This document shows, piece after piece, positions 1 through 39,135 of a stretch of DNA of 39,135 nt. The stretch is from Bacteroidota bacterium. GTDB lineage: Bacteria; Bacteroidota; Ignavibacteria; SZUA-365. The notes below the pieces were generated by a model. That model searched no databases. It had not been told where the DNA came from and worked only from the letters and a program-made list of their open reading frames with translations. Each line of letters starts with the position of its first letter. Positions within the stretch are counted from its first letter, which is position 1. A program made the position numbers and the translations under genes. The DNA lies in NCBI GenBank assembly GCA_003246455.1, contig QKAF01000002.1:1-39135 (forward strand), written 5' to 3'.

Positions 1-63
1 GCCTGAAGGCTCATCCTCCAGGGAAAAGACAGCGACGAGCCTGACGGCTCATCCTCCAGGGAA
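1..63. repeat. Two copies of a short dispersed repeat
   Basis: Two 25-base copies, at 1-25 and 39-63, differ at one position and are spaced 38 bases apart. The shared core is GCCTGAAGGCTCATCCTCCA followed by GGGAA. Each copy contains a small inverted repeat (GCC, four bases, GGC), extended in the second copy to GAGCC/GGCTC. They lie directly 3' of the minus-strand glycoside hydrolase gene. Two more relatives occur at 28009-28098, again just 3' of a minus-strand gene, so this is a dispersed family and not a local duplication. The function is unknown; a role at transcript 3' ends is an inference. Confidence 0.75.
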
Positions 64-70
64 CGGATTT

Positions 71-1906
71 TCATTTCATGATGACATAGCCGAAGGGCGG
101 CAGCGTGACGTGCAGACTGTCGGCCTGTTTGCGCACCTCGGCGGAGGCGAGGAGGAGTTCGCCCGCGACGTCGTCGGGCACCGCGCAGGTGAAGCTCGAG
201 GATTTCGCCGTAAGATTCACGATGGTGAATACCGGCAGCGCTTCGTCGATGGTGCGCGTGAACGCGAACACCGCGGTGCTGTCGCCGATCGGGAGTATGT
301 GCATGTCACCGCGGCGCGCTGACGGTTCGGCTGCGCGTATGGCGTTGAGGCGCGTGTACAGAACGCGGAACGCCAGCGAATCCGCCGACCAGTCGATGGC
401 TTCCTTTTCGAACAATCCGAGCATTTTCTGGCTGCTGGTTTCCTGGCCGTTGTAGATCAGCGGCACCCCCGGAAGCATGTGCAGCAGCACCGCACAGGCA
501 CGGGATGCATCGGGGCCCAGCCAGAGAACAGGCGGAGCGTCCTGGAAAATCTTGTCATGGTTCGTGATGAATCGCAGATGCATGGCCCCGCGCGGGTAGC
601 GGTATTTTTCCCGCAGCAGCGTCGATGCGATCTGCGTCACAGACTCATCGCCGTGGATGATGGGGTACAGCATGTCATACGTGCTCCACGCGTACGTCAG
701 ATCGAACGCGTCGATGTGCAGTTCCGGACTCGCCCCTTCGGCGAGCATCATCACCGGTTTGACCTCGCGCAGCGCCGCGATGGCGTCGACCCAGAAATCG
801 TGCGGCACCAGTTCCGCCACGTCGCAGCGGAAGCCGTCGATTCCGATGTCGCGCACCCAGTACAGCATCATTTCTTTCATGTACGCGCGCAGGCCGGGTT
901 CGTCGTAATTGAGTGCCGCGACATCGTACCAGTCAGGGTTGGGCGGAATGATCTTTCCATCCGCATCCTTCACGTACCATTCCGGATGCTCGGTGATCAG
1001 CGGACTGTCCCATGCCGTATGATTCGCGACCAGGTCGATGATCAGGTGCATGCCCTGCACATGCGTCGCGGCGACGAGCGACTTGAAATCGTCGAGGGTG
1101 CCGAATTCGGGATTGATGCCGTAGTAGTCCTGCACGGAATACGGACTGCCGAGGCTGCCTTTCCGGTTTTTCATTCCGATCGGATGAATCGGCATGAGCC
1201 ACACCACGGTCACGCCCATGTCCCGCAATTCGGGCAGCCGCTGCTCCAGCGCGTTGAACGTCCCTTCCTTCGAAAACGCCCGCAGGTACACCTCGTACAC
1301 GACGGCGTCGCGCACCCAGTCCGCGCTTTCCACGGGTTTCATGCCGTAGTACGGACTGCGCATCAGCTCTTCCTCCTTCTCGTACGCCCGGAGCTCGACG
1401 CTGCCGATCAGTCCTCCCGGTCCCGCGAGATCCTCGATGCGCACAGCCAGCACGTTGTCGGAGGCCTTCACGATATCGGATACGTCGAAATAGAATCTCT
1501 GGTCGTACCCCCGGTGCGACCCGATCATCTTCCCGTTCAGCCAGATTTCGGCGTTGTCGTCCACCGCTTCGAAAATCAGCGCGTGTGACAGCGCCGTGTC
1601 TATCGAGGCGTCGAAGCGACGGAGATACCAGCCCAGGCCGTCATACGTGCTGAGCATGCGATGCAGGTCCCAGCTGCCCGGGACGCTGAGCGTATCCCAC
1701 GACGCGCTGTCCCCGCCCAGGTACCACTGCTGGTCCTTCCCGACGTCGTCGGGATCGGTACGGAACTGCCATTCTCCGTCGAGGTTGAGCGAGTAGCGAT
1801 CCAGGGCCATGTTGTCGGGATCCTTGAGTCTGCATGAAACAGCGGTGACGAGTGCGAGCGCGATCAGTGCGAAGGTGCGGGCGGTGCTGGGCAGCGGGCG
1901 AATCAT
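71..1906 (-). CDS. GH13 alpha-amylase-family lipoprotein with GH2-like N-terminal domain
   Basis: This is a 611-residue exported glycoside hydrolase. The N-terminus is a lipoprotein signal with a lipobox ending at Cys25 (AVSC), so it is probably membrane-anchored. Residues about 40-175 look like the jelly-roll sugar-binding domain of GH2 enzymes (LDGEWQF, LSVPGSWD, WLNGKMIGSH). Residues about 195-540 form a GH13 barrel: DLVANH at 291-296, nucleophile Asp362 in FRCDVA, acid Glu390 in LAEG, and Asp451 in NHD. A short beta domain follows. It should act on alpha-glucans or maltodextrins in the periplasm or at the cell surface; the exact substrate cannot be read. The start has GGAG eight bases upstream. 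It lies 33 bases after the nitroreductase gene, possibly in one transcript with it and phosphofructokinase. Confidence 0.9.
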   Translation of the reverse strand: MIRPLPSTARTFALIALALVTAVSCRLKDPDNMALDRYSLNLDGEWQFRTDPDDVGKDQQWYLGGDSASWDTLSVPGSWDLHRMLSTYDGLGWYLRRFDASIDTALSHALIFEAVDDNAEIWLNGKMIGSHRGYDQRFYFDVSDIVKASDNVLAVRIEDLAGPGGLIGSVELRAYEKEEELMRSPYYGMKPVESADWVRDAVVYEVYLRAFSKEGTFNALEQRLPELRDMGVTVVWLMPIHPIGMKNRKGSLGSPYSVQDYYGINPEFGTLDDFKSLVAATHVQGMHLIIDLVANHTAWDSPLITEHPEWYVKDADGKIIPPNPDWYDVAALNYDEPGLRAYMKEMMLYWVRDIGIDGFRCDVAELVPHDFWVDAIAALREVKPVMMLAEGASPELHIDAFDLTYAWSTYDMLYPIIHGDESVTQIASTLLREKYRYPRGAMHLRFITNHDKIFQDAPPVLWLGPDASRACAVLLHMLPGVPLIYNGQETSSQKMLGLFEKEAIDWSADSLAFRVLYTRLNAIRAAEPSARRGDMHILPIGDSTAVFAFTRTIDEALPVFTIVNLTAKSSSFTCAVPDDVAGELLLASAEVRKQADSLHVTLPPFGYVIMK

Positions 1907-1939
1907 TGTTCGTTCTCCGGGAAGCAGTGGTTTACGCGG

Positions 1940-2626
1940 TCAGTCGATGCGAATGAGAATGTCGGCGAGGTCTTTCTTCCCGATATCGGGAACCCGGGCA
2001 TCGCGCGCGGGATAGCCCACGGGCAGCAGCACGAACGGTTTTTCGCTGCGCGGCCGTCCGAGAATTTCGTTGAGGAATCCCATGGGATTCGGCGTATGCG
2101 TGAGCGTCGCAAGTCCGGCGTGATGCAGGGCGGCGATCAGGAATCCGACCGCGATGCCGACGGACTCGGTCACATAATAGTGTTTCGTTCGCAGCGGCGG
2201 ACCGCCGGGCGTGCCCGTGGCTTCCTCGTAGTTGATCTGAAACACGACGATCAGCCAGGGCGCGACATCGAGAAATTCCTTGTGCCAGTCCGTGCCCAGC
2301 GGTGCGAGCACATCCTTCCACTCCTGCGGAAAGCGGCTCTCGTAGTTCCGCCGCTCTTCCTCCTCCGCGGCGAGCCGGATGCGATGGCGGATATCGGGAT
2401 CCGAGACCGCGACAAATCGCCAGGGCTGCTGATTCGCGCCGGACGGCGCGCGTCCCGCCGCGCGGATGCAGGTTTCGATCAGGGAAAACGGAACGGGATC
2501 GGGGGCGAACTGCCGCACGGACCGCCGTGTTTTCATCTGCGTGAAAAACGCCTGTGCCCGCTCCTGCTGCTCGTCCGGCGTCAGCCGTTCGAATTGCAGG
2601 GGTATGAAATCGTGATTCGTATCCAC
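1940..2626 (-). CDS. Nitroreductase-fold flavoprotein, iodotyrosine-deiodinase-like
   Basis: This 228-residue FMN-dependent protein of the nitroreductase superfamily shows the phosphate/FMN-binding RRSVR (34-38) and PSGANQQPWRF (61-71). It resembles the iodotyrosine deiodinase branch more than the NfsA/NfsB type. The lid segment has Glu91, Tyr95 and Lys116, with the same spacing (-4 and +21 from the Tyr) as the Glu-Tyr-Lys triad that binds the amino-acid end of halotyrosines in vertebrate IYD. The C-terminal LLPVGYPARDARVPDIGKKDL also matches that branch. Predicted activity is reductive dehalogenation of halotyrosines or a related flavin reduction; substrate use is inferred. Start ATG has AAAGGAG about ten bases upstream. 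It sits between pfkA and the GH13 gene with no evident pathway link. Confidence 0.88.
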   Translation of the reverse strand: MDTNHDFIPLQFERLTPDEQQERAQAFFTQMKTRRSVRQFAPDPVPFSLIETCIRAAGRAPSGANQQPWRFVAVSDPDIRHRIRLAAEEEERRNYESRFPQEWKDVLAPLGTDWHKEFLDVAPWLIVVFQINYEEATGTPGGPPLRTKHYYVTESVGIAVGFLIAALHHAGLATLTHTPNPMGFLNEILGRPRSEKPFVLLPVGYPARDARVPDIGKKDLADILIRID

Positions 2627-2661
2627 TGTTCCGCTCCTTTCATGGTATCGCGGTTTCGCTC

Positions 2662-2676
2662 GCCTCCGGGGGAGGC
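2662..2676. other. GC-rich hairpin between pfk and nitroreductase genes
   Basis: The inverted repeat GCCTCC-GGG-GGAGGC lies in the 118-base gap between the phosphofructokinase stop and the nitroreductase start. On the transcribed (minus) strand it is not followed by a U-run, so it could be an intercistronic processing or partial-termination hairpin and not a full terminator. Confidence 0.35.
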
Positions 2677-2744
2677 CTTTCTGCAGTCATACCTGTCGGC
2701 GAACCGGGCTGCGCGCCGGTCCGCAGAGCCGGGGACCCGCATCC

Positions 2745-3914
2745 TCAGTCACCGAAGGTGATACCGAGGTCGCGGGCAGTGAGTATCGTATCGCAGTCCA
2801 GCGGGACGACCTTCATGCGTCTCGTCGCCTTCTTCAGCGGCACGTAGCGTACCGTCGGCGGATCGAGGGCGACCATGACGCCGTTCTGGCCTTCTTCGAG
2901 CGCCCGTATTGCCGCAGCCCCGAATCGCAGGGAGAGCAGTCGATCGAACGTGGTCGGCGATCCCCCGCGCTGCAGGTGACCGAGCACCACGTGGCGCGAC
3001 TCCTGTCCGGTTATTTCCTGCAGCTGTCTGGCGACGGTCTCGCCGATGCCGCCGAGACGCTCCGCCCGGCCGACCTCCCGTTCCAGCACGCTGCGCGAAC
3101 CGCCTTTCGGCTTGGCTCCCTCCGCGACGACGACGATGGAGAATTTCTTCCCCTGCCGAACCCTTTCCGCGGTCTTCCGCGCCACGATATCGATGTCATA
3201 CGGAATCTCCGGGATCAGGATGGCGTCGGCCGTTCCGGATACCCCGGCATTGAGCGCGATCCATCCGGCGTAGCGGCCCATCACTTCCACCACCATGATG
3301 CGCCGATGGGCTTCGGCCGTGGAATGCAGCCGGTCGAGACATTCCGTGGCGAACGACACCGCGCTGTCGAAGCCGAAGGTCGCGACAGTTTCGCTCAGGT
3401 CGTTGTCGATCGTCTTGGGAACGCCGACGATGCGCAGTCCCTTTTCGCACAGGGCGTTCGCGATGGACAGCGAACCGTCTCCGCCGATCGCCACGACGGC
3501 GTCGATTTTGTTTTTCCGGCAGGCGCGGACGATTTCTCCGCTGCGGTCGATGGTTTTGTAGCTGCCGTCCTTCTGGAGAACCGGGAATTCGAGCGGATTG
3601 CCCTTGTTGGTCGTGCCGAGGATCGTGCCGCCGAGATGCGTGATTCCCCGCACGGACGCCAGGTTCAGCGGAATCAGCCCGCCGTCGGGATATTCATCCG
3701 GCATCAGCAGCCCGTTGTATCCGTCCCGGATGCCGACCACCTCCCAGCCGCGGTGGACGGCGCCGATGGTCACCGCGCGGATGACCGCGTTGAGTCCGGG
3801 CGCGTCGCCTCCGCCGGTATTGATGGCGATACGGCGGATGCGCTTCCGTCCGCTTTTCGTACTCATGGGTGTCTTCGTCGTTGCGTCGGAATCGGATCGT
3901 GACCTGCGCGGCAT
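2745..3914 (-). CDS. pfkA: 6-phosphofructokinase (ATP-type by active-site residues)
   Basis: It catalyses phosphorylation of fructose 6-phosphate in glycolysis. From the chosen ATG (MPRRSR) it is 389 residues. GGGDAPGLN at 34-42 is the phosphate-binding start of the family; GGDGS at 144-148 and PKTIDND at 166-172 follow. The Gly at 147 corresponds to Gly104 of the E. coli enzyme (Asp in PPi-dependent enzymes), while Lys167 corresponds to position 124 (Gly in E. coli, Lys in PPi enzymes). This Gly/Lys mixture is known in a clade of ATP-dependent enzymes. The frame is open to an ATG at 4004, which would add 30 residues unlike the family; an ATG at 3866 is also possible. It is transcribed divergently from the antiporter gene. 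Confidence 0.93.
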   Translation of the reverse strand: MPRRSRSDSDATTKTPMSTKSGRKRIRRIAINTGGGDAPGLNAVIRAVTIGAVHRGWEVVGIRDGYNGLLMPDEYPDGGLIPLNLASVRGITHLGGTILGTTNKGNPLEFPVLQKDGSYKTIDRSGEIVRACRKNKIDAVVAIGGDGSLSIANALCEKGLRIVGVPKTIDNDLSETVATFGFDSAVSFATECLDRLHSTAEAHRRIMVVEVMGRYAGWIALNAGVSGTADAILIPEIPYDIDIVARKTAERVRQGKKFSIVVVAEGAKPKGGSRSVLEREVGRAERLGGIGETVARQLQEITGQESRHVVLGHLQRGGSPTTFDRLLSLRFGAAAIRALEEGQNGVMVALDPPTVRYVPLKKATRRMKVVPLDCDTILTARDLGITFGD

Positions 3915-4056
3915 GGGGATATTCTCGCGTTGCTGATACTTGTGGTGATTATCAAATCTAACCGTGCACGGCGTCGAACACAAACCGTGTTGTTTTTTAT
4001 CCATCCGCTCCGTATTAGTTTAGTAATTCTCAACTAATTGCGATCAGGGTACAGCC

Positions 4057-7000
4057 ATGAATGTTCCGATATTCTTCGCCCTCATGGGTGGCATCATCCT
4101 GCTCGGATTCCTGGCGAATCTGCTGTTCAAGTGGACCAAGATTCCGAGCGTCCTGATGCTGATGGGCATCGGCGTGTTTCTCGGTCCGGTCACCGGCTGG
4201 CTCGCGTCGGATGCCCTGCTGACCATCGCGCCCTACTTCGGGACCATGGCGCTGCTGATCATCCTTTTCGAAGGCGGACTCGAACTCGATATCCGTACCG
4301 TCGTGCGCCAGGCGCCCAAGGCCGCGGCGCTCGCCGTCGGCGTGTTCGTGGTCAGCGTCGTACTGGTGATGGCATTCGGCGTGTTCGTCATGGAACTCAG
4401 CACCCTCAACGCGCTGATCCTTGCCGCGGTGCTCGGGGCCACAAGTCCGGCCATCTGCATTCCGGTGGTCTCGGGACTCAGCGTACGCGACGAAATCAAA
4501 ACGATCGTCAAGCTCGAATCCGCCCTCGGCGACGTGCTGCTCATCGTCTCCGTCTTGCTGCTGGTGGACTTCCATGTCTCCGGGACGCAGGGCATCGGCA
4601 GCGTCCTGATGAGCTTCATCACGAGCTTCGGCGTCGCGCTGGTGATCGCCACGGTGACCGGCGCGCTCTGGTCGCGCCTGATCGCTTGGATGGGAAAGGA
4701 GCCGCTGGCATACATGCTCACGCTCGGCTTCATCTTCCTGCTGTACTTCATGGTGGAGGAACTGCATGGCAGCGCCGCGATCGCGGTTCTGATGTTCGGG
4801 CTCATCCTGGAAAACATGCAGGTGATGACCGATCGCATCGGACTCCGCCTGCGGCAGTTCTTCGGTATCGACATCAAATCCGAGAAGTTCATTCTCAACC
4901 AGTTCATCAAGAACATCACCGAGGAAATCTCCTTTCTTCTACGGACCTTCTTCTTCGTCTACCTCGGGATGCTCCTGGATTTCGACGAACTCACCTGGAC
5001 CATCGGGCTCTTCATTCTCGGCATGGCGCTGCTGCTGTTCATCGGCCGCCGCGTGCTGATGGTGGGCTTCCGCCGCATCGGACGCGAGTTCACCGAGGGA
5101 GAAATGCAGGCGATCATGGCCATGCTGCCGCGAGGACTGGCCACCGCGGTCATGGCGCTTCTCCCGTTCCAGACAGGTCAGATCCCCGGCACCGAACTGT
5201 TTCCGATGTACGCCTTCGGCGTGATCGTACTGACGAATCTCTACATGACCGGGAGCGTGATGTTCGCGGAACGACGCCTGAGGGCGGAGCGGGAGCGCAG
5301 CGAGCAGCCCCTGGCGGTCGGCTACGCGGGCAGCACCGCGGCGGGAGAAATCCTGTTCGAGGAGGCGCCAGCACCCCGGAGCGATGCGGAAGCGTTCACC
5401 CGTACCGACACCGAATCCGCGGCTGAAGCGGAAACGCGCGACGCCCAGGGCGGGGACAAATGGCACTGGCGTCCCGCCTACGACGAGCGTTACCCTCCCC
5501 ATGAATCGGCGCCGTTCGCCGATGCGGACGATCGCGAGCGGGAGCCGCAGCCGCAGACATTCACCGAGTGGATGGCGCGCCTGTTCGGGATCCACGACGG
5601 TGACCGGGAACGCGGCTATCTCGAAGCGTATCGATCCGCGCATATCACCGAACCCCTGTACTGGGTCCAGGTGCTGCTCGCAGCGGGAATCACGACGCTC
5701 GGCCTCATTCTCGATCAGAGCGCCATCATCATCGGCGGTGCAATGATCATGCCGATCATGTTCCCGGTGCTCGCGGCGGGGCTCTCCCTCGCTTCGGGAG
5801 ATCTCTACCTTTTAATCCGGATCTTCTTCAAGGCCGCGCTGACCGTGTTTATCGTCGGACTGATATCCGCGGTGCTTTCCGACTTCCTCCCGTTTGCCGA
5901 AGTGACGAAGGAAATCGCCGCGCGGACCCGTCCCACGGTCATCGATTTCCTGGTCGCCCTGTTCGCAGGCATGGCGGGCGCGGCAACACTGTCGCGGAGA
6001 AACCGCTTCGTGCAGTTCCTGCCCGCGGCAATCATCGCCATCACCCTGCTTCCGCCGATCGCCGTCATGGGATTCGGCATCGCGAACGGAGGGTCGCCGG
6101 AAATCATCAAGGGCGGGGCCCTGCTGTTCACTGCGAACTTCTTCGCCAACATTCTGGGCGCGATGCTGGTTTTCCTGCTCGTCGGCATGCCGAAGGCCGC
6201 GGGCCTGGATGCGGTCCGTCGCTGGAAGGAAAAGGAACTGTCGCACCCGGCGATCAGCTTCGTCTTCGAGAAACTGCGTCTGAGCCAGGTCGTCGGCCGC
6301 ACGGGATCGGTCCGGGCGCGATTCATCGTCATCGCCCTCTTCCTCCTGATCCTGCTCATCCCGCTGCAGACCGCGCTGAATCAGCTTTCGCTGGAACTGC
6401 GGGCCCGGCGGGCCATCACCGACATCGCACGCTCGTTCGACATCAAGCACCGGTCGAGTCTCATCAACAGTTCGTCCCGCATCGGCGAGAATATGATCGA
6501 GGTGAAGCTGCAGGTCGCGACCAACAGCTTCTTCACGTCTGCCGATATCGCACGCTTCGAAGAGCGCGTGACCGACCGCACCGGCGTTCCCACGCGGCTC
6601 GACCTCGTGCAGTCGCTCAGTGACATCGGCAAAGGCAGCACGGTCAGCGAACTGCTGTCGCCCGGCCCGACCGGCGGCGCGTTCGGTACACGGACCTTCT
6701 CCGAGGCGGTCGGAGACCTGCGTTTCCAGGCACAGAGCATCCTTCGCAGCATTCCGCTTTCGAGCCGCGTGGAGATTCTCAGCATGAACGCCGAACTGAC
6801 GCTCGATACGCTGAGTCCGGCCATCAATTTCATCTATCTCGCCGACGAGCCGCTGACGGAAGACGCGCGCGACATTCTCGGAACGCTGATCGCCGGACGA
6901 CTTTCCCTCCCCGCATCCAGCCTGCAGTTCAACTGGTTCTCCAACCGCTACGCGTTCGAGGTGTCCGGCGCGGCAAAGTTCACGCCCGCCGACCGTGTCC

Positions 7001-7284
7001 GGCTCCGCAATCTGAACAACCTGCTGATGCGTTACCCGCAGCTGGCGCTCACCCTGCAGTTCCCCGACGCTCCACGCGGCGCCTATCGATTCGAAACGCA
7101 GCTGGCGGAGCTGCGTGACGAACTGCCGGTGGCGAAAGACAGCACGCGCGTCGTGGTGCTGCGTGCCGAGTCACCGAAAGACAGCCTCGTGTGCCATCTG
7201 CGCGTAAAGGGTCTGCTGCCGGGCAGCAGGCCGGGAAAACCCAGCGCAATGCAGCCGGGCGACGACATGAATCGCACGAGATAA
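4057..7284 (+). CDS. Cation/proton antiporter (CPA family) fused to DUF389 membrane domain
   Basis: This 1075-residue inner-membrane protein has three parts. Residues about 1-410 are a sodium/proton-exchanger-type transporter with roughly a dozen hydrophobic segments; the usual ATDP-like motif appears as GATSPAI near residue 127. Residues about 410-510 are a charged, probably cytoplasmic linker. Residues about 521-690 match DUF389 (SAIIIGGAMIMPIMFPVLAAGLSLASGD and later PAAIIAITLLPPIAV), with several further membrane segments. Residues about 740-1075 form a soluble alpha/beta tail of unknown role. CPA transporters usually exchange Na+ or K+ for H+; DUF389 has no established function. The start has AGGG seven bases upstream. 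One uninterrupted frame covers both domains, so the fusion is read directly. It stands alone, divergent from pfk. Confidence 0.88.
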   Translation: MNVPIFFALMGGIILLGFLANLLFKWTKIPSVLMLMGIGVFLGPVTGWLASDALLTIAPYFGTMALLIILFEGGLELDIRTVVRQAPKAAALAVGVFVVSVVLVMAFGVFVMELSTLNALILAAVLGATSPAICIPVVSGLSVRDEIKTIVKLESALGDVLLIVSVLLLVDFHVSGTQGIGSVLMSFITSFGVALVIATVTGALWSRLIAWMGKEPLAYMLTLGFIFLLYFMVEELHGSAAIAVLMFGLILENMQVMTDRIGLRLRQFFGIDIKSEKFILNQFIKNITEEISFLLRTFFFVYLGMLLDFDELTWTIGLFILGMALLLFIGRRVLMVGFRRIGREFTEGEMQAIMAMLPRGLATAVMALLPFQTGQIPGTELFPMYAFGVIVLTNLYMTGSVMFAERRLRAERERSEQPLAVGYAGSTAAGEILFEEAPAPRSDAEAFTRTDTESAAEAETRDAQGGDKWHWRPAYDERYPPHESAPFADADDREREPQPQTFTEWMARLFGIHDGDRERGYLEAYRSAHITEPLYWVQVLLAAGITTLGLILDQSAIIIGGAMIMPIMFPVLAAGLSLASGDLYLLIRIFFKAALTVFIVGLISAVLSDFLPFAEVTKEIAARTRPTVIDFLVALFAGMAGAATLSRRNRFVQFLPAAIIAITLLPPIAVMGFGIANGGSPEIIKGGALLFTANFFANILGAMLVFLLVGMPKAAGLDAVRRWKEKELSHPAISFVFEKLRLSQVVGRTGSVRARFIVIALFLLILLIPLQTALNQLSLELRARRAITDIARSFDIKHRSSLINSSSRIGENMIEVKLQVATNSFFTSADIARFEERVTDRTGVPTRLDLVQSLSDIGKGSTVSELLSPGPTGGAFGTRTFSEAVGDLRFQAQSILRSIPLSSRVEILSMNAELTLDTLSPAINFIYLADEPLTEDARDILGTLIAGRLSLPASSLQFNWFSNRYAFEVSGAAKFTPADRVRLRNLNNLLMRYPQLALTLQFPDAPRGAYRFETQLAELRDELPVAKDSTRVVVLRAESPKDSLVCHLRVKGLLPGSRPGKPSAMQPGDDMNRTR

Positions 7285-7328
7285 CGCGTCGCGACGCGGT
7301 TGTGTCCCTGAATGCGGCCGTGCGTCTG

Positions 7329-7357
7329 TTGCGACTGCGGCGCCATTTGGCTACATT
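7329..7357 (+). promoter_or_regulatory. Promoter for the duplicated-domain protein gene
   Basis: TTGCGA at 7329-7334 and TACATT at 7352-7357 are separated by 17 bases, a good sigma-70-like arrangement. Transcription would start near 7364, about 38 bases before the ATG at 7402. The -10 resembles those seen before aconitase, tRNA-Arg and nrdJ in this window. Confidence 0.6.
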
Positions 7358-7401
7358 ACTGACTCACGAAAAATCCATTTCACTCTGGAAAAAACCGTCT
7401 T

Positions 7402-8193
7402 ATGGCAGATTACCAGAAACACCTGTACATGATCGTGTTTCCGATCAATGCGCTGGTCGCATCGCAGCTCGAACCGAATGCATTCGCCCAGCATTACACC
7501 ATCGGCAGCGCCCGCCACTTCCAGGGGAAGGTCATTTTCGCGGAGCTGGACATCAATTTCCGTGATCCGTATTTCATGATCGAGGAGTATCTCGAAAAGA
7601 CCGTCGCGCACGACGACGGCTCACCCAAGCGCACGAAGTTCATCTCTTCCTACCGTGTGCTCGAGCATGTTCCCTTCAGCGTGATCAAGAAACTCTACCT
7701 CGTCACGGTCAACGGCAAGGCGCTCGAATTGAGTCCGGGCCCCTACACCGCGGAAAACGTCCCGGGACTGATCCGGATTTTCCAGGAAGTCGCCCCCGTA
7801 CGCAACCTGATCGCCTCGCGGCTCGATCAGCGTTCTTTCGGCAAGTACATCACCATGGACACTGCGAAGGGCGCCTCAAAATTCTGTTTCACCCAGATCG
7901 ATCTGAACATCGAAGAATTTCTCGCGGAGAGCAAGCATCGCGAGGTCATCGTTTCGCCGATTCCTGACAGCAATCCGTACCGCCTGCTCGACTGTCTGCT
8001 GGAGCTGCAGCAGAATGCCGACAAGACGGTCAAGACCATCAGCCTGTCGTCGGTGCTGCACAGCATTTCATACCGCGTTCTGCGCCACGGATTCTGGTTC
8101 TTCGACAAGGATGACAACTCGCTGTTCTTCCCCATCCCCGACGTGCACGAACTGGAAACCACGCACTACGAATGGTGGAAAAACGCGCGCTAA
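7402..8193 (+). CDS. Unrecognised protein made of two copies of one domain
   Basis: This is a 263-residue soluble protein with no signal peptide or membrane segment that I do not recognise. It contains an internal duplication. Residues 20-52 (ASQLEPNAFAQHYTIG... ending AELDIN) align with residues 138-169 (ASRLDQRSFGKYITMD... ending TQIDLN) with one gap, and the motif SYRVLEH at 83-89 recurs as SYRVLRH at 223-229 in the same relative position. Each half is thus about 110-120 residues. It has its own promoter and a strong terminator behind it, so it is a single-gene unit. No Shine-Dalgarno is evident before the ATG. Context (antiporter on one side, aconitase on the other) gives no clue to the role, and I propose none. 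Confidence 0.8.
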   Translation: MADYQKHLYMIVFPINALVASQLEPNAFAQHYTIGSARHFQGKVIFAELDINFRDPYFMIEEYLEKTVAHDDGSPKRTKFISSYRVLEHVPFSVIKKLYLVTVNGKALELSPGPYTAENVPGLIRIFQEVAPVRNLIASRLDQRSFGKYITMDTAKGASKFCFTQIDLNIEEFLAESKHREVIVSPIPDSNPYRLLDCLLELQQNADKTVKTISLSSVLHSISYRVLRHGFWFFDKDDNSLFFPIPDVHELETTHYEWWKNAR

Positions 8194-8266
8194 GCGCGCA
8201 CCGGCGCGTGCACGAAACGAGCGCTTCGCACCCGCCGGCGCCGCCGTTGACATGATCTGTACTTCG

Positions 8267-8292
8267 AAGGACAGGCCCCGCGGCCTGTCCTT
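8267..8292 (+). terminator. Intrinsic terminator after the duplicated-domain gene
   Basis: A perfect 11-bp stem (AAGGACAGGCC/GGCCTGTCCTT) with a four-base loop CCGC is followed by a T-rich stretch (8291-8302). It lies 73 bases after the stop and before the aconitase promoter. Confidence 0.8.
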
Positions 8293-8347
8293 TCGCATTT
8301 TCTGCACGGACCGCCCCCGCCTTTCCACACATTTCCTCTCCGTTTTG

Positions 8348-8353
8348 TATATT
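8348..8353 (+). promoter_or_regulatory. Probable -10 element of the aconitase promoter
   Basis: TATATT lies 35 bases before the ATG. No good -35 hexamer is visible 16-19 bases upstream, so the promoter may need an activator or be of extended type. The identical hexamer is used before nrdJ and tRNA-Arg. Confidence 0.45.
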
Positions 8354-8388
8354 AGGGGACTTGCATTCTCAAAACGGAGACCAGAGCA

Positions 8389-10647
8389 ATGACGATGAAT
8401 TTCGACATGATTCAGCGTGCGTATTCCGAATTTCCGGGAAAAATCGCATCCGCGCGTGCCCTTCTGGGCCGCCCGCTGACCTATACGGAAAAGATTCTCT
8501 ATTCCCACCTGTGGGATACACCTTCCGCGCCGCTCGGACGGGGCAAGGATTACGCGAACTTCGGTCCTGACCGTGTCGCCATGCAGGACGCCACCGCGCA
8601 GATGGCGCTGCTGCAGTTCATGAGCGCCGGCATTCCGCAGGTCGCCGTTCCTTCCACCGTGCACTGCGATCACCTCATTCTCGCCGAGCACGGCGCCAAG
8701 CAGGATCTGACGTCCTCCCTCGACCTGAACCGCGAAGTGTTCGACTTCCTCGCGTCGGTGTCGAAGAAATACGGCATCGGCTTCTGGAAGCCGGGCGCGG
8801 GCATCATCCACCAGGTCGTGCTCGAGAACTACGCCTTCCCCGGCGGCATGATGATCGGCACCGATTCGCACACGCCCAACGCCGGCGGACTCGGCATGGT
8901 CGCCATCGGCGTCGGCGGCGCGGACGCCGTGGACGTGATGGCCGGCATGCCCTGGGAGCTGAAATTCCCGAAACTGATCGGCGTCAAGCTGACGGGCAAG
9001 ATGAGCGGCTGGACCTCCCCGAAAGACATCATTCTCAAACTCGCGGGCATTCTCACCGTCAAGGGCGGCACCGGCGCCATCGTCGAATACTTCGGTGACG
9101 GCTGCGCGAACATTTCCGCCACGGGCAAGGGCACGATCTGCAACATGGGCGCGGAAATCGGCGCCACGACCTCGGTCTTCCCGTACGACGCGAAAAGCGG
9201 CGCGTACCTGCGCAGCACCGCGCGCGCCGACCTCGCGGATCTCGCCGACGGCATCGCCGCGCATCTGCAGGCCGACCCGGAAGTCGCTGCGGATCCGGAG
9301 AAGTACTACGACCAGGTGATTCACATCGATCTCGACACGCTCGAGCCGCATGTGAACGGTCCCTTCACCCCCGACCGCGCGCATCCGATCTCGGAATTCG
9401 CGAAAGCCGTGCGTGAAAACGGCTGGCCGGAAGAGCTGCGCGTCGCGCTGATCGGCTCCTGCACCAACTCGAGCTATGAGGACATCGACCGCGTGGCCGC
9501 GATCGCGCGTCAGGCGAAAGAGAAGTCCCTGCTGACGAAATCCGAATTCACCATCACCCCGGGATCGGAGCAGGTGCGCGCGACCATCGAGCGTGACGGA
9601 CAGCTGGCGCTGCTCGAGAGCATCGGCGGACAGGTGCTGGCGAATGCCTGCGGTCCCTGCATCGGCCAGTGGAAGCGTCACGACGTGCAGAAAGGCGACC
9701 GCAACTCGATCATCACCTCCTTCAACCGCAACTTCACGGGACGCAACGACGGCAATCCCGACACCCATGCCTTCGTGGCCAGTCCGGAAACCGTGGCGGC
9801 GCTCGCGCTCGCGGGTTCGCTGACCTTCGACTTCACGAAAGACACGCTGGTGAATGAGAAAGGCGAGACCGTGCGTCTCGACGCCCCGACCGGCGACGAA
9901 CTTCCCGCGCAGGGCTTCGTTCCCGATCCCGACGGTTTCGTACCCCCCGCAGCCGACGGCAGCGGCGTGAATGTGGTAGTCAATCCCGAGAGCAACCGCC
10001 TGCAGGTGCTCACGCCATTCGCCGCGCCGAAGGACGGCGAATACGACAACCTGCGCCTGCTGCTGAAAGTGCGCGGCAAGTGCACGACCGACCATATTTC
10101 GATGGCGGGTCCCTGGCTGCGCTTCCGCGGACACCTCGACAACATTTCGAACAACATGTTCATCGGCGCGATCAACGAATACAACGGCGTGCCGAACAAG
10201 GTGAAAAACCAGATCACCGGAGAGTACGACGAAGTGCCGAACGTTGCCCGCGCGTATAAAGCGGCCGGCGACGGCTGGGTCGTGATCGGTGACGAGAATT
10301 ACGGCGAGGGTTCGAGCCGCGAGCATGCGGCGATGGAGCCCCGTCATCTTGGCGGCAAGGCCATTATCGTCAAGTCCTTCGCCCGCATCCACGAGACCAA
10401 TCTCAAGAAGCAGGGCATGCTTCCGCTGACCTTCGCCGATCCGGCGGACTACGCGAAGATCCAGGAAGACGACCGCATCAAGCTCGACGTCTCCGGCCTC
10501 GCACCCGGCGCACAGATGACGATGACCGTCATGCACGCCGACGGTTCGACCGATACCGTCATGCTCAACCACACGATGAATGCCCAGCAGATCGAGTGGT
10601 TCCATGCCGGCAGCGCGCTGAACCTCATTGCACGCGGGAACGGCTGA
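8389..10647 (+). CDS. acnA: Aconitate hydratase, mitochondrial type
   Basis: This TCA-cycle enzyme interconverts citrate and isocitrate using a [4Fe-4S] cluster. It has 752 residues. The cluster ligands are Cys358 (GSCTNSS) and Cys421/Cys424 (ACGPC), and the active-site Ser642 and Arg644 are in GEGSSREHA. These numbers coincide with those used for mature pig-heart aconitase, so it belongs with the mitochondrial-type enzymes and not the longer E. coli AcnA type (about 890 residues). [13 protein letters not shown] is also conserved. GGAG stands nine bases before the ATG at 8389; a second in-frame ATG two codons later is possible. It is monocistronic, with a convergent terminator downstream. Confidence 0.97.
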
Positions 10648-10680
10648 CCGGCCGATCCGCTGCCTCCGGTAATGATTCTG

Positions 10681-10707
10681 AAAGGGTCCGCCATCGGCGG
10701 ACCCTTT
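10681..10707. terminator. Bidirectional terminator between aconitase and aminotransferase
   Basis: The 12-bp perfect stem AAAGGGTCCGCC/GGCGGACCCTTT with loop ATC lies between two convergent genes. It has A-rich and T-rich flanks, so it can serve both strands. Confidence 0.85.
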
Positions 10708-10712
10708 TCATT

Positions 10713-11960
10713 TCACTTCCATGCACGGTCAATAGCCTCGAGTGCGCGAAGGAAACGGTCGGCCGGTCCGAGCAGGCTCAGCGCCAGGAACTTCCCGCGC
10801 GCGAAATCGAACAGGTACCCCGGATGCACGAGCACGCGCTCGTCCTCCAGCAGACGGAGGGCGATCGCCTCTTCGTCCGCGTCGTCGGGGAGTCGGAGCA
10901 GGGCGCTCCAGCCGCCTTCGGGTTGGAGAAGGGATATGCCGGATCGCCCGGATCCGAAGTGCATGCGGGCCGCCTCCAGGTTCCGCAGACAGCGGATGCG
11001 AATCTGTTCCTGAATCGGCGCACGCAGCGCGAGGAGCACCGGAGCCGCGGCCATGACCGGTGTCGAGACGGAGAGGTAGGCATCCGCGATGACGTCGAGA
11101 CGGGCCAGCGCCTCATCGCGCAGGCGCGCGGGTCCCTCGGTCAGCATCCACCCCAGCTTCATCTGCGGAAGAGCGAGCAGCTTGCTCAGGCCGTTGATGG
11201 TGAAGCGCAGCGCGTCTCCCGGAATTCCGACCGTACGCTGCCGCGAAATGAGGTTTCCGCGTTCGGTGGAATCCGCTGCCGACGCGAGGCCGCTCTCCGC
11301 GACGGAATGATCCATCAGTGGAAAATCCCAGAACACTTCGTCGGTGATGAGGGCGATGCGGTTTCGCGCGCAGAGAGAGTCGAGCTGCAGGAACTCGTCG
11401 GGACGCAGGTAATTCGCCGCCGGGTTCGACGGATTGACGACAATGACCGCCCGCGTTCGGTCGCTGATCGCCAGGTCGAGCGAATGCATATCGATGCGCC
11501 AGCGCCCGTCCGGGGCGAGGCGCAGGTTGTATGGACGGATCGTGATCGCGTCCAGTCCCGCCAGCCAGGCGAACAGCGGGTAGGCAGGCAGGGGAATGCA
11601 TATCTCATCACCCGGGTCACAGAGCAGCTTGAAGAGCATGCTGTAGGCCTCGCTGCTCGACGCCGTGCAGTGGATACTTCCGGGATCCAGCGGCCCTCCT
11701 TCCGCCCCTTCCGCTCCTTCCGCATAATACCCCGCGATCGCCTCGCGCGTCACCACGAGTCCCCGCGGCTGCGGGTCATACGCAAGATCCGCCACCCGGG
11801 CGAACGCCACGCGCATTTCTTCTTCGGGATACGTGAATCCCGTCCGTGTCGGGTTCGATATGGTGAGATCCAGCAGTTCGCCGCCGTCCGCACGCAGCTC
11901 GCGTGCGCGCCGGGTAAGAAGGTTCTCGGAAAGGTCATCTGGCAGTCGGGAAGAAAACAC
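10713..11960 (-). CDS. Class I/II pyridoxal-phosphate aminotransferase
   Basis: This is a fold-type I, aspartate-aminotransferase-like enzyme of 415 residues from the chosen start. Visible family marks are SNPTRTGFTYP near the N-terminus, AYPLFAWLAG, NPSNP with the PLP-contacting Asn (about 179), TDEVFWDF with the PLP-ring Asp (about 207), and SK at about 259-260 as the Schiff-base Lys in INGLSKLLALPQMKLGW. The amino-acid substrate cannot be named. I chose the GTG at 11960 because AAAGGAG (11966-11972) is five bases upstream; the ATG at 11990 would add ten residues and lacks a ribosome site. A short GAEGAEGG stretch (residues 82-89) is an unusual low-complexity insertion. It is divergent from bacterioferritin. 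Confidence 0.9.
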   Translation of the reverse strand: MFSSRLPDDLSENLLTRRARELRADGGELLDLTISNPTRTGFTYPEEEMRVAFARVADLAYDPQPRGLVVTREAIAGYYAEGAEGAEGGPLDPGSIHCTASSSEAYSMLFKLLCDPGDEICIPLPAYPLFAWLAGLDAITIRPYNLRLAPDGRWRIDMHSLDLAISDRTRAVIVVNPSNPAANYLRPDEFLQLDSLCARNRIALITDEVFWDFPLMDHSVAESGLASAADSTERGNLISRQRTVGIPGDALRFTINGLSKLLALPQMKLGWMLTEGPARLRDEALARLDVIADAYLSVSTPVMAAAPVLLALRAPIQEQIRIRCLRNLEAARMHFGSGRSGISLLQPEGGWSALLRLPDDADEEAIALRLLEDERVLVHPGYLFDFARGKFLALSLLGPADRFLRALEAIDRAWK

Positions 11961-12031
11961 CGCGGCTCCTTTAATGGGGAATTCAACCATGGGAACGAGA
12001 TCGTGGAATCCGCATTGCGCTTCTGCGCGGG

Positions 12032-12051
12032 ATTTATGAAATTACATAAAT
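12032..12051. promoter_or_regulatory. 20-bp palindrome upstream of bacterioferritin
   Basis: ATTTATG-AAATTA-CATAAAT is a perfect 7-bp inverted repeat with a six-base centre, AT-rich in a GC-rich region. It lies in the divergent gap between the aminotransferase and bacterioferritin, 58 bases before the bfr ATG. It has the size and symmetry of an operator for a dimeric regulator, but does not match the classical Fur consensus. Assignment to iron or redox control is inference from the neighbour. Confidence 0.5.
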
Positions 12052-12108
12052 ACAGCGGCGATTTGAACTCATGAGCGCCGCATCTTCAGCACCTCCCGGA
12101 GCCGTCCC

Positions 12109-12609
12109 ATGCATGAAAAAAGTATTGAACTCCTCAACCGCGCAGTCGCCGACGAGCTTCTGGCGGTACACCAGTACATGTATTTCCACTTCCACTGTGA
12201 CGATCAGGGCTACGAGCTGCTCAGCGCCCTTTTCCGCCGCACCGCGATCGAAGAGATGATGCATGTGGAAACGCTCGCGGAGCGCATCCTCTTCCTGAAA
12301 GGCGAAGTCGAGATGATTCCCGGCGGCGAGGTACAGAAATTGAAATCCGTGCGCGAGATGCTGGAACTTGCCTGCAGCATGGAAGAGAGCAGCGTGAAGG
12401 ATTACAACCTGTGGGCAAATGAAAGTTCGGCGAACGCGGATGCCAATACCAAGAAGCTGTTCGAACAGCTGGTCGATGACGAGGAACGCCATTACGACCA
12501 GTACGACAAGGAGATCGATAATCTCGAGCAGTTCGGCTCCCAGTACCTGGCGCTGCAGTCGATCGAACGCAGCAAGCGTATGGCGATGCCCCCGGGTACG
12601 GGCGCATAG
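12109..12609 (+). CDS. bfr: Bacterioferritin
   Basis: This 166-residue four-helix iron-storage protein oxidises Fe2+ and stores ferric mineral in a 24-mer cage. The di-iron site residues line up with E. coli bacterioferritin at an offset of two: Glu16, Glu49, His52, Glu92, Glu125 and His128. Met50, matching the heme-ligating Met52, is kept, so heme binding is likely. The start has GGAG seven bases upstream. The C-terminal tail after residue 150 is short and polar. A palindrome upstream may be an operator, and a strong hairpin follows the gene. Confidence 0.93.
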   Translation: MHEKSIELLNRAVADELLAVHQYMYFHFHCDDQGYELLSALFRRTAIEEMMHVETLAERILFLKGEVEMIPGGEVQKLKSVREMLELACSMEESSVKDYNLWANESSANADANTKKLFEQLVDDEERHYDQYDKEIDNLEQFGSQYLALQSIERSKRMAMPPGTGA

Positions 12610-12640
12610 CAGCCGCGAACGAACAGGATTTCCCCTCCAC

Positions 12641-12683
12641 AAAACGTGGCGAGGCGGCTCGATGAGCCGCCTCGCTGCGTTTT
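12641..12683. terminator. Strong bidirectional terminator
   Basis: A perfect 12-bp stem GCGAGGCGGCTC/GAGCCGCCTCGC with loop GAT is extended, after a two-base internal mismatch, by AAAACG/CGTTTT. It separates the convergent bacterioferritin and lipoprotein genes. Confidence 0.88.
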
Positions 12684-12731
12684 ACATATCTGCTCTGCCA
12701 TGAATCCCGGGAAGGACTCCATGGCAGCGAA

Positions 12732-14081
12732 TCACTGGATCGATATCGTCAGCGTGCAGGGGACGTCACCCTTCACATTGGCGCCGCTGCGGATGTACGC
12801 GACCACATGGTAATCGCCGTATCGCGGAAGCGTTCCGCTCCACGACCGGCGCTGTCCGCTGATATCGCCATCGCGGAGAAACACGCGGAAATACACGTCG
12901 GAATTCTCGGACTGCAGCGTCACGCCCATGCGCTGACTGCGCCGGGCGCGAAGCACGTACTCTTCGTGCGTTCCTTTTTTCAGCCGCGTACTCACCGATG
13001 CGCTTGTGCTGCCTTTCTGGAATCTGATGCGATGGGTGATCAGCGCGCCGGGAAGGATTCCGTGGCTATGTGCTTCAATATACGCGTCGGCATCGCCCTC
13101 CTTCGCGAATTCCGCCGCGGGCGCCGTGGGCTGCGCCGGAGGCGGAGGCGGAGTTTTCTGAACCGGGGGCTGTGCCGGGGGCGGAGGCGGAGTTTTCTGA
13201 ACCGGGGGCTGTGCCGGGGGCGGAGGCGGAGTTTTCTGCACGGGAGCCTGCTTCGGCGCGGGTGCCTGCTTCGGCGCGGGTGCCTGCTTCGGCGCGGGAG
13301 TCTGCTTCGGTGCGGGCTGCGGAGGGGCGGCCTGGATCTTTTCCTGCCGGTCTTCCGCGATCTGCGCCGCGGACTGGTCTGCCGGCCCTGCCGCGTCGGT
13401 CATCTCGTCCGCGGCTGCTTCCATCCCCGGCTCACTGTGCTCATCCATCGCAGTCGCGGGATCGGCGAGCTTCTCATTGTACAGCGTCGCAATGAACCGG
13501 GCCGTATCGATCTGTCCGTTCACATCGGCGAAGGCGAACATGCGCAGCGCCTCCGAGCGCTGCATCACAGCCGGCACTTCGTCTTCCGACATTTCGCCTT
13601 TGATGCCGTCGATCCTGTGCTCGTAATCGAAAAGGTTGCCCGCGTCGTTGAAATACAGTCGCGTGGCGATCTCAGCGAACAGCGGTTCGGCTTCGGTGGG
13701 ATTCAGCCGCCGGGAGGATTTTCCGTAGAAATGGAAAAGGGATTCGTCTTCGAAATAGTAGCGGTTGCGCGCATTCCCGGTCTGTCCGCCCTCCACCCGT
13801 TCGTCGATCAGGCGGAGTCTTCCGGCATCGAAATACATGCTGATCACCAGCGTGGTGTCGCCAAGGGTAAACGGCGAGATATCTCTCCGATCCAAGCGGT
13901 CGATCGCGCTCTGGATGGTCGTCGCGCGGTTGCGGACGTCGAGCACTTCCTTCTGAGCGATGGACATCGTTTCGCGCACCCCGGAATCGCTTTCCCAGAA
14001 CTTTATGGCGTCACAGCCCGCGAGCAGCGCGGACAGGACGAGAAGTGAAACGATACGATGGAGAGGGAGCATGGAACGCAT
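12732..14081 (-). CDS. Proline-rich lipoprotein with a C-terminal beta-sandwich domain
   Basis: This is a 449-residue protein of unknown role. A lipoprotein signal ends at Cys23 (LLAGC). Residues about 25-200 are a mixed helical domain (RNRATTIQSAIDRL, YYFEDESLFHFYGKSSRRL). Residues about 250-320 are low-complexity: PAPKQA-type six-residue repeats, then three units of a 13-residue PPPPPAQPPVQKT repeat. The last 110 residues (YVLRARRSQRMGVTL, SWSGTLPRYGDYHVVAYIRSG, CTLTISIQ) resemble pre-peptidase C-terminal (PPC)-like beta-sandwich domains. The layout suggests an envelope lipoprotein whose proline-rich arm holds the C-terminal domain away from the membrane. ATG at 14081 has no strong ribosome site; Met4 is an alternative. 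Confidence 0.8.
   Translation of the reverse strand: MRSMLPLHRIVSLLVLSALLAGCDAIKFWESDSGVRETMSIAQKEVLDVRNRATTIQSAIDRLDRRDISPFTLGDTTLVISMYFDAGRLRLIDERVEGGQTGNARNRYYFEDESLFHFYGKSSRRLNPTEAEPLFAEIATRLYFNDAGNLFDYEHRIDGIKGEMSEDEVPAVMQRSEALRMFAFADVNGQIDTARFIATLYNEKLADPATAMDEHSEPGMEAAADEMTDAAGPADQSAAQIAEDRQEKIQAAPPQPAPKQTPAPKQAPAPKQAPAPKQAPVQKTPPPPPAQPPVQKTPPPPPAQPPVQKTPPPPPAQPTAPAAEFAKEGDADAYIEAHSHGILPGALITHRIRFQKGSTSASVSTRLKKGTHEEYVLRARRSQRMGVTLQSENSDVYFRVFLRDGDISGQRRSWSGTLPRYGDYHVVAYIRSGANVKGDVPCTLTISIQ
13153..13238. repeat. 39-bp in-frame tandem repeat in the lipoprotein gene
   Basis: Two consecutive 39-base units (13153-13191 and 13192-13230) look identical and a third begins at 13231 and diverges. 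Each encodes 13 residues of the proline-rich region. Next to it, at about 13245-13320, an 18-base unit encoding PAPKQA is repeated four to five times. Such near-identical in-frame units can change copy number by slippage or recombination. Confidence 0.85.
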
Positions 14082-14120
14082 GGCACACCGTTTTCTGATG
14101 ACGGGGACACGGTAATCTAC

Positions 14121-14160
14121 AAAAAAAATACAGGCGATGGAGCATGGTCCACCGCCTGTT
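14121..14160 (-). terminator. Intrinsic terminator of nrdJ
   Basis: On the minus strand the stem ACAGGCG, one unpaired base, TGGA, a six-base loop, TCCA, one unpaired base, CGCCTGT is followed by eight consecutive U. It begins 22 bases after the nrdJ stop codon. Confidence 0.88.
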
Positions 14161-14181
14161 ATCGTGTGTCAGATCAAACGA

Positions 14182-17100
14182 TCAGGAGCATCCGCTGGTC
14201 GTGCCGCAGTCCTCGCAGACCGTGCACGCACCGTTGCGCTTGACGCGCGATGAGCCGCAGGATTCGCACATCTCACCGGTATAGCCCTGCGCCCGCGCAA
14301 CGAGAATCGTTTCGCTGTCCATCCGGCCGACTTTCTTCTCTGCGAGCACCGGTTCGGGACGTCCTGCAACCTCGCCGTTTTCCCGCTTGCGCGAGAGCGT
14401 CGGCGGCGTATTGAAGCTTGCGAGCGGCTGCTCCGTGGTTTCATCCACGGATTTCACATGCACGAAATCGGTACGGCCGAGGTATTCGTATCCCAGCACG
14501 CGGAAGACATAGTCGAGAATCGAGGTCGCATTCTTGATGGCTTCGTGTCCGATGACCACGCCCGCGGGCTCGAAACGCGTGAACGTGAAGGAGTCCACCA
14601 GCTCTTCGAGAGGCACACCGTACTGCAGCGCCTTTGAAGCGAGCACCGCGAAGCAGTTGAGCAGTCCCTTGAAGGACGCTCCTTCCTTGTACATGTCGAT
14701 AAAGATCTCGCCGAGGGCGCCGTCGTCATATTCGCCGGTGCGGAGGAAGACCTTGTGTCCGCCGACCACCGCTTCACGCACGAACCCGTGACGCTTCGCG
14801 GGGAGTTTCCGGCGTTCTGCGGCGCGGGCGACGATTTTCTCCTGTACTTCCTTCGGACCGATCTGCTCATTGAAATCGTTCTCATCGCCCATTTCGGCGA
14901 GAGCCGCGGCTTCGGGATCGCTGATCGTATTCAGAGGCTGCGAAAGCTTGCTGCCGTCGCGATAGATCGCGTTGGCTTTCAGCATCAGCTTCCATGACAG
15001 GGTGTATGCATGCTTCACGTCCTCGATCGTCGCGTCGGCAGGCATGTTGATGGTCTTGGAAATGGCGCCGGAGATGAACGGCTGCACCGCCGCCATCATG
15101 CGAATGTGTCCTTCATACGCGATGTAGCGCTGACCGCGCTTTCCGCATTTGTTCGCGGTATCGAACACCGGCAGGTCTGCCTTGCGGACATGCGGCGCGC
15201 CTTCGATCATCATGGTGCCGCACACGTATTCGTTCGCACGCTCGATCTGTTCGGCACTGAACCCGAGTGAGCGGAGCATGTCGAAATTCGGATCGACCAG
15301 CTGCTCGTCGGAGAAACCGAGTCGTTTGCAGACCGCGTCGCCAAGCACCCATTTGTTGAACGCCATGCGGAGCTCGAAGACCGTGTCGAGCTGCTTTTCG
15401 ATCTTCTCGATGGCCTCGGCGGAAAATCCTTTCTCGACGAGCGCATCGCGGTTGATGTCCGGACAGCCGGCGAGCGTGCCGTGACCCTTGATGTATTTTT
15501 CGACATCGTCGATCTGCTCGCGCGTGTAGCTGAGGAATTCGAGGGCCTTCGGTACCGACTGATTCACGATCTTGAAATAACCGCCGCCGGCGAGTTTTTT
15601 GAATTTCACGATGGCGAAGTCCGGCTCGATACCCGTGGTATCGCAATCCATGACCAGGCCGATGGTGCCGGTCGGCGCGAGCACCGACACCTGCGCGTTG
15701 CGATAGCCGAACTGCTCACCGAGCTGCAGTGCCCGATCCCAGCTCTCGCGTGCGGCACGGGTCAGGTTGGCCGGACACAGCTGCTCGTCGATCACCAGCG
15801 GCGTGATCGTGAGTCCTTCGTACTCGTTCTCCGCTGCGCCCCACGCGGCCCTGCGGTGGTTGCGGATCACCCGCAGCATATGGTCGCGATTGGCATCGTA
15901 ACGGGGAAATGCACCGAGGTCGCGCGCGATTTCCGCGGAGGTCGCGTAGGATTCGCCGGTCATGACCGCGGTGATGCCCGCGGCGACGGAACGCCCCTTG
16001 TCGCTGTCGTACGGCACGCCGGCGACCATCAGCAGCGATCCGAGGTTGGCGTAGCCGAGACCCAGGGTGCGGAACTGGTAGCTCTTCAGCGCGACGGCCC
16101 TGCTCGGGAACTGCGCCATGAGCACGGAAATTTCCAGCGTCAGCGTCCAGAGACGCACCGCATGACGGAACTGCTCGACTTTGAACTCGTGCTTGCTGTC
16201 GTCCCAGAAATACTTGAGGTTGAACGACGCGAGGTTGCAGGCGGTATCGTCGAGGAACATGTACTCGGAGCAAGGATTGGACGCGTTGATGCGGCCGTCC
16301 ACCGGACAGGTATGCCACTCGTTGATCGTGGTGTCGTACTGGATGCCCGGATCCGCCGATGCCCAGGCGGCATAGCAGATTTCGTCCCACAGGTCGCGCG
16401 AGCGAAGCGTTTTCGCGGTCTCTCCCGTCGTGCGGAAGGTCAGCGTCCAGTTGCCGTCGTTCTCCACCGCCTCGAGGAAGGGATTGGTGACGCGCACCGT
16501 GTTGTTCGAATTCTGACCGCTGACCGTGTTGTAGGCCTCGGATTCGTAATGCGTATCGAACTCGTCGAGGTCGAATTCCGTGACGCCCTGCTCGATCAGC
16601 TGCAGCGCGCGGAAAATATAGTTCTCACGCACACCCACGCGGCGCGCCTGGATGATCGCGATCTGGAGTTCCTTGTTCGTCTGGAAGTCGACCGAATCGC
16701 CTTTCTGCGCGGCCTGCATGATGCGATTGAGGTGCAGCTTGTTGATCTGGCTGCCGGTCACCAGCGCGGCGACTTTTTCTTCCTCGCGCACTTTCCAGCG
16801 GACGAAATCCTCGATATCGGGATGATCGACGTTGAGCACCACCATTTTCGCGGCGCGGCGCGTCGTCCCGCCCGACTTGATGGCGCCGGCGGCGCGGTCG
16901 TTGATTTTCAGGAAGGACATGAGTCCGGAGGAAATGCCGCCGCCCGAGAGGCGCTCGTTGCGGCCGCGCAGGTTGCTGAAGTTGCTGCCGGTTCCGGATC
17001 CGTATTTAAAGATGCGCGCCTCGCGGGTGACCAGGTCGAAGATACCGCCTTCGTTGACCAGGTCGTCTTCCACTGACTGAATGAAGCATGCATGCGGCTG

Positions 17101-17634
17101 GGGACGGCTGTACGCATCTTCCGACGCCACCACTTCGCCCGTTTCCGGGTCAGCGTAGAAATGTCCCTGGGACGTGCCGGTGATGCCGTACGCGAAGTGC
17201 AGTCCCGTATTGAACCACTGCGGGGAATTCGGCGCGGCCATCTGACGCAGCAGCGTAAACGCCATCTCGTCGTAGTAGTTCTGCGCGTCTTCCGCGGTGT
17301 CGAAATACCCGTTATTCTCGCCCCAGTCGCGCCAGCAGCCGACCATGCGATGCACCACCTGGCGAATGCTGGTTTCACCGCCGTAGAGCGGCTCGCCGCG
17401 TTCGTCCACCTTCTGCGCGCCGTCCGCATCGAGCAGCGGCACCCCGGCTTTTCGGAAGTATTTCTGCGCCAGGATATCGGTCGCCATCTGCGACCAATGC
17501 GCAGGCACTTCGATATCGTGCAGCTCGAATACGACACTGCCATCGGGGTTGCGGAGAACGGACGAACGCTTCGTGTATTCGAAACAATCGAAAGCGCTCT
17601 GACCGGGAAGGGTAAATTGACGCGAAATTTTCAT
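14182..17634 (-). CDS. nrdJ: Adenosylcobalamin-dependent (class II) ribonucleoside-diphosphate reductase
   Basis: It reduces ribonucleotides to deoxyribonucleotides with a radical generated from coenzyme B12, so DNA synthesis does not depend on oxygen. At 1150 residues it is of the long NrdJ type. Asn453, Cys455 and Glu457 in SNPCSEY form the Asn-Cys-Glu radical site; PTGTIG follows near residue 660. The C-terminus carries two CxxC pairs (CESCGSS and [10 protein letters not shown]), a zinc-ribbon-like tail that likely doubles as the redox-active cysteines. No intein is seen. No strong ribosome site precedes the ATG. A near-consensus promoter lies about 215 bases upstream, leaving a structured leader. 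No other reductase or B12 gene is in the window. Confidence 0.97.
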
Positions 17635-17687
17635 CTGGCGGTATCTTTTTGTTCAGTCTTTGGTATTTGAGATGACAATCCCCTTCA

Positions 17688-17717
17688 CAGCGACTGCGAA
17701 AGGGGGCTTCTAAGTCT
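17688..17717 (-). other. Hairpin in nrdJ leader near the start codon
   Basis: On the transcript, CCCCTTTCGCAG, a three-base loop and CTGTGAAGGGG form a nearly perfect stem with one bulge, about 55-80 bases before the ATG. No U-run follows, so it is not a standard terminator. A role in translation or mRNA stability is possible but unproven. Confidence 0.5.
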
Positions 17718-17758
17718 TTAAAACACAGAGTTTTGTGAGAACGTTCGGCGCACAGTTC

Positions 17759-17788
17759 ACCACCCCTGCTCCGCGCAGGCCCGGTGGT
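17759..17788 (-). other. Bulged hairpin in nrdJ leader
   Basis: On the transcript, ACCACC, a GGG bulge, CCTGC, loop GCGGA, GCAGG, GGTGGT form two stacked perfect stems (6 and 5 bp). It lies in the middle of the leader between the predicted start site and the ATG. Confidence 0.55.
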
Positions 17789-17847
17789 TGTTCGCTACGG
17801 ATTTGACGGTAAACGAACGCGGAAAGCGCCACTGAAATGTGGGTTTG

Positions 17848-17876
17848 AATATACACCTTGCCTGGTTTCTTGTCAA
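17848..17876 (-). promoter_or_regulatory. Near-consensus promoter of nrdJ
   Basis: Read on the minus strand, TTGACA (17871-17876) is a perfect -35, followed by 17 bases and TATATT (17848-17853). The predicted start near 17841 gives an untranslated leader of about 207 bases. It is the best promoter in the window. Confidence 0.8.
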
Positions 17877-18051
17877 GATGAGAAGACTTGTATCCTTTAA
17901 GTTCCAAATTAAAGAAACGCCGCAACCGATTGCAATAGGCAAGGTTAACTTTTGAAAAAATTAATGTAAAACTTTAAGATCGGCAGGCTTCGCGGAGGTC
18001 CGCAGAGGGGATCGCTCACCCTTCCCTAACAATTATGCGAAAACAGCGCAA

Positions 18052-19257
18052 TTAGGCCGGTAGAGCCAGTGCGCCAAGCAGGGCACTGCGATTTGCCCCA
18101 GTAGCGGAGGGCAGATTTGCGGGATTCCCCATCAGCCACTCGTTTGCGAGCACGGCGAAGGCCAGCGCCTCCTTCGATTCCGGCGCGACTCCCAGCGCGG
18201 CGGTGCTTTCGACCCGTGCGTCGGGGAAGGCGTAGTGCAGACCCTCGGTGAAATACTGATTCCGTGCCCCCCCGCCGCTGAGCAGCAGGCGGAAGCGCTG
18301 CGGGGATGGCAGCAGTGCCCGCAGGTGCATGCTGATGCCGCGCACGGTACACTCGCTCACCGTGGCGACGACATCGGCGATATCGAGGACCGACAGGTCG
18401 CGCGCCACATTGAGAAGATCTTCGAGATAATCCTCCCCGAAACTTTCCCGCCCGGTGGATTTCGGCGGACGCAGCCGGAAGAAGGGATGGCGGAGCATCC
18501 AGGAGAGCAGATCACCGTTGACGGTGCCCGAACTGGCGACCAGCCCGTCTTCGTCGAATTCGCGCCCGTAGAATTTCCGCATGAGCGCATCGACCAGCAT
18601 GTTTCCCGGACCCGTATCGAAAGCGACGGCGTCATGCAGTTCCCCGCCGCGCGGCAGCAGCGTCAGGTTCGCGATCCCGCCGATATTGAGCAGAACCCGA
18701 TCTTCTTCTTCGGACTGAAAAAGCAGGTGGTCGATGTACGGTACCAGCGGGGCGCCCTGTCCGCCGAGCGCCATGTCTCCGGCACGGAAATCATACACGA
18801 CAGGGATCTGAAGCAGCGTGGCGAGGGTGGGACCGCTGCCGATCTGCAGCGTGGAGCGTATGCCCTGGCCCGCAATGTCGATGCGGTCGGGCAGGTGCCG
18901 CAGGGTCTGTCCGTGCATACCGATCAGATCCACGGCCGTGAGCGCGAGTCCGGCTTCCGTGCAGGCTGCGCGAACGGCATCGGCGTACGTGTGCGCGATC
19001 GCGGTGTGCAGGAGACAGATGTCGTTGACGTTGCTCGACGAGACTTCGCAGTTGTGGAATATCCGCTGCTGCAGCTCCTCCGAGTAGAGCGTCTCGGCGT
19101 AGTGCACGATCTCGACACCCAGCGACGCACCGCTCCCCCGCAGACGCGCCAGGACGATGTCCACGGCATCGACCGAGGTCCCGGACATGATGCCGCAGAC
19201 CAGACGATCGGGCTTTGTCACGAGGCGCGTTAGCATGTCAAGCGGCGAATGCGGCAT
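18052..19257 (-). CDS. anmK: Anhydro-N-acetylmuramic acid kinase
   Basis: It phosphorylates and hydrates 1,6-anhydro-MurNAc to MurNAc 6-phosphate in peptidoglycan recycling. From the ATG at 19257 it is 401 residues. GIMSGTSVDAVDIVLA near the N-terminus is the phosphate-1 loop of the family; DTGPGNMLVDA and LLSGGGARN are the later ATP-site motifs. The frame stays open to a TTG at 19323 adjoining the stop of the preceding gene, but the extra 22 residues are unlike the family. It lies directly behind two membrane-barrel-like genes on the same strand and is probably co-transcribed with them; that link with the envelope is suggestive only. Confidence 0.94.
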   Translation of the reverse strand: MPHSPLDMLTRLVTKPDRLVCGIMSGTSVDAVDIVLARLRGSGASLGVEIVHYAETLYSEELQQRIFHNCEVSSSNVNDICLLHTAIAHTYADAVRAACTEAGLALTAVDLIGMHGQTLRHLPDRIDIAGQGIRSTLQIGSGPTLATLLQIPVVYDFRAGDMALGGQGAPLVPYIDHLLFQSEEEDRVLLNIGGIANLTLLPRGGELHDAVAFDTGPGNMLVDALMRKFYGREFDEDGLVASSGTVNGDLLSWMLRHPFFRLRPPKSTGRESFGEDYLEDLLNVARDLSVLDIADVVATVSECTVRGISMHLRALLPSPQRFRLLLSGGGARNQYFTEGLHYAFPDARVESTAALGVAPESKEALAFAVLANEWLMGNPANLPSATGANRSALLGALALPA

Positions 19258-19323
19258 GTCCCGTACCAGGATGTTGCGGATGATCGGAAGCGGAAAATAC
19301 GGAAAAAATCCTGCGCGTGGCAA

Positions 19324-20007
19324 TCAGAACGCGTAGAGCACCCCGAGCCGCGCCCGCCACACCGAGAGTTCGCTCAGCGTGAATTCCTGTGTCTCCACGG
19401 TCTTTCCGAGCGGCTGCGTCAGGCGCACGCCCGTCTGCATCGAAAGCCGGTCGCCGAGAGGCACCTCGACGCCGACCTCCCCGGCGATACCGAAATGCAG
19501 CATTTCCTCCTTGAATCCCCGGTGCGTGGTCTTCCACCCGTCGCGCTCGGTGAACGCCGTGTAGCTGATCGCATATTCCTTTTCCGCGTCGGTGACAAGG
19601 GAGACGACGGGTCCCGCCGCGATGTACAGCGGCACGGGAAGACGCAGGAAGTGATATTGAAGCATCGCCGGGAGTTCGATGAGGGAGCGGGTCGTGCGGG
19701 TGATTTCGATTTTCGGATCGCCGTCCTGCACAGCGCTCCATGGCTGCTTCCACCAGGCGATATCGACCTGAAGCTGAAAGGCCGCGTCAAACGGCATGCC
19801 GATCGAAATCCCCGCCACGGTGCTCTGTTCCACCGTCCCCTGAAATTCTCCTTCGTAAGGAAAGACGCTGTAGCGGAAAAGGCCGGTCTGCACGCCGGCA
19901 TGTACCCCGATCCGTACGCTCTGGCTGATGTCGCGTTCCTGCGCATGAAGCGGGGTGCAGGATAGCGCGATCAGGAAGAACAGCGCAGGCGCCAGTATGC
20001 GTCTCAT
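19324..20007 (-). CDS. Outer-membrane beta-barrel-like protein (second of a pair)
   Basis: This 227-residue exported protein has a signal peptide ending around LHAQ (20-23). The remainder alternates hydrophobic and polar residues in short strands with aromatic girdles (VRIGVHAGVQTGLFRY, FGIAGEVGVEVPLGD) and ends in an aromatic residue (LGVLYAF), as in small barrels of the PorT/OMP_b-brl type. No specific function can be named. Its ATG overlaps the stop of the upstream paralogue by four bases (ATGA), implying translational coupling. The two proteins share the end motif (VRFAVLYTF/ARLGVLYAF) and strand layout. Confidence 0.8.
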   Translation of the reverse strand: MRRILAPALFFLIALSCTPLHAQERDISQSVRIGVHAGVQTGLFRYSVFPYEGEFQGTVEQSTVAGISIGMPFDAAFQLQVDIAWWKQPWSAVQDGDPKIEITRTTRSLIELPAMLQYHFLRLPVPLYIAAGPVVSLVTDAEKEYAISYTAFTERDGWKTTHRGFKEEMLHFGIAGEVGVEVPLGDRLSMQTGVRLTQPLGKTVETQEFTLSELSVWRARLGVLYAF

Positions 20008-20726
20008 AGTCCCTCCCCGAACGTATAGAGTACGGCAAATCGCACTTTCCAGTTATGCGGCGTATCCCAGACGAGGAGCGGGTCGTCAAGGAGGGGTGTC
20101 AGTTCGTGGGAGTACCGTACGCCCAGAAGCACCGACCAGGTGTTTGACGCCTGAATGTCGAGACCTGCCTCGGCCAGCAGGGCGCCGTACAGCTGATTGA
20201 GGTTTCGGGTGCGGGAAATGGTGCTGGTGTACGGCGGTTCTTCGGAGATCCGATGCTCATCGATCGTCACATGCAGGGATGACAGGTTCATCCCGAATTC
20301 CGCACCGGCGCCGAAGTAGGGAAGAATGAATCCCGCATTGAACGGAAGACATTTCAGCATCAGGGGAATCCCCAGGTAATCGACGGGATCCTGGTGCAGG
20401 GTGAAGTTCACCCCGGCGAGCCTCTGCAGTGTCGTGATGGGAACGTTGCGCTGCCCGTAATGCGGACCAAGCTCCCAGCGGAGGCGGCTCGTCACCGCGA
20501 AATCGAGCGTGATGCCGAAAAAACCGTTCTGCTGCGGATCGACGTCCAGTGTCGTGCTCGCTTCCTCGCCTTCCATCCATGTGTAGCTGCTGCGTTCGGC
20601 CGCCATGCCGACCTGCACGCCGGCGCGGAACGGCTGACGCCACTGCGCTCCGAGATTCATGCTGAGCGGAAGCAGGAGCAGCAGCAGAAGCGGAAGCAAT
20701 CTGTATGGAGAACGGATTCTATTCAC
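20004..20726 (-). CDS. Outer-membrane beta-barrel-like protein (first of a pair)
   Basis: This protein has 240 residues from the GTG at 20726, chosen because AAAGG lies five bases upstream; the frame stays open to 20768. A leucine-rich signal peptide (LLPLLLLLLLPLSMNLGAQ) is followed by amphipathic strands typical of a small barrel and by a C-terminal WKVRFAVLYTFGEGL. It resembles the next gene in layout and probably arose with it by duplication. A protein of this sort sits in the outer membrane; transported substrate or partner is unknown. It is first in a three-gene minus-strand group ending with anmK. Confidence 0.78.
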   Translation of the reverse strand: MNRIRSPYRLLPLLLLLLLPLSMNLGAQWRQPFRAGVQVGMAAERSSYTWMEGEEASTTLDVDPQQNGFFGITLDFAVTSRLRWELGPHYGQRNVPITTLQRLAGVNFTLHQDPVDYLGIPLMLKCLPFNAGFILPYFGAGAEFGMNLSSLHVTIDEHRISEEPPYTSTISRTRNLNQLYGALLAEAGLDIQASNTWSVLLGVRYSHELTPLLDDPLLVWDTPHNWKVRFAVLYTFGEGL

Positions 20727-21080
20727 CTGGACCTTTCTTTGTCCCAAAATACTATGTATGAGGGACACTTTACATGAAAAACGGTTACGGATTCCCTGAA
20801 CACCGGAAAAATCGTGGAAGCGCTTTCATACTAAATCCAGATAAATTTTTCATCAGGCCCTTGACTTTCCCGAAAAACTCCTTAGATTGGACATACCTCT
20901 CACCTCCATTCTCACTTGGCAACGTTCTGATGACGAATCATCAGCGCGTTTTGTCGCGTCAATTCAGGTTTCACCTCGAAAACAGACCTATGTGTCTCTT
21001 TATCGAAGTCCGTGCCCCGGCCGGAAAGCAAACCGTACAAGTGAGAAAATCCAGATTCCTTATCAATTCCGAGAATTACC
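20727..21080. other. 354-base divergent gap
   Basis: This is the second long non-coding stretch, between the barrel-protein genes (left) and the secreted beta-helix gene (right). It contains the plus-strand promoter candidate at 20861-20888. For the minus strand, TACATA/TAGTAT-like sequences near 20748-20757 could act as -10 but no clear -35 is present. Short frames inside it have no ribosome site. Confidence 0.55.
20861..20888 (+). promoter_or_regulatory. Promoter candidate for the beta-helix protein gene
   Basis: TTGACT and TAGATT are separated by 16 bases. Transcription would begin near 20896, leaving a leader of about 185 bases before the ATG at 21081. Confidence 0.5.
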
Positions 21081-22883
21081 ATGTTACGCTATATATCCTG
21101 TTCCGTGCTCGCCCTGCTGCTCCTCGCGGCACCGCCCCTGACGGCGGGTAGCTACGTCGTTCACAGCACTGCCGATGCCGGCGCGCATTCGCTGCGCTGG
21201 GCGCTGCTCCAGGCCAACGCCTCGGCGGGTCCTGACGTCATCACCTTCGCCATACCCGGCGACGGCCCCCACGTCATCAAGCCCGATTCACCCCTTCCGC
21301 CCCTGACGGATCCCGCGGGCGTCATCATCGACGGCCTTTCGCAGAAGGGAAGCGGCATCGGCAGCAATCCCCCCAGCACGCTGAAGCTGCAGATCGTGCT
21401 CGACGGCAGCAACGCCGGCGATGCCCCGGGATTCTGGATCCTCTCCTCGTACAACCGGGTGCAGGGGATCGTCATCAACAGCTTCGCGGAGGACGGCATC
21501 CGTCTGCAGGCGATCAAACAGGGGTCGATCAAGAATATCATCCGTCACTGCATCGTCGGACTCGATGCGGACGGCATGACGCCCCGTCCGAACGGCGTGG
21601 GATCGCGGACGACCCACTGGGCCGGCATCGCGATCATCAGCATCGCGCATTCGCCCGGCCTCGCGCATGACAACCTGCTGTTCGGAAATATCGTCTCGGG
21701 CAACAACGGCGACGGGATAATCCTTGCCGACTGCATGGGCGGCCGCGTTTTCGGCAATACGCTCAGCGGCAACCGCGTCGGCTCGAACGTGACGGGCAGC
21801 GCCGCGGCAGGCAACAGCCGTGACGGCATTCTGCTCTACGGCGGCTGCTACGGCAATACCATCTCCGGCAATCTCGTCGCCGCCAACGGCAGCGACGGCC
21901 TTCACCTCGTCGGCGATGAGACACGCAACGCGCAGGCCCATCACAACATCATCAGAAAGAACGTGATCGGGATAAGCCTGGACAATACGCCGCTGGGCAA
22001 CACGTACAACGGGATCAACCTCGGGGGACAGGAATACGAGTACGCGGGCGGCTTTGCGGCGAACAACACGATTTCGGGCAATACGATCGCGGCGAACGGC
22101 AAGGATGGCGTCTCCATCTGGGAGTATCCCGGGTCGTCGCACAATGCCGACGGCAACCGGATTTCGCAGAATTCCATCTTCGCGAATGCCGGGCTCGCCA
22201 TCAATCTGAACAGTGATGGTGCGGAGAGCGGCGCGTCCCCGAACAACCGGCTCGCTGCACCTACCATCATCGAAGCCGAGTACGGGAAAGGTGTCGCGAC
22301 GGTTCGCGGCAGCGTCGACGTGATTGGAAAAGACGATCTGCTGACGGTCGAGCTCTATAAATGCCACTCCGGCCCGATCCAGAAGTGCCAGGCGCCGATA
22401 TTCCTCGGAACCGCCTCACCGGACAAGGAAGGCGTATGGCTGTTTTCGACCAATGGACTCCTCGAGGCAGGCGACAGCATCGTCGCGGTTCTCATCGACG
22501 ATGCAGGAAACACCTCGGAATTTGCGAATCGTCAACCGGTCCTGGCGATGGACTTTTTCGATCGCCCGGTCATGGCGGATTACAATGTTGGGAAAAGCAA
22601 TGCCCGTGCAAGCGCGCTTCTGCGGGACCCGGCTCCCAATCCCGCAACCGAGCTGACCAAAATCAAGGTCGATGTCGTCCAGGACTGCTGGGGCATCCTG
22701 GAAATCTATACGCCGAGCGGCGAACTCGTGCAGACCCTTGTCGACCGCTGGATGCCCAAGGGCGAGTACGCGGTAGACTGGGATCGCTCGAACTGGCGCG
22801 GAAGACCCGTTGAAGCCGGCACGTACATCTGCCGCCTCGACGCAGATGGCGTGCGGCAGACGACTGTGATCACACTGCGCTGA
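21081..22883 (+). CDS. Secreted right-handed beta-helix protein with FlgD/type IX-like C-terminus
   Basis: This is a 600-residue exported protein. The signal peptide covers residues 1-22 (LALLLLAAPPLTAG). Next comes a CSLREA-like opening (HSLRWALLQANA) common in parallel beta-helix surface proteins. Residues about 130-390 carry many NTISGN/GNTLSGN-type turns of a pectate-lyase-like beta-helix, followed by an Ig-like segment. The last 85 residues (DPAPNPATELTKIKV, LEIYTPSGELVQTLVD, GTYICRLDADG) resemble the FlgD-like/type IX secretion C-terminal domain. It is likely a cell-surface or released carbohydrate-binding or degrading protein; no catalytic residues can be assigned. Followed by a perfect terminator. 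Confidence 0.85.
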   Translation: MLRYISCSVLALLLLAAPPLTAGSYVVHSTADAGAHSLRWALLQANASAGPDVITFAIPGDGPHVIKPDSPLPPLTDPAGVIIDGLSQKGSGIGSNPPSTLKLQIVLDGSNAGDAPGFWILSSYNRVQGIVINSFAEDGIRLQAIKQGSIKNIIRHCIVGLDADGMTPRPNGVGSRTTHWAGIAIISIAHSPGLAHDNLLFGNIVSGNNGDGIILADCMGGRVFGNTLSGNRVGSNVTGSAAAGNSRDGILLYGGCYGNTISGNLVAANGSDGLHLVGDETRNAQAHHNIIRKNVIGISLDNTPLGNTYNGINLGGQEYEYAGGFAANNTISGNTIAANGKDGVSIWEYPGSSHNADGNRISQNSIFANAGLAINLNSDGAESGASPNNRLAAPTIIEAEYGKGVATVRGSVDVIGKDDLLTVELYKCHSGPIQKCQAPIFLGTASPDKEGVWLFSTNGLLEAGDSIVAVLIDDAGNTSEFANRQPVLAMDFFDRPVMADYNVGKSNARASALLRDPAPNPATELTKIKVDVVQDCWGILEIYTPSGELVQTLVDRWMPKGEYAVDWDRSNWRGRPVEAGTYICRLDADGVRQTTVITLR

Positions 22884-22912
22884 CCGCACTTCCACGAAGT
22901 CGGATTTTCTCG

Positions 22913-22949
22913 AACCGTCACGCGATTCCCCGCGTGACGGTTTTTTTTT
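22913..22949 (+). terminator. Intrinsic terminator of the beta-helix gene
   Basis: A perfect 12-bp stem AACCGTCACGCG/CGCGTGACGGTT with a six-base loop is followed by an uninterrupted T-run. Confidence 0.95.
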
Positions 22950-22990
22950 GAGCCTTCAGGTCGAAGATCCGCAGCGGCGGACTCGTCAAC

Positions 22991-23470
22991 TTAATAAATC
23001 TCCACCTCGAGCTTCAAAACCCGGTACGCCAGCGTTATATCCAGCAGGGCGAAAACGACCCCGACGCCGGCACTCACGAGTCCGAGAAGGAAAATCCATA
23101 CGGCGAAGGCGGCGGCATTTATCCCGAAGAACAGTCCGAGGCCGAGCAGTATCGAGGAGATGAGATACCCGATCACACCCAGCCAGAGGAAAATCAGCGA
23201 ACGGCGCAGGTAGTTGGCCCGGGTGAGCAGCGAGGGTATCTGCTGGAGGACGCTTTCAAAGCGCAATGCATCGACGTATTCGCGGTCGATTCCTTCCGGA
23301 TCCGCCAGCTTGCGACGTTTCTCGTCGTTGAGCACCCGGATGCGGCTGATGACGATGGCGTAGCGGTTGTTGAGTCCGAGAAGCAGCAGGCCGCAGGCGG
23401 AGATCATCAATGCCGGCGTGAGTATGGCCTGGATGGTCTGCTGTGCGATGGGAGTAGTGATTTCAGTCAT
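22991..23470 (-). CDS. DUF2721 membrane protein
   Basis: This 159-residue inner-membrane protein has three hydrophobic segments: one near the N-terminus (AILTPALMISACGLLLLGL) and two toward the C-terminus. Between them is a conserved charged part, NRYAIVISRIRVLNDEKRRKL. Length and the RxRxLNDE signature match DUF2721, whose function is unknown. It starts 11 bases after the priA stop on the same strand, so it is probably the second gene of that transcript. No ribosome site is obvious. Confidence 0.85.
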   Translation of the reverse strand: MTEITTPIAQQTIQAILTPALMISACGLLLLGLNNRYAIVISRIRVLNDEKRRKLADPEGIDREYVDALRFESVLQQIPSLLTRANYLRRSLIFLWLGVIGYLISSILLGLGLFFGINAAAFAVWIFLLGLVSAGVGVVFALLDITLAYRVLKLEVEIY

Positions 23471-23481
23471 GGGGTTCTGTA

Positions 23482-25971
23482 TTACATCATGTTGTAAGGA
23501 TCGACGTCAATGCCGACGTGAACGGTCTTGCTGCGTCCCTGGCGCAGGGAATACTCTTCGGCGCGCCGGAGTGCGTCGCCGAGTTTTCTGCCGTCCCCGT
23601 CGCGGCTTTTTTCCACGCGGAGGAGAAGCTGCCAGCGATAGCGCCGATTGATGCGGCTCAGAAGCGCCGGCTGGGGAGCGTGCATGGAGAAGAAATATTC
23701 TTCTTTTCCGAGGGAAATGTGATAGAACGTGGCGGCCTGCTCCACCATGCGCTCGTTCTCCCCGCTGAACGTGAGCTGCACCATCCGGGAGAACGGCGGA
23801 TAATAGAGCGTTTTGCGGCTCCGCAGTTCGCTTTCCATGAAGCCTGCGTAATCGTGCCGGCGGACCTGCTGCAGCACCGGATGTTCTGGCTGGGATGCCT
23901 GCAGCACGACGGTCCCGGCGCGGTCGCCGCGACCCGCGCGCCCCGCGACCTGGGTGAGCAGCTGCATGGTGCGTTCCGCGGACCGGAAATCGGGTATGAG
24001 CAGGGACTGCTCGGCTGCCACCACTCCGACAAGGGTGACGCGATCGAAGTCCAGACCTTTCGCGACCATCTGGGTTCCGAGCAGAACGTCGGCTTCTCCC
24101 TGCCCGAAAGCCGTGAGCAGCAGATCGTGCGCTCCCTTCCGCCGCGTGCTGTCGGCGTCCATGCGAAGGACGCGCGCTTCCGGGAGGGCGCCTTTCAGGT
24201 CCTCCTCGACGCGCTGCGTTCCCGCACCGACCTGATCGAGGTCGGTGCCCCCGCAATCGGGACAGATGACCGGCACCTTGCGCGTCGCGCCGCAGTAATG
24301 GCAGCGCAGCAGTCCCGAATCCTTGTGAAAAGTCATGGAAATGCTGCAGTTCTCGCATTCCTCCACGTGACCGCAGTCGCGGCACTCCACATGAGGGGCA
24401 AATCCCCGGCGGTTGTGCAGGATAATGCTCGCTTCCCCACGCGAGCAGCGCTCGCGGATCGCCTCGACAAGCGTCTGGGAAAATGCGCCGCGGAGCAGCC
24501 GCTGCCGCCGCGCTTCCGCCATATCGACGGTTTCGAATGCGGGAAGCACGGCATGGTCGATGCGGTCGGGAAGCTCGAGCCAGGCGTACTTTCCGCTTCG
24601 CGCGTTGTGCCAGCTCTCCGCCGACGGCGTCGCCGAACCCAGCAGCACCGGTACGCCCTCGAGCCATCCGCGCATGATGGCGGCGTCGCGTCCATGATAG
24701 CGCGGGACGGAGTCGGACTGCTTGTAGCTGCCTTCGTGCTCTTCGTCCACGACGATGAGTCCGAGGTTTGCGAGCGGCGCGAAAACCGCGGACCGCACCC
24801 CGACGATGACGCGGTATTCCCCGGCCAGCGTCAGCCGCCAGGCATCATAGCGCTCGCCGACCGACATGCGGCTGTGCATGACGGTGACGTCTCTGCCGAA
24901 CGCCTCGCGTATCCGGTACACGAACTGGGGCGTCAGCGAAATTTCGGGAACGAGCACCAGTGCGGTCCGGCCCCTGGCGAGCGTATGCCGTATCGCCTCG
25001 ATGTAGACCTGGGTTTTTCCGCTCCCGGTGACTCCGTACAGCAGCATGCCCTGATGCCGCTCCTCGTCCACCGCCGCGGTCACGGCCGAAAGGACACTCC
25101 GCTGGGCCGCGGTCAGGGTGATTTTCTTTTTCTTTTCCGCGTAGCGGATTTCCCATTCGCGCGTGACTTCTTCTTCAAGAATCTCCACGATTTCCTTTTC
25201 CTCGAGCGCGCGCACCTGCGCACTCGAGGCGCGGGATTCGCGGACGAGATCCGCCATGTGCACCGTGCGGTGTCCCTGCCCGTGATGTTTCCAGAGAGTC
25301 GCCACGATATTCGCCTGCTTCGGCGCACGCGACTCGAGAATATCCATGACCTCGGCGAGCTTCTCCCGCCGGAGCCAGGGATCGAGCAGCCGCACGGCAA
25401 GCACGACCTTGGCCCGCACCGCGGGACGCTCGATGGTCGACTCCATCTGCACCACCCCTTCCATGAGCAGTTCGCGCAGCTGCGCCCCGATTGAGCGCAC
25501 GCCGCTCAGCGCCAGGAGTTCCTCTTCGGTCATCACCTCGCCGGTACGCAGGGCGTCGACGATCGCCGCCTTCGTTTTCGACCGTCCGATCACGCGCGAA
25601 ATCAATTCCTCATCCGCGGTGCACAGTGAAACGTAGCGCGCCGTGTCGACGTCCATTCCCTGTGGGAGCGCCGCCTTCAGAGCTTCGCCCAGACCGCAGA
25701 CGTAATAGCGATGAACCCAGTCGCAGAGCCGCATCACCTCGGGAATGATCACCGGCGCGGGGTCCAGCACCTGCTGAACAGCCTTCAGTGCGAAATCGGG
25801 CATGCGGTCGTGCACGCGGATCACGAATCCCATGAGGAGTCTCCGTCCCAGCGGCACCATGACACGCACCCCCGGCTGCACGTCATCGTGCAGTCCGTCT
25901 GGGACCGCGTACGTCAGGGTGTCTTTCGGCACGCTCGGAACGGCGATATCGGCGTAGAGTTTCCCGGCCAT
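23482..25971 (-). CDS. priA: Primosomal replication restart helicase PriA
   Basis: PriA binds abandoned replication forks and loads the replicative helicase. From the ATG at 25971 (MAGKLYADIAVPS, the usual family start) it has 829 residues. The N-terminal DNA-binding domain is followed by a superfamily-2 helicase core with Walker A GVTGSGKT and DEEH. Eight cysteines in CRDCGHVEECENC and CHYCG...CPDCGG bind two zinc ions. The frame runs back to 26085, but those 38 residues come from intergenic repeat sequence. DUF2721 follows at 11 bases. Confidence 0.96.
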   Translation of the reverse strand: MAGKLYADIAVPSVPKDTLTYAVPDGLHDDVQPGVRVMVPLGRRLLMGFVIRVHDRMPDFALKAVQQVLDPAPVIIPEVMRLCDWVHRYYVCGLGEALKAALPQGMDVDTARYVSLCTADEELISRVIGRSKTKAAIVDALRTGEVMTEEELLALSGVRSIGAQLRELLMEGVVQMESTIERPAVRAKVVLAVRLLDPWLRREKLAEVMDILESRAPKQANIVATLWKHHGQGHRTVHMADLVRESRASSAQVRALEEKEIVEILEEEVTREWEIRYAEKKKKITLTAAQRSVLSAVTAAVDEERHQGMLLYGVTGSGKTQVYIEAIRHTLARGRTALVLVPEISLTPQFVYRIREAFGRDVTVMHSRMSVGERYDAWRLTLAGEYRVIVGVRSAVFAPLANLGLIVVDEEHEGSYKQSDSVPRYHGRDAAIMRGWLEGVPVLLGSATPSAESWHNARSGKYAWLELPDRIDHAVLPAFETVDMAEARRQRLLRGAFSQTLVEAIRERCSRGEASIILHNRRGFAPHVECRDCGHVEECENCSISMTFHKDSGLLRCHYCGATRKVPVICPDCGGTDLDQVGAGTQRVEEDLKGALPEARVLRMDADSTRRKGAHDLLLTAFGQGEADVLLGTQMVAKGLDFDRVTLVGVVAAEQSLLIPDFRSAERTMQLLTQVAGRAGRGDRAGTVVLQASQPEHPVLQQVRRHDYAGFMESELRSRKTLYYPPFSRMVQLTFSGENERMVEQAATFYHISLGKEEYFFSMHAPQPALLSRINRRYRWQLLLRVEKSRDGDGRKLGDALRRAEEYSLRQGRSKTVHVGIDVDPYNMM

Positions 25972-25991
25972 CCTGTAACTTATCTCGCACA

Positions 25992-26016
25992 GAAGGAAGA
26001 AAAAACCACGAAGGCA
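25992..26016. repeat. ACCACGAAGGCACGAA-type dispersed repeat, copy 1
   Basis: An A-rich run followed by ACCACGAAGGCACGAA lies just upstream of priA. Related sequence occurs at 26650-26690 and, inverted, at about 26753-26803. Confidence 0.6.
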
Positions 26017-26193
26017 CGAAAATCGACAATGTTTGCCAGCGATGCCGACAACCGTTGCCGAGCTTTTCGCCGGTTGAACGGACATTCTTCAAAAACAGGA
26101 CCGTTTGAAGGATTTCTGCTTTTGGCACGGTTGTGGTAACAACAGGAGCAGAAACGGATTCTCTCTCCCTTCAACCAACTACTGGAGTTTATC

Positions 26194-26649
26194 ATGAAAC
26201 GCATTCTTTCTCTCCTCGCCCTCGCAGCTTTCGCGCTGACACTCACCATCGTGAACACCGACACCATGCATGCCCAGGGCAAGCCGGCAGGCAAGGGCTT
26301 CGTCGACGCGAATGCCGACGGCATCAATGACAACGCGATGGACGATGACGGCGACGGCATCCCCAACGGACAGGATCCCGACTACACCGGTACCCGCCTG
26401 AACACCAACGGTCGCGGCTTTGTTGACGCGGACGGCGACGGCATCAACGACAATGCGCCGGATGCGGACGGCGACGGCATCCCCAACGGACAGGACCCTG
26501 ACTTCGTTCCTGGCAGCGGTACAGGTTCCCCGGCAGGACGCGGACTTCGCGGCAGCGGCAGCGGTACGGGCACGGGCGTCTGCACCAGCACCGGAACGCC
26601 GGCACCGGCTGGCAGCGCGACGCGCACCGGCGGCCGCCGCGGCAAGTAA
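26194..26649 (+). CDS. Small secreted protein with thrombospondin-type-3-like calcium repeats
   Basis: This is a 151-residue exported protein. The signal peptide ends near TMHAQ (residues 24-28). Residues 35-74 and 75-114 are two copies of a 40-residue unit, each with two Asp-rich loops of the DADGDGIND and DGDGIPNGQDPD form, as in thrombospondin type 3 repeats that bind Ca2+. The tail is rich in Gly, Ser and Thr and ends basic (GGRRGK). The repeats are exactly 120 bases each at DNA level (26296-26415 and 26416-26535). GGAG lies seven bases before the ATG. A calcium-dependent extracellular or envelope role is inferred; no enzyme domain is present. Confidence 0.85.
   Translation: MKRILSLLALAAFALTLTIVNTDTMHAQGKPAGKGFVDANADGINDNAMDDDGDGIPNGQDPDYTGTRLNTNGRGFVDADGDGINDNAPDADGDGIPNGQDPDFVPGSGTGSPAGRGLRGSGSGTGTGVCTSTGTPAPAGSATRTGGRRGK
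26296..26535 (+). repeat. 120-bp tandem duplication encoding the calcium repeats
   Basis: Two in-frame 120-base units, both beginning with GGCTT(C/T)GT(C/T)GACGCG, encode the two 40-residue calcium repeats. The second halves share a longer block around GGCGACGGCATCCCCAACGG. Confidence 0.85.
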
Positions 26650-26693
26650 TAAAAAACCACGAAAGCTCAAAATCGCGAAAGAAAACGCGAAGA
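26650..26693. repeat. ACCACGAA-type dispersed repeat, copy 2
   Basis: AAAAAACCACGAAAGCTCAA followed by further CGCGAA units lies immediately after the stop of the calcium-repeat gene. It is a degenerate version of the element before priA, in the same orientation. Confidence 0.55.
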
Positions 26694-26706
26694 TTCTTGA
26701 AAAACG

Positions 26707-26734
26707 AAACGCCCAGCTGCTTAGCTGGGCGTTT
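26707..26734. terminator. Bidirectional terminator between convergent genes
   Basis: A perfect 12-bp stem AAACGCCCAGCT/AGCTGGGCGTTT with loop GCTT, A-rich and T-rich flanks, lies between the calcium-repeat gene and the methyltransferase gene. Confidence 0.92.
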
Positions 26735-26744
26735 TCCATTTCCA

Positions 26745-27983
26745 TCAGTCTTCGTGCTCTTCTTCGCGTTTTTGTGTTTTTGTGGTTTTTTCTTCCTCTT
26801 CGCGGGATTTGAACTCGGCGTAGTACGGCTTTTTGCTGCCCGTGTAGCTGTCGATGCGCACGAGCACGCCTTCGAGTTTTCCGTTGACCAGCGGGACGCG
26901 GCGGCTGGTCTTGAGTCCGATGGACTTCCGCAGTTCCGGATCGCCCATGTAAATGAAGGCCGTGCTGCCGGTACAGCGCTGCTTGATGAAATCGCCGAGT
27001 TCCCCGTACAGCAGCTTCACTTCCTCGAGCCGTCCCATGCGTATCCCGTAGGGAGGATTCGCGAGCAGGGTGCCGTTCTCGAATCCCGGGACGCGCTGGA
27101 AGGCCTTTCGTGCAAGTTTGACCGCGCCGGAATACGGCAGCCGCGAGAGATTCTCCCTGGCGACCGAAACGGCGGCGGGAGAAATGTCGCTGCCGGAAAT
27201 GAGGTCGGGCGGAAGAGGACGCATCGCCGCGTCGCATTCGGTCTTCACGCTGCGCCAGATGTCCTCGTCGAAATCGGGAAGATAAAAGAATCCGAAATTC
27301 TTCCTGAGGTGCTGTGCGGGAATACGGCAGTAGTGCATCAGCGCTTCGCAGAGCAGCGTACCCGATCCGCACATGCAGTCCCAGAGCGGCGTTTCCCCGT
27401 CCCATTCCGTAAGCCGGATGATCGCGGCGGCAAGCGTTTCCTGCATCGGCGCTTCGCCGGCAAGCAGGCGGTAGCCGCGTTTGTGAAGGGATTCGCCCGA
27501 CGTATCGAGACTCACCACCGCCCGGTCGTCCTCAATGTGAAGATTCAGACGGACATCGGGATTGACGGTCTCGACCGAAGGACGAATGCCGCGCGACACT
27601 TCGCGGAAATGGTCCACGATGCCGTCTTTCAGACACTGGGAAGCGTACAGTGAATTGGTGATCCTGCTTTTCGCCACCGAGGCGGTGATCGCGAAGGTCT
27701 GATCCACCGAAAAGAACGTCTCCCAGGAGATCTTCCTCGCCTTGACGGTCAGCTCCTCCGTTCCCCTGCATCGAAAGGAAATCAGCGGCGCGAGCACGCG
27801 CGACAGCATGCGCGACATGTAGTTGATGCGATAGAGCGTCTTTTTATCCGCCGTAAAGTACACGCCGCGGTAGCTGACCTCGATGTCCGTCGCGCCGAGC
27901 TCCTGCAGTTCCTCCGCGCACATCTCCTCCATCTTTCCCGGCGCCTGAGCGAAATACCTGCTGTCGAACTGATAATTGTACAT
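26745..27983 (-). CDS. THUMP-domain class I RNA methyltransferase (RlmL-N/Trm14 type)
   Basis: This 412-residue enzyme probably methylates guanine N2 in rRNA (23S G2445 in the E. coli RlmL case). An N-terminal ferredoxin-like/THUMP part covers residues about 1-155. A Rossmann-fold methyltransferase follows, with DCMCGSGTLLCEAL for AdoMet binding and the catalytic NPPYG. It lacks the second RlmK half of enterobacterial RlmL. The ATG at 27983 (MYNYQFDSRYF) is preceded by AAAGGA five bases upstream; GTG at 28004 is an unlikely earlier start. The last 18 or so residues (EEEEKTTKTQKREEEHED) are low-complexity and derive from an intergenic repeat type. Confidence 0.9.
   Translation of the reverse strand: MYNYQFDSRYFAQAPGKMEEMCAEELQELGATDIEVSYRGVYFTADKKTLYRINYMSRMLSRVLAPLISFRCRGTEELTVKARKISWETFFSVDQTFAITASVAKSRITNSLYASQCLKDGIVDHFREVSRGIRPSVETVNPDVRLNLHIEDDRAVVSLDTSGESLHKRGYRLLAGEAPMQETLAAAIIRLTEWDGETPLWDCMCGSGTLLCEALMHYCRIPAQHLRKNFGFFYLPDFDEDIWRSVKTECDAAMRPLPPDLISGSDISPAAVSVARENLSRLPYSGAVKLARKAFQRVPGFENGTLLANPPYGIRMGRLEEVKLLYGELGDFIKQRCTGSTAFIYMGDPELRKSIGLKTSRRVPLVNGKLEGVLVRIDSYTGSKKPYYAEFKSREEEEKTTKTQKREEEHED
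26753..26803 (-). repeat. ACCAC-type dispersed repeat inside the methyltransferase 3' end
   Basis: Read on the minus strand, GAAAAAACCACAAAAACACA and the following AAACGCGAAGAAGAGCACGA match the pattern of the elements at 25992 and 26650. Here the element lies in the reading frame and encodes the charged C-terminal tail. Confidence 0.5.
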
Positions 27984-28008
27984 GCGTTTCCTTTGCATTT
28001 CCACCGCG

Positions 28009-28098
28009 GAGGATGAGCCTCTGGCTCGTCCTCCACCGGGGATAATATGGACGACCTCGCCGCAGCGAGTCTCCGACCTGAAGGATCATCCTCCAGAA
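28009..28098. repeat. Two more copies of the CCTGAAGG-type dispersed repeat
   Basis: At 28076-28098, ACCTGAAGGATCATCCTCCA matches the elements at 1-63 except at two positions. At 28016-28042 a more divergent copy (GCCTCTGGCTCGTCCTCCAC) forms, with preceding bases, the near-perfect hairpin GAGGATGAGCC/GGCTCGTCCTC. Both lie between the aldo/keto reductase stop and the methyltransferase start. Confidence 0.65.
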
Positions 28099-28105
28099 GC
28101 GAAGA

Positions 28106-29104
28106 TTACAGGCGCCGCCAGTCGACTTCTTCCGCGGGCTCGTTGTCGAGAATGTCCTCGATCGCGAGCAGGACATCGTCTTCGAGTTTTTCCACGACAT
28201 CGATCGCTTTCATGTTCTCGACCACCTGTTCCGGACGCGAGGCGCCGGTGATGACCGTGCTGACATCCGGATTCATCATGCACCAGGCGATCGCCATCTG
28301 CGCAAGGGTGGCGCCGATCTCATCGGCGATTTTCTGCAGCTTGACGGTCTTCTCGATTTTCTCCTGCCAGCCTTTTTTCTGCAGCCGCTTCCGCAGCCAC
28401 TCGTACTCGGGAAGCGCGAGGCGGCTGCCTTCGGGAATGCCATCGGAGTATTTACCGGTCAGCAGTCCCGACGCGAGCGGACTCCAGATCGTCAGGCCGA
28501 GGCCGATTTCGCTGTACAGACGCTCGTACTCCGCTTCCACGCGCTGCCGCTTGAACATGTTGTACTCCGGCTGCTCCATGAGGGGCGGAATCAGGTGCTC
28601 GCGCCTGGCGAAATCGTGCGCCTCGCGTATCCGTTCCGCACTCCATTCACTGGTTCCCCAGTACAGCGCCTTTCCCTGCTGGATGAGTGTGTTCATCGCC
28701 CAGACGGTTTCCTCCACCGGGGTGTAGATATCCGGACGATGGCAGAAAATCAGGTCGACATAGTCGGTCTGCATCCTGCTGAGCGCGGCATGCGTTCCTT
28801 CCATGATATGCTTGCGCGAAAGACCCGTGTCGTTCGGACCGTCGCCGCCCCAGAAAATTTTCGTCGAAAGCACAAGGTCGCTGCGCTTCCATTCCATCTT
28901 TGCGATAATGTTCCCCATCATGGTTTCCGCGACGCCCGACGCGTACGCCTCGGCGTTGTCGAAGAAATTGACTCCCGCATCATACGCCTCTTTCATGCAG
29001 GCGGCGGCGATGCTTTCATCGATCTGATCGCCGAAGGTAACCCATGAACCGTATGAAAGCGCGGAAACGCGAAGACCGGAGCCTCCCAGAAAACGATATT
29101 CCAT
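28106..29104 (-). CDS. Aldo/keto reductase (potassium-channel beta-subunit-like group)
   Basis: This 332-residue cytosolic NADPH-dependent reductase has the (alpha/beta)8 barrel fold. The catalytic residues appear in order: Asp and Tyr in [11 protein letters not shown], Lys in LVLSTKIFW, and His in DLIFCHRPD. The start [19 protein letters not shown] and the segment [16 protein letters not shown] are typical of the KCAB/YghZ-like group, which reduces various aldehydes. The physiological substrate is unknown. GAGGAGAG precedes the ATG. It is 122 bases upstream of the methyltransferase start, with the repeat cluster in between, so co-transcription is uncertain. Confidence 0.93.
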
Positions 29105-29136
29105 TGTCTCTCCTCAGGTGGATTCCTAAATGAACC

Positions 29137-30732
29137 TTAAATGTAAATCTTTTCTGCTTTCCATATCTCCTCCAGCGACCGATGCAGTCCGCGGCAGATC
29201 CATAGGATCTGGTTGTTTTCGTACGGCATGGCGTAGCGGCTGTGATACACGCCTGCCGCGATCGCCTCATCGCACGCGGCGCGGTGCGTGTCCGCATCCC
29301 CGCCGATGACGATCACCGTGCCGACATCCGGCGGATACCCCCACAGCCAGTAGTTGTTGTGTACCGCGATGACGCGCGGCGCGGGATAGCGATCCGCGTA
29401 GTACTCGATCGCCCCGGCCTGTCCGTAATTTCTCGCGAACACCACGGCATGCCGGCGCTCGTCCTCCGGAAGGGAAAGATACACTTTCGAGACCGATCTG
29501 GCGAAATCTTCCCAGCCGTGCATGTCCGAGAAAAACTGCGGGAGCTCGCCCAGCTCCTTGCTCTCCGCATTGGGCTGATCCACCCCGAGAAACGCTGTGA
29601 ACCGGACGAACGTCCCCACCGGCAGAACCGGCGCGGCCATCGGCATGAGGAACAAACCGAAGGCGACGAGGATTCCGATGACCGGGATCCGCAGTACGTG
29701 CGCGCGTCGCTCCGTCACGCGTTCGAGCCAGACGGCCCCCGCTGCGAACACCATCGGAAACGCGGGCGACAGGTATTCGGCCTTGCTGTGTCCGTTCAGA
29801 AAGAGAATGCCGAACGCGACAAGAAAGACCAGTCCGATCGCGCGATACGCCCGGCCTTTCCGGTCGAAAAGGGCGAACCAGAGTCCCGCCAGGAACAGCG
29901 GGGTGAACATCGGATTCATCTCGAGGAAAAGATCCTTGAGGAAACTCACCCGCGATATCCCGCTGTATTTCATGGTCGTCGCGTTGCGGATGAATTCCAG
30001 GTGCGCGAAATCGTTGGCCGCGTTCCACAGGATGTAGGGGAGAAACAGCAGCAGCGCGATGCCTGCGGCGACCCAGGGCCACGGCGTGCGCAGCTGGCGG
30101 CGCAGCGGGGTCAGCAGCACGGCGACGGCAAGTCCCGCGGCGAACCACAGCATGCCGATTTTGTTCAGGCTGCCGATGCCGATGAGCAGACCGAGCAGCA
30201 GCCAGTGGTTTCGCGCGGCGGTCTGCTTCCCGCCGGCCGACGGCTCCTGTCCTCCGGTGATGAGCCGCAGCAGCAGCCATGCGCCCAGTGTCCAGAAAAA
30301 GTGGTCGAGCGCATTCATCGAATACACAGAGTGCATCGCCAGGCTGATCGGCGTGAGCATCGCCGTGACGCAGGCGGCGATAACGGCGAATCGGCGGCCG
30401 CCCATCCCGATGACGATGAGCCCCGACAGCCACACGGTGAGACCGGAAAGCACGGCCGGGAGGAAGCGGACGGCGAACAGCGATTCGCCGAGGATGTTCC
30501 GCGAGAAAAAGAGCAGCAGGATGGAGAGGGGCGGATGATCGACGAATCCGAACGCCAGGTGCTTGCTGCAGGCGATGTAGTAGAGTTCGTCCCGGAATAT
30601 CCCATACGGGGTGAGCACCGCGACGAGCAGGTGAAGAACTGCTGCGGTGACTCCCATCACGACGGCGGCGACGGCCGCCCGGGATCGTACATGTGAATCC
30701 AAAGGAGGTGAGGAAAACGACGCTGTCTCCAT
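29137..30732 (-). CDS. GT-C family glycosyltransferase (GT39/ArnT-like)
   Basis: This 531-residue inner-membrane enzyme has 10 or more hydrophobic segments and a C-terminal soluble part. In the first outer loop it has FRDELYYIACSKHLAFGFVDHPPLS, with the acidic RDELYY motif expected of glycosyltransferases using lipid-linked sugars. Likely role: moving a sugar from a polyprenyl carrier to protein, lipid A or another glycan; donor and acceptor are not determined. The ATG at 30732 has GGAG eight bases upstream; the frame continues to 30873 but only through the neighbour's end. It is 53 bases from the CoA-binding gene on the same strand. Confidence 0.88.
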   Translation of the reverse strand: METASFSSPPLDSHVRSRAAVAAVVMGVTAAVLHLLVAVLTPYGIFRDELYYIACSKHLAFGFVDHPPLSILLLFFSRNILGESLFAVRFLPAVLSGLTVWLSGLIVIGMGGRRFAVIAACVTAMLTPISLAMHSVYSMNALDHFFWTLGAWLLLRLITGGQEPSAGGKQTAARNHWLLLGLLIGIGSLNKIGMLWFAAGLAVAVLLTPLRRQLRTPWPWVAAGIALLLFLPYILWNAANDFAHLEFIRNATTMKYSGISRVSFLKDLFLEMNPMFTPLFLAGLWFALFDRKGRAYRAIGLVFLVAFGILFLNGHSKAEYLSPAFPMVFAAGAVWLERVTERRAHVLRIPVIGILVAFGLFLMPMAAPVLPVGTFVRFTAFLGVDQPNAESKELGELPQFFSDMHGWEDFARSVSKVYLSLPEDERRHAVVFARNYGQAGAIEYYADRYPAPRVIAVHNNYWLWGYPPDVGTVIVIGGDADTHRAACDEAIAAGVYHSRYAMPYENNQILWICRGLHRSLEEIWKAEKIYI

Positions 30733-30785
30733 TGACGTTTCTCCGTGCTGTGGGTACGGCCTTCCCCTCCTTTCTGCCGAAGGTG

Positions 30786-31259
30786 CTACTCGGGCAGCTT
30801 CCCGAAAATCTTCCACAACCAGCGATGGAAGGCATGGACGCTCTGTACGGGATCGGCGAACATGAGCAGGCATTCGCCGTGGACGGCGTCGACGCCGTTC
30901 TCGCGGCAGTACGCAACGGCGTCAGGGGATTCGGCTCCCTTCTGTATCCAGATACGCGGAATCCCGGCGGCATGCGCCTCCCGCACCAGCTTCTCTGTCG
31001 CCGCGGGTTTTACCGCAAGCACGAGACCGCCGACCGCCTCGGGCAGGGCGTCAAGCGTCGGGACGCAGGGCGCGCCGTCGATTTCCGCGGCCTCCGGATG
31101 CACGACATGCACGGTATAGCCTTTTCCGATGAGCTCCTTCAGCAGCGCGTTCCCAAATTTTTTCCCGCCGCGTGAAGCTCCCGCCAGTGCAAGCGTTTTC
31201 TGTGCCACGAAATCTTCGACGCGTGATCGTGTCACTGTCATTTCTGCCATGATTTCCAT
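30786..31259 (-). CDS. CoA-binding domain protein (YccU type)
   Basis: This is a 157-residue single-domain Rossmann-like protein. LALAGASRGGKKFGNALLKEL is the nucleotide-binding loop of the succinyl-CoA-synthetase-alpha-like CoA-binding family; GKGYTVHVVHPEA, GGLVLAVKPAATEKLV and RIWIQKGAESPDAV are further family blocks. Such proteins bind CoA, but their cellular role is unknown. Met4 or Met7 could be the true start. It is probably first in a pair with the glycosyltransferase. Confidence 0.9.
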   Translation of the reverse strand: MEIMAEMTVTRSRVEDFVAQKTLALAGASRGGKKFGNALLKELIGKGYTVHVVHPEAAEIDGAPCVPTLDALPEAVGGLVLAVKPAATEKLVREAHAAGIPRIWIQKGAESPDAVAYCRENGVDAVHGECLLMFADPVQSVHAFHRWLWKIFGKLPE

Positions 31260-31314
31260 CTCGGGTGTTGCGGAACGGACGAACCATCAAACTTACGAAA
31301 TTCGGAGCGGAATG

Positions 31315-33078
31315 TCAGGAGGAGGCAAGGAGCAGGTGCAGCATCGGCAGCAGCGAGGCATGAACCGTGGAATCCGCGGCGCCGGGAACGGCACACTCGG
31401 CTGGGAGATCGAAGTTCCCGCTCAGCCGTCCCTCCGAAAACGCCTTTCCGCTCCATATGAGATCGTAGCCGAGACTCGCCGCCCGGCGCGACAGTCGCGC
31501 GTGCAGCGCCGGCCATCTCTTCCGGAACAGCATCCCCTTCGCGCGCTCGATTGCCACCGGCAGCCGGAGCAGGTACGGATTGTCCGTCGGCCATGTCAGG
31601 ATATCGGAATAGGAGCGCGGAAGTCCCAGAAGCTCCGGCGCCAGTTTCCGGATGATCAGGCGCTGGGGATACTGGCCCCAGCGTTTGCGTTCCGTTACGC
31701 GCGCGATGACCGAAACATATTCGCGGTCCAGATACGGGGATACATATCGGAGGAAGTTGTTCTGCAGCAGCGACGCATCCGCTCCGTGGTTCGGCAGCAC
31801 GATCCGGACGTTGAATACATCAGCGCAGGCTCCGGGCGACGCATACTCCGCGGGATCAGGGATCACATTCCGAAGACACTCTCCCGCCACTCGGAGATGC
31901 TCGTCGGCATCAGGGACAAATCTGAGAAAGTCAGGCCGAAGCAGTGCCTGGAAAGCCGCACGGAAAAAGGCGTCCCGGCTTCGCGCTTTTCGGCTGTTGT
32001 TGCGAAGGAACCAGCGGCCCTCGATGGAGGTGTGCACGCCGTCCATCACGTAACGGCCCAGCGTAGCATACTGCGGAAATGCCCACATCACGTGATAGTT
32101 GTCGAAGGCGATCGCCCCGTTACTCGCGGAGAGAAACCGGTCAGCGCGCGCGTCGAGAGGAAGCGCGGACGGGAGCGCCACGAGGTGATGCCTCAGGTTC
32201 AGTCGCGATGCGACCAGGCGGGCGATGCGCTGATCATGTCCCGCGCGCACGGCATGCGTCGCAAACGGCAGATCGAGGCCTTCCGCGGCGACGGCGGCGG
32301 CCACGACCCGGCTGTCGAGACCGCCCGAGAGGGTGCAGATCATGTTTCCTTCCGCCTTCCGGTGCAGCTTGCGTACCGCGCTGCGGAAGGAGTCCACGAT
32401 GTCGTCATCGATCCCGCGGTATTCGGAGGGCTGCACGACCGGCGTAAAGTACTCTTCCTCGGAAACCGCCGTGGAATCCTGCATTCTGCGCACGCGGCAA
32501 ACCCGGGCGCGACCAAGCTTCCGAATATTCGGAGAGAGGGTCTGTCCGTCGAACGTGGTGCCGAACACCAGGAGCTGGCTTTCGGCTTCCCGGTTACGGA
32601 CCGTACTCCCCGCGGACATCGCCTCGGTGAGTGCGAGCAGCGATGTCGAGAACGCGAAGACGTCCCTGCTCTCATGGATGTACAGCGGCATCGTTCCCCA
32701 GGGATCCGTGATCAGCACCAGCTGCTCTTCCTCCGCGGCACAGGCGAGAAACATGCCGTTCGCCCCGGAATCGATTTCCCCGGCAGACAGGGCGAGAAGC
32801 GTGTGCGGATCGCGTTCGACACCCCAGTCGTCGAAGGCCACACCGCTGAACACGCCGCAAGCGCCGCGTTCCGCATCACGGGAAAGTCGGGTCACGGATT
32901 CGGACGCGGCGGTGATGATGCCGCCCAGCAGCACTGTCCCGGACGCCAGGGATTCCGTCCGGATTTCCTGTCCGTCGGAACAGCGCCGTTGATGCGCATG
33001 CAGGAAGCGCGCGACGTCTCCGGCGCCCTTTGCCGCTATGCCCAGGATTCCATTCGGCAGCACCGCGTCTTCCTCCAT
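31315..33078 (-). CDS. Asparagine-synthetase-like protein without the N-terminal glutaminase cysteine
   Basis: This protein has 587 residues from the ATG at 33078. The C-terminal half is an asparagine-synthase-type ATP-pyrophosphatase domain with SGGLDS at 251-256. The N-terminal half keeps the shape of a class II glutamine amidotransferase domain (GVFSGVAFDDW, DPWGTMPLYIHES at 125-137), yet the protein does not begin with the catalytic Met-Cys-Gly. It may therefore use free ammonia or an amine, or be an amide ligase of a specialised pathway (capsule or peptide modification). The frame is open up to 33474, but that part overlaps the next gene; a TTG at 33135 is another possible start. The neighbours give no pathway. 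Confidence 0.78.
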   Translation of the reverse strand: MEEDAVLPNGILGIAAKGAGDVARFLHAHQRRCSDGQEIRTESLASGTVLLGGIITAASESVTRLSRDAERGACGVFSGVAFDDWGVERDPHTLLALSAGEIDSGANGMFLACAAEEEQLVLITDPWGTMPLYIHESRDVFAFSTSLLALTEAMSAGSTVRNREAESQLLVFGTTFDGQTLSPNIRKLGRARVCRVRRMQDSTAVSEEEYFTPVVQPSEYRGIDDDIVDSFRSAVRKLHRKAEGNMICTLSGGLDSRVVAAAVAAEGLDLPFATHAVRAGHDQRIARLVASRLNLRHHLVALPSALPLDARADRFLSASNGAIAFDNYHVMWAFPQYATLGRYVMDGVHTSIEGRWFLRNNSRKARSRDAFFRAAFQALLRPDFLRFVPDADEHLRVAGECLRNVIPDPAEYASPGACADVFNVRIVLPNHGADASLLQNNFLRYVSPYLDREYVSVIARVTERKRWGQYPQRLIIRKLAPELLGLPRSYSDILTWPTDNPYLLRLPVAIERAKGMLFRKRWPALHARLSRRAASLGYDLIWSGKAFSEGRLSGNFDLPAECAVPGAADSTVHASLLPMLHLLLASS

Positions 33079-33173
33079 GCTGAAGATCTGTTTCAGATAC
33101 GCTGGTATGTTACTTCCCTGCAGGGACTTTCGCAATTTCCTGGCGCTGCGCCCCCGTGAGAAAGCAGCCGCGT

Positions 33174-33872
33174 TCAGAACCGCACGCGCATGACGGTCAT
33201 TTCCAGATCGGGACGGGGTACGGTGGGATTCCGCTGCCAGGCGTCTCCCAAGCGAACGGATTGCGCCGGCGGCTGCGTCGCCCGCCGCCGGACCTCCATC
33301 CGAGCGGCCTCGGGAGAGAGCGGTGGCGTCGTACCGGCACTGAGATGGTACCCGAGAATCGGCGGCGCGAGCATCGATACGATGAACAGCGGAGTGCTGA
33401 TATTTTCGTCCGAGATAGTGAGGGTCGCAGCGCCGAGCAGGCATCCGACACCACCGCCGACGACGGTGGCCCACAGCGCGCCGTCCCCGCCCATCATCGT
33501 TCCGCCAAGGTACGTTCCTGCAGGCACGCCGACGATGCTGCCCATGAGATACCCCGCGGCAAGACCGTCTGTCAATCCGCTGAATCCTCCCTTCTGGCTC
33601 CCGATGCCCCAGCCGGCATACGCGAACACCACCCCGCCCGCCGCACCGAGCACGGACTGCAGCATGAGGGTCCCGCCGTCATACGGCTGCCATTGCCGGA
33701 CATCCGTCGCGGATGCGTCGGGATGTGCGGGCGATTCCGAGCCCGGGTATTGGCCGTCCTGCAGCGCGCTGAAATGCTGATGAAGGGAAATCGGAATACC
33801 GGGGTCGGCGGGCTGGGAGAAGGAAGCGGTGGTGAGAATAACGAGCAGCGGAAGAATAAGTGCTTTACCCAT
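33174..33872 (-). CDS. Exported glycine-rich membrane-associated protein of unknown function
   Basis: This 232-residue protein has a signal peptide (ALILPLLVILTTASFSQ, cleavage near residue 20). The middle part, residues about 68-175, is a long stretch rich in Gly, Ala and hydrophobics with small-residue spacing (GGVVFAYAGWGIGS, YLMGSIVGVPAGTYLGG, VVGGGVGCLLGAATL), resembling glycine-zipper-like helices. The C-terminal 45 residues are polar and basic. I do not recognise a family. It precedes the asparagine-synthetase-like gene on the same strand with about 95 bases between them. Confidence 0.7.
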   Translation of the reverse strand: MGKALILPLLVILTTASFSQPADPGIPISLHQHFSALQDGQYPGSESPAHPDASATDVRQWQPYDGGTLMLQSVLGAAGGVVFAYAGWGIGSQKGGFSGLTDGLAAGYLMGSIVGVPAGTYLGGTMMGGDGALWATVVGGGVGCLLGAATLTISDENISTPLFIVSMLAPPILGYHLSAGTTPPLSPEAARMEVRRRATQPPAQSVRLGDAWQRNPTVPRPDLEMTVMRVRF

Positions 33873-34050
33873 AAAAAGATTCCCTAATCCTGTTTAACGG
33901 ATGTGAGGAATCTCCGGAATCGCGTGCACATATGCAAGGGGCGCGCGCGTCCGGTGCCGCGGAATTGCCCCGTGAAGGAGCGGAGGGGGGGGAAATGTGG
34001 GACGGAAGATCGTCGGACGCAGCCGCGGCTGCGCGGCAGGATCCTGAAGA
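33873..34050. other. 178-base gap after uvrD
   Basis: This is a GC-rich region, including a run of nine G at about 33989, between the helicase stop and the start of the exported-protein gene. A frame running through it on the minus strand is an out-of-frame overlap with the helicase end. I see no clear terminator or promoter. Confidence 0.4.
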
Positions 34051-36285
34051 TCAGGCCGGTTTGAGTCCCGCGAACTTCAGCACGAGGGTCTTTTTCCCGA
34101 CGGAGTCGAAGAGCACGACGCCGCGCGCCATGTCTCCGGCGCCCTGGATGGACAGCAGCTTGCCGCGTCCGAAGGTCGCGTGCATCACCGTCGAACCGAT
34201 GCCGATGTCGCCTTCGACCTGGGAATAGGATTCTCCGCCGCCCATCTGGCTGTACTCCGAGCGCGGCGCGGTTTTCCGCTTCGCCGCCGGAGCCGACGAA
34301 CGGCCGTTGCCGCCGAATCCCCGGCTTCCGAATGTGCTTCCGCCCGACACGTTCCTTCTGCGGGTGGAATCGCGCTGTACGACCGACGGATCGATCTCGT
34401 CGAGGAAGCGCGACGATACCTGCTCGAGCCGCTCGCCCCAGCGCACGCGCGAACGCGCATGCGTCATGTACAGCTTCTGCATCGCGCGCGTCATGCCGAC
34501 GTAGCACAGGCGGCGCTCTTCTTCCACTTCGTCACGTTCGATCGCCATCGAGGAGGGAAAGAGTCCCTCTTCCATGCCGACGAGGAAGATGACCGGGAAT
34601 TCGAGTCCCTTCGCAGCGTGCAGGGTCATGAGCGTGACTGCGTTGCGCGATTCGTCGAAGCTGTCGATGTCGGCGACGAGGGAGGCCTGCTCGAGAAACG
34701 CCTCGAGGGTGTTCTGTCCGTCGTCGGTCACGAAATCCACGATGGCGGAAAGCAGTTCCTGTACGTTGTCGATACGCATGCGCGCCTCGGCGGTACCCTC
34801 GTTCTTGAACGCGGTGACCAGTCCGAGTTCGTCGATCAGCGACCCGACCAGTTCGCCGGCGGAAATCTCACGGCGCAGCGAGGCGTATTTCTGCACCAGG
34901 CGGACGAACTCCTCGATGCGCTTTATGGCCGTGCCGGTCATGCCCGGCGCCTGGGCGACGTTGATCGCGGCGACGAACATCGGCACGCCTTCGTCCGCCG
35001 CGTAGCTGCGCAGACGGGCGATGGACGTCTGTCCGATGCCCCGGGTCGGATAATTGATCACGCGCAGCAGGGCCTCGTCGTCTTCGGGATTGACGATGAG
35101 GCGAAGGTAGCCGAGCACGTCCTTGATTTCCTTGCGGCGATAGAATTCCACTCCACCCACGATGGTGTAGGGAATGCCGCTGCGGCGCATGGCGTCTTCG
35201 ATCGCGCGGCTCTGAGCGTTCGTGCGGTAGAGAATCGCGAAGTCGTTGAGCTGCAGCTTGCGGCGGCGTGCTTCGTCCTGCATGCAGGTGACGATCTTGT
35301 AGGCCTCTTCCCCTTCGTCCGCCGTTTCCAGCACCGTGATCGGTTCGCCCGCGTCGTTGTCGGTCCACAGCGATTTCGGGATCTGCTTCTTGTTGTGCTT
35401 GATCACTGCGTCCGCGCCGGCGAGAATGTTTTTCGACGAACGGTAGTTCTGCTCGAGACGGAACACGCGCGCATCCTTGAAGTGCTTCTCGAATTCGAGA
35501 ATGTTGCGGATGTCCGCCCCGCGGAAGGCGTAGATGCTCTGCGCGTCGTCGCCCACCACGCAGATGTTGCGCTGCGCCTCGGCGAGACGACGCACGATCT
35601 GGTACTGGGCCTGGTTGGTGTCCTGGTACTCGTCGATCAGGATGTAGCGGAACTGCTGCTGATAGCGCTCGAGCACGTCGGGGTTGCTGTCGAAGAGATG
35701 GATCGGGTGGAGGATCAGGTCGTCGAAATCCATCGCGTTCGAGGCCCGCAGGCGCTTGACGTACTCGGCAAACACATCGGCGACTTTCTGCTCGAAAATC
35801 TCGAAGGCCTTGTTGGCGAGATCGGCCGGCGTCATCATGCGGTTTTTCGCGCTGCTGATCGCATGGCGCACGGCGGTGGGCGACACCTGCTGCGTGTTGA
35901 TCCCCATGTCGTTCATGATGCCCTTGATCACGCCGAGGGAATCCTCGGTGTCGTAGATCGAGAAATTGCGGTGAAAGCCGATGCGGTCGGCGTCGCGCCG
36001 CATCAGGCGCGCGAAGGTGGAGTGGAAGGTCCCCATCCAGATGCGCTGGGCGGCCTCGCCGGGCACGACCGATTCGATGCGCTCGCGCATCTCGCGCGCG
36101 GCCTTGTTGGTGAAGGTCAGCGCGAGAATATTGTGCGCGGGAACGCCCTGCTGCAGGAGATGGGCGATGCGGAAAGTGAGCACGCGGGTCTTGCCGCTGC
36201 CCGCGCCCGCGACGATCATGACGGGACCGTCAATGGTCTCGACTGCCTCGCGCTGGACGGCATTGAGTTTATTGAGAAAGGACAT
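34051..36285 (-). CDS. uvrD: UvrD/PcrA-type superfamily 1 DNA helicase
   Basis: This 744-residue 3'-5' helicase acts in nucleotide-excision and mismatch repair and removes proteins from DNA. Motif I is VAGAGSGKTRVL near residue 25, motif II is IDEYQDTN, and the conserved LMTLHAAKGLEFPVIFLVGMEEGLFP and RRLCYVGMTRA are motifs V and VI. After about residue 640 comes a basic linker, then the C-terminal Tudor-like fold of the PcrA group (GSTVMHATFGRGKLLSI, LVLKFAGLKPA). The ATG is nine bases after the lysS stop, so the two genes are almost certainly co-transcribed. Confidence 0.96.
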   Translation of the reverse strand: MSFLNKLNAVQREAVETIDGPVMIVAGAGSGKTRVLTFRIAHLLQQGVPAHNILALTFTNKAAREMRERIESVVPGEAAQRIWMGTFHSTFARLMRRDADRIGFHRNFSIYDTEDSLGVIKGIMNDMGINTQQVSPTAVRHAISSAKNRMMTPADLANKAFEIFEQKVADVFAEYVKRLRASNAMDFDDLILHPIHLFDSNPDVLERYQQQFRYILIDEYQDTNQAQYQIVRRLAEAQRNICVVGDDAQSIYAFRGADIRNILEFEKHFKDARVFRLEQNYRSSKNILAGADAVIKHNKKQIPKSLWTDNDAGEPITVLETADEGEEAYKIVTCMQDEARRRKLQLNDFAILYRTNAQSRAIEDAMRRSGIPYTIVGGVEFYRRKEIKDVLGYLRLIVNPEDDEALLRVINYPTRGIGQTSIARLRSYAADEGVPMFVAAINVAQAPGMTGTAIKRIEEFVRLVQKYASLRREISAGELVGSLIDELGLVTAFKNEGTAEARMRIDNVQELLSAIVDFVTDDGQNTLEAFLEQASLVADIDSFDESRNAVTLMTLHAAKGLEFPVIFLVGMEEGLFPSSMAIERDEVEEERRLCYVGMTRAMQKLYMTHARSRVRWGERLEQVSSRFLDEIDPSVVQRDSTRRRNVSGGSTFGSRGFGGNGRSSAPAAKRKTAPRSEYSQMGGGESYSQVEGDIGIGSTVMHATFGRGKLLSIQGAGDMARGVVLFDSVGKKTLVLKFAGLKPA

Positions 36286-36294
36286 GAAGCTCGC

Positions 36295-37806
36295 TTATTT
36301 CTCCGGGCGCATGGTCGGGAACAGGATGACGTCGCGAATCGATTCCGCGCCGGTGAGAAGCATGGTCAGACGGTCGATGCCGATGCCCAGTCCGGCCGTC
36401 GGCGGCATGCCGTATTCCAGCGTCTCGATATAATCCTCGTCGAAGGTCATCGCTTCGTCGTCGCCGCGCGCACGCAGACGCGCCTGCTCGGTGAAGCGCT
36501 CTTTCTGATCGATCGGGTCGTTCAGCTCGGAAAACGCGTTGGCGATTTCCTGTCCGTTGATGTACAGCTCGAAACGCTCGACCAGACCCTCTTCCGTGCG
36601 GTGCTTTTTCGCCAGCGGCGACAGCTCGAGCGGATAGTCGGTGATGAACGTGGGCTGAATGAGCTTGTCTTCGACGCGCTCGGAGAAAATTTCGTCGATG
36701 ATCTTTCCCGGGCCCGCGCTGTCCTCGAGATGCACATCAAGACGGCGAGCTGCGGCGCGAAGTCCGGCTTCGTCGAGTCCGCGAAGCTGCTCACCCGTAT
36801 GTTCGGCGATGGAATCGAACATCGTCAGCCGACGGAACGGCGGCGTGAAGTCGATTTCCTGTCCGCCCACCACCGCGATATTGCTGCCGTTCACCGCCTG
36901 GTTGATCGAGGAGAGCATCTCTTCGACCAGCTCCATCATCCACCGGTAGTCCTTGTACGCAACGTACAGCTCCATCATGGTGAATTCAGGGTTATGGTTG
37001 CGGTCCATGCCCTCGTTGCGGAAATCCTTGCTGATTTCGTACACGCCGTGGAAGCCGCCCACGATCAGGCGCTTCAGGTAGAGTTCGTCGGCGATGCGCA
37101 GGTACAGCTGAATGTCCAGCGCGTTGTGATGCGTGACGAAAGGACGCGCGGCGGCGCCGCCGTACAGCGGCTGCAGCACCGGGGTTTCGACCTCGATGTA
37201 GCCGCGGTCGTCGAGGAACTGCCGCATCCGGCGGATCAGCTGGGAGCGCTTGACGAAGGTCTCTTTCACCGACGGATTCAGAATGAGATCCAGCGGCCGC
37301 TTGCGATAGCGCAGCTCCTTGTCGGTGAACTGATCGAAGACCACCTTGTTGCCCTGCTCGTCCGTCTTTTCTTTGGGTACGGGCAGCGGACGCAGCGACT
37401 TGGCCAGCAGCACGAGCGACTGGGCGTGCACCGATACCTCGCCCGTGCGCGTGCGGAATACATATCCCGTTACGCCGATGATGTCGCCGATGTCGAGCAA
37501 CTTGAAGATGTCGTAGATTTCTTCGCCGAGATCGTCGCGCTTGGCATAGATCTGGATCTTGCCGGTGTGGTCCATGATATGCGCGAAGGATGCCTTGCCC
37601 ATGCGGCGCATGGTCATGATGCGTCCGGCGATCGCCACCGTGCGCTGCGGCGCTTCATCGGTGAAGCTCGCGAGCACCTCGGCGGCCTCCGCGTCCACGG
37701 GGTAATCATAACCGAACGCCGTGACGCCGCGTTCGAGCAGTTCATTGTATTCCTCGCGCCTGCGGCGCATCAGATCATTGAGGTCTTCGGTATGGCCTTG
37801 TTCCAT
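36295..37806 (-). CDS. lysS: Lysyl-tRNA synthetase, class II
   Basis: It charges tRNA-Lys with lysine. The protein has 503 residues. The N-terminal OB-fold anticodon-binding domain ([23 protein letters not shown]) covers residues about 55-165. Class II motif 2 is [23 protein letters not shown] and motif 3 is [15 protein letters not shown] near the C-terminus. The length matches E. coli LysS. Its start is followed upstream by a 273-base gap before the divergent tRNA-Arg. uvrD follows nine bases later. Confidence 0.97.
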
Positions 37807-38032
37807 CGGGAAATTCGTCTTGTTTGTTTCAATACTGTCGGACCTAAAACATACGGCGGGCGGGGCTGAAATACAAAGCGGAATAAACTGGCGGGCGGGT
37901 GGGGAGGAGGCCGCAAGGCCGAAGACTCTCCGGGGCGAGCAGGAGGCAAAACGCGGACGAGTAAATGAAACCTCTTTGATCCTATGTCCTAAGTCCTACC
38001 TCGCGCCTCGCACAACGAAGCGCGATCCACTC

Positions 38033-38062
38033 TTGCATTTTCCCCTGCGACCTTCGTATATT
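38033..38062 (+). promoter_or_regulatory. Promoter of tRNA-Arg
   Basis: TTGCAT (38033-38038), 18 bases, TATATT (38057-38062). The predicted start near 38069 is about ten bases before the mature tRNA, as usual for a tRNA gene. Confidence 0.65.
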
Positions 38063-38079
38063 GCAAGTCTGAAATAGAC

Positions 38080-38153
38080 GCGCCCGTAGCTTAATTGGAT
38101 AGAGCACCTGACTACGGATCAGGAGGTTCGGGGTTCGAATCCCTGCGGGCGCG
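38080..38153 (+). tRNA. tRNA-Arg (anticodon ACG)
   Basis: The 74-base cloverleaf has acceptor stem GCGCCCG/CGGGCGC, D-arm GCTTAATTGGATAGAGC, anticodon stem CCTGA/TCAGG with loop CTACGGA (anticodon ACG, read as ICG after editing) and T-arm with GGTTCGAATCC. CCA is not encoded. It reads CGU/CGC/CGA codons. The wobble A needs TadA, not in this window. Confidence 0.96.
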
Positions 38154-38160
38154 CAGCAGT

Positions 38161-38191
38161 CAAATCCCTCAGACCCGAGGGATTTGCTTTT
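38161..38191 (+). terminator. Intrinsic terminator between tRNA-Arg and purC
   Basis: A perfect 10-bp stem CAAATCCCTC/GAGGGATTTG with loop AGACCC is followed by CTTTTT. It begins eight bases after the tRNA, so purC expression would need read-through or its own promoter. Confidence 0.88.
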
Positions 38192-38235
38192 TACGATCCA
38201 CGCATGCACACAGAACGGCCGAAAGGAGACAGGCG

Positions 38236-39129
38236 ATGCAGGCAATTTCACGTACGGATTTCGAGGGACTCACACTGTTCCGTCGCGGCAAGGTGCGCGA
38301 CGTGTATGATCTGGGCGACGCGCTGCTGATCGTGGCGACCGACCGCCTCTCGGCGTTCGACGTCGTGCTTCCCGATCCGATCCCGATGAAAGGGACCGTG
38401 CTGACCATGATTTCGAAGTTCTGGTTCGACCGCACGGGACATATCATCCCCAACCACGTGATCTCCACCAACGTCGACGAATACCCCGCAGCCTGCGCGC
38501 CCTACGCCGCCGAGCTGAAGGGTCGCAGCATGCTCGTGAAAAAGACGCAGCCCCTGGCGATCGAATGCGTCGTGCGCGGATACCTGACCGGGTCCGGACT
38601 GAAGGAATACCGCAAGACGCAGTCCGTCTGCGGCATCGCCCTCCCTGACGGACTCGTCGACGGCTCCATGCTTCCCGAACCGCTGTTCACTCCTTCGACG
38701 AAGGCCGAAGAAGGCCACGACGAAAACATCGATTTCGAAACCGCCGCCGGCATTGTCGGACGCGAAACCGCCGAGAAGGCCAGCGCCATGAGCATCGCGC
38801 TCTACAGCTTCGCGCGCGATTTCGCCCGCGAGCGCGGCATTATCATTGCTGACACGAAATTCGAATTCGGCATCGATGAAAACGGCGAACTCATCCTCAT
38901 CGACGAAGCGCTGACACCCGATTCTTCCCGCTTCTGGCCGATGGAAGGTTATGAGCCCGGCCATGCACAGCCCAGCTTTGACAAACAGTATGTCCGCGAC
39001 TACCTCGAATCGGTGAACTGGAACAAGACGCCGCCGGCGCCGACGCTTCCGTCCGAGGTGATCGCGCGAACGACCGAGAAATACCTCGAGTCGTATCACC
39101 TCATTACCGGCGAGGAGCTTTCGGTCTGA
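38236..39129 (+). CDS. purC: Phosphoribosylaminoimidazole-succinocarboxamide synthase
   Basis: It joins CAIR and aspartate, using ATP, to SAICAR in purine synthesis. The protein has 297 residues, the length of the longer (yeast-like) PurC group. [33 protein letters not shown] is the N-terminal ATP-binding signature; [16 protein letters not shown] and [10 protein letters not shown] with [14 protein letters not shown] are the later family blocks. The ATG at 38236 has AAAGGAG seven bases upstream; an earlier in-frame start would run through the tRNA. The gene is complete, ending six bases before the window edge. Confidence 0.97.
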
Positions 39130-39135
39130 TGGAAG

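Follow-up and report, generated by a model that had tools for sequence, protein, structure and literature searches.

The window, by which we mean the whole 39,135-nucleotide stretch of DNA analysed, from a Bacteroidota bacterium, encodes a cation/proton antiporter and a DUF389 domain in one reading frame, and this fusion is genuine, old, inherited and uncommon. We propose, tentatively and with somewhat less than an even chance of being right, that its product is a single-chain ion-homeostasis protein in which DUF389 would act like a channel, for permeation or sensing, beside the exchanger. DUF389 is present across many phyla, and the fusion ties the domain to cation/proton exchange. In the accessible parts of the open-access literature no function for DUF389 was found, its mentions there being listings or expression notes, and no paper on such a fusion or fold was found by title or abstract. 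The predicted likeness to small-molecule channels described below may thus offer a first concrete idea of a possible DUF389 role.

Architecture of the fusion protein

The frame at 4057..7284 on the forward strand starts with ATG, encodes 1075 amino acids and has zero internal stops. Two Pfam families are found in it: PF00999 (Na_H_Exchanger, CPA superfamily) at residues 17-394 (E 1.5e-36, 126.5 bits against a gathering cut-off of 26.2) and PF04087, DUF389, at residues 564-697 (E 1.7e-22, 80.4 bits against a gathering cut-off of 23.9). The frame and the Pfam matches confirm the preliminary description of a single 1075-codon frame with two membrane modules and a soluble tail; its estimate of about 330 residues for that tail is near the roughly 300 that we find past the last predicted membrane helix. 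The parts of the gene are as follows.

4057..7284, + strand: whole fusion gene, 1075 codons, with the stop inside the coordinates; full-length orthologues exist
4057..5301, + strand: antiporter module, residues 1-415, with the PF00999 match at 17-394
4435..4449, + strand: GATSP, residues 127-131; Ser130 is aligned to PaNhaP Asp130
4516..4533, + strand: ESALGD, residues 154-159; Glu154 and Asp159 are aligned to PaNhaP Glu154 and Asp159
5302..5532, + strand: variable, hydrophilic linker, residues 416-492; the 7 orthologues average 0.34 in pairwise identity
5653..6183, + strand: DUF389 membrane domain, TM1-TM6, residues 533-709, from Pfam and a model like the FNT/aquaporin fold
5746-6147, + strand: Pfam DUF389 match (PF04087), residues 564-697
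6316..6384, + strand: predicted seventh transmembrane helix, residues 754-776, which would place the tail outside the cytoplasm
6397..6936, + strand: tail, residues 781-960, modelled as two beta-beta-alpha-beta repeats
6937..7209, + strand: fast-evolving tail end, residues 961-1051, OmpA-like in the model

Measured between two fixed flanking points in the 7 orthologues, the linker is 83-133 amino acids long. The boundary of the seventh helix at 754-776 was set by us within a model helix that spans residues 752-793.

Distribution of the fusion

A search of the class at E<=1e-30 found the full-length fusion in 12 of 294 genomes, distributed over four families; the order search found it in 7 of 16 genomes, all within the window's family, f1 (7 of 12 there), and an even sample of the phylum in 1 of 296, which is the window's own gene, these three samples being overlapping and their counts not additive. 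Restriction of the fusion to one family had been suggested by the phylum and order samples, and was overturned by the class search. Six further f1 genomes have full-length frames of 1079-1131 amino acids. Beyond f1, the class search at E<=1e-30 found five genomes of three other families (f59, f60 and f62), namely G481, G420, G404, G428 and G484, with full-length frames of 1012-1102 amino acids, and both Pfam domains lie above their cut-offs in all four of these diverged fusions that were scanned (G481, G420, G404 and G484).

These frames bear directly on whether the join is an artefact of assembly or frameshift. Because 12 genomes in four families share the full-length frame as one open frame, it is no assembly accident; nothing was found in favour of the artefact reading, which we regard as refuted and its probability as negligible. 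The preliminary description had raised two doubts, that the join might depend on the sequencing here and that the domains might not co-occur elsewhere. Full-length frames in other genomes and families dispose of the first, and the presence of the pair in 12 of 294 class genomes disposes of the second. Its word "fixed" did not survive: G013 and G014 have the antiporter only, G002 is without the gene, and the antiporter was not found in G004, G006 or G007. All four of the latter genomes belong to f1; the fusion protein found no match in G002, G004 or G006, and its sole counterpart in G007 is a distantly related stand-alone DUF389. In another f1 genome, G009, the fusion is interrupted by a contig end, so that the tail side alone is visible. 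A frame in G258, open for 896 codons, carries DUF389 and the tail with no recognisable antiporter.

Outside these samples, a scan of named genomes from many phyla showed 79 of the 80 kept DUF389 loci, drawn from at least 566 confirmed, to be unfused to this antiporter; the fused one, L106, is the same case as G005 and not independent evidence. A first scan of genome contigs found no relative.

Inheritance and selection

In a tree with 20 stand-alone rows, the DUF389 halves of all 12 fusions fall into a single clade (support 100/99), which makes one ancestral fusion the likeliest history. In the antiporter tree, the stand-alone proteins of the sister family f3 (G013 and G014) group with the f1 fusions at 94/99, just under the program's star, and the remaining fusions form a second group at 96/98; the deepest branching of this tree is open and long branches are flagged. 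Taken alone, the antiporter tree may therefore be compatible with two separate fusions. The simplest history would be a single fusion, with the DUF389 half later dropped by f3, where G013 and G014 keep the antiporter alone, beside the aconitase gene that also adjoins the fusion in the window (a third f3 genome, G015, is interrupted by a contig end). In G002, which belongs to the window's genus, the otherwise matching locus has amylase, phosphofructokinase, a 263-codon gene and aconitase in order. The phosphofructokinase match starts at residue 47 of that protein, and the 664 bases that separate the end of this match from the 263-codon gene contain no fusion-protein match.

Purifying selection acts on both halves in the three pairs compared. 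The dN/dS values, which are rough because dS in these pairs is 0.66-1.25, are 0.06-0.11 for the antiporter half, 0.06-0.16 for the DUF389 half and 0.06-0.20 for the tail repeats.

The antiporter half

By sequence, the nearest solved structures are 4cz8, 4cza and 4czb, which are of PaNhaP and a close homologue, and the alignment spans the antiporter length. According to the accessible text of PMC4381880, PaNhaP binds its ion directly through Glu73 and Asp159 and via water through Asp130, Glu154 is paired with Arg337, and replacement of Asp130 (Asp130Ser) or Asp159 by serine abolishes transport. The preliminary description was right to point out GATSP at residues 127-131 in place of an ATDP-like motif: position 130 is Ser in 12 of 12 fusions, which thus have no ATDP aspartate of the NhaP type. 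E154, R331 and R359 are retained in all 12, as is E72, one position off PaNhaP Glu73, and position 159 is D in ten (window included) and E in two.

The serine is found beyond the fusions. Among stand-alone antiporters outside the order, the three nearest relatives (39-40% identity) likewise have GTSPA and share Ser130, so GATSP is the mark of an antiporter subfamily and not of the fusion as such. Farther out the residue changes, and G016 and G267, two distant stand-alone relatives, carry Ala at this position. This subfamily appears to manage without an aspartate shown to be necessary in PaNhaP, and its ion chemistry should differ from that of PaNhaP. From conservation we infer that the window's exchanger is active. 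Among viral contigs, one weak antiporter match was seen and was left unused.

Predicted fold of the DUF389 half

AlphaFold models were made of residues 494-1075 (mean pLDDT 84.7) and of residues 513-732 alone (pLDDT 90.2, pTM 0.87). All 50 VIA matches listed for the smaller model are proteins of the FNT family (formate/nitrite/hydrosulphide channels), the algal transporter LciA among them, or aquaporins. The FNT matches listed have Z 10.1-11.7 over 197-209 residues at 3.9-4.9 Å and the aquaporin matches listed have Z 9.1-10.2, scores below the value of about 13 under which VIA warns of what may be a mere common helical arrangement. Foldseek places FNT proteins at ranks 1-14 and FNT proteins or aquaporins through rank 25 of its best 25 (probability 0.72-1.00), with no match for this model at E 0.001 or below. 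The larger model returns the same two families for the DUF389 region. FNT proteins and aquaporins share an hourglass fold, and TM2 and TM5 of FNT proteins are both broken (PMC5525234, accessible text). Set against FNT, the DUF389 model superimposes at 4.1 Å over 200 residues (Z 11.7); its TM2 is broken at IMPI (564-567) and its TM5 is unbroken. Based on these models, we consider an FNT/aquaporin-type fold of DUF389 likely.

Sequence comparison was also carried out. The window protein has no match to PF01226 (FNT) at E<=1 and none to PF00230 (aquaporin), and the NPA motif is absent from residues 513-732. Profile comparison found no homology of DUF389 with FNT or aquaporin (FNT probability 0.3 on a scale of 100); the aquaporin profile was built from 17 of 20 loci (L229, which has a stop in the slice, L219 and L230 were left out), the FNT profile 8 of 11 (three below the cut-off were left out) and the structure alignment 69 of the 80 kept DUF389 loci. 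Because the yardstick of FNT against aquaporin, two families that share a fold, is also null, the missing DUF389 sequence homology decides nothing. An internal repeat was detected by hhalign, which aligns the two halves of DUF389 with a score of 24.0 (E 4.7e-4), the highest score among 110 control comparisons being 18.1. It is far fainter than the repeats of aquaporin and FNT, for which this procedure gives 70.9 and 48.5. No structure of a DUF389 protein turned up when PDB sequences were searched with a profile; the single row returned was at chance level.

One could go further and suppose that DUF389 is another hourglass-fold family and a real channel, for a small solute or weak acid, which would make the window's protein a natural exchanger-channel fusion with the two units regulating each other in one chain. 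We consider this somewhat unlikely.

Conservation within DUF389

We checked 26 DUF389 columns that are invariant or nearly so among 68 stand-alone DUF389 members; the window protein retains 24 of them. It scores below the cut-offs of two NCBIfam DUF389 models, TIGR00271 (92.6 bits against 146.5), which the one paper found to name it simply lists, and TIGR00341 (63.5 bits against 94.75). The f59, f60 and f62 fusions retain only 12-16 of the 26 columns. Prolines 566, 612 and 626 and D630 are among the columns that they keep, and R623 and P666, whose columns are invariant in stand-alone DUF389, are altered in four and three of the five, respectively. No other finding speaks as strongly against a pore in all fusions as this loss of columns.

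The same changes, in proteins of which the four scanned still match Pfam, would also suit a DUF389 that is a regulatory or scaffolding module only, one that senses the envelope via the tail or aids oligomerisation and conducts nothing. Such a role agrees with the good conservation of the tail repeats in f1 (mean identity 0.76) and has parallels among the nearest solved relatives of the antiporter, which include NHE7, a sperm-specific exchanger and SOS1, chains of 1038-1333 residues whose long extra C-terminal parts are regulatory. However, the f1 fusions retain nearly all DUF389 invariants, which should be beyond a scaffold's needs, and the finding that 79 of the 80 kept loci are unfused to this antiporter indicates that DUF389 has a job of its own. 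We regard a purely regulatory or scaffolding DUF389 as quite possible, though we lean against it.

The seventh helix and the tail

With the positively charged TM4-TM5 and TM6-TM7 loops inside, a count of seven helices would put the tail outside the cytoplasm. We offer a periplasmic tail as a proposal from the model; the positively charged stretch directly past TM7 in the window protein (6 K+R, 3 D+E) and the slightly acidic stretch before TM1 count against this topology. The first tail repeat, together with the end of the TM7 helix, is like KH-like ribosomal domains (Z 9.3-10.4, 76-84 residues, 1.9-2.6 Å), and over a wider span the zinc transporters ZnT7/YiiP take the top Foldseek rank.

Foldseek also matched OmpA-like peptidoglycan-binding domains (probability 1.00, E 0.0067-0.067); it gave no positions, and we therefore placed this match at the tail end from the order of strands and helices. 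In the window's tail no Pfam family, PF00691 included, is found at E<=1. Matches to PF00691 below the cut-off occur in five of nine stand-alone relatives (L107, L108, L109, L110 and L112), the best being that of L112 at 26.4 bits against 27.2, and L111, L115, L119 and L120 have none. The tail end evolves fast (mean identity 0.39, dN/dS 0.19-0.79), and on the model we read it as a worn OmpA-like domain.

Genomic neighbourhood of DUF389

An antiporter-profile search found CPA antiporters within about 6 kb of stand-alone DUF389 at 6 of 79 loci, and Pfam confirms the antiporter in all six, L109 (PF00999) among them. The expected number is 0.68 loci at the rate of 99 phylum genomes (P 8e-5) and 1.06 at the rate of eight genomes, mostly cyanobacterial and otherwise acidobacterial (P 8e-4), the latter rate coming from 54 matches, some of them gene fragments; these background rates rest on two small genome samples, and the probabilities are rough because some of the loci are related and hence not independent. 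Direct antiporter neighbours number 3 among about 150 flanking genes, where 0.13-0.20 would be expected. The flanking genes (77 upstream and 75 downstream) were taken by a simple longest-frame rule, which failed at L141, and 150 were scanned by Pfam, the upstream genes of L116 and L184 having been dropped.

The closest arrangement is at L174, where an antiporter and then DUF389 lie 26 bases apart on the same strand and in the same order as in the fusion, within a run of CBS-like, antiporter, DUF389, permease-like, MscS-like and channel-like genes (names besides antiporter and DUF389 were read by eye from the translations). At L109 the antiporter adjoins DUF389 on the same strand, and at L112 the two are adjoining and divergent. 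The families listed for immediate neighbours include TelA (5), MscS-type channels (2), BCCT carriers (2), NhaA (1) and ClC (1); unrelated families, such as AMP-binding enzymes (7), are also many. Around the diverged fusions G481, G420 and G484, the ten neighbours scanned hold no ion-transport family except a MatE carrier. A role of DUF389 in ion homeostasis is supported. The antiporter neighbourhood fits the earlier suggestion that DUF389 works in ion or pH regulation, although the fixed fusion from which that suggestion was drawn is not what we observe.

Separate neighbouring genes for DUF389 and a CPA antiporter, as in L174, L109 and L112, also raise the prospect that the two genes were joined simply because they lay side by side, which would provide equal amounts of two ion-related proteins with no functional coupling. 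The long, unconserved linker and the ability of f3 to manage without the DUF389 half are consistent with this idea. Yet the join persists through deep divergence, the window's antiporter being 46-49% identical to those of the three other fusion families, and among the 28 class genomes matching at E<=1e-30 none has the two halves as separate neighbouring genes. We find a coincidental join of this kind distinctly improbable.

Proposed role of the fusion

We return to the single-chain ion-homeostasis protein as the preferred reading. The N-terminal half would be a CPA-type cation/proton exchanger in which Ser replaces the ATDP aspartate, and a flexible cytoplasmic linker would join it to the DUF389 module, for whose six helices the models predict the channel fold of FNT proteins and aquaporins. 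The seventh helix would then lead into a periplasmic alpha-beta tail with a worn OmpA-like domain at its end. In our proposal DUF389 would pass or sense some small molecule, be it a weak acid, an anion or a neutral solute, and its being kept beside the exchanger would allow solute or charge movement to be balanced with cation/H+ exchange in one place. Against this reading, a chain that carries the two modules one to one is hard to reconcile in stoichiometry with FocA, a pentamer, and PaNhaP, a dimer. Transport by DUF389, its substrate and its coupling to the exchanger are things that we only infer. The inherited fusion to an exchanger and the channel-like predicted fold together lead to a small set of direct tests for DUF389.

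Comparison with known systems

Across its core, the antiporter half belongs to the same Pfam family as the NhaP-type Na+/H+ antiporters PaNhaP and its homologue (4cz8, 4cza and 4czb). Glu154 and Asp159 of PaNhaP are retained in the window antiporter, and its R331 and R359, counted in the alignment, are aligned to PaNhaP Arg337 and Arg362. The differences are Ser130 here for Asp130 in PaNhaP, Gly or Ala158 here for Asn158, and the presence of DUF389 and the tail, which are extra relative to PaNhaP. The best NCBIfam antiporter model is PRK05326, a potassium/proton antiporter, at residues 6-420 with 92 bits, far below its equivalog cut-off of 355 bits.

The predicted DUF389 backbone is similar to those of FNT channels (HSC, FocA and PfFNT) and aquaporins (AqpZ), with 3+3 helices and a broken TM2, whereas TM5 in the model is an unbroken helix with Pro-Pro mid-way, in contrast to the broken TM5 of FNT proteins. 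The long-tail stand-alone DUF389 proteins of Cyanobacteria and Acidobacteriota (L107-L115, 572-641 amino acids) share much of this architecture: in eight of the nine, 28-31% of residues are identical over the greater part of DUF389, TM7 and the tail, and L114 has 36% identity over query residues 7-292 only. Unlike the window protein, these proteins have no antiporter in frame.

Gene between the fusion gene and aconitase

7402-8193, plus strand: 263-codon gene between the antiporter–DUF389 fusion gene and aconitase, examined by Pfam and NCBIfam scans and by comparison of relatives

The Pfam scan of this gene gave no match over the cut-off and the NCBIfam scan gave none. Across eight relatives, in which it lies immediately 5' of aconitase, its identity is 83-93%. 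Because the gene is retained in G002, a genome of the same genus that does not carry the fusion gene, and was not seen beside aconitase in the sister family f3, in G007 and G012, or in G004, where the contig stops at that point, it seems to be linked to aconitase and not to the fusion gene. The aconitase gene of one f3 genome, G014, appears fragmented (L040 1990-4251), with an internal TGA in one fragment, which is possibly an assembly error.

Other genes and long frames in the window

31129-33159, plus strand: long open frame, 676 codons
34180-37869, plus strand: long open frame, 1229 codons
14182-17634, minus strand: gene for a class II ribonucleotide reductase, 1150 codons

The two long frames, which are putative genes, returned nothing from Pfam at E<=1e-5. 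The reductase is of the B12-dependent kind and has a TSCPD domain close to its C-terminus.

Stand-alone DUF389 genes

TelA (toxic anion resistance) is the most frequent upstream neighbour family of stand-alone DUF389, at 5 of 75 in a raw tally of loci that ignores their kinship.

L174 3346-5909, both on one strand: unfused antiporter and DUF389 genes, Chitinophagales genome

Here the antiporter retains the ATDP-like motif. The two genes, separated by 26 bases, follow the order of the fusion's halves.
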